Shown: piece after piece, positions 1 through 64,000 of the stretch | How positions within the stretch are numbered: position 1 is the first letter of the stretch | How the letters are laid out: every line of letters begins with the position of its first letter | Source of the DNA: Desulfovibrio porci | Lineage (GTDB): Bacteria > Desulfobacterota > Desulfovibrionia > Desulfovibrionales > Desulfovibrionaceae | Direction of reading: 5' to 3' | Length of the DNA stretch: 64,000 nt | Assembly: GCF_009696265.1 (NCBI RefSeq) | Contig: NZ_VUMH01000010.1 | Location: forward strand, 1-64,000 | Position numbers and translations under genes: made by a program | Notes under the pieces: generated by a model | Databases searched by the model: none | Told to the model about the DNA's origin: nothing | Seen by the model: only the letters and a program-made list of their open reading frames with translations

Positions 1-469
1 TCGACCGCGTGCAGTCAATTTGGCATTCTTATGGCTGTTCACCCTGTCCTCGGCTCGGTTTACTGTTGTCTGTCAACTCCAGCTTTACCGGCTTGAGGCA
101 GGGTGAACAACCTATTGGAACATTACACCTAGCGCTGGAGAATAGGGAAAAATTAAAACAAAAAACGCCGGCTGGCACTGCATGCCGAAGGCCTTGGGAA
201 AAAGCGCTCGCTGGCCTTTAGCCGCGTACGCCATGGGCAGGGGTAAAGGTTGGGGCTTGCTTCGCGGGCACCCACCTTATTTTGCATCACGCGCTTCGTG
301 CCGCGGCCGTTTTGGGGCGCTGGCCGAGGCCGTTTCACGAGATAGACTCGGATAAGGCTTTTCAGTGGCTCGGGACGTGTAGCCGAATCAACCGACTTAC
401 CCGAAGAGTCGGATGCTCCGGCCCGCATCCAGGGCAAAAGTTTTTATGCCGCCGCAGGGGGAAGTTGCC
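1..469. other. Leader region of the RTX gene, no gene recognised
   Basis: No reading frame here resembles a protein I recognise. It contains an inverted repeat with 11-bp arms, TGTTCACCCTG at 36-46 and CAGGGTGAACA at 99-109, and a smaller hairpin CCGACT/AGTCGG just upstream of the RTX start. A short A-rich stretch lies around 145-170. The segment probably carries the promoter and a structured leader for the RTX gene, but I cannot place promoter boxes with confidence. Confidence 0.4.
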
Positions 470-967
470 ATGATGTTGCATGATATAGAAATGCTCATTG
501 CCTCGGCCATCAACAGAGCTACCGGGACATACCTCACACCCACATTCGGGGAGCTGAATAAGCCATACTTCTCTGGAAACTACTATAGCTACCGCAGCTT
601 TGGCAGCGCCGGTTATTATGTCAGCGTTCAAACGTGGAACGGCAGTAATGGGGTTGTGATGAGCGGCGATCCCATAACCGTCGGGTATGCTCGAAACGAT
701 CTTGGCGGGGGAAGCGGCAACGACGTCATATATTCTGATTATGGCAATTATATGACGGCATCTGGAGGTAAAGGCAATGATACTATTATCGGCAGAGAAG
801 AGCTTGACGCCAGCGGCGGGGACGGCAATGATTTTATAGTCGGCGGCATGAGCATCAACGCCGATTCCAGGGGAAACTATCTCTACTCCTGGCACAGCCT
901 TTTGGCGAACGCGGCTCAAGTGAGCAATGAAGACCTGCATAAATGTTTTTTTTTACGCCAAAACTGA
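470..967 (+). CDS. RTX-type calcium-binding protein, N-terminal part cut off by an out-of-frame T9 tract
   Basis: This is the 5' end of a giant secreted RTX protein. The start at 470 (a second ATG follows at 473) is chosen because GGGGGAAG lies at 457-464; the frame is open further upstream to 413 but lacks a good ribosome site. The predicted peptide begins MMLHDIEMLIASAINR, then a Tyr/Gly/Ser-rich stretch, and from about residue 80 shows glycine/aspartate repeats of the GGxGxDxI type such as GGGSGNDVI and GGKGNDTI. Near residue 160 the frame runs through a run of nine T (946-954) and ends at TGA 965-967. The RTX repeats resume directly in another frame (927-7217). Removal of one T would join both into a single protein of about 2,250 residues. 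RTX nonapeptides bind calcium after type I secretion; no HlyB/HlyD/TolC genes are in this window. Confidence 0.8.
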   Translation: MMLHDIEMLIASAINRATGTYLTPTFGELNKPYFSGNYYSYRSFGSAGYYVSVQTWNGSNGVVMSGDPITVGYARNDLGGGSGNDVIYSDYGNYMTASGGKGNDTIIGREELDASGGDGNDFIVGGMSINADSRGNYLYSWHSLLANAAQVSNEDLHKCFFLRQN

Positions 968-3900
968 CAATACGCTGTACGGAGGTAACGGCGACGATAC
1001 GCTCATTGCGTTGGGGGACGGCAATAATCTCATGTACGGCGACGAGATGGACGGCGGAACCGGCAATGACTTAATGATTGCGGGAAATGGCCAGAATACC
1101 ATGTATGGCGGCGAAGGAAGTGATTTTATAGTCGCTGGCGACGGTAATAATAGTATTCGTGGCGGCACTGGGAAAGATACGATTTATGCCGGCAGCGGCA
1201 ATGATATTGTCTTTGGTGAAAACGGCGACGACTATATTGAAGTTGTGGGCGGTGAAAATTCAATCAGCGGCGGGTCTGGAAATGATACAATATATGCGGA
1301 AGGCACAAAATCTAAAATATACGGCGACGATGGCAATGACCTGATTACAGCCGTTGTTGAACACAGCACAATACTAGGTGGAGTCGGCGACGACTCGATC
1401 CATATCGAAGGATCAAGCAATAGTATTACTGATTTGATCGGCAATAATGTCTTTCAAATAGTCGGTAGTAAGGATTCGATTGAAAGTGGTGCCGGAAATG
1501 ATGCTATTTCTGTTGAGGGAGACGATAACGAAATCGAAAGTGGCGATAATGATGATGTAATTCAGGTTATCGGAGATACTAATAAAATTAATTCCGGGGA
1601 TGGAAACGATGTACTTATTGTGAAGGGCATCAATAATAGCGTTTCCGGCGGTGAAGGAAACGACATTATTTATATTGCCAATGATGTCAATTCCATTGAC
1701 GGCGGGAATGGGTTCGACATCATCAGCTACAGCCAAAAGGACAGCGGCGTAACGCTTTCCGCCGCATTTTGGCAAGGCTATACGAATGTGGAAGGCGTCA
1801 TTGGCACAGCCCACGCCGATCAGATCACCGGAACCGACGGGGATGACTATATTGAAGGGGGCGGGGGCCAGGATACGCTTGACGGCGGCGTCGGGTACGA
1901 CACCCTGGGCTTTGCCGGAGCGAGCCAGGGCGTGGACGCCAATCTGCAAACCGGCGTCGCTCGCCTGGCGGACAATTCTTCTCTGGGCCAGTTTTCAAAC
2001 TTTGAAGGCATACAGGGCGGCGCCTTCAATGATACATTAGCGGGCGACGCCGGCGACAATCGCATCGACGGCGGCGCGGGCGACGATTTCATCGCCGGCG
2101 GCGCGGGCAACGATACGCTCAGCGGCGACGTGGGCCAGAATACCCTGGATGGCGGCGACGGCTTTGACTTTGCCGATTACAGCGCCTCCAACGACGCGAT
2201 CAACGTCAACTTCGCCACCGGAGAAATTTCGGGCGGGCATGCCGACAATGACTCTCTTGTGTCCATCGAGGGCGTCATCGGCTCCGCGTACGACGATACG
2301 CTCGCCGCCGGTCTTCAGGCCGTGCATTTTATCGGCGGCGCGGGCGACGATCTGCTCATCAGCGGCATGGGCGCGGATACGCTGGAAGGCGGCGCGGGCG
2401 TGGACGCGGTGTCCTATGCGGGTTCCGGCTCCGCGGTTTCCGTCGATCTGACCCGGGGAGGCCAAGGCGGCTCCGCGGAAGGCGACGTCTATTCCGGCAT
2501 AGAAGGGGTTATCGGTTCCGCTTACAATGATACGCTCACAGGCGACAGCGGGGACAACATTCTTGCCGGTGGTGACGGCGACGATTCCATCTTCGGAGGA
2601 AGTGGCAATGATACGCTCGTCGGAGGAGCGGGAAGGGATACCCTGGACGGCGGCGAAGGCACGAACGCGCTGTCGTACGCGGGCTCCGATGCGGCGGTAT
2701 GGGTGGATCTGGGAGCCAATGCCTGTCATGGGGGCCATGCGGAAGGCGATGTGATCCGAAATTTTGAGCGTGTCATCGGCTCCGACTTCGATGACACGCT
2801 GACGGGGAGCAATACTGTCGCCACGACATTGGACGGAGGAGCGGGCAACGACCTGTTCCGCGCCTCCCAAGCCGCCACTTCGCATCTCGGCGGCTCCGGC
2901 GTGGACACGGTTTCTTATGCACAGTCGGATGCCGGGGTACGGGTCGACCTCACGGCCGGCGTCGGGGAAGGAGGCTGGGCCCAGGGCGATGCGTACGACA
3001 ACATGGAAGCGGTAGTCGGCTCACAGCATAGCGACACGATCACAGGAAACGCCTCCGATAACTCTCTCGATGGCGGTGACGGCGACGACAGCATCATAGG
3101 CGTCGCAGGCAACAATACACTGCGCGGCGGCGCAGGCGACGATACCTTGAGAAGCGGCAGCGGCGCCGACGTTATTGACGGAGGTGATGGCGCCGACGTT
3201 GTTGACTATTCCGGTACTAAAGGCGCAGTGACCGTGGATTTGCGCATGCAAAGCGTCTCCGGCGGATACGGTGCGTCTGACACGCTGGTTTCCATTGAAG
3301 GGGTTATCGGCGGAACCGGCAATGACATCTTGCATGGCGTCAACGGCGCTTCGTACCTTGATGGGGGAGGGGGGAACGATACCCTCTATTCCCACGGCTC
3401 TAGCTCCACGCTTCTGGGTGGCGACGGCAACGACTTCATCTCCGTCACGGGCGAGGGCAATGTCATCGACGGAGGCGAAGGCCCGGATACGCTCAGCTAT
3501 GCCGAGGCAACGTCAGGCCGCGTCATTGATTTGCAGGGGGGAGGCACACAATCTGTCGTGCCGAATTCCGATACCATTTTGAACATAGAATATGTTCTCG
3601 GTTCTGATTTTGGTGACACCATACGCGGCAATTCCAGCGGCAATGACACTCTCTACTGCGGCGACGGCAACGACTCCATCATCGCTTCCGCCGCGGCAAA
3701 TAAAATAGACGGCGGTCAGGGCACGGACACGGTCGATTATTCCCTGTCGGATGCCGGCGTGACCATCAGCTTGAGTTCCGGGCGCGGCTCGGGAGGTTTT
3801 GCCGAAGGCGATACCCTGAGCGACATTGAGGTGTTGATTGGCTCTCAATATGGAGATTCGCTGGGTGGCTACGCGAAATCCGAGACCATTTTCGCTGGCG

Positions 3901-6900
3901 CGGGCAATGACACTATTCGCGGCAGCGCCGGCGCGGATTATATTGACGGCGGCACGGGTGAAGACTTGGTAAGTTACATCGCTTCCACTTCCGCCGTGAA
4001 CGTCAACTTGAGCACCGGAACGGGATGGTACGGTGACGCGCAGGGCGACACTCTTGTTTCCATAGAGCATATCATCGGAACATACTATAATGATACGCTT
4101 GTCGGCAATGCCGACGCCAATGGGCTTGTTGGTGGAGTGGGAAATGACAGTCTGGCCGGAGGCGATGGCGACGACATCCTTGAGGGCGGCGCGGGCGCGG
4201 ACACGCTGGACGGCGGGGAAGGCACGGACATCGCCGACTACAGCCGTTCAACAGCGGGCGTCACCATCAATCTGAGCACCGGAACGGGAAGGGGTGGTGA
4301 CGCGCAGGGCGACCGTCTCATCTCCATCGAAGGAATCATTGGTTCGGACTACAATGACAGTTTTATAGCCGGGTTGAGCGCGGCATCCTTTGCCGGCGGG
4401 CTCGGGGTCGACACGCTTTCCTATGCCCTTTCCGACTCGGGCGTGCGCGTGGATCTTGAGGCCGGCACGGGCAGTGGCGGCTACGCCGAAGGAGATACGC
4501 TGAGCGGCATTGAACAACTCATCGGTTCGGCGTTTAACGACACCTTACTTGGTTCGGTAGCCGACGAACTCTTTGACGGCGGCGACGGCGCGGACAGCAT
4601 AGACGGCCGGGGCGGCGCAGATACGGTATCCTACGCGGGCGCTACGGGCGCGGTGAATGTGGATCTGCTCAGCGGCATCGGCCGTGGCAATATCGCCGAG
4701 GGCGATCGGTTGAGCAACATTGAGGCTGTGACAGGCTCCCGGTACAATGACACTCTCGCAGCTTCCGACGCCGGCTCGACCCTTATGGGCGGTGGGGGCA
4801 ATAACCTCTACATAGCCGGAGCCGGAGCGGACGAGATCAATGATTCCTCCGGGGTGGACACTGTCGACTACTCCCGTTCCACGTCGGCCGTAAATGTCAA
4901 CCTGGCCACAAATACGAGCCAGGGCGGTTTCGCCGAGGGCGACAGGTTCCTCAACATGGAAGCGGTGACCGGTTCCAATTACAATGATACGTTGGCCGGG
5001 GGTTCCGGGACTACCCTTTCCGGTGGCGCGGGTGACGACCTGCTTATCCAGACCGGGCTTGGAGCGATGAAGTTTGACGGCGGCGATGGCGTTGACACCG
5101 TGGACTTCTCGGCCTTGGGCAAGGTCTATGTCAATGTTGGCGCGGGCACGGCCCAGGTGTGGGGAACTGGCTCCGCCAAGTATACAGACGCGCTCAATTC
5201 CGTTGAATGCATGATCGGCACGGCCGGCATCGACACCGTCGACTTCAACTCGTCTGCGACGGGCGTGGATATTGATCTGGGTGGCGGTCAGCTGCGCAAT
5301 TTCGAGGTGGTGTACGGCTCCACCCACGATGACACGATCATCGGCAGCGCCGCCAATGAGCAAATCCTCGGCAGCCTGGGGGCCGACTTCCTGAACGGCG
5401 GCGCGGGCACGGATACTTTGAGTTACGCGAGCTCAACCACCGGGGTGACCGTCAACCTGGCCACCGGCACAGGCTTGGGCGGCTTTGCCGAGGGTGACAC
5501 CATCAATGGCTTTGAACATGTTATCGGCAGCAGCTATGGCGATCTTCTTATCAGTGGCGCGGCGGCGGAAACTCTGGATGGAGCCGGCGGCAAGGACACG
5601 GTTGACTACAGCGCTTCCACGTCGGCCGTAAATATCAACCTGGCCACAAATACGAGCCAGGGCGGTTTCGCCGAGGGCGACAGGTTCCTCAACATGGAAG
5701 CGGTGACCGGTTCCAATTATAATGATACGTTGGCCGGGGGTTCCGGGACTACCCTTTCCGGTGGCGCGGGTGACGACCTGCTTATCCAGACCGGGCTTGG
5801 AGCGATGAAGTTTGATGGCGGCGATGGCGTTGACACCGTGGACTTCTCGGCCTTGGGCAAGGTCTATGTCAATGTTGGCGCGGGCACGGCCCAGGTGTGG
5901 GGAACTGGCTCCGCCAAGTATACAGACGCGCTCAATTCCGTTGAATGCATGATCGGCACGGCCGGCATCGACACCGTCGACTTCAACTCGTCTGCGACGG
6001 GCGTGGATATTGATCTGGGTGGCGGTCAGCTGCGCAATTTCGAGGTGGTGTACGGCTCCACCCACGATGACACGATCATCGGCAGCGCCGCCAATGAGCA
6101 AATCCTCGGCAGCCTGGGGGCCGACTTCCTGAACGGCGGCGCGGGCACGGATACTTTGAGTTACGCGAGCTCAACCACCGGGGTGACCGTCAACCTGGCC
6201 ACCGGCACAGGCTCGGGCGGCTTTGCCGAGGGTGACACCATCAACGGCTTTGAACATGTTATCGGCAGCCAGTACAACGACACGCTGGCAGGCGGCGCGA
6301 GTTCGGAAACCTTGGAAGGAGGCAACGGCAACGATTTGTTCATGGGCAGCGCCGGAGCGGACGACCTGAATGGCGGCAACGGCATCGACACAGTCGACTA
6401 CAGCGCTTCCACCGAGGCCGTAAATGTCAACCTGGCCACAAATACAAACCATGGCGGTTTTGCCGAAGGCGACACCCTGTATTACATTGAAGCGGTGACC
6501 GGCTCGGCCTACAATGATACCCTGACGGGCGGCGGGGCCGTGATGCTTTCCGGCGGCGCGGGTGATGACATGGTGGTCAGAGCGGCCGGGGTCGGGGCCA
6601 GCCTGAGCGGTGGCGAAGGCCAGGATACGCTTGACTACTCGGCGTTCTCAAGCAGAGTCAGCCTCAATCTCTCCATCGGCACGGCTTACGTTTATTACAG
6701 CAACACGTCGAACCAATATTATCTAGACACCATCAGTTCTTTTGAGGGCGTGATCGGCACCTCCGGCAATGACACCATCACCGGCAGCACGGGCGATGAC
6801 GTGATCAACGCCAGAGCCGGCAACGATATTCTCAACGGCGGGGCTGGCAACGACACGCTCATCGGCGGTGTGGGCTATGACACGCTTACCGGCGGCGCGG

Positions 6901-7217
6901 GACAGGACGTCTTCGCCTTTATGGGTACCAACCCAGGTAACGACGTCATTACGGACTTCAATGCTGCCGAGGGCGATGTTCTGGCAATTCAGACGCAGAA
7001 CGGCATCATTTCCATGGGCTATATTGATAACGCAAGCCTGGGCACCGGCAGTTTCACGGACAACAACGTCCTTGTCTTTGAAAACGGGAGCAACACCTAT
7101 GTCTATGCCGATATGAACGGCGACGGCAACTACACCGCCTCCACAGACTTGGCAGTCACGCTGGCAGGCGTGCAGGAGATTACAGTTGATAATATTCTCT
7201 ATTATAGCGGGTTATAA
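927..7217 (+). CDS. Giant RTX repeat protein, main part (likely type I secreted surface protein)
   Basis: This 2,096-codon frame is the body of the RTX protein whose start lies at 470. From its first residues it consists of glycine/aspartate nonapeptides (GGxGxDxLx), which form calcium-binding parallel beta-rolls. From about residue 250 these alternate with some twenty copies of a longer module of about 45 residues with the outline Tyr-Ser/Ala...V.VDL..G.G.GG.AEGD.L..IE.VIGS.YNDTL. Two adjacent 246-residue blocks are almost identical. The last 100 residues (from DVFAF near 6910) lack repeats, are rich in Asp, Asn, Thr and hydrophobics, and end ITVDNILYYSGL, the kind of C-terminus used as an uncleaved type I secretion signal. 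The ATG at 927 has no convincing ribosome site and is probably not a real start; in the present T9 state the body is likely untranslated. Function (adhesin, biofilm matrix or S-layer-like) cannot be told from the repeats. Confidence 0.85.
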   Translation: MKTCINVFFYAKTDNTLYGGNGDDTLIALGDGNNLMYGDEMDGGTGNDLMIAGNGQNTMYGGEGSDFIVAGDGNNSIRGGTGKDTIYAGSGNDIVFGENGDDYIEVVGGENSISGGSGNDTIYAEGTKSKIYGDDGNDLITAVVEHSTILGGVGDDSIHIEGSSNSITDLIGNNVFQIVGSKDSIESGAGNDAISVEGDDNEIESGDNDDVIQVIGDTNKINSGDGNDVLIVKGINNSVSGGEGNDIIYIANDVNSIDGGNGFDIISYSQKDSGVTLSAAFWQGYTNVEGVIGTAHADQITGTDGDDYIEGGGGQDTLDGGVGYDTLGFAGASQGVDANLQTGVARLADNSSLGQFSNFEGIQGGAFNDTLAGDAGDNRIDGGAGDDFIAGGAGNDTLSGDVGQNTLDGGDGFDFADYSASNDAINVNFATGEISGGHADNDSLVSIEGVIGSAYDDTLAAGLQAVHFIGGAGDDLLISGMGADTLEGGAGVDAVSYAGSGSAVSVDLTRGGQGGSAEGDVYSGIEGVIGSAYNDTLTGDSGDNILAGGDGDDSIFGGSGNDTLVGGAGRDTLDGGEGTNALSYAGSDAAVWVDLGANACHGGHAEGDVIRNFERVIGSDFDDTLTGSNTVATTLDGGAGNDLFRASQAATSHLGGSGVDTVSYAQSDAGVRVDLTAGVGEGGWAQGDAYDNMEAVVGSQHSDTITGNASDNSLDGGDGDDSIIGVAGNNTLRGGAGDDTLRSGSGADVIDGGDGADVVDYSGTKGAVTVDLRMQSVSGGYGASDTLVSIEGVIGGTGNDILHGVNGASYLDGGGGNDTLYSHGSSSTLLGGDGNDFISVTGEGNVIDGGEGPDTLSYAEATSGRVIDLQGGGTQSVVPNSDTILNIEYVLGSDFGDTIRGNSSGNDTLYCGDGNDSIIASAAANKIDGGQGTDTVDYSLSDAGVTISLSSGRGSGGFAEGDTLSDIEVLIGSQYGDSLGGYAKSETIFAGAGNDTIRGSAGADYIDGGTGEDLVSYIASTSAVNVNLSTGTGWYGDAQGDTLVSIEHIIGTYYNDTLVGNADANGLVGGVGNDSLAGGDGDDILEGGAGADTLDGGEGTDIADYSRSTAGVTINLSTGTGRGGDAQGDRLISIEGIIGSDYNDSFIAGLSAASFAGGLGVDTLSYALSDSGVRVDLEAGTGSGGYAEGDTLSGIEQLIGSAFNDTLLGSVADELFDGGDGADSIDGRGGADTVSYAGATGAVNVDLLSGIGRGNIAEGDRLSNIEAVTGSRYNDTLAASDAGSTLMGGGGNNLYIAGAGADEINDSSGVDTVDYSRSTSAVNVNLATNTSQGGFAEGDRFLNMEAVTGSNYNDTLAGGSGTTLSGGAGDDLLIQTGLGAMKFDGGDGVDTVDFSALGKVYVNVGAGTAQVWGTGSAKYTDALNSVECMIGTAGIDTVDFNSSATGVDIDLGGGQLRNFEVVYGSTHDDTIIGSAANEQILGSLGADFLNGGAGTDTLSYASSTTGVTVNLATGTGLGGFAEGDTINGFEHVIGSSYGDLLISGAAAETLDGAGGKDTVDYSASTSAVNINLATNTSQGGFAEGDRFLNMEAVTGSNYNDTLAGGSGTTLSGGAGDDLLIQTGLGAMKFDGGDGVDTVDFSALGKVYVNVGAGTAQVWGTGSAKYTDALNSVECMIGTAGIDTVDFNSSATGVDIDLGGGQLRNFEVVYGSTHDDTIIGSAANEQILGSLGADFLNGGAGTDTLSYASSTTGVTVNLATGTGSGGFAEGDTINGFEHVIGSQYNDTLAGGASSETLEGGNGNDLFMGSAGADDLNGGNGIDTVDYSASTEAVNVNLATNTNHGGFAEGDTLYYIEAVTGSAYNDTLTGGGAVMLSGGAGDDMVVRAAGVGASLSGGEGQDTLDYSAFSSRVSLNLSIGTAYVYYSNTSNQYYLDTISSFEGVIGTSGNDTITGSTGDDVINARAGNDILNGGAGNDTLIGGVGYDTLTGGAGQDVFAFMGTNPGNDVITDFNAAEGDVLAIQTQNGIISMGYIDNASLGTGSFTDNNVLVFENGSNTYVYADMNGDGNYTASTDLAVTLAGVQEITVDNILYYSGL
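946..954 (+). repeat. T9 homopolymer that separates two RTX frames (candidate phase-variation switch)
   Basis: Nine consecutive T lie where the upstream RTX frame meets the downstream RTX frame. In the sequence as given, translation from 470 reads through CFFLRQN and stops at 965-967. With eight T (or eleven) the upstream frame continues as CFFYAKTDNTLYGG into the 2,000-residue repeat region. Both sides are of the same protein family with no missing material, so the frame break sits exactly at the homopolymer. Slipped-strand change of such tracts is the standard mechanism of phase variation of surface proteins. A sequencing or assembly error at the homopolymer is the main alternative. Confidence 0.8.
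4876..6268 (+). repeat. Two near-identical 655-bp direct repeats, period 738 bp, inside the RTX gene
   Basis: Bases 4876-5530 and 5614-6268 match almost base for base at an offset of 738 bp (246 codons, in frame). Visible differences are few, for example GTC/ATC near 4895/5633, TTACAA/TTATAA near 4980/5718 and TTGGGC/TCGGGC near 5474/6212. The other RTX modules of this gene are clearly diverged from each other at DNA level, so this pair is a recent duplication. Homologous recombination between the copies would delete or add 246 residues without changing frame. Confidence 0.9.
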
Positions 7218-7251
7218 CTTGTAATACGGTATTTCGAACGCTAATTCACAA

Positions 7252-7284
7252 GGGCTGCGTCAACGATGGCGCAGCCCTTATCTT
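7252..7284 (+). terminator. Hairpin downstream of the RTX gene
   Basis: GGGCTGCG (7252-7259) and CGCAGCCC (7270-7277) can form an 8-bp stem with a 10-nt loop, followed by TTATCTT. It lies 35 bp after the RTX stop codon and is probably its intrinsic terminator, although the T-run is interrupted. Confidence 0.6.
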
Positions 7285-7450
7285 AGATAGTGTCTACACG
7301 AATTCAAGTTAACACCGTTAACCATATCGCTATACAGCGGATTTGTACGGCAGCCTTAGCAGATGCGGCTCCAATAAGGCCCATGCTGCATCTGAGATTG
7401 CATGGCGGCGTTGAGGATTCATCATAAGCACATCCTTTAGACGCTATCTA
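7284..7450. mobile_element. 167-bp inverted-repeat remnant (MITE-like or internally deleted IS)
   Basis: TAGATAGTGTCTA at 7284-7296 and TAGACGCTATCTA at 7438-7450 are inverted copies with 12 of 13 bases matching. Between them, on the minus strand, lies a short frame that begins like an IS5-type transposase and stops after 31 residues. The segment therefore looks like an internally deleted insertion sequence or a MITE derived from one. Its right terminus coincides with the left terminus of the adjacent IS element (7451), so one element seems to have landed at the very end of the other. Confidence 0.6.
7330..7425 (-). pseudogene. N-terminal fragment of an IS5-type transposase
   Basis: On the minus strand a 31-codon frame starts at 7425 after AAAGGATG. 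Its peptide runs MMNPQRRHAISDAAWALLEP, which resembles the opening of IS5-family transposases (a basic tail, then an Asp-Ala-Trp-x-x-Leu-x-P motif). The frame ends at TAG 7330-7332, and nothing of the DDE catalytic core follows. It lies inside the inverted-repeat remnant at 7284-7450. Confidence 0.5.
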
Positions 7451-7517
7451 GGTTCAGGACTCATTAATTGTCAAAAAGTTTGTAAAAGAGTACTCATAGT
7501 GTGCCAAGAGGTGAGCT

Positions 7518-8275
7518 ATGAGTACTCTCTTTTATCTTTCCCGTGCCCAGCTTGATCGGATCAAGCCATATTTTCCTTTGTCCCATGGCATTCCGCGTGT
7601 TGACGATTTGCGGATACTCAGTGGAATCATTTACGTCATAAAACATGGACTTCAGTGGAAAGACGCACCTCGCGAGTACGGGCCACATAAAACCTTGTAT
7701 AACAGGTTCATACGCTGGAGCAGACTTGGCGTTTTCAACAAAATATTTATGGAGCTTGTTGAAAAACAAGGGGATACAGAGTGGCTAATGATTGATGCCA
7801 CCCACCTTAAAGCCCATCGTACGGCAGCAAGCTTGCTTAAAAAAGGGCTCTTTCCCGCTGTATCGGACGCACAAAAGGCGGACTGAACTCCAAACTTCAC
7901 GCTGTTTGCAATGGCGAGGGCAAGCCAATCCTCCTTTTGTTGTCTCCCGGCCAGACAAGTGACTACAAGGGAACTGCGCAATTGTTGAGCGCCTTCCCCA
8001 AGGCCAAGGAACTCCTTGCTGACCGAGGATATGATGCCGATTGGTTCCGCAATGCCTTGCTCGAAAGAGGCATCACGCCTTGCATCCCTTCCCGGAAAAC
8101 CCGAAAAGTAGCTATTGCCTACGACAAAGATCTGTATAAACAACGCCACAAAATTGAAAACATGTTTGGTAGAATCAAAGACTGACGACGTATTGCAATG
8201 CGCTATGATCGATGTGCCCACACATTTTTCTCGGCTATATGCATCGCAGCCGTTGTTATCTTCTATCTCAATTAA
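7518..8275 (+). pseudogene. IS5-family (IS427 group) transposase, two-frame, with nonsense codon
   Basis: The first frame (7518-7886) encodes the N-terminal DUF4096-like region MSTLFYLSRAQLDRIKPYFP and the first catalytic Asp in LMIDATHLKAHRTA. A -1 shift at the A-run 7839-7844 continues as RALSRCIGRTKGGLNSKLHA, then LADRGYDADWFRNAL (second Asp) and the KQRHKIENMFGRIKD region (Glu). Programmed -1 frameshifting is normal in this IS group. The frame is then broken by TGA at 8183-8185, where the family has TGG in the GRxKDWRRIAMRYDR motif. The remaining RRIAMRYDRCAHTFFSAI... runs in frame to TAA 8273-8275. The loss of about 30 C-terminal residues makes an inactive transposase likely. Confidence 0.85.
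7839..7847 (+). other. A6G3 slippery site for programmed -1 frameshift in the IS transposase
   Basis: CTT AAA AAA GGG in the zero frame allows a one-base backward slip, after which the ribosome reads AGG GCT CTT in the frame that carries the conserved GRTKGGLNSK motif. The downstream frame has a stop codon (TAA 7838-7840) just before the A-run, so the shift must happen here. This matches the known expression mode of IS427-type transposases. Confidence 0.75.
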
Positions 8276-8391
8276 TGAGTCCTGAGCCTAAGTAAAGAGG
8301 AAATTATGGGGTATCATTCTGAAGTGAGCCTGGCCCTGTGCCTGTTGACCATCCGGCGCACGCTTCGTATTCTTCCGCAAAGGAGGTCGCC

Positions 8392-8574
8392 ATGTCGCTG
8401 ACCTGGGAAGAACTCGTCAAAACAGCCATGGAGAATCAGCATCTCATCCTTGAGCAGGAGCTGAAAAAAGGCGTGCCGCTGAACTACCTTGACGACAAGG
8501 GGCAGTACGTCTTGCGCTATCCTGACGGGCATATGGAAACAGCCAGCCTGCCGGAAATCCGGCAAGCGGGATGA
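8392..8574 (+). CDS. 60-aa hypothetical protein upstream of a zeta-toxin-like gene
   Basis: The start at 8392 is set by a strong AAAGGAGG at 8380-8387; the frame is open upstream, but those codons precede the ribosome site. The product is 60 residues, acidic, and predicted soluble: a short helix-forming N-terminus (MSLTWEELVKTAMENQHLIL), then a small beta-rich part (YLDDKGQYVLRYPDGHME). It ends three bases before the zeta-toxin-like frame, which points to a two-gene operon. I do not recognise it as an epsilon antitoxin. It could be the antidote or just a co-transcribed partner of the kinase; that is inference from position and size. It appears intact although its neighbour is broken. Confidence 0.65.
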   Translation: MSLTWEELVKTAMENQHLILEQELKKGVPLNYLDDKGQYVLRYPDGHMETASLPEIRQAG

Positions 8575-8577
8575 TGC

Positions 8578-9045
8578 ATGTCCAAGCTGCTGTGCATCTG
8601 CGGCCCCAACGGCGCGGGCAAAAGCACGTTCTCCCGCGCTCTGGTCATACGGGAAAACCTCTTGGTCATTGACCCGGACAAACTTGCCGCGGAAGGGCTT
8701 TCGCCCATCGCCGCCGGAAAAGCCGCCGCCCGTATGGCCCGCCTGTTTCTCAGGAGGGCGTTTCTTTTGCGCGCGAATCCACGCTGACGTCATATTTTGA
8801 CTTCGTCCTGATGGATGAAGCCAGACAGCACGGGTATGAAGTGGAGCTTGTCTATATACGCCTGACGTCCTCCGCGCTGGCTTTGGAGCGTGTTGCCTGT
8901 GGCCCGTGGCGGGCATGACGTTCCGCCTCAGGATGTGATACGGCGCTTTTCACGAAGCCTCGAAAACCTGCCCAAGGCTGTAAACTTGGCCGACAGGGTA
9001 ACGATTCTGGACAATTCCTCCGGAAAATACACCAAATCCGAATAA
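8578..9045 (+). pseudogene. Zeta-toxin / UDP-GlcNAc kinase-like P-loop protein, frameshifted
   Basis: The first frame begins MSKLLCICGPNGAGKSTFSR, a Walker A loop typical of zeta-toxin family kinases, followed by LLVIDPDKLAAEGLSP. After about residue 60 the frame breaks near 8753 (one G appears missing in CAGGAGGGCG). The next segment, GVSFARESTLTSYFDF, with the family's F-A-R-E-S/T-T-L motif, is in another frame up to about 8900. A second shift near 8895 leads into GGHDVPPQDVIRRFSRSLEN, another hallmark of the family, and TKSE ends at TAA 9043-9045. All blocks of a protein of about 155 residues are there, in three frames, so the gene is dead as given. Zeta toxins phosphorylate UDP-GlcNAc and block peptidoglycan synthesis. 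A hairpin terminator follows. Confidence 0.8.
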
Positions 9046-9060
9046 GTTACGCACATACCA

Positions 9061-9107
9061 TGTGAAGAGCCCGGTTCCCCTTGAGGAGCCGGGCTCTTCA
9101 CATTTGG
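9061..9107 (+). terminator. Strong hairpin terminator after the zeta-like pseudogene
   Basis: TGTGAAGAGCCCGG (9061-9074) pairs perfectly with CCGGGCTCTTCACA (9089-9102) around a 14-nt loop, followed by TTTGGG. It ends the small operon 8392-9045 and lies just before the next start at 9117. Confidence 0.75.
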
Positions 9108-9116
9108 GAGATCATT

Positions 9117-9415
9117 ATGACCACGCTGATCAATGAATTGAAATCTCTTCAGCCCGCCGAGCTGGACGCCGGCCAGGTCTTCAGCGGCAAGCCCTCCGGC
9201 ACTCTGGTCAAAGGCTATGCCCAGCCCTCGGCCTACACTCCGGCCATTGACCCTTCCTATATTTTCCACGAGTCCAGCCGGGACGTGATCGTCTGGCTTC
9301 TCGGTCCGCAGGAACCGCTCTACGTCTTCGGCCCCACAGGCTGCGGCAAGACCTCCTGTATCAAGCAACTGGCGGCCCGGATTAATTATCCCGTTTTTGA
9401 AGTGACCGGCCACGG
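9117..9415 (+). pseudogene. Truncated AAA/MoxR-CobS-like ATPase, 5' half
   Basis: From ATG 9117 the frame encodes about 100 residues of a phage- or ICE-type MoxR/CobS-like ATPase: MTTLINELKSLQPAELDAGQ, then SYIFHESSRDVIVWLLG and the Walker A loop VFGPTGCGKTSCIKQLAARI, followed by PVFEVTGHG. In this family the next residues lead into the Walker B region, but here the similarity stops at about 9415. The frame continues to TAG 9573-9575 only by chance across the antisense of another gene fragment. No Walker B, sensor or arginine-finger region is present, so this is a 5' remnant left by a deletion. Confidence 0.7.
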
Positions 9416-9572
9416 CGGACAAAAATTTGCGTTCAAGGGCGATCCTGTCGGTCAGGCCGTACAGGGAATAATCTCCGGTCCGCAATGCGCCTCCCTCCAC
9501 TACGGCTTCGGCATAGCGCGATGCGGCGAAGGCATAGGGCGCTTGTTCGCGGCTGCCCTGGAAAATTCGCAT
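9415..9572 (-). pseudogene. N-terminal fragment of an ERCC4-domain nuclease
   Basis: On the minus strand the frame starting at 9572 (MRIFQGSREQAPYAFAASRY) continues AEAVVEGGALRTGDYSLYGL and TDRIALERKFLS. This is the start of the ERCC4-type nuclease domain found in phage and mobile elements, with the GDYS...R.A.ERK active-site signature. After FLS the reading frame enters the antisense of the AAA ATPase remnant and the similarity ends. The fragment is about 50 residues of a protein normally several times longer. The break point coincides with that of the ATPase fragment (about 9415), so a single deletion or inversion fused the two. Confidence 0.65.
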
Positions 9573-9594
9573 TAGACGGAGCGTGATTCCCCAT

Positions 9595-9633
9595 AAAAGC
9601 AAAATCCGCCAAGGTGTTGCGAACCTCGGCGGA
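9595..9633 (-). terminator. Intrinsic terminator after the tRNA gene
   Basis: Read on the minus strand, TCCGCCGAGG and CCTTGGCGGA (9624-9633 and 9605-9614) form a 10-bp stem closed by a 9-nt loop, followed by TTTTGCTTTT. It lies about 20 bp downstream of the tRNA 3' end. Confidence 0.75.
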
Positions 9634-9651
9634 CTTTGGCGGAACGTGTGT

Positions 9652-9727
9652 TGGTGGGCCCACCAGGACTTGAACCTGGGACCTGCCGGTTATGAGCCGG
9701 AGGCTCTACCAACTGAGCTATAGGCCC
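9652..9727 (-). tRNA. tRNA with CAU anticodon (elongator Met most likely, Ile2 possible)
   Basis: The minus strand folds as a complete tRNA of 76 nt with encoded CCA: acceptor GGGCCTA/TGGGCCC, D arm GCTC...GAGC, anticodon loop CTCATAA (anticodon CAT), T arm CCAGG-TTCAAGT-CCTGG. The anticodon stem has four Watson-Crick pairs, and its first position is U-C. CAU anticodons serve initiator Met, elongator Met and lysidine-modified Ile. The A-U first-arm pattern and lack of the initiator GGG anticodon-stem triplet exclude initiator. Its 3' end faces the accessory region 1-9.6 kb, as expected for an integration target. Confidence 0.9.
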
Positions 9728-9834
9728 AAGAGCTTTCATATAGCCGGAAGCGGGCGCGCCGGTCAAGACGATCCGGCCTGATCCGGAGAACTCCAAAAAA
9801 CCGGACGGTCAGGTCGCCGCTTCCCGGCCGCGCC

Positions 9835-10998
9835 TTACATGGCGTGGCCGGTTTCCAGCAGTGAGATCTGCTCGTCCATGGCTTTTTTCAGCGGCGCGGG
9901 CAGGCCCATGATTTCCACATTGAGGAAGCCGCGCACGATGGTGGAGGCCGCTTCATCCTCGTCCAGGCCGCGCGCCATGAGGTATTCGATTTCCTCCTGG
10001 GCGATCTTGCCCACAGCGGCCTCGTGCGAAAGCTCCACCCCGTCCTGATTGCTGTTCAGCTCCGGGATGGCGTGGATGCGCCCGCCGCCCATGATCAGGC
10101 CTTTGCACTCCAGATGCCCTTTGGCCGGGGCCGCCGCCGCGCCGATGTAGCCCCGGTTGATCACCGTGCCGCCCGTGGTCAGCACGCGCGAGATGACTTC
10201 GCCGCGCGTGTCCGGGGCGTTGAGTTCAATGCGGTTGCCGCAATCCACGTACGATCCCGAGGGGGCCACGATGACCGAATTGAAGCGGGCCACCGCGCCG
10301 GAACCGGCCAGCTCCATGAGCGGATACATCTGCAGGTCGCCCACGGGCTTGAGCAGGATGTAATTGTTCTGGAACACGCCTCCGGCTTCCACCCGTCCGG
10401 CGGAGCGCGGCCGCACCGTGGTGCTCTCGCCCCAGTTGTGGATCATGGTGAAGGTCAGCTTGCCGCCCTTTTCCACATAGTATTCGGTGATGCCCAGATG
10501 GGCGGAGTCGCGCGCCTCGTGCGCCGTGGCGCAACCGCCCAGAATGTGCAGTTCCGCGCCTTCCTCCACCACCACGATATTGTGGATGCTCTGGCCTGCG
10601 CCGTGCCCCTTGATGAACATACAGGACTGCACGGGCTCGCTCAGTTTGACGCCCTTGCGCGCCCGCACGAAATAGCCTCCGTTCAGGTGCTCGTGCGCCA
10701 TGCGGGTAAAGTCGTCCTTGTCCGGATCGAGCAGTTGCCAGTAATATTGCGGCAGGCCGTCATATTTTTTGAGGGCCGCGCGGATGTCCATGAGATCCAG
10801 GCCTTCCTGGCGGGTTTCGCAGTGCACGCCCGCGTGGTTGAGCTGCATGAACGCGCCGCTGACCTGGCGGTCGTTGACGTCAATGCCTGCCAGCACCAGA
10901 CGTTCGCGGTCCTCGGCGGGCAGGCGGGTCAGGTCGTCGATGGGCGCGGCGTTTTCGCCGCCGCTGAAGGAAAAGCGGGAAAGATCCACAGTGCTCAT
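9835..10998 (-). CDS. sufB: SufB/SufD-like Fe-S cluster scaffold protein
   Basis: A 387-aa SufBD-family protein, the scaffold that receives iron and sulfur together with the SufC ATPase in the cytoplasm. The C-terminal two thirds show the right-handed parallel beta-helix core characteristic of SufB/SufD, with GHGAGQSIHNIVVVEEGAEL, HNWGESTTVRPRS, GTVINRGYIG and GLIMGGGRIHAIPEL; the acidic/His part ELNSNQDGVELSHEAAVGKI matches the conserved SufB/D C-terminus. It is shorter than E. coli SufB (about 495) and resembles the compact form found in anaerobes and archaea that carry only SufC plus one SufBD. The start at 10998 overlaps the sufC stop by 4 bp (ATGA), so both are translationally coupled. 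Confidence 0.9.
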   Translation of the reverse strand: MSTVDLSRFSFSGGENAAPIDDLTRLPAEDRERLVLAGIDVNDRQVSGAFMQLNHAGVHCETRQEGLDLMDIRAALKKYDGLPQYYWQLLDPDKDDFTRMAHEHLNGGYFVRARKGVKLSEPVQSCMFIKGHGAGQSIHNIVVVEEGAELHILGGCATAHEARDSAHLGITEYYVEKGGKLTFTMIHNWGESTTVRPRSAGRVEAGGVFQNNYILLKPVGDLQMYPLMELAGSGAVARFNSVIVAPSGSYVDCGNRIELNAPDTRGEVISRVLTTGGTVINRGYIGAAAAPAKGHLECKGLIMGGGRIHAIPELNSNQDGVELSHEAAVGKIAQEEIEYLMARGLDEDEAASTIVRGFLNVEIMGLPAPLKKAMDEQISLLETGHAM

Positions 10999-11789
10999 AG
11001 CAGGGGCGCCTCCGCGATTTTGCCGTACATGTCCCCGGCCAGGCAGCGCAGGCATTCCTGGTAGCCGTGGTTGGCGATGTGATCGAGAATTTCGCGCGGC
11101 CGGGCCTCACAGCAGAGTTTGCCGTGGTACATGACCTGGCCCCGGTGCGCGTTGACATATTCCAGAATGTGGCCGGTGTGGGTGATGATCAGCCCGCTGG
11201 TGGAGCGCCGTCGCTCCCGCTCGCGCAGGGTGGCGCTGCACGCGCTGGGCACGCCGTCCAGCAATTGGCGCACGGTTTTGCCCACCAGAGCCATGTTTTC
11301 CAGGTCCACGCCGGATTCCGGCTCGTCGAAGAGCAGGAGGTCCGGCCGCTGGGCCATGAGCTGCAGGAGTTCCGAGCGCTTGATCTCGCCGCCGGAGAAA
11401 CCCGCGTTGACGTCGCGGTCCAGAAACTGGTCGAAGTGCACCGTGCGGGCCATGGCCGGAATATCCATCTCCCGTCCCCGGCCGCAAAGCTCCACCAGTT
11501 TGCCCGTGGGCAGGCCGTGGATGGTGGGCGGGCGCTGGAAGGACATGCCGATGCCCAGGCGGGCCCGCTCGTGCATGGGCGCGTGGGTGATGTCCTTGCC
11601 TTTGAAAATGATTTGCCCCTGGGTGACTTCGTAGCCGGAAACGCCCATCAGGGTCATCAGCAGGGTGGTTTTGCCCGAGCCGTTGGGCCCGAAAAGAATG
11701 AAAGTCTCGCCGGAGTTGATGCTCAGGTCGATGCCCTTGAGCACCGGCGTGCCCTGAACCGAGACGTGCAGATCATGGATTTCAAGCAT
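10995..11789 (-). CDS. sufC: SufC ABC-type ATPase of Fe-S cluster assembly
   Basis: A 264-aa ABC ATPase without membrane domain. It shows Walker A (LFGPNGSGKTTLLMTLMG), the Q-loop segment GMSFQRPPTIHGL, the SufC-type signature FSGGEIKRSELLQLMAQ, Walker B DLLLFDEPESGVDLEN (typical of SufC, which has DEPxSGLD) and the H-loop LIITHTGHIL. Start at 11789 (MLEIHDLHVSVQG) is the usual SufC start and overlaps the upstream 108-aa gene by 8 bp. Between Walker B and the H-loop there is an extra stretch of about 15 residues (SACSATLRERERRRS) compared with the E. coli form. It is the middle gene of the operon 12108-9835. Confidence 0.92.
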   Translation of the reverse strand: MLEIHDLHVSVQGTPVLKGIDLSINSGETFILFGPNGSGKTTLLMTLMGVSGYEVTQGQIIFKGKDITHAPMHERARLGIGMSFQRPPTIHGLPTGKLVELCGRGREMDIPAMARTVHFDQFLDRDVNAGFSGGEIKRSELLQLMAQRPDLLLFDEPESGVDLENMALVGKTVRQLLDGVPSACSATLRERERRRSTSGLIITHTGHILEYVNAHRGQVMYHGKLCCEARPREILDHIANHGYQECLRCLAGDMYGKIAEAPLL

Positions 11790-12108
11790 CGCTGTCCCCG
11801 TTTTCTCCAAGGTATTCCAGCACGTCGTAGTGCACATGGTCCAGAATGTGGGTCAACTGGGAGATGCACTCGTCGCCCACGGCCCGGCCCAGCAGATTGA
11901 CGATGAAGGCCGCGCGCTTGGCGTTGACCAGGGCCGCGTAGCCCGGGTCCGTGCTGTAGGGAATGGCCCGGACAGCCTCGCTGAAGGCCGTCAGTTCCTC
12001 TTCGGTGACGTTTTTGATGGGCTGAGGCTCATTGTCGAGAAAGACCACGCCTTCCCGCAGCTCCAGCATGACCGCTTTGCCGTGCATATAGGCGATGCAC
12101 ACTTCCAT
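11782..12108 (-). CDS. Conserved hypothetical protein leading the sufCB operon
   Basis: A 108-aa, acidic, soluble protein of unknown function. The N-terminal third looks beta-stranded (MEVCIAYMHGKAVMLELREG), the rest helical with EEELTAFSEAVRAIPYS and LTHILDHVHYDVLEYLGENG; it has two Cys (residues 4 and about 80) and a His-rich patch HILDHVH near the C-terminus. AAGGGG precedes ATG 12108. It overlaps sufC by 8 bp, so it is the first gene of a three-gene operon, and a role in regulating or feeding Fe-S assembly is plausible from position only. I do not recognise a family; it is not an obvious Rrf2/IscR-type repressor since no helix-turn-helix is visible. Confidence 0.7.
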   Translation of the reverse strand: MEVCIAYMHGKAVMLELREGVVFLDNEPQPIKNVTEEELTAFSEAVRAIPYSTDPGYAALVNAKRAAFIVNLLGRAVGDECISQLTHILDHVHYDVLEYLGENGDSDA

Positions 12109-12233
12109 ATGGTACCCCTTGTAATGGCAATCCAGTCATGATTGCAAACTTGACCCGCGCTGTCCAGTCCGGCGCGGCGGAGCCGACGCATCCGCGCCCC
12201 GGCGACGGCGCGGGAAGGGCGGTTCGTTTGCCG

Positions 12234-13151
12234 TCATTTTTCGCGCAGCACGCCCAGTTTGCGCATTTGGGCCGCGAAGGCCTCCTGGGCCTCCTCACGC
12301 TTGTCGCCCGGAATGAAGCCGAGGGGGATAGTGATTTTTTCGCGGCCGTCAGGCTTGTTAAGGTAAATGCAGGCCTTGTTGCGCCGCATTTCAGCCTCAA
12401 GGATTTCCGCATAGGGGATGCTCACAGGGACGGACCACACGCCGGGCACGCATTCCAGGCGATCCTTGTACAGGGCGTAAACATGCATGTCCTGGCGGCG
12501 GCTGCCTCTGATCATGACGGCGATGCCCAGTCCGGCCATAAAGAAGGCCGAACCTGAGCCGCCTCCGATGGAGAGAAGATAGAAACCCAGGACCGTTCCA
12601 AGTGACAGCATAAGAAAACCCAGCAGGCGTTCGTCCGTGAATTTGTAGGCGGTCAGCGGCGTTTCAGCGGGCAGCGCGGACGTTGCAGGCGTCTTTTCCG
12701 AGGGCGCGGACGGCGTCGCAGGCGCGGAGGATCCCGTTTCCCGGCCGTTCGTTATCGGCTCGGCTGAGGGCGTGGACCCGGCGGGTTCTGTTTCTCCGGC
12801 TTGATGTATCCGGCCGAGCGGGGCCGCGGGCGCGGGCGTTTTCGGCGTGCCGCGCGCATAGCCCGCGAAGCGGATATCGTCTCTGCCTTGGAGGCAGCCG
12901 ATCATGCAGACCAGCCCGATAGGCACAAAAAAGACGCTGCCCGCGGCTCCGACGATGCCTCCCACGGGATTGCCCCGGATCAGCATGATCACACCCGTCA
13001 GGGACGTCAGAAAAGCGAGCAGCATAACGGCCGCGAAGCCCTTGGTGAACAGGCTCCACCCATACTCCCCGCTCAGACTGAAGATGCCCGCGATCATGAC
13101 CAGCAGATTGAGGATCAGGCCTGTCCAGATCTTTCCCATGACCTTTTTCAT
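12234..13151 (-). CDS. Membrane protein of unknown function with PH-like C-terminus
   Basis: A 305-aa protein with three predicted transmembrane helices in the first 85 residues (IWTGLILNLLVMIAGIF, GFAAVMLLAFLTSLTGVIML, VGGIVGAAGSVFFVPIGLVC), then a Pro/Ala/Ser/Thr-rich linker of about 80 residues (100-180). Two further helices follow (LLGFLMLSLGTVLGFYLLSI and SAFFMAGLGIAVMI), then a cytoplasmic part of about 95 residues (YALYKDRLECVPGVW...IPYAEILEAEMRR) whose strand pattern recalls bacterial PH-like (YdbS/DUF2244-type) domains. GGGGGAG precedes ATG 13151. It is alone, divergent from hldD. Function unknown. Confidence 0.65.
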   Translation of the reverse strand: MKKVMGKIWTGLILNLLVMIAGIFSLSGEYGWSLFTKGFAAVMLLAFLTSLTGVIMLIRGNPVGGIVGAAGSVFFVPIGLVCMIGCLQGRDDIRFAGYARGTPKTPAPAAPLGRIHQAGETEPAGSTPSAEPITNGRETGSSAPATPSAPSEKTPATSALPAETPLTAYKFTDERLLGFLMLSLGTVLGFYLLSIGGGSGSAFFMAGLGIAVMIRGSRRQDMHVYALYKDRLECVPGVWSVPVSIPYAEILEAEMRRNKACIYLNKPDGREKITIPLGFIPGDKREEAQEAFAAQMRKLGVLREK

Positions 13152-13344
13152 ACGAAGAACTCCCCCTTTATTGCCGACGACGCGGCGTCACCGGAAAAGA
13201 GCGGCCGTCATGCCCCATCAGACAGACAGCCCAACGAAACCCCCAGGCTGTTATATACCCGAACCGGACAGCGGGGAAAGCCCCCGGCGCGAAGACTTGC
13301 GGGCCGCGCCGCCTTTGGGCTAGCATGATGTTACGGAGGCCTTT

Positions 13345-14316
13345 ATGTACGTGATTACCGGCGGCGCGGGCTTTATCGGCAGCGCCCTGCTCTGGCAGTT
13401 GAACCATATGGATCTGGACGAAATCGTGGTGGTGGACAATCTGGCCAGCAGCGAGAAATGGCGTAATCTGGTCAAACGCCGCTATGTGGACTATCTGCAC
13501 CGCGACCGTTTTTACGATATGTTGCAACGCGACGCCCTGCCCTGGAAGATCTCGGCCGTGGTCCACCTGGGGGCTTGTTCCTCCACCACCGAGCGCGACG
13601 CGGATTTCCTGATGGAAAACAATTTCCACTATAGCCGCGATCTCTGCCGCTACGCCCTGGACAAGGGCGCGCGCTTCATCAACGCCAGTTCGGCGGCCAC
13701 CTACGGCGACGGCTCCCTCGGCTTCAGCGACGATCCGGCCCTGATCCCCCGGCTCGCGCCCCTGAACATGTACGGCTATTCCAAACAGCTCTTCGACCTC
13801 TGGCTGCTGCGCGAGAAGCTGTGCGGCGAGGTGGTCAGCCTGAAATTCTTCAATGTCTACGGCCCCAACGAATACCACAAGGGGTCCATGCAGAGCGTGG
13901 TGGTCAAGGCTCACCGCCAGATCCGGGAGCGCGGACGGCTGGCGCTGTTCAAATCCGATGTGCCGGGTCTGGCCGACGGCGAGCAGAAGCGCGATTTTGT
14001 CTACGTCAAGGACTGCACCGCGCTGATGGCCTGGCTGCTGGAGCGCGGGGACGTCAACGGCATCCACAACGTGGGCACGGGCGCGGCCCGCAGCTTCAAC
14101 GAGCTGGGCCGGGCCGTGTTCGCCGCCCTGGGGCGGGAATGCCGCATCGACTACGTGGACATGCCCGAAACGCTGCGCGGCAAGTACCAGAATTACACCC
14201 GCGCCGACATGGGCTGGCTGGCCCGTGTGGACTGCCCTCTGGGTTTCACCTCGCTGGAAGAGGGCGCGGCCGACTATGTGCGCAATTATCTGGAAAAAGA
14301 GGATTCCTACCTCTAA
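13345..14316 (+). CDS. hldD: ADP-L-glycero-D-manno-heptose 6-epimerase
   Basis: A 323-aa extended short-chain dehydrogenase that epimerises ADP-D-glycero-D-manno-heptose at C6 for the LPS inner core. The NADP-binding motif GGAGFIGSAL lies at residues 6-15, followed by VVDNLASSEKWRNLVKR, which is characteristic of HldD/RfaD rather than GalE. The catalytic region shows INASSAATYGDG and the YGYSK active-site motif at about residue 143. Later signatures are FNVYGPNEYHKGSMQSVV and KRDFVYVKD, again typical of HldD. Length equals that of the family (308-330). GGAGG lies 6 bp before ATG 13345. It stands alone on the plus strand and shows that the organism makes heptose-containing LPS. Confidence 0.95.
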   Translation: MYVITGGAGFIGSALLWQLNHMDLDEIVVVDNLASSEKWRNLVKRRYVDYLHRDRFYDMLQRDALPWKISAVVHLGACSSTTERDADFLMENNFHYSRDLCRYALDKGARFINASSAATYGDGSLGFSDDPALIPRLAPLNMYGYSKQLFDLWLLREKLCGEVVSLKFFNVYGPNEYHKGSMQSVVVKAHRQIRERGRLALFKSDVPGLADGEQKRDFVYVKDCTALMAWLLERGDVNGIHNVGTGAARSFNELGRAVFAALGRECRIDYVDMPETLRGKYQNYTRADMGWLARVDCPLGFTSLEEGAADYVRNYLEKEDSYL

Positions 14317-14472
14317 GGCAATCGTCAAGTTCGTCGATATATAGAAGCGAGGCTGTCTGACATATGGTTGGTTCACGATTAAAAGAAAAATGTCCGGAGA
14401 GTGCGGCAGACCGGCCCGGCGGATGCTTTGCGCGCCGGGGTCTGTCCCCCCCTCCCGGCAGCGAGGAAAAGT

Positions 14473-16500
14473 ATGCGCTTATCAATCGCGGGAAAGATCA
14501 TCACATTTGTGGTCGTGGCCGTGGCCCTGTCCTGCACGGCAGTCCTTCTGACGACCATGCGCCTTCTGGAACCTCCCCTGGACGCCAGCATTGAGGGTAC
14601 GACGCAACTGGCCAAAGCGGCCACGGACGCCACCTACAATGCCAACAGCGAAAAATTTCTGAAAGAAGCCCGGCTGATAGCCCAAAACCCCGAACTGATC
14701 GAGGCCGTGACGCGGCGCGATCACGCCGCTGCCGCCGCCATCGGCAAAGAGTTGATGGAAATGGCGGGATCGGAATTCATCACCATCACCGATGAGAAGG
14801 GCATGGTGGTGGCCCGGGGCCATTCCCCGAAATACGGCGACGACGTCAACAATCAGGAAACCGTGAGCGCGGGCCGCCAGGGAAAATCCGTGGTGGGCGT
14901 GGTGACCGGCACGGTGGTGCCGTTCACCCTGCGCGCCGGCGCGCCCCTGATGCGTGACGGCAAGGTGGCGGGCACCGTGGGCATCGGCATTTCCCTGACC
15001 AGCGAAGCCTATGTGGACAAGCTGAAAAAGGATACCGGCCTGGAAGCGACCATTTTCAGGGACGACGTTCGCGCCATGACCACCCTGATGCAGGACGGCA
15101 AGCGCCTGATCGGCACGCGGCTGCAAAACGCCGCCGTGTCCGAGGCCGTGCTGCAACGCGGGGAAACCGTCTCCGGCCGTCTGGAGCTTCTGGGCAGGCC
15201 CTTCAGCGTGGTCTACTGGCCTATCCTGAACATGGCGGGCAAGCCCGTGGGCATGTGGTTTACCGGCCAGCCGCTGGGTCATGTGGTCCAGGTGCGGCAG
15301 GAGGCTTTGCGCAACTCCCTGCTGGCCACGGCGGGCATCACCCTGGTCTTCGCGCTGGTGGCCTTTGCCATGGGCAGGCTGCTGGCCTCGCCCGTCAAGC
15401 GCATCACCGCCTATGCCGAGGCCGTGGCCGAAGGGGATCTGGACGCGTCGCTTTCGGTGCGGGCGCGGGATGAAACCGGCAGGCTGGCCGGGGCCCTGCA
15501 CACCATGGTGAAAACGCTCAAGACCCGCATCGCCGAGGCCGGGGAGCAGTCGGAACTGGCCCGGCAGGAAACCGCCAAGGCCCAGGAAGCCATGGGCATG
15601 GCCGAAGAGGCTCGCCACAGGGCCGAAAGCGCCCGGCGCGAGGGCATGCTGGCCGCCGCCGGGCAGTTGGAAGGCGTGGTGGGCGTGGTCAGCTCCGTGG
15701 CCGCCGGACTCTCCGCCCAGATTGAAAAATCCGAACGCGGCGCGGCGGAACAGGCCACGCGGGTGACGGACACCGCCACCGCCATGGAGGAAATGAACGT
15801 CACCGTGGCCGAAGTGGCCCGGAACGCGGGTTCCGCCCCGGAAATGTCCGCCGCCACGCGGCAGCGGGCCGAGGCCGGGGCGCAGGTGGTTTCACAGGCC
15901 GTGGACAGCATCCGCCGGGTGGAGAAACAGTCCCTGGAACTCAAGGATGATATGCGGACGCTGTCGGAACAGGCCCAGTCCATTGACCGGATCATGGGCG
16001 TGATTTCGGATATCGCCGACCAGACCAACCTGCTGGCCCTCAACGCGGCCATTGAGGCGGCGCGCGCGGGCGAAGCCGGGCGCGGTTTCGCCGTGGTGGC
16101 CGACGAGGTGCGCAAGCTGGCCGAAAAAACCATGGCCTCCACCCACGATGTGGGCAACGCCATTCTGGCCATTCAGCAGAGCGCCGGCCAGAGCGCGGAG
16201 CAGGTCGAGGAGGCCGTGCGGATTATCGGCGAGGCCACGGAATTCGCCGGAAAATCCGGCGAGGCCCTGCAACAGATCGTTGAGATGGCCGATTCCACAG
16301 CCGATCAGGTGCGGGCCATCGCCACGGCTTCGGAGCAGCAGTCCGCCTCCAGCGAGGAGATCAACAATTCCATCACCCAGGTCAACGCCATTGCCGGGGA
16401 CACGTCGCAGGCCATGCGCGAAGCCGCCGGCGCGGTGGCGGAACTGGCGGAGCAGGCGCGGGCGCTGACCGGCCTGATCGAGAATATGAAGAAGGGTTAG
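14473..16500 (+). CDS. Methyl-accepting chemotaxis protein with Cache sensor
   Basis: A 675-aa chemoreceptor. Start at 14473 is set by GAGGAAAAG seven bases upstream; the frame is open earlier but those codons look untranslated. Order: TM1 (residues 8-28, [17 protein letters not shown]), periplasmic Cache-like sensor (about 40-275, with [22 protein letters not shown] and [17 protein letters not shown]), TM2 (about 280-305), HAMP (about 305-360, [23 protein letters not shown]), then a coiled-coil signalling domain ending in [12 protein letters not shown]. The receptor tip has [21 protein letters not shown]. There is no CheB/CheR-binding pentapeptide at the C-terminus. A 164-bp part of the tip matches the other chemoreceptor gene of this window at 160 positions. 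Ligand unknown; Cache domains of this sort bind small organic acids or amino acids. Confidence 0.93.
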
Positions 16501-16521
16501 GGGCTGCTTTTCAGGATGAAC

Positions 16522-16550
16522 GGGGGCGCGCCGTATGGCGCGCCCCCTTT
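16522..16550 (+). terminator. GGCGCGCC-GTAT-GGCGCGCC hairpin terminator
   Basis: GGGGGCGCGCC (16522-16532) and GGCGCGCCCCC (16537-16547) form an 11-bp perfect stem with the loop GTAT, followed by TTT. It sits between the convergent chemoreceptor and hxlR-like genes and can serve both. The same core recurs at 17902-17923 and 28143-28174. Confidence 0.8.
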
Positions 16551-16567
16551 GCGTCGGCATAAGGCTT

Positions 16568-16975
16568 TCAGGCGGTTTCGTCTTCAGCGTTTTTTTCCTT
16601 ACGCCGCCGCTCTTGCAGATAGCCGCGCCCCCAGGCTGACATGGCCTCCAGAACCGGCCTGATGCTTCTGCCGAAGTCCGTCAGCGAATACTCCACCTTG
16701 GGCGGGACCACGGGAAAGACTTCCCGCCGCACCAGACCGTCCCTTTCCAGATCGCGCAATTGCCGGGTCAGCACTTTGGGCGTGGCACAGGGCACGGCCT
16801 TGCGCAATTGTGAAAAGCGCAAGGTTTCACCCGTGAGCTTGTAGAGAATCAGAGATTTATACTTCCCGCCGATGAGATCCGCCGTGGCTTCCACCGGGCA
16901 ATGCCGCTGCACGGGAACGGGATTTTGCCTCCTGTCGCGGCGGTCTGTGTTTTCTCGCGTCTGTTCCTCGGCCAT
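16568..16975 (-). CDS. HxlR-family transcriptional regulator
   Basis: A 135-aa winged-helix regulator. The central part shows the HxlR signature: a conserved Cys in RHCPVEATADLIGGKYKSLIL (about residues 25-45), helix-turn-helix with LRFSQLRKAVPCATPKVLTR and LRDLERDGLVRREVFPVVPP, and wing/C-terminal VEYSLTDFGRSIRPVLEAM. Members often sense electrophiles or redox change through the N-terminal Cys and regulate a divergently transcribed enzyme. Here it is divergent from a metallo-hydrolase gene, with 135 bp between the two starts, so that gene is the likely target. Charged tails at both ends (EEQTRENTDRRDRR, RRRKEKNAEDETA) are not part of the fold. Confidence 0.9.
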   Translation of the reverse strand: MAEEQTRENTDRRDRRQNPVPVQRHCPVEATADLIGGKYKSLILYKLTGETLRFSQLRKAVPCATPKVLTRQLRDLERDGLVRREVFPVVPPKVEYSLTDFGRSIRPVLEAMSAWGRGYLQERRRKEKNAEDETA

Positions 16976-17110
16976 CTTCAGTATCCTTTCAGGTACGCTG
17001 TATCAAAAAAGTGCATTCTTGTTCCGATCGCTGTTATCGGTATATCAGTACAGACAGATGTTCAAAGCACAGTCATTTTTATAACGGATGCCAACACGAG
17101 GATGCAAGCA

Positions 17111-17893
17111 ATGAAATTTCAACGAATCCGTGGAGCTACGAGCATTATTACATTCGTCGGGAAAAAGTTTCTGCTGGATCCTTTTCTGGCGGACAAGGGC
17201 ACGTTGCCCCCTGTGCCGTCGCCCCGCGACGCCACGCCCAATCCTCTTGTGGATCTGCCGCTGCCCGTTGCGAGCATAGTGGACGTGGATGCGGTTGTGG
17301 TGACTCACATGCATCACTTCGACCACTTTGACGCGGCGGCCCGGCAGGCCATTCCCAAGGCTATGCCCATGTTCGCCCGGAACGGCGCGGAGGCGCGGGA
17401 CATGCGGGCGCTGGGATTCACGGACGTCACGCCCCTTGCGGAGACGGGCGTCGGTTTTGGGGAGATCGTCCTGCACAGAACCGAAGCCATGCACGGCCTG
17501 GGCGAAGCCGCCGCGCGCAACTGGCGGGAACGGGGCCTTCCCGCCACTGCCTGCGGCGTGGTTTTTACCGCTCCCGGCGAGCAAACCCTGTATGTGGCCG
17601 GGGATACTGTCTGGTACGAAGGCGTGCGCGAAACTTTGGCCCTGCACCGGCCCGGCGTGGTTGTGCTCAACGCGGCGGATGCCCGTTTTTATGACGAAAC
17701 GCCCATTCTCATGGGTGCGGACGGCGTTCTGGAGGTGGCCCGGGCGGCCCCGTGGGCCACGCTGATCGCCAGTCATATGGATGCGGTCAACCATGCCCGG
17801 CTGGATCGCGCCGGGCTGCGGGCCTTTGTGGCGGCGACGGGGCTTTGGGAGCGGGTGCGCATTCCCGAAGACGGGGAGATCTGCGTCCTGTAA
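17111..17893 (+). CDS. MBL-fold metallo-hydrolase (UlaG/YddR-like)
   Basis: A 260-aa protein of the metallo-beta-lactamase fold. Start 17111 (MKFQRIRGATSIITF) is preceded by GAGG at 17098-17101; an in-frame ATG at 17102 is a less likely start. Family features are the N-terminal GATSIITFVGKKFLLDPFLA, the metal motif VVVTHMHHFDHFD at about residue 65, the later His of EAMHGLG, GDTVWYEGVRETL and SHMDAVNH. Relatives have THxHxDHxD; here an extra residue makes it THMHHFDHFD, so the first metal ligand spacing is unusual. Substrates of this group are unknown or phosphoester/lactone compounds. Divergent from the HxlR regulator, which probably controls it. Confidence 0.85.
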   Translation: MKFQRIRGATSIITFVGKKFLLDPFLADKGTLPPVPSPRDATPNPLVDLPLPVASIVDVDAVVVTHMHHFDHFDAAARQAIPKAMPMFARNGAEARDMRALGFTDVTPLAETGVGFGEIVLHRTEAMHGLGEAAARNWRERGLPATACGVVFTAPGEQTLYVAGDTVWYEGVRETLALHRPGVVVLNAADARFYDETPILMGADGVLEVARAAPWATLIASHMDAVNHARLDRAGLRAFVAATGLWERVRIPEDGEICVL

Positions 17894-17900
17894 CGGGAAA

Positions 17901-17924
17901 GGGGCGCGCCGTATGGCGCGCCCT
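17901..17924 (+). terminator. GGCGCGCC-GTAT-GGCGCGCC hairpin after the metallo-hydrolase gene
   Basis: GGGCGCGCC (17902-17910), loop GTAT, GGCGCGCCC (17915-17923) form a 9-bp perfect stem 8 bp after the stop codon. There is no T-run behind it on the plus strand. Same core as at 16522 and 28143. The rest of 17924-18056 shows nothing else. Confidence 0.65.
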
Positions 17925-18056
17925 CCTGAAGCTGCTGACAGCGTCCCGGAAATTTGCCGGGGCGCTGTTGTTCTGTTTTTATGCTACCGTGGCGCGGCCC
18001 GCGACAGGCGAAGATGGCATTCGCGCGCATCAGAACCGCAAGCCCGCCGCTCCTGG

Positions 18057-18857
18057 TCAGGTTCCCGCAAGCCGGGAGATGGAGGCGGCCGTCGCAAGCA
18101 GGGCTGGAAGCGTATCGTCTATAAAATTTTTGCAACTTTCCGGCCCGGCGTTCTTGAGCAGCCTTGTCACAATAATGGCCGCCGATTTATTGTCCGCATC
18201 CGTCACGGGGACGGAAATGCTGATTTCATTTTCAATGAATTCACTTAGTTGCCAGCAGTAGCCCTGGGCGCGCGCCTTTCTCACCTCTTCCATCAGTTCA
18301 TCCGGGTCGGTCCGGGTATGGGGCGTCAGCCTGATGAGGTTCGTCGCCGCCAGCAGACCGCGGGCTTCCTGTTCGGGAAGCAGGGAGAGCAACATGCGCC
18401 CGCCGGCGGAGACGTATGCGGGAAGGCTTTCCCCGAACAGGGAGGCCTCGTGGTAATATTTCATCCAGAGCCGGATGACATAGATAATATCGGGACCGTT
18501 GAGGACGCACATGTTCACGGCCATGCGCAGTTCCTCACGCAGTTCAATGAGCGCGGGCATGGCCAGGGCGAATGTCTTGCGGGAGCGCAGGTAGTTGAAG
18601 CTGTGTTTCAGGATGCGCGGGGAAAGATAATATTTGCGGCGGATTTCATCTTTTTCCAGATAGCCCATCTTGTGCAGGGTGTTGCTCAGACGCTGGACAA
18701 GATTCTTTTCAAAGCCCGTAATGCGCGCAAGCTCGGTGATGCCCAGGAAGGGGGAGCCTTCCTTGAAGCTCTCAAGAAGAATCATGCCTTTTGCAAGGGA
18801 GGCCACATACAGGGGGCCGGGCTCCTGCAGACCTGAATGCGCTGGAATGTCAGCCAT
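18057..18857 (-). CDS. IclR-family transcriptional regulator
   Basis: A 266-aa regulator. Residues 15-80 form the winged helix (VASLAKGMILLESFKEGSPF, then GITELARITGFEKNLVQRLSNTLHKMGYL), residues 90-260 the ligand-binding GAF-like domain (LRSRKTFALAMPALIELREE, VNMCVLNGPDIIYVIRLW, PAYVSAGGRMLLSLLPEQEARG). The domain arrangement and length equal the family norm. It lies on the same strand as, and 102 bp after, the opp-amidohydrolase operon, and so is either its last gene or separately transcribed. It is the obvious candidate regulator of that operon, with the peptide-like substrate or its hydrolysis product as effector; this is inference. Confidence 0.9.
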   Translation of the reverse strand: MADIPAHSGLQEPGPLYVASLAKGMILLESFKEGSPFLGITELARITGFEKNLVQRLSNTLHKMGYLEKDEIRRKYYLSPRILKHSFNYLRSRKTFALAMPALIELREELRMAVNMCVLNGPDIIYVIRLWMKYYHEASLFGESLPAYVSAGGRMLLSLLPEQEARGLLAATNLIRLTPHTRTDPDELMEEVRKARAQGYCWQLSEFIENEISISVPVTDADNKSAAIIVTRLLKNAGPESCKNFIDDTLPALLATAASISRLAGT

Positions 18858-18959
18858 GCGTGGGGCTTCCTTGGATATGGTTCCGCCAATAGTTCCTGCC
18901 GTGCATCATCGTTATTGTAGCCGAAAGCCCGCCGGACACAAGGGCGGAGTGTTCCCGTC

Positions 18960-20567
18960 TCACCAACGCCCCCAGACGGGGCGGCCCGCGCTGAGCACGG
19001 CCTCAATGGAAATCCGGCTGATGGCTTCCGGCGGCGTGGAACAGGGGTCTTCCGAAAGTACGGTGAAATCGGCCACCTTGCCCGGTTCGATGGAGCCGCG
19101 GTTGTTCTCTTCAAAGCACATGGCCGCCGCATGGGTGGTATAGGCGCGCATGGCGTCCAGAGCGCTGATGCGCTGATCCTCCCCCAGGACTCTCCCTCCT
19201 CTGGTCAGCCTGTTCACGGCCGTGTGGATGGAAAGCATGGTCATCTGCGGCAAGACCGGAGTGTCGGCGTGCAGGGAGAACGGCAGACCCAGGCGCACGG
19301 CGCTCTGGCAGGGGTTCAGCCGGGCGGCCCGTTGGGGCCCGAGAAAAATGTCATGATGCCTGTCGCCCCAGTTCCAGATATGCAGCCCGAAAAAAGACGG
19401 CCACAGGCCCACGGCCTTCATGCGCCGCAGCTGGTCGTCCGAGGCGGTCTGGCAATGGATGAGCAGATGGCGCGGATCCGCGCGGGGGGAGCGGACCTGG
19501 GCGTTTTCCACGGCGCGGATGACGGCCTCAATGGCTCCGTTGCCGTTGCCGTGCGCCACCACCTGCTGTCCGCCGGCATGCGCGGCCAGGACGTTGGCTT
19601 CCAGCTCCCGATACGATCCGAGAATGTCCGGCTTGAGATCCGGGCGGTCGTGGTAGCCTTCGGGCAGGGCGGCCGTGTACGCCTGGATGGAGCCGTCCGC
19701 GAAGAATTTGACGCCGTGGGGGCGCAGCATGGGCGAACCCGGCCCGTCCAGCATGCCCGTGGCCTCAAACATGTCGTAATGCGTGCCGATGACCGGCATG
19801 TGCACGTGCAGATTGAGTTTGCCTTCGCGTTCCAGACCGGCCAGGGCCCTGGCGACCATAAAGGGCTGCAGGCCCCCGAAACCCGCGCCGCCGCCGATGG
19901 TGGCGGTGAACCCCTGGGCGTTGTAGTCCGCCACGGCCAGTTGCAGGCCCGCCTTGAGCCGCTCCAGGGAAACGGCGGGCAGTGCGCTGAAAAGCTTCCA
20001 GACCGTCTCCTCCGTGATCAGCCCTGTGGGGCGGCCGTCCCGGCAGACAATGTGGATATTTGCGGATGGCCGATCCGTGGGAATGCCGAGGATCTCAAAC
20101 ATGCGGCTGTTGATGTAGGCGGCGTGGACGGAGACGTGCACCAGCGCCGCGGGACGGTCCGGCCAGAGGGCGTCCAGTTCTTGGCGCAGAGGGCCGCGTT
20201 TTTCGCTCACGGCCGTGTCGTCAAAGCCGTAGCCGACCACAAAGGCGTCCCCGGGACGCCCGGCGGCATGCCCGGCCAGGATCTCAAGGGCCTCGGCCAG
20301 GCTTCGCGCGCCGCCGCAGTAGGCATAGGGCTTCCAGGCCGCGTACAGGGACAGATGGCTGTGCGAATCAATAAAGCCAGGGTAAAGGCACGCGCCTTTG
20401 AGATCGACCCGTTCCGCGCGCGGACCGGCCAGAGGCCGCAGTTCCTCCTCGCGGCCTACGGCTTCAATGCGGTCCCCGCAGACCAGCACGGCCGAGGCCC
20501 GGCTGTTGTCCGCATCCATGCATACGACATCGGCATTGGCATACAGGGTTTTTTCCCGGCAGCGCAT
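18960..20567 (-). CDS. YtcJ-like amidohydrolase (amidohydrolase 3 family)
   Basis: A 535-aa zinc-dependent amidohydrolase of the composite-domain type. It begins MRCREKTLYANADVVCMDA (beta-sandwich part), then the metal motif GFIDSHSHLSLYAAW near residue 63, later HLHVHMPVIG-like LNLHVHMPVIGTHYDMF, KFFADGSIQAYTAALPEGYH, LLIHCQTASDDQLRRM and SLHADTPVLPQMTML, ending with GSIEPGKVADFTVLSEDP typical of this family. GAAAGGAG lies just before ATG 20567. The family cleaves N-substituted amides and formamides; the exact substrate cannot be seen. It is the distal gene of the opp-type operon, behind the M20 amidase, suggesting a second intracellular step on the imported compound. Confidence 0.85.
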   Translation of the reverse strand: MRCREKTLYANADVVCMDADNSRASAVLVCGDRIEAVGREEELRPLAGPRAERVDLKGACLYPGFIDSHSHLSLYAAWKPYAYCGGARSLAEALEILAGHAAGRPGDAFVVGYGFDDTAVSEKRGPLRQELDALWPDRPAALVHVSVHAAYINSRMFEILGIPTDRPSANIHIVCRDGRPTGLITEETVWKLFSALPAVSLERLKAGLQLAVADYNAQGFTATIGGGAGFGGLQPFMVARALAGLEREGKLNLHVHMPVIGTHYDMFEATGMLDGPGSPMLRPHGVKFFADGSIQAYTAALPEGYHDRPDLKPDILGSYRELEANVLAAHAGGQQVVAHGNGNGAIEAVIRAVENAQVRSPRADPRHLLIHCQTASDDQLRRMKAVGLWPSFFGLHIWNWGDRHHDIFLGPQRAARLNPCQSAVRLGLPFSLHADTPVLPQMTMLSIHTAVNRLTRGGRVLGEDQRISALDAMRAYTTHAAAMCFEENNRGSIEPGKVADFTVLSEDPCSTPPEAISRISIEAVLSAGRPVWGRW

Positions 20568-20617
20568 GGCGGCTCCTTTCGCGATTTTGGGGCACAGGCT
20601 TGTCCCCCGGATGGCTT

Positions 20618-22213
20618 TCAGCGCGTTTCCTGGGGAATCCACCATTCCTGGGCGCCCCGTTGGGTGGTGATGTATTCCGGCCAGCGAAAATGCACGGGTG
20701 CGGGCGCGCCGGCGGGCATGAGCGGCTTCATCCATTTGCTGCCGCCGATGCCGCCGCCCGTGCGCTCAATGAATTCCCGCTTCGCCTCGGCCAGTTCATC
20801 CGGGCAGGTCAGCAGGTCCAGAATGGTGTAGCTGATGGTCCGGGCCGCGCTGTAAATGGTGGGGTCAATGCATTCCCGCTTTCCGCCCAGCGCGTTCCAG
20901 ACCCACATGGGCATGACGTGCCTGGGATATTCCGCCGGGCGCTCGATCATGCAGCGGCCGATAAACAGGCGCACGGTGGGAGCATGCCAAGTGTATTCCA
21001 CATAATCGTCGGACATGAAGTGCTGCTGCCAGGACGGCAGGCCCGCCCGCAGCGCCTTGTCGGCCTCACGCGGATCATGCAGACGGCTGCATTCCGGCAT
21101 GATCGGGTCCTCGGGCGCGGCATAGCCGAGGTTCCGGAGAATCTGGCGGCCGAAATCCCGCGCCTGCTCGTCGAATTGCGGGGGGCCGGCCAGCTCAAGG
21201 TTGCTGTAGGCAAGCCGCGCCAGCGCGTGGTTGGGCAGGCCGACCCTGTTTTTCTGCACCCAGTCGCCGCGCATTTCGCAGTGCGTGATGGCGGCGACAT
21301 GCCTGGCGTTGTTTTCGAGAACTTCCGCAATGCGTTCCTGCATGGCGATGGTCGGCGCGCGCCAGCAGTAGTAGATCTGCCCCAGCCTGGGGGCCAAGTG
21401 GTCCGCGGTGGCCTGACCCCCGACCAGAATGGCCTCGCTGATGTACCAGCCGCCGGAACGCGGCAGCATGGAGGTATTGGTATAGCGGCTTGTGGTGTAC
21501 ATCAGGCAGACGGCGTCAAGAGCGCCCGGCGCGCGCGCAACGACCTGTTGCAGCGGCATCAGCATCCGTTCCGGCGCTTCTCCCCAGGTTTCGGGATGCT
21601 TGCATTCAAAGGTGAACACCCGGCCGTAACTGCTCCCGCAATGGATGTCCCAGTAGACGGTATTGCACAGGGACAGGCGGCAGCTGGGATGAAAACTGAT
21701 GAAGGCGTCCACGTCGTCATAATAGCCGTTGGCCGCATGGAGCGGCTTTGAGCCGCACATCTTTTCAGCGGGTTCGCCGAAGAATTTAAGTCTGCCGGGG
21801 ATGTTGTGCCTTTCCATGACGTGCTTGACCGCCAGCACGGCCGCGAAAGAGCCCATGCCCAGAGCGGAGTGCGGGTCGGTGTGCCCGGCGGCATACGGAT
21901 TCAGGCCCGCGCGCGGGCATTCATAGGGGACCTGCTCCTGAGAATTGGCGGGAGTGGCGTCATATTCCGCATACGCGCCTATGGTCGGGCCGCCCCGGCC
22001 GTTTTCCCACACCGCGCAGAAGGCGGTGGGCATGCCGGCGCTCTGCTCCTCAACGCTGAAGCCGGCCCGCCGCAGCTGATCCACATACCAGGCCGAGGAT
22101 TTGTATTCGCGCCAGGCCGGTTCGGCAAAATTCCAGATGATCTGGTGCCAGTCGGAAATATCCCGCGCGTGTTCTTCGATCCAGGCTCTGGCGTGCTTTT
22201 TATACATATTCAT
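20618..22213 (-). CDS. M20-family amidohydrolase, AbgB-like
   Basis: A 531-aa M20 peptidase/amidohydrolase close to AbgB (p-aminobenzoyl-glutamate hydrolase subunit B). Visible parts: ISDWHQIIWNFAEPAWREY, typical of AbgB openings; PTIGAYAEYDATP; the metal site AAGHTDPHSALGMGSFAAVL; GRLKFFGEPAEKMCGSKPLH (second metal/catalytic Glu); and the dimerisation domain with HCGSSYGRVFTFECKHPETW. Start 22213 (MNMYKKHARAW) has GGGAG upstream and overlaps the oppF-like stop by 14 bp. With AbgB alone and no AbgA in view it may act as a homomeric amidase. Its place after five transporter genes argues that it hydrolyses the imported molecule, likely an N-acyl or aminoacyl amide. Confidence 0.85.
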   Translation of the reverse strand: MNMYKKHARAWIEEHARDISDWHQIIWNFAEPAWREYKSSAWYVDQLRRAGFSVEEQSAGMPTAFCAVWENGRGGPTIGAYAEYDATPANSQEQVPYECPRAGLNPYAAGHTDPHSALGMGSFAAVLAVKHVMERHNIPGRLKFFGEPAEKMCGSKPLHAANGYYDDVDAFISFHPSCRLSLCNTVYWDIHCGSSYGRVFTFECKHPETWGEAPERMLMPLQQVVARAPGALDAVCLMYTTSRYTNTSMLPRSGGWYISEAILVGGQATADHLAPRLGQIYYCWRAPTIAMQERIAEVLENNARHVAAITHCEMRGDWVQKNRVGLPNHALARLAYSNLELAGPPQFDEQARDFGRQILRNLGYAAPEDPIMPECSRLHDPREADKALRAGLPSWQQHFMSDDYVEYTWHAPTVRLFIGRCMIERPAEYPRHVMPMWVWNALGGKRECIDPTIYSAARTISYTILDLLTCPDELAEAKREFIERTGGGIGGSKWMKPLMPAGAPAPVHFRWPEYITTQRGAQEWWIPQETR

Positions 22214-23201
22214 GGCTGACTCCCGTGGAAGCGTAGAGGTGACAGGCAACTTTCGTCCGTGGCGTCATTTCCGTGAGAGGCGGAGTGACCCTGGCGCAGA
22301 TTGGCGCGGCCCGGCCGCAAAGCGGGGCATAGCGGCAGCCGGGTGGAGGATCAATGGGGCTTGGGGCCGCGCACGGCGCTTTGGCGGGCGCGGCGGGCAT
22401 TTCATCAAGAGGATTTGCGGAGGGAACCGCCGCGATCAGGGCTTGCGTATATGGATGCAGCGGCTTGGCGAACAGCGTGTCCGCACCGCCCGTTTCCACG
22501 ATCTGCCCCATGTAGAGCACGACGATGTCGTCGCAGATATGCTGGACCACGCCGAGATCATGCGAGATGAATAAATAACTCAGACCGAAATCCCGTTGCA
22601 GCCGCTTGAGCAGGTTGAGGATCTGGGCCTGCACGGCCACGTCCAGGGCGGAAACCGGCTCGTCGCAGCAGAGCAGTTCGGGGCGGCAGGCCAGTGCGCG
22701 CGCGATGGCGATGCGCTGGCGCTGCCCGCCTGAAAACTGGTGGGGAAAGAGCCTGGCTTGCGCCGCACGCAGGCCCACAGCTTCCATTAATGAAAAAACT
22801 CTTTCCCGCCTTCTGGCTTTTTCGCCGACCTGGAGCAGATCCATGGGCTCGCGGATGATGTCGCCGGCCCGGCAGCGCGGGTTGAGCGAGGAATACGGGT
22901 CCTGGAAGATGAACTGGACGCGCCGCCTGAAGTCCAGGAGATCCTTTTTTTTCAGGGCGAGCACCTGGATCCCGTCAAGCAGAACTTCGCCCGAGGCTGG
23001 TTTCAGCATACGCATGACGCCCCTGGCGACGGTGGTTTTGCCGCTGCCGCTCTCGCCCACAATGCCGAGAGTCCGGCCCCGTTTCAGCGCAAAGGAAATA
23101 TCCTCCGCGGCATGCACAAAGCGCTGGCGTTCAAAAAAACTCTTCCTCATGGCCGGGAAGCGGATGTGCATATGCCGCACTTCAAGCAATGGCGTTTCCA
23201 T
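22200..23201 (-). CDS. Oligopeptide/dipeptide ABC transporter ATPase, OppF/DppF-like
   Basis: A 333-aa ATPase of the peptide/nickel import family. It has Walker [35 protein letters not shown] (Q-loop, typical of OppF/DppF), signature FSGGQRQRIAIARALA, Walker B LLCCDEPVSALDVAVQAQIL, H-loop LFISHDLGVV and the C-terminal oligopeptide_ABC extension with Cys (GCRYAPLCGRAAPICARVTPPL), probably holding an Fe-S-like Cys cluster. GGAAGGAG precedes ATG 23201. Overlaps oppD-like by 20 bp and the M20 gene by 14 bp. Confidence 0.92.
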   Translation of the reverse strand: METPLLEVRHMHIRFPAMRKSFFERQRFVHAAEDISFALKRGRTLGIVGESGSGKTTVARGVMRMLKPASGEVLLDGIQVLALKKKDLLDFRRRVQFIFQDPYSSLNPRCRAGDIIREPMDLLQVGEKARRRERVFSLMEAVGLRAAQARLFPHQFSGGQRQRIAIARALACRPELLCCDEPVSALDVAVQAQILNLLKRLQRDFGLSYLFISHDLGVVQHICDDIVVLYMGQIVETGGADTLFAKPLHPYTQALIAAVPSANPLDEMPAAPAKAPCAAPSPIDPPPGCRYAPLCGRAAPICARVTPPLTEMTPRTKVACHLYASTGVSHEYV

Positions 23202-24210
23202 GCGAACTCCTTCCGCCCGCGGCGGCTTCAAGGTCGGCGTTGAAGCAGGCCACGCGGCGGCCGTCGCCGAATGCCGCGGCAAAGGGGCGCTCCCTGAAAC
23301 AGCGCGGTCCGGCCCGGGAACAGCGCGGCGCGAAAGCGCAGCTTGCTCCGATGTCCGTGATGGCGGGCACCATGCCGGGGATTTCGTGCAGGTATCCTTT
23401 TTTCCTGCCGGCCCGGCGATCCAGATGGGGCGTGCAGGCGATCAGGCCCTGCGTATACGGATGGCGGGGATCCAGCAGGATTTCCCGGGTGCTTCCCGCC
23501 TCCACGCAGGAGCCCGCGTACATCACAATCACCCGGTCCGTCATGGCGGCAATGGAGCCCATGTCGTGCGTGATAAACAGGATGGAAGTGCCGGAACGCC
23601 GCTGGATTGCCTTGAGCAACTGAAAGATCTGCGCCTGCACTGAAACGTCCAGCGCGGTGGTCGGTTCGTCCGCGATAAGCACTGAGGGCGCGCAGGCCAG
23701 AGCAATGGCGATCATGACACGCTGCCGCATGCCTCCGGACAGTTCAAAGGGATAGTTGCGCACGCGCAGTTCCGGCTCGGGAATGCCCACTTCCGCGAGA
23801 AGTTCGGCGGCCCGGCCCCATGCCGCGCGCCGGTCCAGATTTGCATGGACCATGAGGCTCTCCGCGATCTGCTCGCCCACCCTGAACACGGGGTTGAGCG
23901 CCGTCATGGGTTCCTGGAAGATCATGGAAATGTCCTTGCCGCGCAGAGCGCGCAGTTCATGTTCCGGCATGCCGGTCAGCTCGCGGCCCATAAAGCGGAT
24001 GCTGCCGCCGGAAATCCGTCCCGGAGGGGAAGGCACAAGACCCATGATTGCCAGCGAGGCGATGCTTTTGCCGCTGCCTGACTCCCCGACGATGCCGAGG
24101 GTTCGGCCGTGTCCGAGACTGAACGAAAGCCTGTCCACGGCAACCGCGTCGCGCCCTCCGATGTCAAAACTGACTTGCAGGTTGTTCACTTCGAGGATGC
24201 TGTCTCTCAT
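23182..24210 (-). CDS. Oligopeptide/dipeptide ABC transporter ATPase, OppD/DppD-like
   Basis: A 342-aa ATPase partnering the previous one. Walker [21 protein letters not shown]-loop [20 protein letters not shown], signature [17 protein letters not shown], Walker [22 protein letters not shown]-loop [17 protein letters not shown] and C-terminal [18 protein letters not shown] with the family's Cys motif. The start ATG 24210 overlaps the TGA of the permease gene (24207-24209), a 4-bp ATGA overlap, so the genes are translationally coupled. Confidence 0.92.
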
Positions 24211-25121
24211 AACTTCCTCAGCTTGGGGTTGAGTGCGGTTGTCAGGCCGTCTCCCACCAGGCAGATGGAGAGGGAGGTCAGGAAGATGACCAGTCCGGGC
24301 AGGGTCACCGCCCACCAGGCGTCAAAGATGTAGTCGCGGCTCGCGCCTATGAGCAGCCCCCAGCTCATCACATTGGGGTCGCCCAGCCCGAGGAAGCTGA
24401 GTCCGGCTTCATACAGCACGGCGCTGCCCACGTTGAGGGTCGCGTTGACAATAATCGGGGGAAGCGCGTTGGGAAGCATCACCCGGGTGATGACGCGGCA
24501 ATGCCCGGCGCCGATGAGCTGCGCCGCCGTCACATATTCCAGTTCCCGGATGCGCATGAATTCCCCGCGCGTGAGGCGGGCCAGGGAAGGCCAGGTCACA
24601 AGGCCGATCGCCACGGCGATCATGCCTATGGACGGGCTGAACAGCGACACGAGCACCATGGCGAACAGCAGGGGAGGAAGCACCTGAAAAAATTCCGTAA
24701 TCTTCATCAGCAGGGTGTTGGGCGCTCCCTGGTAATACCCGGCTAACGCGCCGACGCTCAAGCCGATCAGCAGGTTGCAGAGCGTCGCCGCCAGAGCGAC
24801 CGCGAGCGTGGCCCTGCCGCCATGGACAATGCCGGTCAGAATATCCCGTCCCACATAGTCTGTGCCCAGCAGGTGCCCGTCCTCCAGCGGCGGCGTCATG
24901 GGCGCGCCGGCAATTTCAAAGGGATCGGCGGACAGGAAAAACGGGCCCGCCAGCGAGACCGCCACAATGATGCAAAGGAGCGCCAGGCCGAGCACGGCGG
25001 CGCGGTTTTTGCAAAACATCTCCGCGGCTTGGCGGAACGGTCCGGCTGCGCGCGCCGCCGCTTCGCCGCCGAGGGCCGGGGGCGTTACGGCCTGAGCGTC
25101 CGTACGACTTCTGGTATCCAT
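24207..25121 (-). CDS. Oligopeptide/dipeptide ABC transporter permease, OppC/DppC-like
   Basis: A 304-aa inner-membrane permease with an N-terminal OppC_N segment (FRQAAEMFCKNRAAVLGLAL) and five to six hydrophobic helices. HLLGTDYVGRDILTGIVHGG is the usual OppC hallmark; the coupling region reads EYVTAAQLIGAGHCRVITRV and MLPNALPPIIVNATLNVGSA, and SFLGLGDPNVMSWGLLI is typical of the C-terminal part. Start 25121 has AGGATGAAG upstream. 31 bp separate it from oppB-like. Confidence 0.92.
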   Translation of the reverse strand: MDTRSRTDAQAVTPPALGGEAAARAAGPFRQAAEMFCKNRAAVLGLALLCIIVAVSLAGPFFLSADPFEIAGAPMTPPLEDGHLLGTDYVGRDILTGIVHGGRATLAVALAATLCNLLIGLSVGALAGYYQGAPNTLLMKITEFFQVLPPLLFAMVLVSLFSPSIGMIAVAIGLVTWPSLARLTRGEFMRIRELEYVTAAQLIGAGHCRVITRVMLPNALPPIIVNATLNVGSAVLYEAGLSFLGLGDPNVMSWGLLIGASRDYIFDAWWAVTLPGLVIFLTSLSICLVGDGLTTALNPKLRKL

Positions 25122-25152
25122 AGCTTCATCCTCATGCTGTAGGATTGGATCC

Positions 25153-26133
25153 TCAGCGTTCTTGGGCGCGGATGCGCGGGTCCAGCAGACGGTAGGCGAA
25201 GTCCGTGAGCAGATTGGCGGCAATCACCATGAAGGTGCTGAAAAAAAGGATGCCCAGGATGGTGGGGGTATCGCGCCGCAGAATGGATTCAAAGGCAAGC
25301 TGGCCGAGGCCGGGCCAACTGAATACGGTTTCCACCATGATCGCCCCTGAAAACAGATAGCCCATTTGCAGACCGGCCATGGTGACCACCGGCAGTATGG
25401 CGTTGCGCAGGGCGTGCTTCCAGATGATCGCTTTGTGGGGCAGGCCCTTGGCTTTGGCCGTTCTGATATAATCCGTACCGAGCACTTCGATCATCACGGA
25501 GCGGGCGAGCAGGGTGTACTGGGCGATGTAAATGAAGGCCAGCGTCAGCACGGGAAGGACCATATGCCGCGCCACATCAGCCGCCCGCCCGGCGAAACCG
25601 CTTTCCAGGCCCACGGTGGCCATACCTGAAACCGGAAAAACCGGAAAAACCCACGCAAAGGCGATAAGCAGCAAAATGCCCAGCCAGAAGACGGGCATGG
25701 ACCAACCCACCAGCGTCAGGCCGGTGATCAGGTGGCTGCCGGGGCTGTACATCCGTTGCGACGACCAGACGCCGAGCAGAGTGCCGATCAGAACCGAAAG
25801 CGCCAGGGCCGTCAGCACCAGCAAAATGGTCGGTCCCACTCTGCCCATGATCAGGTCAAAAACAGGCTGGTTGAAAAAATGGCTGTAGCCCAGGTCGCCC
25901 CGCGCCACTTTGCCGACATAGAGCACAAGCTGTTGGGGAATACTTTTGTCCAGATGGTATTCCTGCCGCAGTTGCAGCATCAGATCTTCATTCATGCCGC
26001 CCATCTGGCCGGCGATGGTCTGTACGATGTCGCCGGGAGCCAGTTGGAGCAGCGTGAAGTTCAGAACGATGACCGCCAGCAGCAGGAGCAGGGCGTACAC
26101 AATCCGTTTGCCGATCAGGATAAGAATTTTCAT
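25153..26133 (-). CDS. Oligopeptide/dipeptide ABC transporter permease, OppB/DppB-like
   Basis: A 326-aa inner-membrane permease. It opens with the family's MKILILIGKRIVYALLLLLA helix and TLLQLAPGD motif, and has six predicted helices. The ATPase-coupling segment is DYIRTAKAKGLPHKAIIWKH, then ALRNAILPVVTMAG and VETVFSWPGLGQLAFESILR; it ends FAYRLLDPRIRAQER. GGGGAGG lies upstream of ATG 26133. Second gene of the operon, 82 bp after the binding-protein gene. Confidence 0.92.
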   Translation of the reverse strand: MKILILIGKRIVYALLLLLAVIVLNFTLLQLAPGDIVQTIAGQMGGMNEDLMLQLRQEYHLDKSIPQQLVLYVGKVARGDLGYSHFFNQPVFDLIMGRVGPTILLVLTALALSVLIGTLLGVWSSQRMYSPGSHLITGLTLVGWSMPVFWLGILLLIAFAWVFPVFPVSGMATVGLESGFAGRAADVARHMVLPVLTLAFIYIAQYTLLARSVMIEVLGTDYIRTAKAKGLPHKAIIWKHALRNAILPVVTMAGLQMGYLFSGAIMVETVFSWPGLGQLAFESILRRDTPTILGILFFSTFMVIAANLLTDFAYRLLDPRIRAQER

Positions 26134-26215
26134 GGCGCGAACCGCCTCCCCGTAAAATGCTCCCGTGCGTCCGGCCCGCCGCGGCCTTTCGCGGGGGGCC
26201 GGGCGCCGTGGGGAT

Positions 26216-27784
26216 TTACTTCATGTACACGGTGTCCATGGGGGACAGCGGACCCCAGATGCTTGTGAACACATTCTGAACGCGTTTGTCGTACACGGTG
26301 TTGAAGGGGATCAGGTTCAGATAGGCCATGGGCGCGTCGGCCACGACGATTTTCTGGAATTCCCCGTAGAGTTCCTTGCGCCTGACGGGATCCATTTCCT
26401 GGGCGGCCTGGGACAACAACTCATCCACCCGGGCGTTATGGTAGCCGCTCATATTGCTGTAGGCCACGCCTTTCCTGATATTGCCGGAAATGTACGAGCG
26501 ATGCGTGCCGATGACCGGATCGCCCCAACTGAACATGATGGCCAGCGTCATGTCGTGGTTCCAGTTGCTCACGCGCTCGGCCCAACTCGCCCAGTCCGGC
26601 GAGGAACGCAGTTGCACGTCAATGCCGACCCTGCGCAACTGGCTCTTGAGGTATTCCGCGACCATCTTCTGCTGCTCGGGCAGGCCGGGCTCAAAGTCGA
26701 GGGTCAGCGAGAAGCGGACGCCGTCCTTGCCCGGCTTGCAGCCGGCCTCGTCCAGCAGGGCCTGTGCCTTCTTGAGGTCATACGGGTAGCTTTCCACCTC
26801 CGGCTCGTAGAAGGGGCTCTGCGGCGTCAGTGGGCCCGTGGAAGACGACGAAAGGTTGTTGTGCAGCTTTTCAATGATGAAACCGCGGTTGATGGCATGG
26901 TTGATGGCCTTGCGGACGCGAATATCCGAGAGTTCCTTCTTGCGCAGGTTGAATTCCAGCCAGGTATGCCCGCCGATGCCCTCATAGCCGCGGTTGGTCA
27001 CCGCAAGGTGGGCTTCCTTTTTCAGCCGGGCGATGTTCCGCGTGTTCTCCATGAGCGGAAAAAGCTGCGCCTCCCCTTGCGACATCGCCATCATGCGGCT
27101 GGACGGATCTTTGATGAATTTGAAGATCACCTTGTCCAGCACGGGCCGGTTCTTGAGGAAGAACGTCGGGTTCTTTTCAAGAATGGCGTACTCGCCCGCT
27201 TTCATTTCCACGAACCTGAACGGCCCGGAACCTATGGGAGCGATGTTTTTGGGATGCGTGCGGATATCTTGCCCGTCGCCGTAAACGTGCTTGGGCAGGA
27301 CAGGGCACAGCGGCGGCGAAAGACAGAGAAGAATGGCGGGATGCGGGTGGGAAAGGCGGATGACCGCTGTATGCGGGTCGGGAGTGTCCACGGCCGTCAC
27401 GGGCGCGAACATGGTTTTGAAGGGATGGTTCTGCTTGATCGTCAAGATGGAAAAAGCCACATCTTCGGAAGTGACGGGTTTGCCGTCATGGAAGGTCGCC
27501 TCGGGAACAAGATGCAGGGTGAGGCTTTTTTTATCTTCGGAAAATTCCCAGGACGAGGCGAGGTAGGGATGGGGGGTCCAGTTCAGATCGTAACGCAGGG
27601 GGCTGGCGAATATCTGGGTGGCGATCTGGATGCTCTGCGTGCTCGACGTCAGCGCGCTGTTCAGGTGCATGGGCGGCGATTTCATAATCACCGTCAACTC
27701 ATTGGGGGCCGCTGTCGTCGATTGCGGCGGGCATAATCCGCAGCAGAACAGAAGGAATAGGGTGACGATGGAAGCTCTTTTCAT
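26216..27784 (-). CDS. Family 5 extracellular solute-binding protein (OppA/DppA-like)
   Basis: A 522-aa periplasmic binding protein that delivers a peptide-like ligand to the permeases. Start 27784 (MKRASIVTLFLLFCCGL) is preceded by GGAG with 7-bp spacing; an in-frame ATG at 27799 is less likely. A signal peptide of about 27 residues ends near STTAAPNEL. SBP_bac_5 features are LTLHLVPEATFHDGKPVTSE, IGSGPFRFVEMKAGEYAILE, VRKAINHAINRGFIIEKL and the C-terminal YNLIPF-like AYLNLIPFNTVYDKRV. First gene of the operon; a sigma70 promoter is seen 140 bp upstream. Ligand class cannot be told from sequence. Confidence 0.9.
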   Translation of the reverse strand: MKRASIVTLFLLFCCGLCPPQSTTAAPNELTVIMKSPPMHLNSALTSSTQSIQIATQIFASPLRYDLNWTPHPYLASSWEFSEDKKSLTLHLVPEATFHDGKPVTSEDVAFSILTIKQNHPFKTMFAPVTAVDTPDPHTAVIRLSHPHPAILLCLSPPLCPVLPKHVYGDGQDIRTHPKNIAPIGSGPFRFVEMKAGEYAILEKNPTFFLKNRPVLDKVIFKFIKDPSSRMMAMSQGEAQLFPLMENTRNIARLKKEAHLAVTNRGYEGIGGHTWLEFNLRKKELSDIRVRKAINHAINRGFIIEKLHNNLSSSSTGPLTPQSPFYEPEVESYPYDLKKAQALLDEAGCKPGKDGVRFSLTLDFEPGLPEQQKMVAEYLKSQLRRVGIDVQLRSSPDWASWAERVSNWNHDMTLAIMFSWGDPVIGTHRSYISGNIRKGVAYSNMSGYHNARVDELLSQAAQEMDPVRRKELYGEFQKIVVADAPMAYLNLIPFNTVYDKRVQNVFTSIWGPLSPMDTVYMK

Positions 27785-27897
27785 AGCCGGTCTCCACAAC
27801 GTTGAGGTGAAGTGCGGGACTGCTGCACGAGCTCGGGGCGGCTGGGACGCTGTCTGGCGCTGTTTATTTCTCCATGGTAAAATGGGTTATTAAGTAT

Positions 27898-27916
27898 TAA
27901 AATATAATATATTTTA
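27898..27916. promoter_or_regulatory. A/T-only palindrome at the transcription start of the opp-type operon
   Basis: TAAAATATA (27898-27906), one A, TATATTTTA (27908-27916): a perfect inverted repeat with 9-bp arms. It lies just downstream of the predicted start point (about 27919) of the opp operon on the minus strand, where a repressor would block initiation. The IclR-type regulator at 18057-18857 is the nearest candidate to bind it, by inference. Confidence 0.55.
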
Positions 27917-27925
27917 TTTATATTT

Positions 27926-27954
27926 AATATATTGGACGCGCCAGAATTTGTCAA
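27926..27954 (-). promoter_or_regulatory. Sigma70-type promoter of the opp-amidohydrolase operon
   Basis: On the minus strand TTGACA (27954-27949), a 17-bp spacer and TATATT (27931-27926) match the consensus closely. Transcription would start near 27919 and give a leader of about 135 nt before ATG 27784. The rest of 27960-28142 shows no gene. Confidence 0.8.
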
Positions 27955-28142
27955 GAAGGAATTTCCCGGCGGGAAAAGCGGAAAAAAGCGCTGCGTAACG
28001 TGGGGCGGGAGAAGCGGGAAAGGCGTAGCTGTAAAAGCGGCACAATCCGCATCCTGATACGGCGTGATGTGCGCGTGCCTTACACGCGGCGTTTCAGAGC
28101 CGGGATTTCCGGCACTGCGCCGTGCGCGGCGAACAAACGTAA

Positions 28143-28174
28143 GGGGGGGGCGCGCCGTATGGCGCGCCCCCCCC
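28143..28174. terminator. 14-bp GGCGCGCC-GTAT-GGCGCGCC hairpin at the end of the glucan operon
   Basis: Eight G plus CGCGCC (28143-28156), loop GTAT, then GGCGCGCC plus six further C (28161-28174): a perfect 14-bp stem. It lies 25 bp beyond the stop codon (28200) of the minus-strand glucan operon and is probably its terminator, though no T-run follows on the minus strand. Same core as at 16522 and 17902. Confidence 0.7.
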
Positions 28175-28199
28175 TGTACGAAAGACAGGTATTCCGGTC

Positions 28200-31100
28200 T
28201 CAGCCCCAGAGCACCAGGCCGGTTTCCAGGGGCGACCCCAGACCCTTGTGCACGGGCGTGGCCCTGATGCCGTAACGGTAAAGTCCGTTATGGGTGGGGA
28301 TATACGTGGCGGAGTAGTTCATGCCGTTATCGCCGTGGTCCGCCGTGCGGGGTTCAAGCCGCAGCACCTCGGGCTTGCTGCGGAAGTTGCCGTTGGGGTA
28401 GGCGCGGCCGATGACCAGCTGCACCAGGATTTCTTCGGGTTTCATCTGTCCCAGATGCATGTGCAGGCGGATGTTGACGGGCTCGCCGCAGGTCATGGTG
28501 TTGCCGTCCGCGCCGCTGATGAGGATTTCCTCCATCTTCATCGTGCCGAAGCGCGCCGGCAGATCCTGCTGCCAGGCGGCCAGGTGGCGGCAGAGAGCCC
28601 AGTCGTTTTCGGCCAACATGTCGCGGCGCTTGGCGCCGGGCAGATAGGCCTGATGGATATAGTCGTTGAGCATACGGTTGCTGCTGTACATGGCCGTGAG
28701 GCTTTTCAGCGAGCGTTTGGACATGGCGATCCAGTTGGTGGGCAGCCCGGCGTTGTTCATATCGAAGTAGAGCGGCAGCACGGCGTTTTCCAGCAGGGTG
28801 TACAGGGCCTCGGCGTCGTCGTAGTCGTTCTGCTCGCCGCTGGGCAGTTCGGTGGTGACCATCGGCCCGATGGTCCAGCCGTTCTGGCGGTTGTAGCCCT
28901 CGCACCACCAGCCGTCGGAGATGCTCAGGTTGATGCCGCCATTGACCGGCAGCTTCATGCCGCTGGTGCCCGAGGCCTCATGCGGGCGGCGCGGCGTGTT
29001 CAGCCAGACGTCGCAGCCCTGGGCCAGCAGGCGGGAAACCGCCAGACTGTAATCTTCCATGAAGAATATCTTGCCCAAAAAGCGCTCGTCGCGGCTCATG
29101 CGCAGCACTTCCTGGATCAGGTTGATGCCGGCCTCGTCCGCCGGATGGGACTTTCCGGCGAAGATCAGGCAGACGGGCCGTTGGGGATCATTGAGAATGC
29201 GCGCCAGGCGGTCCGGGTCGGCAAAGAGCAGGGTGGCCCGCTTGTAGGGCGCGAAACGCCGGGCGAAGCCGATGAGCAGGGTGTTCGGCTTGAGCAGGGT
29301 TTCCATGCTCTTGCGCTGGGCCCGGTTGAGCTGGAATTTCTGCGCGAAGGCCGGAATGCGCGCGCGCAGGGCGTCCAGCAGATCTTCTTTCTGGGTCATG
29401 CGGGCCGACCAGTACACGTCGTCGGGGATCTCGTCCACCTTGCTCCAGACCGGGGAATCCGGCCTGGCCTGAAGCCAGTCCGGCCCCAGATACTGGCTGA
29501 GGATCTCGTGCATGTGCATGCCCACGTAGGAGGGCGTGTGCACGCCGTTGGTCACGTAGCCGATGGGCGTTTCGGCCAGGGGCAGGCTTTTCCAGAGCTT
29601 GTTCCACATATGGCGCGAAACCTCGCCGTGCAGACGGCTCACGCCGTTGGCCTTGGAGGAAAGGCGCAGGGCCAGGACGGTCATCTCGAAGGACTGGCTG
29701 TTGCCGCCTTCCATCTGGCCGAGCTGGACGAATTCCGGCCAGGAAAGGCCGAGATTGGAGGCAATGCCGCCGAAATAGCGGCCCATGAGGTCCAGGGAAA
29801 AGGCCTCATTGCCCGCGGGCACCGGCGTATGGGTGGTGAATACCGTGTTGGAGCGCACCCGCGCCGTGGCCTCCGCGTAGCTCATGCCCATGATCATGCA
29901 TTCCTGGAGACGCTCAATGACCATGAAGGCCGAGTGCCCCTCGTTCATGTGGTAGACGTGGGGGGTCAGGCCCAGAGTGCGGATCAGGCGCATGCCGCCC
30001 ATGCCCAGCAGCATTTCCTGCAGGAGGCGGATCTCGCGGTTGGCCTCGTACAGGCGGTCCGTGATCTTGCGGTCCTCGTCGCTGTTGCGGCGGGTGTCCG
30101 TATCCATGAGATAGAGGGAAACGCGCCCCACCTGCATTTTCCAGACCCTGGCGAAGAGAATCCGCCCCGGCAGCTCCAGCTGCACGAAAACGGCTTCCCC
30201 GGCCTCATCATAGACCGGCTTGACCGGCAGATGGGCGAAATTGTTGACGGGATACTGGGCCACCTGACGGCCGTCGGCGTCGATCTCCTGCTTGAAGTAG
30301 CCGTTTTTGTAGAGCAGGCCGATGCCGAAGAGGGGCACGGCCATGTCCGAGGCGGATTTGAGATGGTCGCCGGACAGCACGCCCAGGCCCCCGGAATAAA
30401 TGGGCACGGACTCATTGATGCCGTATTCCGTGGAAAAATAGGCCACCGGGTGTTCCGGCGTCACATGCTCGCTGAGCACGCGCAGGGGCTGGGCCATGTA
30501 GCTGTCGAATTCGGCCAGCACCTCGTCGTAGAGGTTCATGTACTCCTCATTGTAAATGAGGTAGTTGAGGCGCTCGGGATCGGCTTCTTCCAGCACCCGG
30601 ATGGGATTGCGGCATTCGTTCCAGAGCTGGGGGTTGAGGGCCATGAACAGGGCCTTGGCCTTGTCCTGCCAGCACCACCAGAGGTTGGCGGAAAGGTCGC
30701 GCAGGCGGGACAGGGCCTTGGGCACTTCGGCCACGGCCATGATCGGCCGCAAAAAGGGCGTCACCGAACAGGAGGCCGTGAGGATGCGGTTCAGGCTTTC
30801 GCGGCCGTTGCTCTCATGGCTGATGCGCGTGTCGGCTTTTTCCAGCGCGAGCTGGAACGCCTCGATATAATGGGAGAAAAAGTAGCGCCAGGAGGTCTGC
30901 TCGGCCAGATCGCGGGCGTTTTTACGCCACAAGGCCAGGTCCTCGGGCGAGCTGGCCGCGGCCCGCAGCACGCGCTCGTGCAGGGCCGCCGCGCTCTGTT
31001 CGAAATTCATGCCGCGCCGGGGCATCACATGCACGCCGGGACGCGGTTCGGCCTCTTCCTGGGCCATCTCGCGCGCCCACATGCCGAAGCCCGAGAGGTC

Positions 31101-32459
31101 TGTGGTCAGGGTGGGCACGGACCAGGCCGCGCATTCCTGCGGGGTGTAGCCCCAGGGCTCGTACCAGGAGGGGAAGAAGCCCACGTCGCAGGCCGAGATG
31201 ACGTCCTCGTAGGGCATGTTCAGAAAGCCGTCGTTACCGTCCAGCATGGCCGGCACAAAGATGACCTTGACGTGCTTGTCGCAGGTGTTGTTCAGGCCCA
31301 GACGGCGGCAGGTGTTGATGATGGGGTCCTGCGGGGCATTCCAGGCGTAATGGGTGCAGATGAACGGCAGGCCGTTGTCCGTGGCGTTGGGGTCGCCGGA
31401 GACGGCCGCCTGATTGACGCCCGTGTGCCCGCCCATGACCAGGCAGAGCGCCAGGATGGACGCGTCCGTACCGGCCAGGTTCTGGTCCGCGCGGGCCAGG
31501 GCCTCCAGAAAGATGTCCACGCCCTTGTTGTGCATCTCATAGCGGCCGGAAATGGCGAAGATGCGGGTGTTTTCCGGCAGTTTGCAGCGCAGGAAGCGCT
31601 CCGACGCCTCCAGCACTCTGGCCCGGTTGGCCAGCGGTTTTTCGCGTTCCTCCGAAAAGTCGGGAATCACGCGCAGATCCAGGCCGTTGACCGTGATGAC
31701 GTCGGGCTTGCGGCCCAGAAAGACCGTGGATTCCTCGCCGGTGATGGGGCTGACCGTGGTGAAGGCGTCGGCCTCGCGCGCCGAGGTGCTCTCCATGGAC
31801 CATTTGGCCGTGATGTTCTGCGTGGCGGCCTCGGTGGCGGGGTTGATGCTGCGCAGATTGCTGTAAATGTCGCGTCCGGTTCCGGCCAGAGCGCGGCCGA
31901 GCATGGTGGCGTGGGTGGTGAAGACCGTGCCGACGGCCGGGGCCAGTTTTTTCACGCTCAGCAGGCCCGCGCCGCACATCCATTCGTGGAAGTGGGCCAC
32001 AGAGCGCCCGCCCAGCGGCTGCACCAGGCTTTCGTGGATGGCCGCGATCACCTCGCCGCAGGCCGTGGCGAACATGACCGGCTCGATGTAGTCCCAGCCG
32101 CCGGACAGGGAGTCCACGCCGTAGTTTTTCCAGATTTCGTACAACAGCTGATTGCTGCCGTAGCGCTTGGAAAAATCCACCAGAATGGCCTTGGGGCGGC
32201 CCGGTATGTTCCAGCGGCCCAGGCGGCATTTGAGATCCTTGGTGCTCAGGGCCAGACGCAGGGAATCCCAGATGTGCTCGTCCGTTTCCTCGAAACCGGC
32301 GTTCTGTTGCAGGGAGGGGCCCAGCAGGAAGTAGTCTTCGCCGAAGGTTTCCACGGCCTGCAGCGCCTTGCTGCTGACCACGGAATAAATGCCCCCGACC
32401 TTGTTGCAAACTTCCCAGCTTACTTCAAAGAGCGTGACGGGAGCGTTGTTGAAATCCAT
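28200..32459 (-). CDS. Fusion of GT3-type glycogen synthase and GT35 alpha-glucan phosphorylase
   Basis: A 1,419-aa cytoplasmic protein. Residues 1 to about 560 are a glycogen synthase of the GT3 (eukaryote/Bacteroidetes) type: FEVSWEVCNKVGGIYSVVSS at residue 11, ILVDFSKRYGSNQLLYEIWK, SVAHFHEWMCGAGLLSVKKL, VFTTHATMLGRALAG, EADAFTTVSPIT, and the nucleotide-sugar end FFPSWYEPWGYTPQECAAW. From about 565 on it is an alpha-glucan phosphorylase of the short GT35 type: LSANLWWCWQDKAKALF, VAYFSTEYGINESVPIYSGG, HVYHMNEGHSAFM, THTPVPAGNEAF, YVTNGVHTPSYVGM, and the PLP-lysine region RRPHEASGTSGMKLPVNGG. One protein thus carries both the building and the phosphorolytic activity for alpha-glucan. GGAGTC lies before ATG 32459. 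Last gene of the operon. Confidence 0.9.
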   Translation of the reverse strand: MDFNNAPVTLFEVSWEVCNKVGGIYSVVSSKALQAVETFGEDYFLLGPSLQQNAGFEETDEHIWDSLRLALSTKDLKCRLGRWNIPGRPKAILVDFSKRYGSNQLLYEIWKNYGVDSLSGGWDYIEPVMFATACGEVIAAIHESLVQPLGGRSVAHFHEWMCGAGLLSVKKLAPAVGTVFTTHATMLGRALAGTGRDIYSNLRSINPATEAATQNITAKWSMESTSAREADAFTTVSPITGEESTVFLGRKPDVITVNGLDLRVIPDFSEEREKPLANRARVLEASERFLRCKLPENTRIFAISGRYEMHNKGVDIFLEALARADQNLAGTDASILALCLVMGGHTGVNQAAVSGDPNATDNGLPFICTHYAWNAPQDPIINTCRRLGLNNTCDKHVKVIFVPAMLDGNDGFLNMPYEDVISACDVGFFPSWYEPWGYTPQECAAWSVPTLTTDLSGFGMWAREMAQEEAEPRPGVHVMPRRGMNFEQSAAALHERVLRAAASSPEDLALWRKNARDLAEQTSWRYFFSHYIEAFQLALEKADTRISHESNGRESLNRILTASCSVTPFLRPIMAVAEVPKALSRLRDLSANLWWCWQDKAKALFMALNPQLWNECRNPIRVLEEADPERLNYLIYNEEYMNLYDEVLAEFDSYMAQPLRVLSEHVTPEHPVAYFSTEYGINESVPIYSGGLGVLSGDHLKSASDMAVPLFGIGLLYKNGYFKQEIDADGRQVAQYPVNNFAHLPVKPVYDEAGEAVFVQLELPGRILFARVWKMQVGRVSLYLMDTDTRRNSDEDRKITDRLYEANREIRLLQEMLLGMGGMRLIRTLGLTPHVYHMNEGHSAFMVIERLQECMIMGMSYAEATARVRSNTVFTTHTPVPAGNEAFSLDLMGRYFGGIASNLGLSWPEFVQLGQMEGGNSQSFEMTVLALRLSSKANGVSRLHGEVSRHMWNKLWKSLPLAETPIGYVTNGVHTPSYVGMHMHEILSQYLGPDWLQARPDSPVWSKVDEIPDDVYWSARMTQKEDLLDALRARIPAFAQKFQLNRAQRKSMETLLKPNTLLIGFARRFAPYKRATLLFADPDRLARILNDPQRPVCLIFAGKSHPADEAGINLIQEVLRMSRDERFLGKIFFMEDYSLAVSRLLAQGCDVWLNTPRRPHEASGTSGMKLPVNGGINLSISDGWWCEGYNRQNGWTIGPMVTTELPSGEQNDYDDAEALYTLLENAVLPLYFDMNNAGLPTNWIAMSKRSLKSLTAMYSSNRMLNDYIHQAYLPGAKRRDMLAENDWALCRHLAAWQQDLPARFGTMKMEEILISGADGNTMTCGEPVNIRLHMHLGQMKPEEILVQLVIGRAYPNGNFRSKPEVLRLEPRTADHGDNGMNYSATYIPTHNGLYRYGIRATPVHKGLGSPLETGLVLWG

Positions 32460-32578
32460 GAGAGACTCCTTGTGAGCCCGTCCTGCTCGGAACCGGTTGA
32501 GGCGACGGCTTCCGCTCTCCGTCCGGAAAGCGCGACTTTCCGGGCGGAGAGCGAAACATCAGTCGCGCTCAACAGAGA

Positions 32579-33889
32579 TCAGGCGGGTGTTTTTCTTGTT
32601 TTGGCTCCCGCCTTGGCGGGGGGAGCGGCTTTTTTCTTTCCGGCGTCGGCCGGGGCTTTCGCGCGGGGCGTTTTTTTCGTCGCGGCTCCGGTTGCCGCCA
32701 GTGTTTCTTCCGCCGCCGTCAGGCGCATTTCAAAGTCCGCCAGCACGTTCATATAGGTGATATAGGCGTCATACGGGCTGTTAAAGGGATTGGGGCGGTC
32801 GGAGAGAAAGTCGGCGAACCATTTGGTTGAAATATAACGGAAGTGATCGGACGTTTGCAAGCGCTCAAAGTCGTGCGTCAGATCCGGCGCGTTGACCTTG
32901 CGCACGCGCGGGGCCAGGGCATAGAGGGCGTGAATGGCGTCCTTCTGCATGTCGTTGCCCAGCCAGGCCGTGAGGTCGCGGCCCTCGTCGTCCCAGGACA
33001 TGAATTCGGGCACGTCGATCTCGCCCACGGGTTCGATCTTTTTCACCGCCTCGGCGGGCGTCGTGAAGCGGAAGTCCTTGCGGGACAGAACGGCGGCGGG
33101 CAGGGCCTCCATGAAGTCGAAGATGCCCGTTTCCCCGCTGTGGCGCAGGCCGAAGCAATGGTAATCGTTGAAGATGTTGATCAGTTCCGCCGAGTCGGCG
33201 ACGCTGTGGCACCAATCGGCGTATTTTTCCGCCGTGAGCGGCCACTGGTTCCAGCCGTGGTCGCTGAAGCGCAGGCCGATGTCAGCGGACAGTGAGATAT
33301 TGCGCAGCAGCAGGCTCATGTTGGGCGTGGAAACCGGCCTGTAAACATAGTTGGGGCTGCGCCAGCCGAGCACATGGTCCGCGCCTTCGGCCAGCACGAC
33401 CTTGAAGCCCAGTTTTTCCAGAGCCACGGGCAGGTCGTTGTTGTAGAAGAATTCCGTGTTGCGGAAGGTCACCGGCTTTTTGCCGAACAGACGCTTGATC
33501 CGCGCGCAGTGTTCCTTGACCTGGAGGTCGAATTCATCCCTGGAATAGAGAAAGGCCAGGGAGTGCGGGCCGGTTTCGGCCACAAACTCCACGCAGCCGG
33601 TGTCGGCCAGGGCCTTGAAGCTGTCCACCACCTCGGGCGCGTACTGCTCGAACTGGTCCAGGGCCGTGCCGGAGATGGAGAAGGCCACCTTGAAATCCTT
33701 GCCGTAGCGGCGGATCAGCTTGAGCAGCAGATCGTTCATGGGCAGGTAGCAGGCGCGGGCGGTGAGCAGTAGCGCGTCGCAGTTGCGGTCGTCGTCTTCA
33801 TACACTGAATTCTGACCCATATCAAAAACGGTGTAACGGCGAAGCCGGTACGGTTCGTGTACTTCGTAACAAAGGCAGAGCGCTGGCAT
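32579..33889 (-). CDS. GH57-family alpha-amylase/glucanotransferase-like protein
   Basis: A 436-aa member of glycoside hydrolase family 57. Its (beta/alpha)7 barrel motifs are ALCLCYEVHEPYRLRRY (region 1), AFSISGTALDQFEQYAPEV, VEFVAETGPHSLAFLYSRDE, FGKKPVTFRNTEFFYNNDL (catalytic Glu region), and IFNDYHCFGLRHSGETGIFD plus EFMSWDDEGRDLTAWLGNDM (acid region). It acts in the cytoplasm on alpha-glucan, hydrolysing or transferring chains. The last 40 residues form a Lys/Ala/Pro-rich tail (KKTPRAKAPADAGKKKAAPP), unusual for the family. The start ATG overlaps the TGA of the GT4 gene by one base (TGATG), so they are coupled. Confidence 0.88.
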   Translation of the reverse strand: MPALCLCYEVHEPYRLRRYTVFDMGQNSVYEDDDRNCDALLLTARACYLPMNDLLLKLIRRYGKDFKVAFSISGTALDQFEQYAPEVVDSFKALADTGCVEFVAETGPHSLAFLYSRDEFDLQVKEHCARIKRLFGKKPVTFRNTEFFYNNDLPVALEKLGFKVVLAEGADHVLGWRSPNYVYRPVSTPNMSLLLRNISLSADIGLRFSDHGWNQWPLTAEKYADWCHSVADSAELINIFNDYHCFGLRHSGETGIFDFMEALPAAVLSRKDFRFTTPAEAVKKIEPVGEIDVPEFMSWDDEGRDLTAWLGNDMQKDAIHALYALAPRVRKVNAPDLTHDFERLQTSDHFRYISTKWFADFLSDRPNPFNSPYDAYITYMNVLADFEMRLTAAEETLAATGAATKKTPRAKAPADAGKKKAAPPAKAGAKTRKTPA

Positions 33890-35208
33890 CAGTTACCTCC
33901 GGAGACGTTGTGGTAAACGGCCATCAGTTGGTCCGCGGCATTTTCCCAGCGGATGGATTTCATTTCTTCCCGGCAGTTTTTCACCAGTTCCGCAGCCAGG
34001 CAGGGGTAACGCAGAACCGCGCAGATTTTGTCGGCCATGTCGCGGGTATCCCAGAAATCGGCCTTGAGCGCGTGTTCCAGAACTTCGGACACGCCGGACT
34101 GGCGCGAGAGCAGCACCGGCACGTCGTAAAGCATGGCCTCCAGCGGCGTGATGCCGAAAGGCTCGGACACCGAAGGCATGACATAAAGGTCGCTGAGGGC
34201 GAACATGCGGTCCACTTGCTCGCCGCGCAGAAATCCGGCGAAGTGGAAACGGTGCCCGATGCGCAACTGTCCCGCGCGGCGGATGAGTCGGGGCAGCATG
34301 TCGCCGCTCCCGGCCATGAAAAAGCGCGCGTTGGGGATTTTTTGCAGCACCAGACGGGCCGCCTCCATGAAGTATTCCGGCCCTTTCTGGAACGTGACCC
34401 GGCCCAGAAAGAGCACCCTTTTCTCATGCCGGATGCGCGGCGGAATTTCGTAGCGGCGCTCCACTTCATGCCGGGCCACGGCGTTGTAGACCACCACCAC
34501 CTTTTCCGGCGGCACGCCGTAGCGTTCGATGACGGTCTGGCGGGTCAGGCGGCTCACGGCCACCACCAGATCGGCGGCCAGCAGGCCGGCGCGTTCGATG
34601 CCCGCCACCTGCCCGTTGATGTTTTCGCCGCTGCGGTCATATTCCGTGGCGTGAATGTGGGCCACCAGGGGTTTGCCGGTCAGGGCTTTGGCCAGCATGC
34701 CCGCGGGATAGGTCATCCAGTCGTGAACGTGGATCACGTCGAAGTTTTCGCGCAGGGCGATGGCCGAGGCCAGACGGCTGAAGCGGCGCACTTCGCTCAT
34801 CAGGTCCGGGCCGTAGCCGCCCTTGAGCTGAAAGGTGAAAGGCGCGCCGGGGCGGGTGAGCGCGTCGGCGCTGTCCGGCGTGCGGTTCAGCCAGCGCAGC
34901 GACTCCGCGTAGTCCTGCGGCGTGAGGTACGGGGTGAGCGGGCTGGAAACGGCCAGAAAGCGGACGTTCTCCTGCCAGACATCCTGCCCGGCCCGGAGCA
35001 TGCGTTCGGCCGCATCTTCACTGATGAGCGTGCCCGAAGCGGATTCCAGCCGCAGAAAGCCGTTCTGCCCGCCCTCACCGGCGCGCGGCAGCACAAAGAT
35101 GATCTCCGCGCCCTTTTTGGCCAGGGCCTGGGTCATGCCGTAGCAGGCAGTGCCCAGGCCGCCGCTGATATGCGGCGGAAATTCCCAGCCGAACATAAGC
35201 ACTCGCAT
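33889..35208 (-). CDS. GT4-family glucan synthase / glycosyltransferase
   Basis: A 439-aa GT-B glycosyltransferase. The opening MRVLMFGWEFPPHISGGLGT with its GGLGT nucleotide-binding loop is glycogen-synthase-like; ENFDVIHVHDWMTYPAGMLA is the conserved middle motif and the donor site reads LYVMPSVSEPFGITPLEAML (E-x7-E). Core C-terminal domain begins with RVLFLGRVTFQKGPEYFMEA. It probably elongates alpha-1,4-glucan (GlgA/GlgM-like), but other glucosyl transfers are possible. GAGGAA precedes ATG 35208. In the operon it lies between the debranching enzyme and the GH57 protein. Confidence 0.87.
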   Translation of the reverse strand: MRVLMFGWEFPPHISGGLGTACYGMTQALAKKGAEIIFVLPRAGEGGQNGFLRLESASGTLISEDAAERMLRAGQDVWQENVRFLAVSSPLTPYLTPQDYAESLRWLNRTPDSADALTRPGAPFTFQLKGGYGPDLMSEVRRFSRLASAIALRENFDVIHVHDWMTYPAGMLAKALTGKPLVAHIHATEYDRSGENINGQVAGIERAGLLAADLVVAVSRLTRQTVIERYGVPPEKVVVVYNAVARHEVERRYEIPPRIRHEKRVLFLGRVTFQKGPEYFMEAARLVLQKIPNARFFMAGSGDMLPRLIRRAGQLRIGHRFHFAGFLRGEQVDRMFALSDLYVMPSVSEPFGITPLEAMLYDVPVLLSRQSGVSEVLEHALKADFWDTRDMADKICAVLRYPCLAAELVKNCREEMKSIRWENAADQLMAVYHNVSGGN

Positions 35209-35321
35209 TGATGGTTCCTCTTTATTTTCTGGAGCGCGGGACCGTCCGGCCCCGTGGAAGCTCCCTCGTAAAGTTATCTTACTGTCTTAACTACACTCAC
35301 TGTCCGATCATTCGGAAAGCG

Positions 35322-37397
35322 TCATTCGGAAAGCGGCAGGGACACCCGGCAGACACCGGCCGTATCCCCTGAAATGGGATTGGCCAGGCGGTGGGCCGCC
35401 AGTTTTTCCCAGGCCGCATACACAGTGGGGGCCGCCTGTTTGAGCAGGACCAGCATGCGCAGGCATTCCGCCACGCTCCAGGCCTGAGCGATGCAGCCGT
35501 TGGCCCGGTAGGGCGGCGAAGCGTCAAAAATTTCGGAAATGGAAGCTAGGCCCGCGTCAGCGAGGTGGTCGCAGAACAGCGGGGTCACCCGGTTCAGCAG
35601 GGCCTGGGCCGCGCCGTCCACATCCCAGGCCACCCGCAGCAGGGCGTCGGTGTAGTGGCCCAGCAGCCAGGGCCAGACCGTGCCCTGGTGGTAGGCGGCG
35701 TCGCGTTCGGCCGGACCGCCCTCGTAGCGGCCGCGGTAACCGGGATCGTCGGGGGAAAGTGTGCGCAGGCCGAAGGGCGTGAGCAGCTTGTTGCGTACGC
35801 ATTCCACCACCTGGGGCTGGTGCTGCTCTTCCAGCACGGGATAGGGCAGGGAGACGGCCAGAATCTGATTGGGCCGCACGCTCTGGTCCAGCAGCCCTTC
35901 GCGCCAGACGTCGCCCAGATAGCCGCCGCCGCGCGCCACCCAGAAATGTTCGAAAAAGCTGGTGCGCAAGGCCCGCAGGGCTTTGGCGTCTTCCCATTCC
36001 GGCTCGCGGAAGAGGGCGGCCAGATGATCCGCAAAGGCCAGTGTGTTGTACCAGAGGGCGTTCAGTTCCACCGGGCAGCCGTGACGCGGCGTCACCGGGC
36101 GGCCGTCGGCCTGGGCGTCCATCCAGGTCAGCTGGGTGTGCTCGTTGCCCGCGTGCAGCAGGCCGTTTTCGTCCACGTAAATGTCCATGCCCGGACCGCG
36201 GCGATAGCCCTCCACAATGGCCTTGAGCGCGGGCCAGGCGTGCTCGCGCACCCAGTTCAGGCCGTCGGGATTCTCCTTGAGGTAGCACTGCACGGCAAAG
36301 GCGTACCAGAGGGAGGCGTCCGCCGAATTGTAGGCGTGATTGCCGTCCTCGGCGAAGCAGTTGGGCACCAGACCGTTTTTCAGGCTTCCGGCCACCTGCT
36401 CCAGCACGCGCAGGCCGAAGTCGGTGCGCTTGCCGTAAAAAGCCAGACCCGGCAGGGAAATCAGTGTGTCGCGGCCCCAGGCGTCGAACCAGTGGTAGCC
36501 GGCCAGCACCGCCGGACGGCCGGACGGGGTTTCAATGCAGAACTGCCGTCCCACCCGGGCCAGATGGCCGATGAGTCCGGCCTCGCCGTTTTCGTGGGAG
36601 CGGATCCGGGCCAGGCTCTCGGCCTCCCAGAGTTCCTCCAGGTCTTCCGTCGCGGGCTCGGTGCCCACGGCCATGTAGACGCTGCCGCCCTCAGGCAGGG
36701 GGGGCAGGGGGATATCCAGAATGCCGGGCTGGAACAGGTCCTCGCTGTCGGCAAAGCCGCGTTCGCGCTCCTGCATGTATTCCACATGGTGGAACCAGTC
36801 CGGCGCGGGCAGGAAGGTGTGGGGGCCGCGCACCTGCACAAAGAGCGTGGGCAGGCCGTCGTAGGGCGTGATGCTGAAGCCCTGCGGCAGTTCCGTGGTG
36901 TGCGCGTTCAGATGGGGATTGGCCGTGGTCAGGGCGTGGAAGTGCCGGTAGGCCAGCAGAGGCTTGATGCGCAGGGTCAGGGGCGGCAGCTTGGAAAGGC
37001 CCTGGATGGACCAGCGCAACACCAGGCGGCTTGTGCCGTGGATCAGAAGCATCTCCCGGCGCAGGCGCACGTCGCCCACCCGGTAGGTGAATTCGGGCCA
37101 GCGGTCCAGGCGGACGCTCTCCAGGTATTCGTGCCCGTGCGGGTAGAGCGTTCTGGGGTGCTGGCGGGTGGAGAGAAAAAATTCCTTGCCGCCGCCCAGC
37201 ACCGATTCCTCCAGCGCCGAGAGCAGCACATGCCGCCCCAGCGGCGTGTTGACCGTGAGCAGGCCGTGGTATTTGCGGGTATTGCAGCAGAGAATGCTGC
37301 TGCTGGCATAGTCGCCCAGTCCATTGGTCAGCAGCCATTCCTTGCGTAGTGCTCTGCGTGTATTCTGGCAGGCGGCCTTGTCAAAACTGAACCGCAT
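35322..37397 (-). CDS. Glycogen debranching enzyme (amylo-alpha-1,6-glucosidase type)
   Basis: A 691-aa protein of the archaeal/bacterial glycogen debranching family. The N-terminal domain (residues 1 to about 230) shows KEWLLTNGLGDYASSSILCC and NTRKYHGLLTVNTPLGRHVL, a hallmark. The C-terminal (alpha/alpha)6 catalytic domain (about 290-670) has VLAGYHWFDAWGRDTLISLP with the catalytic acid region, SADASLWYAFAVQ, NGLLHAGNEHTQLTWMDAQA and YHQGTVWPWLLGHYTDALLR. CCAAGGAGG precedes ATG 37397. It is the first gene of the alpha-glucan operon that runs to 28200; the whole set would make, trim and mobilise a cytoplasmic glycogen reserve. No GlgC or GlgB is in the window. Confidence 0.92.
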   Translation of the reverse strand: MRFSFDKAACQNTRRALRKEWLLTNGLGDYASSSILCCNTRKYHGLLTVNTPLGRHVLLSALEESVLGGGKEFFLSTRQHPRTLYPHGHEYLESVRLDRWPEFTYRVGDVRLRREMLLIHGTSRLVLRWSIQGLSKLPPLTLRIKPLLAYRHFHALTTANPHLNAHTTELPQGFSITPYDGLPTLFVQVRGPHTFLPAPDWFHHVEYMQERERGFADSEDLFQPGILDIPLPPLPEGGSVYMAVGTEPATEDLEELWEAESLARIRSHENGEAGLIGHLARVGRQFCIETPSGRPAVLAGYHWFDAWGRDTLISLPGLAFYGKRTDFGLRVLEQVAGSLKNGLVPNCFAEDGNHAYNSADASLWYAFAVQCYLKENPDGLNWVREHAWPALKAIVEGYRRGPGMDIYVDENGLLHAGNEHTQLTWMDAQADGRPVTPRHGCPVELNALWYNTLAFADHLAALFREPEWEDAKALRALRTSFFEHFWVARGGGYLGDVWREGLLDQSVRPNQILAVSLPYPVLEEQHQPQVVECVRNKLLTPFGLRTLSPDDPGYRGRYEGGPAERDAAYHQGTVWPWLLGHYTDALLRVAWDVDGAAQALLNRVTPLFCDHLADAGLASISEIFDASPPYRANGCIAQAWSVAECLRMLVLLKQAAPTVYAAWEKLAAHRLANPISGDTAGVCRVSLPLSE

Positions 37398-37811
37398 ACT
37401 GCCTCCTTGGCGTACAGGGTTAGGATGATGGCCGGGCGGTGCTGCGGGAGGTTCGGAAGGGTCAGGAGCGAAGGGCAGCGCATAACCCGTGGAAACGGTC
37501 CGGAGATATCCGGCCGGCAACGGAACAAAAACGGAAAAAAGGCGTTTGCAGAAAGCCTGTTGTCTCCCTTCTGGCTCCGCTGACTTATATATTGCATCCT
37601 ATAGCAATTTCTTTTAGCTGTCGAGGTTTACGACTGTGTTACAATGGAAAAGAATCATTTCTTTTTTTATGACAAGTCGTGCGTCCGGCCCTGTTCCGGC
37701 CGCGCGCCGTCCCCATTTCGCGGAGGCCCGGCCGGGGGCTTTTGCTTTCTTGCATTTTGGAGTATGCTGCTTGTTCGCTGAAACTATCGCATACCGGGAT
37801 GGGGGTATTCC
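37398..37811. other. Divergent intergenic region between glucan and liv operons
   Basis: This 414-bp gap holds the promoters of two divergent operons. It contains a comparatively A/T-rich part at about 37580-37675. No open frame here resembles a protein I recognise, and I cannot place -10/-35 boxes with confidence. Confidence 0.4.
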
Positions 37812-38933
37812 ATGAAAGGACTGCATTTTTGGCTGGGCGCGCTGGCCCTGGCCCTGTTTCTGCCCACGGCGGCTCTGGCCGCCGACGTCAAGGTGGGGCT
37901 GATGTGCCCGCTCACGGGCAAATGGGCCTCGGAAGGCCAGGACATGAAGAACATCGTCACCCTGCTGGTAGATGAAGCCAACAGCAAGGGCGGCGTCAAC
38001 GGCCGGAAGATCGAACTGGTGGTGGAAGACGACGCCGGTGATCCCCGCACGGCCGCGCTGGCCGCGCAAAAGCTGGCCTCGGCGGGCGTGGTGGCTGTCA
38101 TCGGCACCTACGGCTCGGCTGTGACCGAAGCCAGCCAGAGCATTCTGGACGAAGCCGGTCTGGTGCAGATCGGCACGGGTTCCACCAGCGTGCGCCTGAC
38201 CGAAAAAGGCCTGCCGCTCTTTTTCCGCACCTGCCCGCGCGATGACGCCCAGGGCAAATCCGCAGCGGCCGCCATCGTCAAGGGCGGCTACAAGGCCGTG
38301 GCCCTGCTGCACGACAATTCCTCCTACGCCAAGGGCCTGGCCGAGGAAACCCGCACGGCCCTGGAAAAGGCCGGCGTGAAGGTTATCTTTTACGACGCCC
38401 TGACCCCCGGCGAGCGCGACTACACCGCCATTCTGACCAAACTCAAGGCCGCCGGTCCGGACCTGGTCTTCTTCACCGGCTACTATCCTGAAACCGGCAT
38501 GCTGCTGCGCCAGAAAAAGGAAATGGGCTGGAACGTGCCCATGATGGGCGGCGACGCGGCCAACCACCAGGATCTGGTCAAGATCGCGGGGTCCGAGGCC
38601 GCCGCCGGCTACTTCTTCATCAGCCCGCCCCTGCCGCAGGATATGGACACCCCGGAAGCCCGAAACTTCCTGGCTGCCTTCAAGGCCAAGTATAACAGCG
38701 TGCCCGTGTCGGTCTGGGCCGTGCTGGCCGGGGACGCCTTCAAGGCCATTGAGGCCGCGCTGGCCGCGGGCAAGAATGATCCCGAAGCCATGGCCGCCTG
38801 GCTCAAGCAGCTCAAGGGCCTGCCCGGCCTGTCCGGAACCCTGGGCTTTGACGCCAAGGGCGACCGCGTGGGCGAGTTTTACCGCACCTATGTGGTGGAT
38901 GATAAGGGCGTTTTCGTCCTTCAACCCAAGTAG
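37812..38933 (+). CDS. livJ: Branched-chain amino acid ABC transporter, periplasmic binding protein
   Basis: A 373-aa periplasmic binding protein of the Leu/Ile/Val type I fold. Signal peptide MKGLHFWLGALALALFLPTA with cleavage after ALA (residue 24 or so). Mature part starts DVKVGLMCPLTGKWASEGQD, typical of LivJ/LivK; further motifs are VVEDDAGDPRTAALAAQKL, VIGTYGSAVTEAS, FFRTCPRDDAQGKSAA and GERDYTAILTKLKAAGPDLV. Length equals the family. Its stop codon is already part of the big hairpin at 38931-39078, which precedes livH. It delivers branched-chain amino acids or related ligands to LivHM. Confidence 0.93.
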   Translation: MKGLHFWLGALALALFLPTAALAADVKVGLMCPLTGKWASEGQDMKNIVTLLVDEANSKGGVNGRKIELVVEDDAGDPRTAALAAQKLASAGVVAVIGTYGSAVTEASQSILDEAGLVQIGTGSTSVRLTEKGLPLFFRTCPRDDAQGKSAAAAIVKGGYKAVALLHDNSSYAKGLAEETRTALEKAGVKVIFYDALTPGERDYTAILTKLKAAGPDLVFFTGYYPETGMLLRQKKEMGWNVPMMGGDAANHQDLVKIAGSEAAAGYFFISPPLPQDMDTPEARNFLAAFKAKYNSVPVSVWAVLAGDAFKAIEAALAAGKNDPEAMAAWLKQLKGLPGLSGTLGFDAKGDRVGEFYRTYVVDDKGVFVLQPK

Positions 38934-39078
38934 CTTGCGGCTGAAAAGCGTCTTTTGCCCCCTGGGCCGCGTCAGAAACAGGGCGCGGCCCAGGGCTTAC
39001 GTGAAGAGTACTATCCCTGGTCCGCGCCCTGTTTCTTCCTTGCCAGGGAACAAAATCCATCTTTTTAGCCGCAAGCTA
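38931..39078. repeat. 148-bp imperfect inverted repeat (large hairpin) between livJ and livH
   Basis: Left arm 38931-38995 and right arm 39015-39078 are inverted copies. The outer parts, TAGCTTGCGGCT and AGCCGCAAGCTA, pair perfectly, the inner parts CAGAAACAGGGCGCGG and CCGCGCCCTGTTTCTT nearly so, and the middle with mismatches and small bulges. I estimate that about three quarters of the 64 positions pair. The loop (38996-39014) is 19 nt. The livJ stop codon TAG is the first triplet of the left arm, and the hairpin ends 58 bp before livH. It can stabilise livJ mRNA and reduce read-through into the permease genes, or be a MITE-like insert. Confidence 0.85.
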
Positions 39079-39136
39079 CCGGGGCGTTTTTCGTAGTGCT
39101 CCGCCAGCGGCGTGCTCTGCTTCGAGCGCCGGAACT

Positions 39137-40042
39137 ATGGAACAATTTTTTCAACAGCTTCTGAACGGCCTTGCCGTGGGCGGCATCTACGCGCTGGTGG
39201 CCCTGGGCTACACCATGGTCTACGGCGTGCTCAAGCTCATCAACTTCGCCCACGGCGACCTGTTCACCATCGGCGCCTATCTGGGCCTGACCCTGCTGGT
39301 GAGCTGCAATCTCTCCGGCATGCTGCCGCTGCCCGTGGCCGTGCTGGCCGTCTTCGTCATGGTGGCCCTGCTGGTGGCCCTGATCGGCTTTCTGCTGGAG
39401 CGCGCGGCCTACCGGCCCCTGCGCGACGCGGGCCGTCTTTCGGCCGTGGTCTCGGCCCTGGGCGCGTCCATCTTTTTCCAGAACGCCATCATGCTGATCT
39501 ACGGCGCGCGCGTCTACGTCTACCCCGATTTCCTGCGCCCGGATTTCACAGTGCATTTGTTCGGCATGGCCGTGCCCGGCGTGCGCCTGCTGGTCATCGC
39601 GGCCAGCGTGCTGCTGATGCTCGGCCTTTCGGCCTTCATCCAGCGCACCCGCACGGGCGCGGCCATCCGCGCCGTGGCCATTGATCCGGGCGCGGCCCGG
39701 CTCATGGGCATCAACGTGGACCGGGTCATTTCCCTGGTCTTTCTGATCGGACCGGGCCTGGGCGGCGCGGCAGGGCTGATGGTGGGCATCTACTACGGCC
39801 AGATCGACTTTACCATGGGCTGGTCCTATGGCCTCAAAGCCTTTACCGCCGCCATTCTGGGCGGCATCGGCAACATTCCGGGCGCCATGCTCGGCGGCCT
39901 GCTGCTGGGCGTCATCGAGGCCCTGGCCGCCGGGTACATCGCCATCGCCTGGAAGGACGCCATCGCCTTTCTGGTGCTGATTCTGATCCTGATCATCCGG
40001 CCCACCGGCATTCTGGGCGAACGCACGGCGGACAAGCTATGA
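39137..40042 (+). CDS. livH: Branched-chain amino acid ABC transporter permease LivH
   Basis: A 301-aa integral membrane permease with eight or so predicted helices. Family motifs: LLNGLAVGGIYALVALGYTM at residue 8, VYGVLKLINFAHGDLFTIGA (the LivH hallmark), TRTGAAIRAVAIDPGAARLM and DRVISLVFLIGPGLGGAAGL, followed by FTAAILGGIGNIPGAMLGGL. Its stop TGA overlaps the livM start (ATGA, 40039-40042), indicating translational coupling. Confidence 0.94.
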   Translation: MEQFFQQLLNGLAVGGIYALVALGYTMVYGVLKLINFAHGDLFTIGAYLGLTLLVSCNLSGMLPLPVAVLAVFVMVALLVALIGFLLERAAYRPLRDAGRLSAVVSALGASIFFQNAIMLIYGARVYVYPDFLRPDFTVHLFGMAVPGVRLLVIAASVLLMLGLSAFIQRTRTGAAIRAVAIDPGAARLMGINVDRVISLVFLIGPGLGGAAGLMVGIYYGQIDFTMGWSYGLKAFTAAILGGIGNIPGAMLGGLLLGVIEALAAGYIAIAWKDAIAFLVLILILIIRPTGILGERTADKL

Positions 40043-41037
40043 AGCGCATGCCTTTGTATATCGCGCTGGGCGCGCTGCTCTGCGGGCTGCCCCTGGTCTG
40101 CAATTCCTACTGGCTGGACGTCTGCGTGATGATCGGTCTCTACGCCCTGCTGGCCCTCTCGCTGAACGTGATTCTGGGCCAGGCGGGCATCTTCCATATG
40201 GGGCACGCGGCCTTTTTCGCCGTGGGCGCGTATGTGACGGCCATTCTGAACACCCTGTACCAGTGGCCCATCTTCTGGACCATGCCCCTGGCGGGAGCGG
40301 CGGCGGCCTTTTTCGCCCTGCTGGTGGCCCGGCCCATCATCCATCTGCGCGGCGACTATCTGCTTATCGTGACCATCGGCATTGTGGAGATCGTGCGCAT
40401 TGCCCTGATCAACGATATTTTCGGCCTGACCGGCGGCTCCAACGGCATTTTCGGCATCAGCCGTCCGCGTTTTTTCGGCTTCAAGATCGTCAAGAGCGTG
40501 CACTTTTATTATCTGGTCTGGGGCATGGTGGGCGCGAGCCTGCTGCTTTTTTACGGCCTCTGGCGCTCGCGTTTCGGGCGCGCGTTGAACTACATCAAAG
40601 AGGACGACATCGCGGCCGAGGGCTGCGGGGTCAACGTCACCCGCTACAAGCTGCTGGCCTTTGTGCTGGGGGCTTTCTGGGCGGGCATGGCGGGCACGGT
40701 CTATGCCGCCAAGATGAGCACCATCGCGCCGGAATCCTTTAATTTCATGGAATCCGTGATCATTTTCGCGGTGGTCATCCTTTCCGGCGGCAGTCAGCTG
40801 GGCGTCCTGGTCAGCGCCTTTCTGTTCATCGGCCTGCCGGAAGTGCTGCGCGAATTTTCCGCCGCGCGCATGCTGATTTTCGGTCTGGCCATGATGATCA
40901 TGATGATCTGGCGGCCGCAGGGCCTGCTGCCGCCCGGCCCGCGCCATTACGCCGCGCCTCCCGGCGACGTCCCGCCGGAGGGCCCGGCGGTTCCGCGCGC
41001 CGGGGACGCGCCCGCTGAAGCCGGGAGGCCCGCATGA
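40039..41037 (+). CDS. livM: Branched-chain amino acid ABC transporter permease LivM
   Basis: A 332-aa membrane permease. LivM features include LYALLALSLNVILGQAGIFH followed by MGHAAFFAVGAYVTAIL, RGDYLLIVTIGIVEIVRIAL, LTGGSNGIFGI, RFGRALNYIKEDDIAAEGCG and GMAGTVYAAKMSTIAPESFN, with about nine helices. The last 35 residues are Pro/Ala/Glu-rich and cytoplasmic. Overlaps livH and livG by 4 bp each. Confidence 0.94.
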   Translation: MKRMPLYIALGALLCGLPLVCNSYWLDVCVMIGLYALLALSLNVILGQAGIFHMGHAAFFAVGAYVTAILNTLYQWPIFWTMPLAGAAAAFFALLVARPIIHLRGDYLLIVTIGIVEIVRIALINDIFGLTGGSNGIFGISRPRFFGFKIVKSVHFYYLVWGMVGASLLLFYGLWRSRFGRALNYIKEDDIAAEGCGVNVTRYKLLAFVLGAFWAGMAGTVYAAKMSTIAPESFNFMESVIIFAVVILSGGSQLGVLVSAFLFIGLPEVLREFSAARMLIFGLAMMIMMIWRPQGLLPPGPRHYAAPPGDVPPEGPAVPRAGDAPAEAGRPA

Positions 41038-41804
41038 GTCTCTTGTCTCTTCAGGAAGTGACCAAGGTTTTCGGCGGGCTCATCGCCGTCAACGATCTTT
41101 CCTTTTCGGTGGAGGCGGGCAGCATCGTGGGCCTGATCGGGCCCAACGGCGCGGGCAAGACCACGGTGTTCAACTGCATTACCGGCAATTACACGCCGGA
41201 GCGGGGCCGGATCTTTTTTGACGGCGAGCCCGTCACCGGCCTGAAGCCCCACCATGTGGTGGAACTGGGCATCGCGCGCACCTTTCAGAGCATCCGCCTG
41301 TTCGGCAAACTGCCCGTGCTGGAAAACGTGCTGGCCGGACGGCATTGCCGGATGAAGGCCGGTCTGTTCGCCTGTATGCTGCACACTCCGGGCCAGCGCC
41401 GCGAGGAAAAGGCCGCCGTGGCCCGCTGCATGGAGGAACTGCGTTTCGTGGGCCTGGCCGACCGTTGCGGCGAGGCCGCCGGAGGCCTGTCCTACGGCAA
41501 CCAGCGGCTGCTGGAAATCGCGCGCGCCCTGGCCTCGGACCCGCGCCTGCTGATCCTGGACGAACCCGCCGGGGGCATGAACGACCAGGAAACCGCGGTT
41601 CTGGTGGAGATCATCCGCGCCATCCGCGAGCGGGGCGTCACCGTGCTGCTTATTGAGCACGACATGCGCCTGGTCATGCAGATCTGCGAAAAACTGGTGG
41701 TGCTGGAGCACGGCACCTTGATCGCCGAGGGCGCGCCCGAGGCCATGCGCCGTCATCCGGCGGTGATCGAAGCCTATCTGGGCGCCGACGACGAGAAGTG
41801 GTGA
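41034..41804 (+). CDS. livG: Branched-chain amino acid ABC transporter ATPase LivG
   Basis: A 256-aa ATPase. Walker A GLIGPNGAGKTTVFNCITGN, LivG-specific TPERGRIFFDGEPVTGLKPH and RTFQSIRLFGKLPVLENVL, signature LSYGNQRLLEIARALA, Walker B LLILDEPAGGMNDQET and H-loop VLLIEHDMRLVMQICEKLVV. These fit LivG rather than LivF. Start ATG 41034 overlaps the livM stop. Confidence 0.94.
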   Translation: MSLLSLQEVTKVFGGLIAVNDLSFSVEAGSIVGLIGPNGAGKTTVFNCITGNYTPERGRIFFDGEPVTGLKPHHVVELGIARTFQSIRLFGKLPVLENVLAGRHCRMKAGLFACMLHTPGQRREEKAAVARCMEELRFVGLADRCGEAAGGLSYGNQRLLEIARALASDPRLLILDEPAGGMNDQETAVLVEIIRAIRERGVTVLLIEHDMRLVMQICEKLVVLEHGTLIAEGAPEAMRRHPAVIEAYLGADDEKW

Positions 41805-41806
41805 GT

Positions 41807-42517
<711 letters not shown>

Positions 42518-42541
42518 AAAATTTTCTTCTGGAAAACCTTG

Positions 42542-42575
42542 AGGCCCGGAACCCCGATGGTTCCGGGCCTTTCTC
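42542..42575 (+). terminator. Intrinsic terminator of the liv operon
   Basis: AGGCCCGGAACC (42542-42553), loop CCGAT, GGTTCCGGGCCT (42559-42570): a 12-bp perfect stem followed by TTCTC, 24 bp after livF. Confidence 0.85.
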
Positions 42576-42647
42576 ATGTCAGCCGCGTGTCTGCCGCATA
42601 TCGGGCGCGGGCCGGCGTTCGCGTTCAGGAGGGCCGGATGAGGACGT

Positions 42648-43118
<471 letters not shown>

Positions 43119-43123
43119 TTAAA

Positions 43124-43142
43124 ATTGAAATTCATTTTCAAT
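43124..43142. promoter_or_regulatory. Fur-box-like palindrome upstream of flavodoxin
   Basis: ATTGAAATTCATTTTCAAT: arms ATTGAAA (43124-43130) and TTTCAAT (43136-43142) around TTCAT. It has the TTGAAAAT/ATTTTCAA-like form of Fur sites in this bacterial group. It lies 30 bp before the flavodoxin start codon and just downstream of the predicted -10 box, where repressor binding would block transcription when iron is plentiful. Confidence 0.7.
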
Positions 43143-43155
43143 AACTGTTGATCCA

Positions 43156-43184
43156 GATGTAACCATCCTGTTTTTTTTCGTCAA
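43156..43184 (-). promoter_or_regulatory. Promoter of the flavodoxin gene
   Basis: On the minus strand TTGACG (43184-43179), a 17-bp spacer rich in A, and TACATC (43161-43156). The -35 is near consensus, the -10 weak. The predicted start falls in or next to the Fur-box-like palindrome. Confidence 0.6.
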
Positions 43185-43346
43185 GGGGAAATTCTTCATC
43201 CGTCGGGAGGAATGTTTGTCGCCGTGCGGTCCGCTTGTTTCGCAGCTTGGCCGGACCGCCGACATGCCCGCGCACAGAGCAAATTTTTACAAGAACAGCA
43301 TCCGCTCCCATTGTACTCGACATGCACAAACAACACGGGAGGCTTT

Positions 43347-43736
43347 ATGAAAGCGGATCTGTTCCACTGTTTTGCAAATGGCAGCCTGGCGGCTTCGGGT
43401 AATCAATGGGCTTTGGCCGACGCGCCCTGGACTGAACACAAGGATTTTCCCGGCGTGTTTCTGAAAAACCTGGCCGGGCCGGAGCTGACCCAAGGCCTGC
43501 TGACCTGCCATCTGGTCAGGATCGAAGCCCTGCAAAAGATCGGCAGGCATACGCACGGTCAACGTCTGGAATTGCATGAGGTTGTGGCGGGCAGCGGCGT
43601 CTGCCGGACGCCGGAAGGAGAGATCGCTTACGCGCCGGGCGTTATGGCGGTTCTGCCCGCCAATGTCCCGCACGAAGTGCGCGCCGGGGAACATGGCTTG
43701 TGCCTGTTCGCGAAATTCGTCACGCTTCCAGCCTGA
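43347..43736 (+). CDS. Cupin-domain protein
   Basis: A 129-aa single-domain cupin. The beta-barrel metal motifs are seen as IGRHTHGQRLELHEVVAGSG (His-x-His...Glu...His) and MAVLPANVPHEVRAGEHGL (second motif with His). GGGAGG precedes ATG 43347. It has no signal peptide. Such small cupins bind a metal and often a small ligand; the function here is unknown. Its 3' end overlaps the 3' end of the convergent AraC-type gene by 17 bp. The partner regulator has a similar N-terminal cupin-like part, so both may sense or process the same ligand (inference). Confidence 0.8.
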   Translation: MKADLFHCFANGSLAASGNQWALADAPWTEHKDFPGVFLKNLAGPELTQGLLTCHLVRIEALQKIGRHTHGQRLELHEVVAGSGVCRTPEGEIAYAPGVMAVLPANVPHEVRAGEHGLCLFAKFVTLPA

Positions 43737-44442
43737 GGCTCGCCAGCCGGAACTGTTTCGGCGTCAGGTTGTGCTGCCGCCGGAAGGCTTTGTGCATATG
43801 GCTCTGATCCGTAAAACCGGCGGCAGCGGCGGTTTCGGCCAGGGCCGTATCCGTCCGCAGCAGGGCGCGCGCCAGACGCAGACGGCCCAGCATCTGGAAG
43901 GCGTGGGGCGTCAGGCCGGTTTCACGGCGGAAGCGGCGGAGGAAATGCCAGGGGCTGTAGCCGGTCAGGGCGGCCAGCCGTGCAAGCGGCCGGGGCGTCG
44001 CGGGGTCGGAGAGCAGCAGACTGCATACGCTTTGGATGGGCGTTGCCGCCGGAAGATTTTCCGTCAGCGGAGCCGTATCCAGAAGACGCGCGCAAAGGGG
44101 CTGCTCCCGGCAATCCGGGCAGAGTCCGGCGCAGACGGCGCGAGCCGCGCTCAACCGCCAAACCGTTGCCGCGGCGGGAGCTGACGCGCGGCACACGGTC
44201 AACAGGGTTGTGCCGGGATCCAGCGTGAGCCTGTGGGCGCGCAACCGGGGAATGCGGAAGCATTCCCCGGTTCGGATACGCCGTGCGCCAAAAGGGGTTT
44301 CCAGCACAAGACCGCCGGAAAGCGCCGCGCCGGCCACCTCATGCGCGGCGTGCAGATGCCAGGGAAAGCGCCGCGCGGCGTCGCGGCAAAGAACGATCTC
44401 AAAGCCGCCGGAGGGCGAGTACTGATAGCTTACGGACGCCAT
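43720..44442 (-). CDS. AraC-family transcriptional regulator
   Basis: A 240-aa regulator if it starts at ATG 44442 (MASVSYQYSPSGGFEIV), with GGGG four bases upstream; the frame is open to 44502, overlapping the radical SAM gene. The N-terminal half is an AraC-type cupin sensor (RFPWHLHAAHEVAGAALSGG, then IRTGECFRIPRLRAHRL). Residues about 100-125 contain four Cys (AVCAGLCPDCREQPLCARLL), spaced as C-x3-C-x2-C-x5-C, which could bind metal or respond to redox. The C-terminal half has two helix-turn-helix units: PLARLAALTGYSPWHFLRRF and LAETAAAAGFTDQSHMHKAF, then FRRQHNLTPKQFR. Overlaps the cupin gene at its 3' end. Confidence 0.85.
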   Translation of the reverse strand: MASVSYQYSPSGGFEIVLCRDAARRFPWHLHAAHEVAGAALSGGLVLETPFGARRIRTGECFRIPRLRAHRLTLDPGTTLLTVCRASAPAAATVWRLSAARAVCAGLCPDCREQPLCARLLDTAPLTENLPAATPIQSVCSLLLSDPATPRPLARLAALTGYSPWHFLRRFRRETGLTPHAFQMLGRLRLARALLRTDTALAETAAAAGFTDQSHMHKAFRRQHNLTPKQFRLASLRLEA

Positions 44443-44467
44443 GACGCCCCACGGGCGCGGAAACGGC

Positions 44468-45880
44468 TCATTCCCCGTCCCCGTCCTGCTCATCCCGCTC
44501 ATTTTGGGCCAAAAGCGCGTCCGGGCCGCCTTTGGCGTCGGGTTCGGGCATATGCCACGCGCCGGGCAGAGGGGCCGTAATCTCCGCCGCGTCGCCCAGA
44601 TAGGGATTGAAGTAGCCGTAGCGCAGCCAGGGGCAGAGTTTCTTGAGCCGCTTCATAAATACGCCCAGGCCCATGCTCGGGGCCATGCTCAGGGCGCGGC
44701 CCTGATCCGGGTCGCCGCCCATCAGCCGGAAATACCATTCCGGGTCAATGTTCAGGTTGCGCCACTGGATCATGCTCACGCCGTTTTCGCCCACCAGGCG
44801 GGCCAGGGCTTCCAGCTCCTCCTCGGTGTCCGTGACGCCGGGAAAGAAGAGCAGGTTGAGCGAGACGAAGACGCCGCGCTGACGGGCCTCGCGGATGGCC
44901 GCGCGCACGTCGGCGAAGCTGTAGTTGGCGGGCCGGTAGTAACGCCGGTAGAGGTCCGCGCGGGCGCTGTTGCAGCTCACCCGCAGGCTGGTCAGCCCGG
45001 CTTCGGCCAGGCGCGCCACGGCCTCGGGACTGGAGGCGTTGGTGTTGCAGTTGACCGTGCCCCGGCCGCCTCCGGCGCGGAACAGGCGCACGCTTTCCAC
45101 CAGCAGGTCCGCGTTGGTCAGGGGGTCGCCCTCGCAGCCCTGGCCGAAGGAATAGATGGGCGTCGCGCCCTCCCGGCTCTGGTGCAGGCGCATGACTTCC
45201 ACGATTTCAGCGGCCTCGGGCGTGAAGGCCAGGCGGCACTGGGGCGTCACGGCCACGGGCGAATCCTTGTCCTGGGCCGAGATGCAGCCCACGCAGCGCG
45301 CGTTGCAGGCACGCGAGGTGGGCAGCGGCGCTTCATAGCGGCCCAGCGCGAAGTTGCGCGCCGCCGGGCAGTCATAGCGCAGCACGCAATTATTCAGGAT
45401 ATGGCGGATCAGGCGGTTGTCCGGGTGCTCGCGCAACAGCCGGCGCACGTTCTGCTCAATGCGGCCGCGCGGGATGCGGCGGAACTGCTGGCGCGGGTCC
45501 TGGTCCACCTTGCGGGCGCAGACGTAAAAGCGGCCTCGGGCGAAGCCCACCGCGCCGTAGGCGAAAAGGGGCAGCAGGGGCGCGTTTGCGTCGCTCTCAT
45601 AGGCCGGGTGGGCCGAAAGCGTGTGCGCGGGCGCGGCAAAGGCGGCCACGGCCAGCTGGTCCAGAACTTCGGTTTCGCCGCTTTCCGGATTCAGGCCCAC
45701 GGCCCGGCGGCCCGGCAGGAGAAAGAGTTCGCTTTCCTCGGGCAGGGGCATCAGCTCGTCCGGACGCGGCAGACCCCACTGGCCGCCCCGGCGGCAGACC
45801 ATCAGCAGGTCGGGATCGTCATAGATGTTGCCGCCCTCGTCGGCCATGACCAGATGCGGTTCAAGACGCGGCGCGGTCAT
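44468..45880 (-). CDS. Radical SAM protein of unknown function
   Basis: A 470-aa protein. The radical SAM cluster motif CNARCVGC (C-x3-C-x2-C) lies at about residue 195, after an N-terminal domain of about 190 residues. That domain contains LPLFAYGAVGFARGRFYVCA and a second Cys pair, NNCVLRYDCPAARNF, just before the cluster. The barrel continues with IYSFGQGCEGDPLTNADLLV (Gly-Glu motif), GTVNCNTNASSPEAVARL and GVFVSLNLLFFPGVTDTEEE, and a C-terminal WRNLNIDPEWYF segment. The gene has AAGGAGG before ATG 45880. No peptide substrate or cofactor operon is nearby: neighbours are an AraC regulator and, divergently, a small membrane protein. Substrate unknown. Confidence 0.85.
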   Translation of the reverse strand: MTAPRLEPHLVMADEGGNIYDDPDLLMVCRRGGQWGLPRPDELMPLPEESELFLLPGRRAVGLNPESGETEVLDQLAVAAFAAPAHTLSAHPAYESDANAPLLPLFAYGAVGFARGRFYVCARKVDQDPRQQFRRIPRGRIEQNVRRLLREHPDNRLIRHILNNCVLRYDCPAARNFALGRYEAPLPTSRACNARCVGCISAQDKDSPVAVTPQCRLAFTPEAAEIVEVMRLHQSREGATPIYSFGQGCEGDPLTNADLLVESVRLFRAGGGRGTVNCNTNASSPEAVARLAEAGLTSLRVSCNSARADLYRRYYRPANYSFADVRAAIREARQRGVFVSLNLLFFPGVTDTEEELEALARLVGENGVSMIQWRNLNIDPEWYFRLMGGDPDQGRALSMAPSMGLGVFMKRLKKLCPWLRYGYFNPYLGDAAEITAPLPGAWHMPEPDAKGGPDALLAQNERDEQDGDGE

Positions 45881-45987
45881 AAATCCTCCTTGCCCAAGCC
45901 GGGGTGAACGTATATAAGCGGAAAAGCGCGACGCGGACGGGCGCTCCCCGCCCGCCCGACGCGCACAGCGCTTTTGTGAGGCCCGTC

Positions 45988-46335
45988 ATGTTTTCCATCA
46001 TGTTGTTCATTTTTTTATGTTTTCTGGGCATGCTGGCTGTGCTGTTCTACATGCTGCGCAGTCAGGAACGGCTCTGCCGGATTTTGCGGGACGAGCACGC
46101 CCAGATGCGCGTTCTGTTGCGGGCCATGGAATCGCGCCTGGACGCCCTGAGCGGCCTTGCCGACCCCGCGCCCCGGCCCACCGGGGAGGTTCCGGCCCGC
46201 GACCCTCTCCTGCACCTGAGCTTTGAGGATCCGCTTCAGCCGGGCCGTCCGGGCCGGGACGAAAAGCCCGCCACGGATCCCGCGCTGGACCTGCATTTCG
46301 ATCCGCTCACGGACGAATCCGCCAACTCCCGCTAA
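45988..46335 (+). CDS. Small single-span membrane protein
   Basis: A 115-aa protein starting at ATG 45988 (GAGG upstream); the frame is open to 45904 but an internal hydrophobic start fits better. One transmembrane helix covers residues 2-24 (FSIMLFIFLCFLGMLAVLFYM), followed by a short amphipathic coil (RSQERLCRILRDEHAQMRVL) and an acidic Pro-rich cytoplasmic tail. Such a shape suggests a scaffold or phage-shock-like small protein, but I do not recognise the family. Confidence 0.6.
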   Translation: MFSIMLFIFLCFLGMLAVLFYMLRSQERLCRILRDEHAQMRVLLRAMESRLDALSGLADPAPRPTGEVPARDPLLHLSFEDPLQPGRPGRDEKPATDPALDLHFDPLTDESANSR

Positions 46336-46347
46336 TTCCGCCGTTTT

Positions 46348-47361
46348 TCAGACCGCCGACCCGAAATTTCCTCTGGCCGCGGCCAGATAGGCTTGCCTGA
46401 GAGCCGGTTCCGCCAGTTCCTCGGCCCAGAGCAGGTAGGGCATTTTCAGGCATTCCTCGCGGATGGCTGCGGCCCTGGCCTGGCGCGCGGCGATCAACGC
46501 TCCGGCGTCCTGCATCCAGAGATCGCAGAGATGGTCCGTAAAGGCTTGGGCCCGGTGCCGCGCGCGGTGTCCGGCATTGATCTCGGCCAGGGCCGTTTCC
46601 CCGATATAGGTCATCAGCTCGGGATTTTTAAGCAGCAGTCCGATACGGAACAGCGCGTCGCCCACATCGTCCGGCGCGTAGCCCACCAGGTGCTCGCCGT
46701 CCACGAAAAGCTCGGTCAGGCCGTGGCCCACGCGCGGCGTCAGCAGGCAACCGCCGCAGCCCATGGCTTCAAAGACCCGGAAATTCAGATCCCCGTGTTC
46801 ACAATGATTGAGCAGGATGCGTCCCTGCGGGAAAAGCGCGCGATAATTGCCGCGTTGCACATGCAGGCCCGGCAGGCGGCCCGCCAGACTTTGCAGAAAA
46901 GCGGCGCGCCGGGGCGTGTTTTCGTTGACCGTGCCCACGAACAGGCAATCCCAGAGCTTGGGCGCATCGGGTCGCGGCTGGTCCTCGTCTTGGGCGAAGG
47001 GCGGCGACCACCAGACCCGCTCGGGCGGCAAAAAGGGGCCGGAAAAGCGCTCCAGATGGCCGCGCAGGGAAACCAGGCAGGCGTCGAAGCCCTGGGCGTA
47101 CAGGGGCTGCCAGCTGTGGATATGCGAATCCACGCTGTAAAAAACCGTCAGGCAGGGAAAGCGCTCCATCCCCAGTACGAAAGGCGGGCGGCTTTTATCC
47201 GCCACCACCAGCACGTCCGGCGTGAAACCGGCCAGACGCACCAGATCCTCCCAGCAGAACACGCGGGCGTCTTCGAAATTATGCAGGGCCACGTCCTGCC
47301 AGCCGCAGGATTGCAGGGCCTGGCAGAAAAACGGGCTGCCGATCCATAACAGACGTTGCAT
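46348..47361 (-). CDS. CgeB-like glycosyltransferase
   Basis: A 337-aa protein of the GT-B type with a C-terminal Glyco_trans_1_2 (CgeB-like) domain: LNHCEHGDLNFRVFEAMGCG, then GCLLTPRVGHGLTELFVDGE. The N-terminal part has TPDVLVVADKSRPPFVLG and LTVFYSVDSHIHSWQPLYAQ. Start ATG 47361 (MQRLLWIGSPF) is preceded by GGGGGG; the frame extends to a TTG at 47472, which is less likely. This family glycosylates surface structures such as flagellin or LPS, but the acceptor is unknown. Divergent from the AsmA-type gene. Confidence 0.75.
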   Translation of the reverse strand: MQRLLWIGSPFFCQALQSCGWQDVALHNFEDARVFCWEDLVRLAGFTPDVLVVADKSRPPFVLGMERFPCLTVFYSVDSHIHSWQPLYAQGFDACLVSLRGHLERFSGPFLPPERVWWSPPFAQDEDQPRPDAPKLWDCLFVGTVNENTPRRAAFLQSLAGRLPGLHVQRGNYRALFPQGRILLNHCEHGDLNFRVFEAMGCGGCLLTPRVGHGLTELFVDGEHLVGYAPDDVGDALFRIGLLLKNPELMTYIGETALAEINAGHRARHRAQAFTDHLCDLWMQDAGALIAARQARAAAIREECLKMPYLLWAEELAEPALRQAYLAAARGNFGSAV

Positions 47362-47569
47362 AGCCCCCCAGAGGCGGCCGAAGCCCGGCAGGCGGCGCGC
47401 CCGGCGGACTGTTGCCAAAGACGGCAAGATAAAATAGGTTTTCAACCTAGCCCTGACGCCTTGTGGCGTCAAGGCGCGGGACAGTGGGGCGGCATCCCGG
47501 CTTCTCCATCCGGAGCGAACCGCGTCCGCTGTCCCGAGCGCTCAATGTGTTGAGCCGGTATCAACAGCC

Positions 47570-50500
47570 ATGTTTTTAACCTCTCGCCGTTTACGGCTCC
47601 TCTTGCGCATCTTTCTGGCGCTGCTGATTGCGTTGTCGGTTCTGCTGGCGACAGCTTTCTATCTTTTGCAGCGCAATCCCGAAGCTCTCACCCGTCACTA
47701 TCTGGATGAACTTTCCGCGCGCACCGGCCTGGTTTTTACCGTGGAAGGCGTGGACGTGGTGCTTTTGCCCGTGCCCTCCATCGCGGTGAGCAACGCTTCG
47801 GTGGAAGGGAAGGACCTGCACTTCTCCGTGGCCTACGGCACCCTGCGTCCTGACTTTCTGGCCCTGCTGCGCGGGGCCTTTGAGCCGCGCAATATATCCT
47901 TGCTGCGGCCCCGGCTGCGCGGCGCGCTGCCTCTGCCCCTGGGGGATCCGGAGGCGCTGGCGGCGCGTTTTGGCGGCGGGGGCGGCGGTTTGCCCGACCT
48001 GCTTGATGACTGCCGCATGACCATCGTCCAGGGCGAGGCCGATCTGACGGGCACGGACGGCGCGCGCCTGCAACTGGGCAGCCTGCAATGCCGCCTGGAC
48101 ACGGAATCTCCGGCCCGCGTCAGCGGCCGCGTGCATCTGGGCGCGGCCCTCTTGCAGCGGCAGGGGGCGCCCCTGATCCGTCTGGACAATTTTCTGGTTG
48201 AAGGGGAGAGCGACCTGCGCAGACCGCTCACGGCCACGCCCAAGCTGCTGGTCAGCGGCGCGCTGCGCTGGCCGCCCCATCTGGAGCGATTCAAGCTGGC
48301 GCTGAATTTTCAGGCCGGAATCACGGGCTGGACCGCGCACGCGGATCTGAGCGGAGAGCTGGCCAAGGATCAGGAACTGTTGCCCTTTGCGCTGGCCGGT
48401 ACGGCGGCCATGCGCGGCAAGGAACAAAGCGTCAGCCTGGAGCGGGTGCAGCTGGAATTCGGGCCGGACAGCGGGGAACTCAGCGGCACGCTGCGCCTGC
48501 CCGGCGCGCCGCAGGGCTTCAGCCTGGACGGCCGCCTGCTGCTGCACCGCGCGAGCCTGACCCAGTGGTTGGGTTTTGCCCGCAACCTCGCGCCCGGCCT
48601 GCAACTGGCCCTGGACAATCTCACTGACGGCAGCCTGGATTTTCATCTGGACGGCCAGGGCCTGAAAGTGCCGCGCATCGCGGTGCGCTGCGCCGGGGCG
48701 CGTTTTACCGGCTCCGGCGGCGTGGCCAGCTGGGCCAAACCGGAAGTGGCTTTGGACCTCAAGGCGGGCCGCCTCAATCTGGGACTGGCCATTCCCGAGG
48801 CTGCGGGCAAGCCGCCGCTGGGTCCCCGTTTTTTCCACGGCCCGCTGACGCCCCTGCCGGGCGAACCTCTTCAGCCCGGCGAAACCGGCGTGAACTACGA
48901 CATCCGGCTGGCCGCCGCCAGCGTGGATTACGGTCCCCTGCTCATTGAGGACGCCAAGGTGGTCATCAGCCCCGGCAAGATGGACAAAAACGGCCTGGAG
49001 GACACCCTGCTTGCGGCGGACGCGCGGCTCTACGGCGGCAGCATACATGGCGAGTGCATTCTGGGCGGCGGGCGCGAGCATCCCTATGCCATCAGCATGC
49101 GTTTCCGCGACGTGAACGGTGCGCCCCTGGGCAAGGCCATGCCCGTATTGCCGATCAAAAGCGGCCGTTTGCGGGCCGATGTGGACATCATGAGCCAGGG
49201 CCGCGAGCTGGCGGAATTTCTGGGCAAGCTCCGCGGCACGGTGAGCGCGCGCGGCGAGCGGGGAAGCCTGCGCCTGCCCGGTTCGTCCGGCGAGCTGGCG
49301 TTCAGCGGCATGGAGGTTGAGCTCAAGGCGCGTTCCGCCGCCTGGGAAAAGGGCCGTCTGGGCCTGGACGGCCAGTGGCGCGGCGTGCTGGACAGCGCGG
49401 ACCTCAACGGCCGGGCGGATCTGAACGGCAGGCTCTGGTTCAGCGGCGACGGCGGCGGCAACGGCAATCTGGATTTCCAGAATCTGCCCGGCAATCTGAC
49501 CTTGCGCCTGAGCCCGGCGCTCAGCTCGCTGCCCGAGGGCTTGCAGGCGGACCTCAGCGGCGATTTTTCCTGCCAGGGCGCGCGCAATCAGCTCGCGGTC
49601 GGCAACGCGCATGCCAGCGCTTTGGGCGTGGAGCTGCGGGGGCAGGCCCAGGTCATCGGCGGCAAGGGCGGGCTGGGCTGGCAGGGCTCGGTTTCGGCGC
49701 TCAGCCGGGATCTGAGCCGCACCCTGCGCCTGGCGTTCAACACGGCGGCCAAGCTGCCGCCCGCCCTGAACAAACTCAGCCTGGAAGCGGACTTCAAGGG
49801 CGGTCCGGACACGCTCTCGCTCAGCAATATCCGCGCCCACCTGGACCAGAGCGCGGTCGGCGGTTCGCTGACCGCCTCCCTGCGCAAGCCGCAACCGGAC
49901 CTGAATTTTAATCTCGGCGTGGACAAGCTCGACCTGAACCGCTACCTGGACGACAAAAAGGGCGAGCCGACCCAAAAGGGCGCTGCCAGGCCGTCGGGCA
50001 AAAAGTGGGATTTCCGCTTCATGCGCGGCTTCAGCGCCAAAGGCGAACTGCGCGTCAAGGAACTGACCGGCTGGCGCTTCAAAGCGCAGGATATCAAGTT
50101 GCCGCTTGCGCTGGAGAACGGTCTGCTGAGCTGCGGGCCCAACACGGCCCGTTTTTATGGCGCGCTCCTGCAAAGCCGGGCCAAAATAGATTTCAGCAAG
50201 GGCCTGCGTTTTGAAAGCTCTCTGGCCGTGGCGGACTTCGATCTGACCGCCGCCAGCCGGGACCGGGGCGGCGACGCGGTTCTGGGAGGCCGGGGCAGCA
50301 TCAGCTCCGAGGTACGGGGCGCGCTGACCGGACCGGGCCAACTGCCCGCCGCTCTGGACGGCGCCTGGCGCTTCACCGTGCGCGACGGTTCCTACCAGAA
50401 ACGCGGCGGCGACGGCGAGCTCAAGGGCAAACCCACGCTCTTCGGCCTGGCCTCGGCCTCGGGCACTATCACTGCCGGTATGGTCCGCACCGAGGATTTC

Positions 50501-50755
50501 AACCTTCAGGGGCCGGGCCTTAAAGTGCATGGCGGCGGCTGGATAGACCTGAACAGCGAGACGCTGGACTGCAACTTTACCGTGAATATGAAAAATCTGC
50601 CTGACTTTCCCCTGCGCCTCTACGGCAGCCTGCACGACAGCAAAACCTCCATCGGCGCGGGCAAGCTGATTCTGAACACCATCGGGGGCATCACCTCGGG
50701 CTTTGTGGACGTGCTGGGGGGCATTGTCGAGGGCACCTGGAAGCTGTTCCGCTAG
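47570..50755 (+). CDS. AsmA-family protein (envelope, lipid-transfer type)
   Basis: A 1,061-aa protein with a single N-terminal membrane anchor (residues 10-33, LLRIFLALLIALSVLLATAF) and a very long periplasmic part rich in beta-strands, as in the AsmA/TamB/YhdP family of inter-membrane lipid-transport bridges. The N-terminal AsmA domain reads YLDELSARTGLVFTVEGVDV, VLLPVPSIAVSNASVEGKDL and PDFLALLRGAFEPRNISLLR. The C-terminal AsmA_2 part ends with NMKNLPDFPLRLYGSLHDSK. The length is within the range of AsmA/YicH-like proteins of deltaproteobacteria. It likely helps phospholipid supply to the outer membrane; it stands 180 bp before adk, which has its own promoter. Confidence 0.85.
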   Translation: MFLTSRRLRLLLRIFLALLIALSVLLATAFYLLQRNPEALTRHYLDELSARTGLVFTVEGVDVVLLPVPSIAVSNASVEGKDLHFSVAYGTLRPDFLALLRGAFEPRNISLLRPRLRGALPLPLGDPEALAARFGGGGGGLPDLLDDCRMTIVQGEADLTGTDGARLQLGSLQCRLDTESPARVSGRVHLGAALLQRQGAPLIRLDNFLVEGESDLRRPLTATPKLLVSGALRWPPHLERFKLALNFQAGITGWTAHADLSGELAKDQELLPFALAGTAAMRGKEQSVSLERVQLEFGPDSGELSGTLRLPGAPQGFSLDGRLLLHRASLTQWLGFARNLAPGLQLALDNLTDGSLDFHLDGQGLKVPRIAVRCAGARFTGSGGVASWAKPEVALDLKAGRLNLGLAIPEAAGKPPLGPRFFHGPLTPLPGEPLQPGETGVNYDIRLAAASVDYGPLLIEDAKVVISPGKMDKNGLEDTLLAADARLYGGSIHGECILGGGREHPYAISMRFRDVNGAPLGKAMPVLPIKSGRLRADVDIMSQGRELAEFLGKLRGTVSARGERGSLRLPGSSGELAFSGMEVELKARSAAWEKGRLGLDGQWRGVLDSADLNGRADLNGRLWFSGDGGGNGNLDFQNLPGNLTLRLSPALSSLPEGLQADLSGDFSCQGARNQLAVGNAHASALGVELRGQAQVIGGKGGLGWQGSVSALSRDLSRTLRLAFNTAAKLPPALNKLSLEADFKGGPDTLSLSNIRAHLDQSAVGGSLTASLRKPQPDLNFNLGVDKLDLNRYLDDKKGEPTQKGAARPSGKKWDFRFMRGFSAKGELRVKELTGWRFKAQDIKLPLALENGLLSCGPNTARFYGALLQSRAKIDFSKGLRFESSLAVADFDLTAASRDRGGDAVLGGRGSISSEVRGALTGPGQLPAALDGAWRFTVRDGSYQKRGGDGELKGKPTLFGLASASGTITAGMVRTEDFNLQGPGLKVHGGGWIDLNSETLDCNFTVNMKNLPDFPLRLYGSLHDSKTSIGAGKLILNTIGGITSGFVDVLGGIVEGTWKLFR

Positions 50756-50842
50756 GGGCTTTAATGCCTGTCTTTTTGTCCGCCTGCCGCCTGTTCCAGG
50801 CGCTTCCGGCCCCTACATGCCGCCCGTTCTTCGCCGCTCCCG

Positions 50843-50871
50843 TTGACAGAACGCTTTTTCCGGGCTAGAAC
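50843..50871 (+). promoter_or_regulatory. Promoter of adk
   Basis: TTGACA (50843-50848), a 17-bp spacer, TAGAAC (50866-50871). The -35 box is perfect, the -10 has four of six consensus bases. Transcription would begin near 50878, about 55 bp before the adk start. Confidence 0.7.
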
Positions 50872-50931
50872 CGCAGAGAGCGTGTTCTTTTTTGCACAAA
50901 TCAACATCCGGTTCCGTCAAGGAGAGCAACG

Positions 50932-51603
50932 GTGAATATCCTGATTTTCGGACCCAACGGCAGCGGCAAGGGCACCCAGGGCAATCTGATCAAACAAAAG
51001 TACAATCTTGCTCATATCGAATCCGGGGCCATTTTCCGCGAACACATCGGCGGCGGCACGGAACTGGGCAAAAAAGCCAAGGCCTACATTGACCGCGGCG
51101 ACCTGGTGCCCGACGACATCACCATTCCCATGGTGCTGGAAACCCTGAAGACCAAGGGCAAGGACGGCTGGCTGCTGGACGGCTTCCCGCGCAACATGGT
51201 CCAGGCCGAGAAGCTGTGGGACGCGTTGCAGAAGGAAGGCCTCAAGCTCGACTACGTGGTGGAAATCCTGCTGCCGCGCGAAGTGGCCAAAAACCGGATC
51301 ATGGGCCGCCGCCTCTGCAAGGAAAACAACAACCACCCCAACAATATCTTTATTGACGCCATCAAGCCCGACGGCGACAAGTGCCGCGTCTGTGGGGCGC
51401 CGCTTTCCACCCGCAGCGACGACCAGGACGAGGCGGCCATCAACAAGCGCCACGACATCTATTACAACACCAAGGACGGCACCTTGGCCGCGGCCTATTT
51501 CTTCAAGAATCTGGCCGCCGAAGGGAAGACCAAGTACATTGAGCTCAACGGCGAAGGCAGCATTGACTCCATCAAGGAGACCCTGCTTTCCAAGCTGAAC
51601 TGA
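50932..51603 (+). CDS. adk: Adenylate kinase with metal-binding LID
   Basis: A 223-aa long-form adenylate kinase that interconverts 2 ADP with ATP and AMP. P-loop FGPNGSGKGTQG at residues 6-17, AMP-site region GWLLDGFPRNMVQAEKL at 79-95. In the LID four metal ligands can be counted: Cys129, His135, Cys151 and Cys154, the same set described for the zinc/cobalt/iron-binding Desulfovibrio gigas enzyme. Start is GTG 50932 after AAGGAGAG; no ATG would fit. In sulfate reducers this enzyme recycles AMP made during sulfate activation. Confidence 0.95.
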   Translation: MNILIFGPNGSGKGTQGNLIKQKYNLAHIESGAIFREHIGGGTELGKKAKAYIDRGDLVPDDITIPMVLETLKTKGKDGWLLDGFPRNMVQAEKLWDALQKEGLKLDYVVEILLPREVAKNRIMGRRLCKENNNHPNNIFIDAIKPDGDKCRVCGAPLSTRSDDQDEAAINKRHDIYYNTKDGTLAAAYFFKNLAAEGKTKYIELNGEGSIDSIKETLLSKLN

Positions 51604-51626
51604 GTTCGCCGCCACACGACATGTAT

Positions 51627-51650
51627 AGTGCCCCGCAAGGGGCACTTTTT
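51627..51650 (+). terminator. Intrinsic terminator of adk
   Basis: AGTGCCCC (51627-51634), GCAA tetraloop, GGGGCACT (51639-51646), TTTT. A short but textbook rho-independent terminator with a GNRA loop, 24 bp after the stop codon. Confidence 0.9.
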
Positions 51651-51832
51651 ATGATTTCCCCAGTCCCGGCGGGTTCCCTTTTGGCCGTTTTGCGGCTATG
51701 CTGCCCCTCATATTCTCGACTGATCCGCGACACTGCCGTGCCGCGCCGGACCTTGCCGCCGATGTATCCCGTACTGCGGCCCGCCCCGGCGAGGGCGGTT
51801 CTCCAGAGAGCAATGCCCGCAACGGATGCAGT

Positions 51833-54157
51833 ATGTTCAAATTGTCCAACGCCATAATTTCCGTGCTGTTTCTTGCCGTGCTGGTCGTGGCGCTGATCTT
51901 CTCCATCCGGGACTACGGCGCCCGCACCACGCGGGACATCACCGCCAACCTGACTCTGCGCCTGCAGGAGTTCACCCTCTACGCGGCGGAGAACTTCCAG
52001 CGCCAGTTCGGGGAACGCCTCCGCGACCTGGAGGATCTGGCCCGCTTTCTCGCTGACGAGGATTTTCTGGTCAGCCCGGAAAGCGCGCGCCATTTCGGCC
52101 AGCTGCTGCTGGAGCCGGGCATACGCAATTTCGGCATTCTGGGGCCGGACGGCAAAGGCTTTTCCGCGCTGGGCCATGAACTGGACATGAGCGCGGACCC
52201 CGCTTTTCAGCACGCCCTGCGCGGCGACACAGGCATAGCCGCCGACATGAGTTCCACCTTTGACCAGCGCCGTGTGCTGGTCATTGCCGCGCCGGTGCGG
52301 CGCGGGGATAAGATCAAGGCCGTGCTGGTGGCGGGCATCAATACCGACGCCTTGCGGAGCAGCATTGAAACCAGAGCTTTTGACGGCCGGACCTACAATC
52401 TGGTTTTTGACAGCCGGGGCCACGTGCTTTTCGGCATATTGCCGCCGGGGCGCGATCTGGACACCCTGGTCCGGGATTTTCGGCAAAAGCGCGCCCAGTC
52501 GTCCCAAAGCGCCGCCCAAATGTGGGATTTTTTCAAGACCATGCGCGAGAGCGGCAATGCGGTACTGCGTTTTCAGGGCGCCGACTATGCTTTTTACATG
52601 AGCCGTGTGGATCTGGCGCGGAACGGCTGGCAACTGGTTTCCATCCTGCCGCAAGGCGTTCTGGATGAGTATATCGTCCGGCAGAATGCGGTGACCCGCA
52701 CCCTGATGCTGCGCGTATCCGCCATTATTGTCCTTTTGCTGCTCTTCGTCGTGTACACCCAGCGCCGCTCCCACCGGAACATCCGTCGACAGCAGGAAGA
52801 ATACAGCGCCATTATCGCCAACATTTCGGGCGGGGTGCAGAAAATCAGCGGCGTCAACGGCTTCTTCCTGTTTCTCAGCCAGAATTACCTCGATCTGCTG
52901 GGCTACAGCCGGGAAGAATTCGAGCGCATCTATGAGAACAGTTTCGCCAACACCATTTATGAGGAGGACCGGGATGCGGTGCTGCTGACCATGTCCCGGC
53001 AGCTGGAGCAGAACAAGGCCATTGACGTGGAGTACCGCACCCGGGCCAAAAACGGCGATCTGATCTGGCTCTACAACAAGGGCACCCTGACCTATGACGA
53101 ATGCCGGCAGCCCTATATCGCCAGCATCGTCTTCGACATCACGCAGAACAAGTCCATGCAGCAGGCCCAGCGTATTTCCGACGAGCGCTATCATTTCATT
53201 CTTGAGCAGCACGACATCATTATTTTTGAACAGGATCTGCTCAGCGGCGACTTTTATTGCAGCACGCGCTGGATGCAGTTGTTCGGCTCGGCGTTCAACA
53301 TTCTGGAGCCGGACCCGGACGGCAGCCAGATACCCGTGCACCCGGACGATCGCGAGGCGTTGCGGGACTTCCAGGACGCCCTGCAGCAGAGCCGGCGCGC
53401 GGCGGAGCTGCGCCTGCTCGACGTGGACGGCCTGTATCGCTGGTACAGGGTCGAAGCCTCCAACATCATGGACGGCAGCGGCTGGCCCATCTATGTCATC
53501 GGGATCATCACGGACATCGACAACCAGAAGAACCTGGAACTCAACCTGCGCAATCAGGCCGCGCGCGACAGCGCCACCGGCATGTACAACAAGCTCGCCA
53601 CGGAGCAGGCCATCGCCCGTTTTCTTGATCGGCACGGCCTGGACGGGCCGGGCGGCTATGCGATGTTCATGATTGATTTCGACAACTTCAAGAATATCAA
53701 CGACCGGCTGGGCCATGCCGTGGGCGATCAGGCCATCTGCGCCATGGCCCGGATCATCCGCCATAATTTCCGTCCTGCGGACATTGCGGGCCGTATCGGC
53801 GGCGACGAATTTCTGGTCTTCTGCACCGAACGGCTGAGCATGCAGCAGATCCGCGAACGGGCGGCCAAACTGGGCGGCGATCTGCATACCGAGTGGGGCG
53901 AAGGCGAAAACCGCTGCATACTTACCGCCAGCATGGGCGTGGCCTGCGCGCCCGACGACGGCCGCTGCTTTCCGGAACTTTACCAGCATGCCGACGAGGC
54001 CACCTATCAGGCCAAGCGGATGGGTAAAAACGGCTGTGTCTTCTACGCGGAAATGCGCGAAGCGGGCGCGTTGCCGCCTCCCGACGGGGCCAGCGTGGTC
54101 AATGCCGCCATTGACGCCCCCGCTGCTGAAAACGACGCGGAATCCGCCGGGTCATAG
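51833..54157 (+). CDS. Membrane diguanylate cyclase (Cache-PAS-PAS-GGDEF)
   Basis: A 774-aa c-di-GMP synthase. TM1 at residues 5-28 (IISVLFLAVLVVALIFS), periplasmic double-Cache-like sensor about 40-280, TM2 about 288-308 (LRVSAIIVLLLLFVVYTQ), then two PAS domains (about 320-440 and 445-570; each ends with an FDIT- or ITDI-type motif), and a GGDEF domain about 575-740. The active site GRIGGDEFLVF is intact at about residue 656, and the RPAD five residues before it matches the product-inhibition (I-site) RxxD. Start 51833 is the first ATG directly before TM1; the frame is open upstream to 51698. No EAL domain. Ligand unknown. Confidence 0.93.
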   Translation: MFKLSNAIISVLFLAVLVVALIFSIRDYGARTTRDITANLTLRLQEFTLYAAENFQRQFGERLRDLEDLARFLADEDFLVSPESARHFGQLLLEPGIRNFGILGPDGKGFSALGHELDMSADPAFQHALRGDTGIAADMSSTFDQRRVLVIAAPVRRGDKIKAVLVAGINTDALRSSIETRAFDGRTYNLVFDSRGHVLFGILPPGRDLDTLVRDFRQKRAQSSQSAAQMWDFFKTMRESGNAVLRFQGADYAFYMSRVDLARNGWQLVSILPQGVLDEYIVRQNAVTRTLMLRVSAIIVLLLLFVVYTQRRSHRNIRRQQEEYSAIIANISGGVQKISGVNGFFLFLSQNYLDLLGYSREEFERIYENSFANTIYEEDRDAVLLTMSRQLEQNKAIDVEYRTRAKNGDLIWLYNKGTLTYDECRQPYIASIVFDITQNKSMQQAQRISDERYHFILEQHDIIIFEQDLLSGDFYCSTRWMQLFGSAFNILEPDPDGSQIPVHPDDREALRDFQDALQQSRRAAELRLLDVDGLYRWYRVEASNIMDGSGWPIYVIGIITDIDNQKNLELNLRNQAARDSATGMYNKLATEQAIARFLDRHGLDGPGGYAMFMIDFDNFKNINDRLGHAVGDQAICAMARIIRHNFRPADIAGRIGGDEFLVFCTERLSMQQIRERAAKLGGDLHTEWGEGENRCILTASMGVACAPDDGRCFPELYQHADEATYQAKRMGKNGCVFYAEMREAGALPPPDGASVVNAAIDAPAAENDAESAGS

Positions 54158-54198
54158 TGCAAAACCGGCGTTGCCCTCCGCCCGCCGGATTTGCCCGG

Positions 54199-54221
54199 AG
54201 AGCCGCGTGAAGCGGCTCTTT
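54199..54221 (+). terminator. Possible terminator after the diguanylate cyclase gene
   Basis: AGAGCCGC (54199-54206), loop GTGAA, GCGGCTCT (54212-54219) followed by TT. An 8-bp stem, weak T-run. A second GC-rich hairpin (GGCGCC...GGCGCC) lies at about 54245-54268, just before galE. Confidence 0.5.
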
Positions 54222-54299
54222 CAGGACGGGCGGGAAGCGAAAACGGCGCCGCACGGCGCGCGGCGCCCGCATAAGGAACGAGCAAGGGAGGGAAGCGTC

Positions 54300-55286
54300 A
54301 TGTCCATTCTGGTCTGCGGCGGAGCCGGTTATATCGGTTCCCATAATGTGCGCGCCCTGCTGGCGCGCGGCGAGGAGCCCGTCGTCATCGACAATTTTCT
54401 GACCGGCCACCGTCAGGCTGTGCCCGGCGGCGTGCGCCTGTACCAGGGCGACATCCGCGACTCCGCGGCGCTGGACCGGGTCTTTGCCGAAAACAGCATC
54501 GAGGCGGTGCTCCATTTCGCGGCCAGTTCCCTGGTGGGCGAGAGCATGGAAAAGCCGCTGCCCTATTTCAACAACAATGTCCACGGGATGCAGACGCTGT
54601 TGGAAGCCATGCTGCGGCACGACGTGGACAAGATCGTCTTTTCCTCCACGGCGGCGGTTTACGGCGAGCCGGAGAGCGTGCCCATCAGCGAGGACGCCCC
54701 CACCCGGCCCACCAACCCGTATGGCGAGAGCAAATTGATGATGGAGCGCATCATGGACTGGGCGGGCCGGGCCCACGGCATGCGCTCGGTGGTCCTGCGC
54801 TATTTCAACGTGGCCGGAGCCCTGCCCGGCGGCGAGATCGGCGAGGACCACCGTCCGGAAAGCCATCTCATTCCCCTGATTCTTCAGGTGCCGCTGGGGC
54901 AGCGTCCGCATATCACCGTTTTCGGCGAGGATTATCCCACGCCCGACGGCACCTGCGTCCGGGACTATCTGGACGTCATGGATCTGGCCGACGCCCACAT
55001 GCGCGCCCTGGACCATCTGCGGCGCGGCCGGGAGAGCGTGGTCTGCAATCTGGGCAACGGGCAGGGTTTTTCCGTCCGGGCCATGATCGAGGCCGCGCGC
55101 CGGGTCACGGGGCACGCCGTCCCCATGCGCGCGGGCCCGCGCCGGGCGGGGGACCCGGCCCGCCTGGTGGCCTCGTCGGAGCGCGCGCGGCAGGTGCTGG
55201 GCTGGGAGCCGAAGGTGGACATTGAAGGCATTATCGCTTCGGCCTGGGAGTGGCATCGCGCGCATCCGCACGGTTTCAGCGACTAG
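54300..55286 (+). CDS. galE: UDP-glucose 4-epimerase
   Basis: A 328-aa extended short-chain dehydrogenase interconverting UDP-glucose and UDP-galactose for LPS and polysaccharide. NAD motif GGAGYIGSHNVRALL at residues 7-21, VVIDNFLTGHRQAV, AVLHFAASSLVGESMEKPL, catalytic STAAVYGEP with YGESK at about 140, VVLRYFNVAGALPGGEIGED and the GalE signature DYPTPDGTCVRDYLDVMDLA. GGGAGGG precedes ATG 54300. Length equals the family. Confidence 0.95.
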   Translation: MSILVCGGAGYIGSHNVRALLARGEEPVVIDNFLTGHRQAVPGGVRLYQGDIRDSAALDRVFAENSIEAVLHFAASSLVGESMEKPLPYFNNNVHGMQTLLEAMLRHDVDKIVFSSTAAVYGEPESVPISEDAPTRPTNPYGESKLMMERIMDWAGRAHGMRSVVLRYFNVAGALPGGEIGEDHRPESHLIPLILQVPLGQRPHITVFGEDYPTPDGTCVRDYLDVMDLADAHMRALDHLRRGRESVVCNLGNGQGFSVRAMIEAARRVTGHAVPMRAGPRRAGDPARLVASSERARQVLGWEPKVDIEGIIASAWEWHRAHPHGFSD

Positions 55287-55353
55287 AACAGATTAATTTT
55301 GAAACGCTCTAAGCCTGAACCCGGACGCGGTCTGGTTCGCGGCGGATGAAAGA

Positions 55354-55401
55354 GAACAAGAGGAGCGGCATCGCGTATGGGCGATGCCGCTCCTCTTGTT
55401 C
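55354..55401. terminator. 21-bp perfect hairpin between galE and the chemoreceptor pseudogene
   Basis: 55354-55374 and 55381-55401 are perfect inverted copies (GAACAAGAGGAGCGG... / ...CCGCTCCTCTTGTTC) around the loop GTATGG. It separates the convergent galE and chemoreceptor genes, so it probably ends transcription from both sides, although a T-run is lacking. The loop again starts with GTAT as in the GGCGCGCC hairpins. Confidence 0.75.
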
Positions 55402-55430
55402 CGCGGAAACTTTCAGAACCGGGGGGCTTG

Positions 55431-57503
55431 CTATTCCTGTTTCATCTGCGCCACCAGCGCCCTCAGGTCCTCGGTCTGGGCGGCGAGCCCGGCCACGGCT
55501 TTGGCGGCTTCCGCCATGGTTTCGGCGGTCTGGCCGATCATGCTGCTGACCTGCCCGACGTTGGCGTTGATTTCTTCCGAAGCGGCGGATTGTTCCTCGC
55601 TGGCGGTCGCAATGGCGCGAATCTGGTCCGCCGTGGCCTCGGCGGTGGCCACGATGTCGCTGAGGGCGAGGCCGGAATCATTGGCATAGCCCGTGGCCCT
55701 GCTGATCTGGACCACGGCGTTTTCCACCGAGGCCATGCTTTTGTTGGTGCTTTCCTGAATGGCCTTGATGGCGTTGCCCACATCGTGGGTGGAGGCCATG
55801 GTTTTTTCGGCCAGCTTGCGCACTTCGTCGGCCACCACGGCGAAACCGCGCCCGGCTTCGCCCGCGCGCGCCGCCTCAATGGCCGCGTTGAGGGCCAGCA
55901 GATTGGTCTGGTCCGCGATATCCGAAATGACGGTCATGATCTGGCTGATGGCTCCGGCGTGCTCGTTGAGTTGCTCCATATCCGTCTGCAGTTCCAGCGA
56001 AACCGTACGGACCTGCTCAATACTCTGCAGGGACTGGTGCACGATCTGCGCGCCGTGTTCAGCCTTGGCCCTGGTGTCGCCGGAGAATTGGGTGGTTGTG
56101 GAGACGTTGCGGGCCACTTCGCGCACCGTGGCGTCCATTTCGTTGATGGCGGCCGCCGCCTCGGTCAGACGCTGGGCCGATTGAGAGGCCATGCGGTCGG
56201 ACTGTTCGATCTGGACGGAGAGCGAGCCGGATGCGGCGGAAATGACCCGGATGGCTTCATCCAGCCTGTCGGCCACAGCCAGCATGGCCTCGGTCTTGGT
56301 CCGGGCCGCCGCACCGGCTTCCTCGGCCTGGAGCATGGAGGAGCGGGCCTTTTCTCCCTCGCTGTGGGCTTTTTGCTCGTTTTCCCTGGCTTGGCGCAGA
56401 GTTTCGCTGATATGGGCGAGCATTTTGGCAAAGCTCTCGTACAGGCGCAGCAATTCGCCGGAAAACAGTTTTCTGTCAGGCAGGCTGGCCTGGATGTCGC
56501 CGTTGGCGATGGTTTCGGATGTGCTGTTGAGCAGGCCCAGAGGCCGGTTGATGCTGCGCAGGATGAGCGTACCCAGAATGAAGACCGCCACGGCCATGAG
56601 CAGCGAGAAAATCAGGCTGACTTTCAGCATGGCGTAGGTGCCTTCAAAAACTTCACTGGCGTCGATGGCGTAAATGTATTTCCAGCCGTGCCGGTCGCTG
56701 AAGACGTTGATCAGCACATCCCGGCCGTTGACCTCGGTCATGCGCACGCCGTCGGACATGGCGTAGACCTTGTCGAGTCCGGGCATTTTTTTGTCAGCCA
56801 CTTTGCTGAACAAAGCCTCCGCGACGCGGGTGGCCACGATGATGCCGTTGGGATCAATCAGGGTCAGGCGGCCGGTCTGCCCGATTTCCATGGCGGAAAT
56901 GTTTTGGGAGAGCGTGGACAGACTCACTTCAATGTAGGAGACGCCGATCAGTTTGTTGTTCTCCCTGACCGTATGGGCGAAAGAGCACACGGGCGTGCCC
57001 GCCGCGGTCAGATAGATTGAATGGGATGCGCCCGAGCCGCTGGCTTCGGCGCTTTGAAACCAGGGACGCTTGCGCGGGTCGAAACCGGCGGGATAGTCGA
57101 TGGGGGGCTACTCCATAAAACCCCCGTCCGTGGAGCCGTAGCCTATGGCCAGATAGGAAGCGTTGGAAGCGGCGAGTTGTTCCAGTATCTTGTCCAGGGT
57201 CATGGCCTGGGGGCTCATGTCCGCGCGGGTGTGGGTCCTGGCCGTGTCCAGATGGACGTGGGAAGGAAGACGCCCGGCGGCCTGGGCCGTCTGCGGCAGA
57301 CCGGCCAGAAAGGCGCTGTTGTTCTCGGCGTCTCTGAAGAAAAGCGCGACATAGCCGGCGGCGCTTTGCACGACGGTTTTGGAACCGCTCGCGGCCAGTT
57401 GATAACTGCTTTCATAGGCATAGTACGCCATGAAGGACACTACAAGCACGATGGCCGCGATAAAGGAAGCCATAAGACTGACGAGTTTGGCGCGTATGGT
57501 CAC
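55431..57503 (-). pseudogene. Methyl-accepting chemotaxis protein interrupted by one amber codon
   Basis: Read from ATG 57503 the frame encodes a 690-residue chemoreceptor except for a single in-frame TAG at 57108-57110 (residue 132). Before it: TM1 (SLMASFIAAIVLVVSFMAYY) and the start of a dCache sensor, ending YLAIGYGSTDGGFME. After it in the same frame: [18 protein letters not shown], which is the unbroken continuation of the Cache domain, then TM2 ([19 protein letters not shown]), HAMP, and the signalling domain with [21 protein letters not shown] and ending [12 protein letters not shown] Trp (TGG) or Gln (CAG) codon would restore the gene. No other frameshift or deletion is visible, so the change is recent or an error. 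TAG read-through with pyrrolysine is not supported by anything here. Confidence 0.88.
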
Positions 57504-58335
57504 TGGTTACTCCTGTATGAGGGCGCGCCGCGCCGGACCTTCGTGAAGATGAAGGCTGCCTGGCGGGCTTGAAAATAGCTGAAGAAACCGGCGCGCCCCG
57601 GCAGGGCGCGCCGTTGGCGAAGATGTGGACCGGGAGAGGGGACCGGGCCTGGGCTTCGCGGGGAAACCGTCCGGGACCTCAGGCGCGCGAACGTGACGCT
57701 CAAGCCTGTGCCGCGGAGATTTTCCCCAATCTACATCCACAACATGGTATGCCTGTTAAGCGTAAACGAAATATGGGAAGATGCAACAGGAAATTTACGA
57801 TTTATCAAGCGTTATTGGAAAACATATTTATTATTACCCTAATATATGTATTTTATTTATTGTAATAAATAATGGTAATTATAATTGGGTTCATTTTTGA
57901 AATTATCACTCTATTATGTGATTGCCATCGGGCGGTTGCGCGGCAACGTGCCCGGACGCGGAAGTCATATCCGGGTAAGGCGTTTTGCGTCAGCGGCTGG
58001 CCAGAGAGAGCGGAAGACTCCAGTTGCTGATCTGCACTTTCCGGGTGGTGAAGGCGGAAATTACGCTGTGCTGCTTGTGCTTTTGCAGCGCTCTGGCCAG
58101 GGTGGCCTGTGGATGCAAGGAGCACGTGATGGGCACAGAGGAATGCTGCACGCAGATGTCCGCATTCGCCCCACCATGCCCACATCGGCCGGAGACGGCG
58201 CGGGGTGTTCCCGTCATACGGCATTGCCAGGGGCGGGCGGTGAGTATATTCTGAGGAGAATGGGCGAACTTTTTTGCCCATATTGAGGCATTCCAGACGC
58301 GACCGCATTGGCCGCAACCTGTACAAGGAAAGTAT
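57504..58335. other. 830-bp region without a recognisable gene
   Basis: It holds the chemoreceptor promoter side with a hairpin CGGCGCGCC (57589-57597)/GGCGCGCCG (57605-57613), and an A/T-rich patch at about 57765-57910. Within the patch is the perfect palindrome TTATTTATT-GT-AATAAATAA (57853-57872), a possible operator. From about 57930 to 58300 there are several open frames on both strands, one Cys-rich on plus (57985-58254), but none resembles a known protein; they may be debris of a lost gene. Confidence 0.4.
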
Positions 58336-59373
58336 ATGTACTCAACAATCCTCAACATCTTCCGGCGCGCGCTGGGAATTTTTTTGCTGCTCTGGCTGGT
58401 CGCACCGGCCATGCCGGTCCCGGCCGCGCCACACGAGGCGCCCATGAACGCAAAGTATTCCATGCCGCCGCTCAGCGAGCGGGAGGCTGACGTTTTATTG
58501 CGCAAAGCCACGGAGGCCCCGTACACGGGCCGCTATCTCGACAATCACGCGGCAGGCACCTATATCTGCCGTCAGTGCGGCATGCCGCTTTACCATTCCG
58601 AGGACAAGTTCGAATCCGGCTGCGGCTGGCCCAGCTTTGACGACGCCGTGCCCGGCGCGGTGCGCCGTGTGCCCGATGCCGACGGACGGCGGGTGGAAAT
58701 CCTCTGCGCGTATTGCGGCGGCCATTTGGGCCATGTTTTTGAGGGCGAGGGATTCACGGCCAAGGACACCCGCCATTGCGTCAATTCCCTGTCCATGAGC
58801 TTCGTTCCGGCGGGCGGCGAGGAGGAAAAGGCGGCCTTTGCACGCGCAAAAGAGGCTGCCGCCTGCTCCGGCACAGCCGTCGTGGCCGGGGGTTGCTTCT
58901 GGGGCGTGGAAGACGCCTTCCGCAAGTTGCCCGGCGTTTGCGATGCCGTTTCCGGCTATACGGGCGGGCATGCGCCGGAGCCGAGTTATGAAGAGGTCAG
59001 CCGGGGCGGTACCGGGCACGCCGAAGCCGTGCGGGTGCGTTTTGATCCGTCCAAGGTTTCCTATGAACAGATTTTGCGGCGCTTTTTCGAGATTCACGAT
59101 CCCACCCAGCTCAACCGCCAGGGTCCGGATGTGGGCGAGCAATACCGTTCGGCTGTGTTTTATCTGGATGAGGAGCAGAAGGCCGTGGCCGAAAAGCTCA
59201 TGGCCCGGCTCAGGGAACTGGGCTACAAGGTGGTCACGCAATTGTGTCCGGCCGGAGCCTTTTATGAGGCTGAAGCCTATCACCAGCGCTTTGCGGAGCG
59301 CACCGGCCGGGGAGCCTGTCATCTGCCGGTGCCGCGTTTCGAGCGCCGCGCCGACGGCAGCCCGGCGGAATAG
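58336..59373 (+). CDS. msrBA: Secreted MsrB-MsrA fusion methionine sulfoxide reductase
   Basis: A 345-aa bifunctional enzyme. Residues 1-33 form a signal peptide (ALGIFLLLWLVAPAMPVPAA), so it works outside the cytoplasm. MsrB domain about 45-165: zinc Cys pairs in TYICRQCGMPL and ILCAYCGGHLGHVF, substrate motif ESGCGWPSFDDA, catalytic Cys in DTRHCVNSLSMSF. MsrA domain about 178-335: catalytic GGCFWGVEDAF, GYTGGHAPEPSYEEV, GHAEAVRVRFDP and DVGEQYRSAVFY. Order B then A, the reverse of Neisseria PilB's A-B order, and without its thioredoxin domain. It repairs both epimers of oxidised methionine in envelope proteins. AGGAAAG precedes ATG 58336. Confidence 0.93.
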   Translation: MYSTILNIFRRALGIFLLLWLVAPAMPVPAAPHEAPMNAKYSMPPLSEREADVLLRKATEAPYTGRYLDNHAAGTYICRQCGMPLYHSEDKFESGCGWPSFDDAVPGAVRRVPDADGRRVEILCAYCGGHLGHVFEGEGFTAKDTRHCVNSLSMSFVPAGGEEEKAAFARAKEAAACSGTAVVAGGCFWGVEDAFRKLPGVCDAVSGYTGGHAPEPSYEEVSRGGTGHAEAVRVRFDPSKVSYEQILRRFFEIHDPTQLNRQGPDVGEQYRSAVFYLDEEQKAVAEKLMARLRELGYKVVTQLCPAGAFYEAEAYHQRFAERTGRGACHLPVPRFERRADGSPAE

Positions 59374-59398
59374 GGGAGCGCGACGGATGCAGCATAGC

Positions 59399-59428
59399 AT
59401 GGAGGCGGGCTTTGTCCGCCTCCATTTG
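59399..59428. terminator. Terminator between msrBA and the convergent MFS gene
   Basis: ATGGAGGCGG (59399-59408), 7-nt loop, CCGCCTCCAT (59416-59425), then TTTGCC. A 10-bp perfect stem 25 bp after the msrBA stop. Confidence 0.8.
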
Positions 59429-59463
59429 CCATAAGAAGTCCACGCGCTCTTTTTCCGAAGCGT

Positions 59464-60660
59464 CTAGGCGTGCAGCCGCCGCAGCACCGGCGCCAGGCAG
59501 ACGATGGCCGCGCCCGCCCCCACAATAGGCGCCAGGGCCCAGCGCAGGTCCAGCAGGTGGGAAAGAAAGCCCACCATGGGCGGGCAGGCCAGGAAGCCCA
59601 GAAAGCTCAGGGAAGAAACCAGGGAAATAGCCACGCTGGTGGGCACCTTGCGGGATTTGCCCGCCAGACTGTAGCAGAGCGGCACCACCGAAGCCATGCC
59701 GAAGCCCACCAGGGCCAGACCCGCGGTGGCGGCCTCCAGCCGGGGCAGGAGCAGAGCCAGAGCCATGCCCCCGGCAATGCAGCAGCCGCTCAGTTGCAGC
59801 ACTGGCGTCACGCCGTAACGGCTCACCAGCCGGTCGGCCACGAAGCGGCCTATGACCATGGCCGTCATGCAGGCCACGTAGCCCAGACGGATCAGTTCCT
59901 CGCCGGGGCGGATGACCTGGGCGAAATAGACCGAACTCCAGTCATACATGGCCCCTTCCGTGGCCATGCTGCCAAAAGCGATGAATCCCAGCAGGATCAG
60001 ATAAAGATCCGGCCGGTAGGAAGGTTTGTCCGTCGCGGCATCCCGCTTTTTGCCCAGGCGCACGTCGCGCGGCAGGGTCCAGCGCCGCAGGCCGGCCAGC
60101 ACCGCCAGACTCAGCGCGAACACCAGACAGAAATGGACCAGGGGCTTCACGCCCAGCGGGGCCAGCACCGCCCCCAGAATGCCGCCCGCCAGGCCGCCCA
60201 GGCTCCACATGCCGTGGAAAGTGGCCATAATGCTGCGGCCGTACAGGGTTTCCACGCCCACGGCCTGCGAATTGAGCGAAATGTTCAGCATATTGTCCGT
60301 AAAGCCGAAGCTGAACAGAGCCGCGAACAGCAGAACGGTGGAAGGGGCGAGCCCCAGGCTCACCAGACTTGAGCCGAAAAGGATCATGGACAGGATCACC
60401 ACGTTGCGGCTGCCGCAACGTTCAATGAGCCAGGCGGAAAAGGCGATGGACAGCACCTGTCCCAGCGGCGCGGCGAACAGCACGCCGCCGAGCTGGGCGT
60501 CACTGAGGCCCAGATGCTGTTTGACGTCCGGGATGCGGCTGGCCCAACTGGCGAAAATCAGGCCCATGACCAGAAAAAAACTGCTGATGGCCGTGCGGTA
60601 GTAAGCCTTGGGGGAATGCGGGCGCAAGTGGTGCAGATGGTCCGCGAAAATATGGCGCAT
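59464..60660 (-). CDS. MFS transporter
   Basis: A 398-aa major-facilitator protein with twelve predicted helices. Start 60660 (MRHIFADHLHHLRPHSPKAY) is the first ATG before the first helix FFLVMGLIFASWASRIPDVK; the longer frame lacks support. SRIPDVKQHLGLSDAQLGGVLF, FGFTDNMLNISLNSQAVGVE and GRSIMATFHGMWSLGGLAGG resemble the YbjJ/fucose-permease-like branch, whose substrates are mostly unknown. It is monocistronic; the side upstream of it carries a TTGATCAA palindrome near 60703. Confidence 0.82.
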   Translation of the reverse strand: MRHIFADHLHHLRPHSPKAYYRTAISSFFLVMGLIFASWASRIPDVKQHLGLSDAQLGGVLFAAPLGQVLSIAFSAWLIERCGSRNVVILSMILFGSSLVSLGLAPSTVLLFAALFSFGFTDNMLNISLNSQAVGVETLYGRSIMATFHGMWSLGGLAGGILGAVLAPLGVKPLVHFCLVFALSLAVLAGLRRWTLPRDVRLGKKRDAATDKPSYRPDLYLILLGFIAFGSMATEGAMYDWSSVYFAQVIRPGEELIRLGYVACMTAMVIGRFVADRLVSRYGVTPVLQLSGCCIAGGMALALLLPRLEAATAGLALVGFGMASVVPLCYSLAGKSRKVPTSVAISLVSSLSFLGFLACPPMVGFLSHLLDLRWALAPIVGAGAAIVCLAPVLRRLHA

Positions 60661-61071
60661 GCGAATCTCCTGCCGTGCGCGGCGAGGGGTTTGGGGAACA
60701 ATGGTTTGATCAACCAAACAATAGCGCTTGTAGCGCCAAAACCCGCGGTTGAAAAGCTCCCGCAAGAGCTGTTTTCCGGTCAAGCGCATCGTGAGCATTT
60801 CAACATTTCGAAAATAATCTGCTCAACGGCTTGCCCGACAATCAGTCAGACAAACGGCCGACGCGCGCGGCAGGGCGGGCAGAAGGCATGATGCTGAGGG
60901 TCCGTAGGTCCGCTTGCCATTGAATATATTCTATTTCCAACGGCTACGCTGCCCGCGTGCTGGGGGAACGCCGTTTTCCTTGCAATGGGGGTTCCGCCGC
61001 CTGCTCCGGCAGCCGCCAGGCGTTGTGCTTTCAAAAAGCAAAATGCTCCAGGGCCGTCTCGCGCTGTTCTG
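60661..61071. other. Gap upstream of the MFS gene, no gene recognised
   Basis: About 410 bp without a recognisable protein. A short palindrome TGGTT-TGATC-AACCA lies at about 60700-60714 and a small hairpin GCGCT-TGT-AGCGC at about 60725-60737, both in the promoter side of the MFS gene. Nothing else is visible. Confidence 0.4.
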
Positions 61072-61111
61072 CAGACAAAAAGCGGGCCCTTCTTCTCCGG
61101 AAGAAGGGCCC
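61072..61111 (-). terminator. Terminator of the nitrate/sulfonate-type ABC operon
   Basis: GGGCCCTTCTTC (61084-61095), loop TCCG, GAAGAAGGGCCC (61100-61111): a 12-bp perfect stem. On the minus strand it is followed by GCTTTTTGTC. It lies 37 bp after the stop codon of the binding-protein gene. Confidence 0.9.
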
Positions 61112-61147
61112 TTGTCTCACCCGCCGGAGCGGACAGTATCATTCAGT

Positions 61148-62227
61148 TTACTTGTAGGCAGGGATGGGGGTCTGGACCTGCTTCAGGAACTTGTTGGTGG
61201 CGTACTTGCCGTCGTTGACCTTCTTGGCTTCTTCAGGGGTGATGCGGCCCACAGTGGTGAAGAACTCGGCGATTTCGCCCTGCCACTTCTGAGCCTGGCT
61301 CTGACCCTTGGAGTCGTCAAACATGACCAGCTGTTCTTCCAGGTTGTACACGGGGTGCTTCTGGATGTCCTTCAGGGCCAGATCCTTGGCATAGTCCTTG
61401 CCGGCCCATTCCAGGAAGAAGCGGCGGTATTCGGGCACCAGGCTCTCGGCGCTTTCCTTCTGGAGCATGTTCACGGCGCGCAGATAGACGCCCAGGAACT
61501 TGGCGGTGATCTCAGGATGGCTGTTGGCGTACTTGGCATCGGCGATCAGCACGATGGGGTTGCCCTTTTTGCACATCTTGAGGTCGGCGGCCAGCACGCC
61601 GCCCTTGTCCATGGCCAGGAAGAGGTGCGGAGCCCACAGGGCCACGCCGTCGCCGATGTTGTTTTCAAACGCGCCCACGGCCTGGGCTTGGTCCATGTTC
61701 TTGATGACCACGTCGCTGTCCTTGAGGCCCAGCACGTTCAGCCAGGAAGACAGGGCGTAGTGGGCGGAGCTCACGGTGGTGACCAGGAAGGTCTTGCCCT
61801 TCACGGTTTCGGGGCTGCCCATCACGTCGGGATAGTCCTTGTTCCAGCCTTTGACCTTGGCGATGGGGCTGTCCTTGCGGACCACCACGCCGTTGGTCAT
61901 GGATTCGTCGTTGCCGTTGCCGATGATGATGGTGTCGTAACGCAGGTTGCCCAGCATGGCAGGCACGGCGCCCATGCCCGCGAAGACCCATTCGCCGGAC
62001 GGCAGCGCGTTCAGAATGTCGGCGCCGGAGTTGAAGTATTTGATTTCAACGTCCAGACCGGCGTCCTTGTCCCAGCCTTTTTCCTTGGCATACCACATCA
62101 GGAAGGTTTCATGCTCGTCCATCCAGGCGGTGGGCACTTTCACCAGTTTGCCGGCGGCCATGGCGGCGCCGGAAAGGCTCAGAACGAACACGGCGGCCAT
62201 CGCCAGGGCAATCCATTTTTTCAACAT
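61148..62227 (-). CDS. ABC transporter substrate-binding protein, nitrate/sulfonate/taurine type
   Basis: A 359-aa periplasmic protein of the SsuA/TauA/NrtA-like fold. Start ATG 62227 (MLKKWIALAMAAVFVL) is chosen over 62233, because GGAGG ends directly at 62234 and leaves 6 bp to the inner ATG. Signal peptide to about residue 25 (SGAAMA-AGKLVKVPTAWMD). Typical parts: ETFLMWYAKEKGWDKDAGLD, SGADILNALPSGEWVFAGMG, GNGNDESMTNGVVVRKDSP and VSSAHYALSSWLNVLGLKDS. Which oxyanion or organic sulfonate it binds is not readable from sequence. It is the last gene of the operon, an unusual place for a binding protein. Confidence 0.88.
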   Translation of the reverse strand: MLKKWIALAMAAVFVLSLSGAAMAAGKLVKVPTAWMDEHETFLMWYAKEKGWDKDAGLDVEIKYFNSGADILNALPSGEWVFAGMGAVPAMLGNLRYDTIIIGNGNDESMTNGVVVRKDSPIAKVKGWNKDYPDVMGSPETVKGKTFLVTTVSSAHYALSSWLNVLGLKDSDVVIKNMDQAQAVGAFENNIGDGVALWAPHLFLAMDKGGVLAADLKMCKKGNPIVLIADAKYANSHPEITAKFLGVYLRAVNMLQKESAESLVPEYRRFFLEWAGKDYAKDLALKDIQKHPVYNLEEQLVMFDDSKGQSQAQKWQGEIAEFFTTVGRITPEEAKKVNDGKYATNKFLKQVQTPIPAYK

Positions 62228-62317
62228 ACTCATCCTCCAGAATAACGGTTACGTCCGGTTTGTCACGCTTGAGCGCGTTCCGTACAAAGCCGGACATGGG
62301 GCCGTCTACGGCTACGG

Positions 62318-62869
62318 CTATACGCCTTTTCCCATACTATGGAGCAGCTCCGGAGAGCTCTTGTCCGAAAGGCTCGCATTCTCATGGCCCGACAGTATTT
62401 TTTCCCGTTCGCCGTCGCCTGCCGGGACGTTCTCAATGGCCTGCGCCGCTTCAGCCTGTCTTTGCCGGGCTATGGATAAAGCATAGCAGGTGCGCAGACG
62501 GTAAGCAAGGTATTGCAGCAGACAACCGACTCCGGCCAGGAACAGTCCCACAAGCCAGTGCGCGCCCCACAGCCACGCGCAGAAAGCTGCCAGGCAAAGC
62601 AGCAGACCGCCAAGGCGCCGCACCAGCACGCGCCGGTACACAGCCGCGACGGCTTCGGGCGTGCTGTCCAGCCCGCCGTCTTCCGCTGCATTCTTCCGGC
62701 CGTCCGGTTGACCGTTCAGGTCCGCCTGGGCCGTGGACGGGTTCGGACCGCAACCGGGACGCGCGCGTCCGGCGGCGAAGCGCGCGCAGAGCGCGCGAAC
62801 CAGCAGCCAGACCGCGACAGCGCCCAGCGCTCCGGCCAGCAGATTGAAAAGCAGCGTGCTTGTGGTCAT
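62318..62869 (-). CDS. Membrane protein of unknown function inside the ABC operon
   Basis: A 183-aa protein with one N-terminal helix (LLFNLLAGALGAVAVWLLVR, residues 7-26), a hydrophilic linker of about 55 residues (PNPSTAQADLNGQPDGRKNA), a pair of helices (VRRLGGLLLCLAAFCAWLWG and HWLVGLFLAGVGCLLQYLAY, about 83-125), and a charged C-terminal tail. It lies between the ATPase and the binding-protein genes of a nitrate/sulfonate-type importer, so it may be an accessory subunit. I recognise no family. Confidence 0.6.
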   Translation of the reverse strand: MTTSTLLFNLLAGALGAVAVWLLVRALCARFAAGRARPGCGPNPSTAQADLNGQPDGRKNAAEDGGLDSTPEAVAAVYRRVLVRRLGGLLLCLAAFCAWLWGAHWLVGLFLAGVGCLLQYLAYRLRTCYALSIARQRQAEAAQAIENVPAGDGEREKILSGHENASLSDKSSPELLHSMGKGV

Positions 62870-62930
62870 GCCTTGGCGTTCCTCGGAGTATCCGGTCGTT
62901 TCATGGTGCGGGTAAACTTTGTCCGGTCGG

Positions 62931-62958
62931 CTGACAGGGCGATGTCTCGCCCTGTCAG
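62931..62958. terminator. 12-bp perfect hairpin within the ABC operon
   Basis: CTGACAGGGCGA (62931-62942), loop TGTC, TCGCCCTGTCAG (62947-62958). It lies between the ATPase gene and the membrane-protein gene. With no T-run on the minus strand it is more likely an mRNA-stability or partial-attenuation element than a full terminator. Confidence 0.6.
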
Positions 62959-62981
62959 AGCCTTTTCACGTTGAAACAGCC

Positions 62982-63767
62982 CTAGAGAATCAGTTCGGTG
63001 TTGGCGATGATCTCTTCGCGCAGTTCCAGCAGTTCCATGGAAGTGTGCTCGCGCGGACGGGGCAGATTGATGGTGTACTCCGTCTTGATGGTGCCGGGCA
63101 GCTTGCCTTCCATCAGCACGATGCGGTCGCCCAGGAAGAGCGCTTCGTCGATATTGTTGGTGACGAAGAGCACCGTGCGTTTTTCGTGTTCCCAGATGCG
63201 GGAGGTTTCCACCTGCATGTACATGCGGGTCTGGGCGTCGAGCTGGCCGAAAGGCTCGTCCAGCAGCATGACCTTGGGCGAATTGGCATAGGCCCGGGCA
63301 ATGCCCACGCGCTGTTTCATGCCGCCCGACAACTGGTGGGGGTAGTGGTTTTCAAAACCTTCCAGACCCACCATCTTGATATAGTGGTCAGCGATGTTGT
63401 GACGCTCGGCGGCGGGCACGTTACGCAGCTTGAGGCCCAGCTCCACATTGTCGCGCACGGTTTTCCAGGCGAAGAGCATATAGCTCTGGAACACGATGCC
63501 GCGGTCCGGCCCGGGGCCGGTGACCGGCTCGCCGTCCAGGGTAACGTAGCCCTTGTCCGGAATTTCCAGGCCCGCGATAATCTTCAGCAGAGTGGATTTG
63601 CCGCTCTGGCCGGGACCAAGCACCACCAGGAATTCATTTTCGTAGACGTCCAGGCTGATGTCCTTGATGACCGGCACTTCCTGATTGCCCTTCTGGATGA
63701 AGGTCTTGCTGATGTCCTCGCAGTGGATCTTCAGGACCGGAGGGCTTTTGACGTTCTGCTCACTCAT
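62982..63767 (-). CDS. ABC transporter ATPase, nitrate/sulfonate/taurine type
   Basis: A 261-aa ATPase of the SsuB/TauB/NrtD group. Walker A is FLVVLGPGQSGKSTLLKIIA (Gly-Gln in the loop where most members have Ser-Gly-Cys), Q-loop GIVFQSYMLFAWKTVRDNVE, signature LSGGMKQRVGIARAYA, Walker B VMLLDEPFGQLDAQTRMYM, H-loop position FVTNNIDEALFLGDRIVLM (Asn in place of the usual His in TNNIDEA, as in several members of this group). AAGGAT precedes ATG 63767. It follows the permease gene by 24 bp. Confidence 0.92.
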   Translation of the reverse strand: MSEQNVKSPPVLKIHCEDISKTFIQKGNQEVPVIKDISLDVYENEFLVVLGPGQSGKSTLLKIIAGLEIPDKGYVTLDGEPVTGPGPDRGIVFQSYMLFAWKTVRDNVELGLKLRNVPAAERHNIADHYIKMVGLEGFENHYPHQLSGGMKQRVGIARAYANSPKVMLLDEPFGQLDAQTRMYMQVETSRIWEHEKRTVLFVTNNIDEALFLGDRIVLMEGKLPGTIKTEYTINLPRPREHTSMELLELREEIIANTELIL

Positions 63768-63791
63768 GTGTCTATCCTTCGTGCTGTCGCA

Positions 63792-64000
63792 TTAGACGTT
63801 GTCGATGCTGCGCTTCCAGGGGCAGAGCTTGCGCTCGAGGAGGGAGACGCCCAAAGAGCTGACCCAGGCCGCCGCCGCGATGAGCAGCATGCCGCTGAGG
63901 ACCAGGGAGGGATTGTGCGTGTCCATGCCGCGCTTGATCAAAAAGCCCAGACCGTCGCGGGAGTTCATCAGCTCTGCGGCCAGCACGCAGGTCCATGCCG
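63792..64000 (-). CDS. ABC transporter permease, C-terminal part (cut by window edge)
   Basis: The last 68 or so residues of a BPD_transp_1-type permease of the SsuC/TauC group; the 5' part lies beyond base 64000. Visible: AWTCVLAAELMNSRDGLGFL, then KRGMDTHNPSLVLSGMLLIA and the final helix AAAWVSSLGVSLLERKLCPW. VLAAEL...GLGF is the usual coupling-loop end of this group. Together with the next three genes it forms a minus-strand importer operon. Confidence 0.88.
   Translation of the reverse strand, partial: AWTCVLAAELMNSRDGLGFLIKRGMDTHNPSLVLSGMLLIAAAAWVSSLGVSLLERKLCPWKRSIDNV

Follow-up and report, generated by a model that had tools for sequence, protein, structure and literature searches.

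What is a 148-nt hairpin that begins within the stop codon of livJ and ends ahead of livH, how did it get there, and does it matter for the genes on either side? These questions are raised by a locus of Desulfovibrio porci, for which a window of 64,000 nucleotides (contig NZ_VUMH01000010.1, positions 1 to 64,000) was analysed, and whose initial annotation had proposed either an inserted MITE-like element fixed for regulation or an RNA regulator. Our best reading, to which we assign a probability of roughly 0.7, is that of a domesticated, phylum-wide, non-coding MITE-like palindrome, inserted at a TA at the livJ 3′ end and with a proposed role at this end.

The gene order livJ, livH, livM, livG, livF holds, and the hairpin does lie between the binding protein and permease genes; the LivJ and LivH scores fall short of the NCBIfam curated cut-offs. 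By the named relatives of its livH, the window belongs to Desulfovibrio. The features discussed in the text are listed here by their positions in the window.

37812–38933, + strand: livJ-type branched-chain amino acid binding protein gene, stop TAG
38931–38932, no strand: left TA, presumed target-site copy, within the livJ stop (TA duplication is demonstrated in recent copies of the sister species G079)
38933–39076, + strand: palindromic MITE-like element, 144 bp, sense relative to livJ, from folding, repeat family and TA ends
38933–38948, + strand: outer arm, left, copy-specific sequence
38942–39066, + strand: conserved core, the part to which covariance models R1 and R2 match
38974–39036, + strand: inner hairpin, its stem variable with compensatory changes, its terminal part conserved
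39061–39076, + strand: outer arm, right
39077–39078, no strand: right TA, presumed target-site copy
39137–40042, + strand: livH permease gene, downstream neighbour of the hairpin
40039–42517, + strand: livM, livG and livF, remainder of the operon-like cluster

Folding and Position of the Hairpin

Positions 38931–39078 (148 nt) form a single long imperfect hairpin, bounded by the TA within the livJ stop TAG and by a second TA and enclosing the 144-bp element, exactly at the coordinates first given for it. Its RNA minimum free energy is −87.4 kcal/mol, compared with −48.5 ± 4.0 kcal/mol for 200 dinucleotide shuffles (z = −9.8), none of which folded as well. Aligned by BLAST with its own reverse complement, the hairpin matches at 74% over 150 bp, in agreement with the roughly three-quarters pairing of the arms noticed at the outset. 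The livJ stop TAG is composed of the target TA and the first G of the palindromic element, so that the start of the hairpin at the stop codon follows from the targeting of TA.

A Family Dispersed through the Phylum

The hairpin proved to be multicopy when further copies were sought. BLAST with the livJ hairpin finds about ten others in the D. porci genome (G000), and R1, a covariance model built from nine copies, gives 61 matches there, corresponding to about 50 distinct places. With R2, built from 47 copies, the family is detected in 32 of the 79 congeneric genomes, a patchy distribution with many congeners having none, in 50 of the 199 from the class, and in 29 of the 198 from the phylum, representing 22 of 144 genera; twenty distant copies at the phylum level, read directly, carry the same motifs. 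The family is thus a dispersed, short, non-coding, multicopy element, as bacterial MITEs are. A regular expression written strictly for the loop motifs covered 34 of 83 loci and missed the livJ copy; being too narrow, it was not used.

No description of such a family was found in Rfam, where the search gave no real match, or in the literature searched for Desulfovibrio. Homology with ERIC was rejected, since 5,426 E. coli genomes contained nothing that matched in sequence, and a plasmid or phage origin was set aside since the Desulfovibrio copies had no match among plasmids and phages. The end boxes of integron attC sites, RYYYAAC and GTTRRRY, were not seen by eye. Four places on plasmid CP026659.1 (Deltaproteobacteria bacterium Smac51) resemble a distant phylum-level copy, and the IMG/VR viral contigs L384 and L385 hold one strong copy each (115 and 100 bits), possibly in prophage flanks. 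Tandem arrays of the element occur at L334 (G026:C1:13500-16300), L335 and L336, one example having five or more units, outer arm and linker included, spaced 152 bp apart.

Anatomy of the Element

The element is built in layers. The outermost is the outer stem, whose sequence varies from copy to copy; next inward, in the class of the livJ copy, a conserved TTTTGCC pairs towards ACAAAA, and then CCCTGG with CCAGGG. An internal loop conserved on both sides follows (GCGTCA opposite TTTCCTTG), inside which lies the variable inner stem, and the innermost, terminal part is again conserved (GGTC-GAGTACC-AAGAGTACACTCCC or a close variant). The pairing profile of 89 copies places stems at core positions 0–8, 11–15, 18–24, 31–46 and 55–59, with fixed interruptions near 9–10, 16–17, 25–30 and 47–54.

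Both stems change sequence among copies yet stay complementary. Covarying pairs, as looked for in structured RNAs, are present: 19 of the 36 pairs show both-sided changes among the nine closest copies, with 40 cells changed on both sides versus 12 in shuffles, and in both stems the pairing of a copy's own arms amounts to about −20 kcal/mol versus −10 kcal/mol for swapped arms. Matches to the covariance models are strand-specific. That the copy-specific outer arms came from insertion into pre-existing terminator stems was considered, and no direct support for it was obtained.

Orthologous Copies and liv Loci of Relatives

Twelve pairs of copies occupy the same place in the sister species and in D. 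porci. In the livJ pair the loops are 95–100% identical and the inner stem has changed on both sides, GAAACAGGGCGCGG versus AAAAACCGGACGCGG, each with its matching partner; in the pair L186/L015 the stems are almost wholly different and still paired. Pairing is thus kept in orthologous copies. At the site L182/L232 the two species have different element types. In the orthologous pair L227/L184 the inner stems are nearly identical, but the terminal loop regions are wholly unlike each other (19% identity).

In the livJ-livH gap, many relatives have ordinary GC stem-loops, and in others the gap is very short. R2 reports weak family members in this gap at L102 (G025) and, on the opposite strand, at L108 (G002); the hairpin of G025 is single copy by BLAST, yet a weak family match by R2.

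Mobility and a Probable IS5-Type Partner

The mobility of the family is best seen in the sister species, whose livH is 97% identical and which has about 22 identical copies in the form of plain TA-flanked MITEs, bounded by GGGCCTGTTAACGCTAT and its near-inverse, with the flanking TA usually within CTAG. TA stands on both sides in 20 of 21 of these recent copies, as expected of a target-site duplication, and the livJ copy has TA at both ends; many old copies are without the right-hand TA, either lost or absent. A filled and empty pair was found at the stop of fliD (this name, like that of FliS, being our assignment by eye from the sequence), where the MITE lies exactly in the stop in the sister species and the same junction is empty in D. 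porci, with a TAA stop.

The sister species also carries an 823-bp IS5-family (IS427-like) element with its transposase in two frames (G079:C1:2825671-2826493), and the terminal repeat of this element, GGACCTGTTAACACTA, and its TA flanks match those of the MITEs; by eye, no relation is seen between its interior and the core of the palindrome. Larger MITE versions (L276, L277, L278 and L279 of G079) have an extra palindromic segment with CTGTCCTCATCCGTAAGCAGCTTCG nested in the terminal loop region.

Elsewhere the ends differ. Subfamilies of D. porci have other TA-linked ends, of the GGAGCTGTTTCTAAATT and GGGGCTGTYC types, and other families of the phylum have the end types GTGCCCATCC, GGCTACCTTG and GTTTCCGTCC. 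Bacterial MITEs usually retain their ends and lose their interior, whereas here, unusually, the interior is conserved phylum-wide and the ends change. IS5-type elements are present in the D. porci genome with other terminal repeats, and were discarded as partners; no IS end found there matches the terminal arms of the livJ copy, so that the case for its own transposition comes from the family. At livJ, no unoccupied site with an exact junction was found. At about 7449–8290 the window contains a TA-flanked IS5-type element of about 838 bp with terminal repeats matching at 15 of 16 positions (GGTTCAGGACTCATTA), and its transposase frame contains an internal TGA.

Taken together, the roughly 50 copies, the TA on both sides, the burst in the sister species, the IS5-family element with matching ends and the filled and empty site bear out the proposal of an inserted MITE-like element. 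We are highly confident that the hairpin belongs to such a family, its class as a MITE-like palindrome being near-certain; that it was moved by an IS5-type transposase is quite probable, and an origin by transposition of this type is likely.

Stop Codons and Orientation

In D. porci, 34 of 50 copies begin at most 14 nt after the stop of a same-sense gene and only three abut an antisense stop (p = 1e-7 for the sense bias), with none called inside a gene; gene ends came from a simple codon-score script, and a few calls are possibly wrong. The pattern recurs in a different genus (G143), where nine of 14 copies lie against a stop in sense, with no contact in antisense. One copy of this genome, L330 (G143:C1:2379799-2379922), is apparently embedded in an open frame of 1025 codons; no other was seen to lie within a predicted gene.

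The 21 recent copies of the sister species are distributed otherwise: six lie in TAG stops in sense, two in antisense, and 13 elsewhere. TA targeting itself therefore yields contact with stop codons, and the start at the stop, initially read as a sign of a MITE or of regulation, is accounted for by insertion at a TA target, with no regulation needed to explain it. Contact is more frequent among old copies (37 of 50 in D. porci versus eight of 21 recent ones, p = 0.007), and retention seems to enrich it beyond what targeting gives; the difference in sense bias between the two sets is not significant (p = 0.21).

Pairing at the RNA or the DNA Level

If selection acted on sense RNA stems, G-U mismatches would be tolerated more than A-C mismatches. 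Counted as isolated mismatches in a symmetric alignment, of modest sample size, the inner stem has 22 G-U and 20 A-C, the outer stem 22 and 40; over all arms the counts are 72 and 89, again from a modest sample. No excess of G-U over A-C was thus found in the stems. The mismatch pattern gives no support to selection on sense-RNA stems and agrees with DNA-level correction or selection, or with arms of recent origin. The conserved loops and the orientation bias lie outside what this result explains and still need an explanation. The suggestion of an element fixed for regulation, or of an RNA regulator, is supported only indirectly: pairing is kept in orthologues and old copies stand near-always in one orientation after stops, but the G-U bias is lacking.

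Competing Explanations

In our preferred reading, the domesticated palindrome, the livJ copy would have entered at its TA via a transposase acting in trans, and old copies may have been kept preferentially at sense stops because they are harmless or helpful there. In the liv message the hairpin would form the 3′ end of the livJ portion, where it could block 3′ exonucleases or act as a processing or attenuation point, and the result would be binding protein in excess of permease. The ordinary stem-loops in the same gap of many relatives may play this role too. An effect on livJ/livH expression, suggested by analogy with ERIC (PMC2229807), has odds in our estimate slightly short of even.

A possible, if somewhat doubtful, alternative is a selfish and effectively neutral MITE that targets TA into stops, is cleared from other places by purifying selection, and has no effect on expression, the complementarity of its stems being maintained at the DNA level by template-switch (quasipalindrome) correction. 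The automatic stop contact of eight of 21 recent copies under TA/CTAG targeting, the lack of a G-U bias over A-C and the patchy presence of the family, absent from many congeners, all suit this explanation, which has difficulty with the strong sense bias of old copies (34:3), repeated in another genus, and with loops conserved between orthologous copies and across the phylum. These loops, together with the covarying stems, the strand-specific model matches and the sense orientation at 3′ ends, would be natural for a cis-acting structured RNA family under selection, a 3′-UTR regulator whose mobile-looking copies are secondary; we regard it as quite unlikely, for it sits poorly with the missing G-U bias, the identical recent copies outside 3′ ends, the change of element type at one site between sister species (L182/L232) and the lack of an Rfam family.

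That the hairpin arose locally, as an ordinary but oversized intrinsic terminator or attenuator for the liv operon, is hardly credible: the hairpin is placed where one might sit, between livJ and livH, and relatives have ordinary stem-loops there, but the dozens of homologous copies elsewhere refute a local origin, and the absence of a U-run after the GC stem speaks against an intrinsic terminator. Somewhat unlikely, finally, is an inversion of the usual MITE logic, in which a conserved, strand-specific structured core of about 120 nt would have spread through the phylum by taking different transposase ends and been kept in sense at gene 3′ ends because a conserved cellular factor, which sets the fate of the upstream message, recognises its conserved internal loops; RNases, RNA-binding proteins and DNA-hairpin-binding proteins would be candidates. 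With its conserved interior, its changing ends and its one-orientation contact with stops, the family supplies many natural replicates for asking if a palindrome of selfish origin can turn into a general 3′-end element of bacterial messages.

Comparison with Known Systems

A close counterpart is ERIC/IRU of enterobacteria, a 127-bp imperfect palindrome that is intergenic and transcribed, has TA ends and duplicates TA, and for which an orientation-dependent effect on the upstream message is reported in Yersinia (PMC2229807, PMC2759123). The two families have in common an imperfect palindrome of 120–150 bp with TA ends and TA duplication; unlike ERIC, the family described here has terminal repeats that vary by lineage, conserved interior loops and contact with stop codons. 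The RUP element of pneumococcus, small and non-autonomous, has terminal repeats common to an IS and targets TA (PMC2229807), and our family resembles it in the IS-matching terminal repeats of the sister species and in TA targeting; the partner of RUP is IS630-Spn1, whereas here it is an IS5-family element and the interior is conserved across the phylum. YPAL of Yersinia, a long mobile palindrome of about 167 bp beside genes with a possible effect on upstream transcripts (PMC2229807), is without TA ends and makes duplications of 3–26 bp, in contrast to the TA-ended family. The Correia/NEMIS MITEs of Neisseria, whose RNA hairpin near genes is proposed to be a target of RNase III (PMC2229807, PMC2649163), are unrelated in host and terminal repeats, and the likeness lies in a MITE hairpin near genes.
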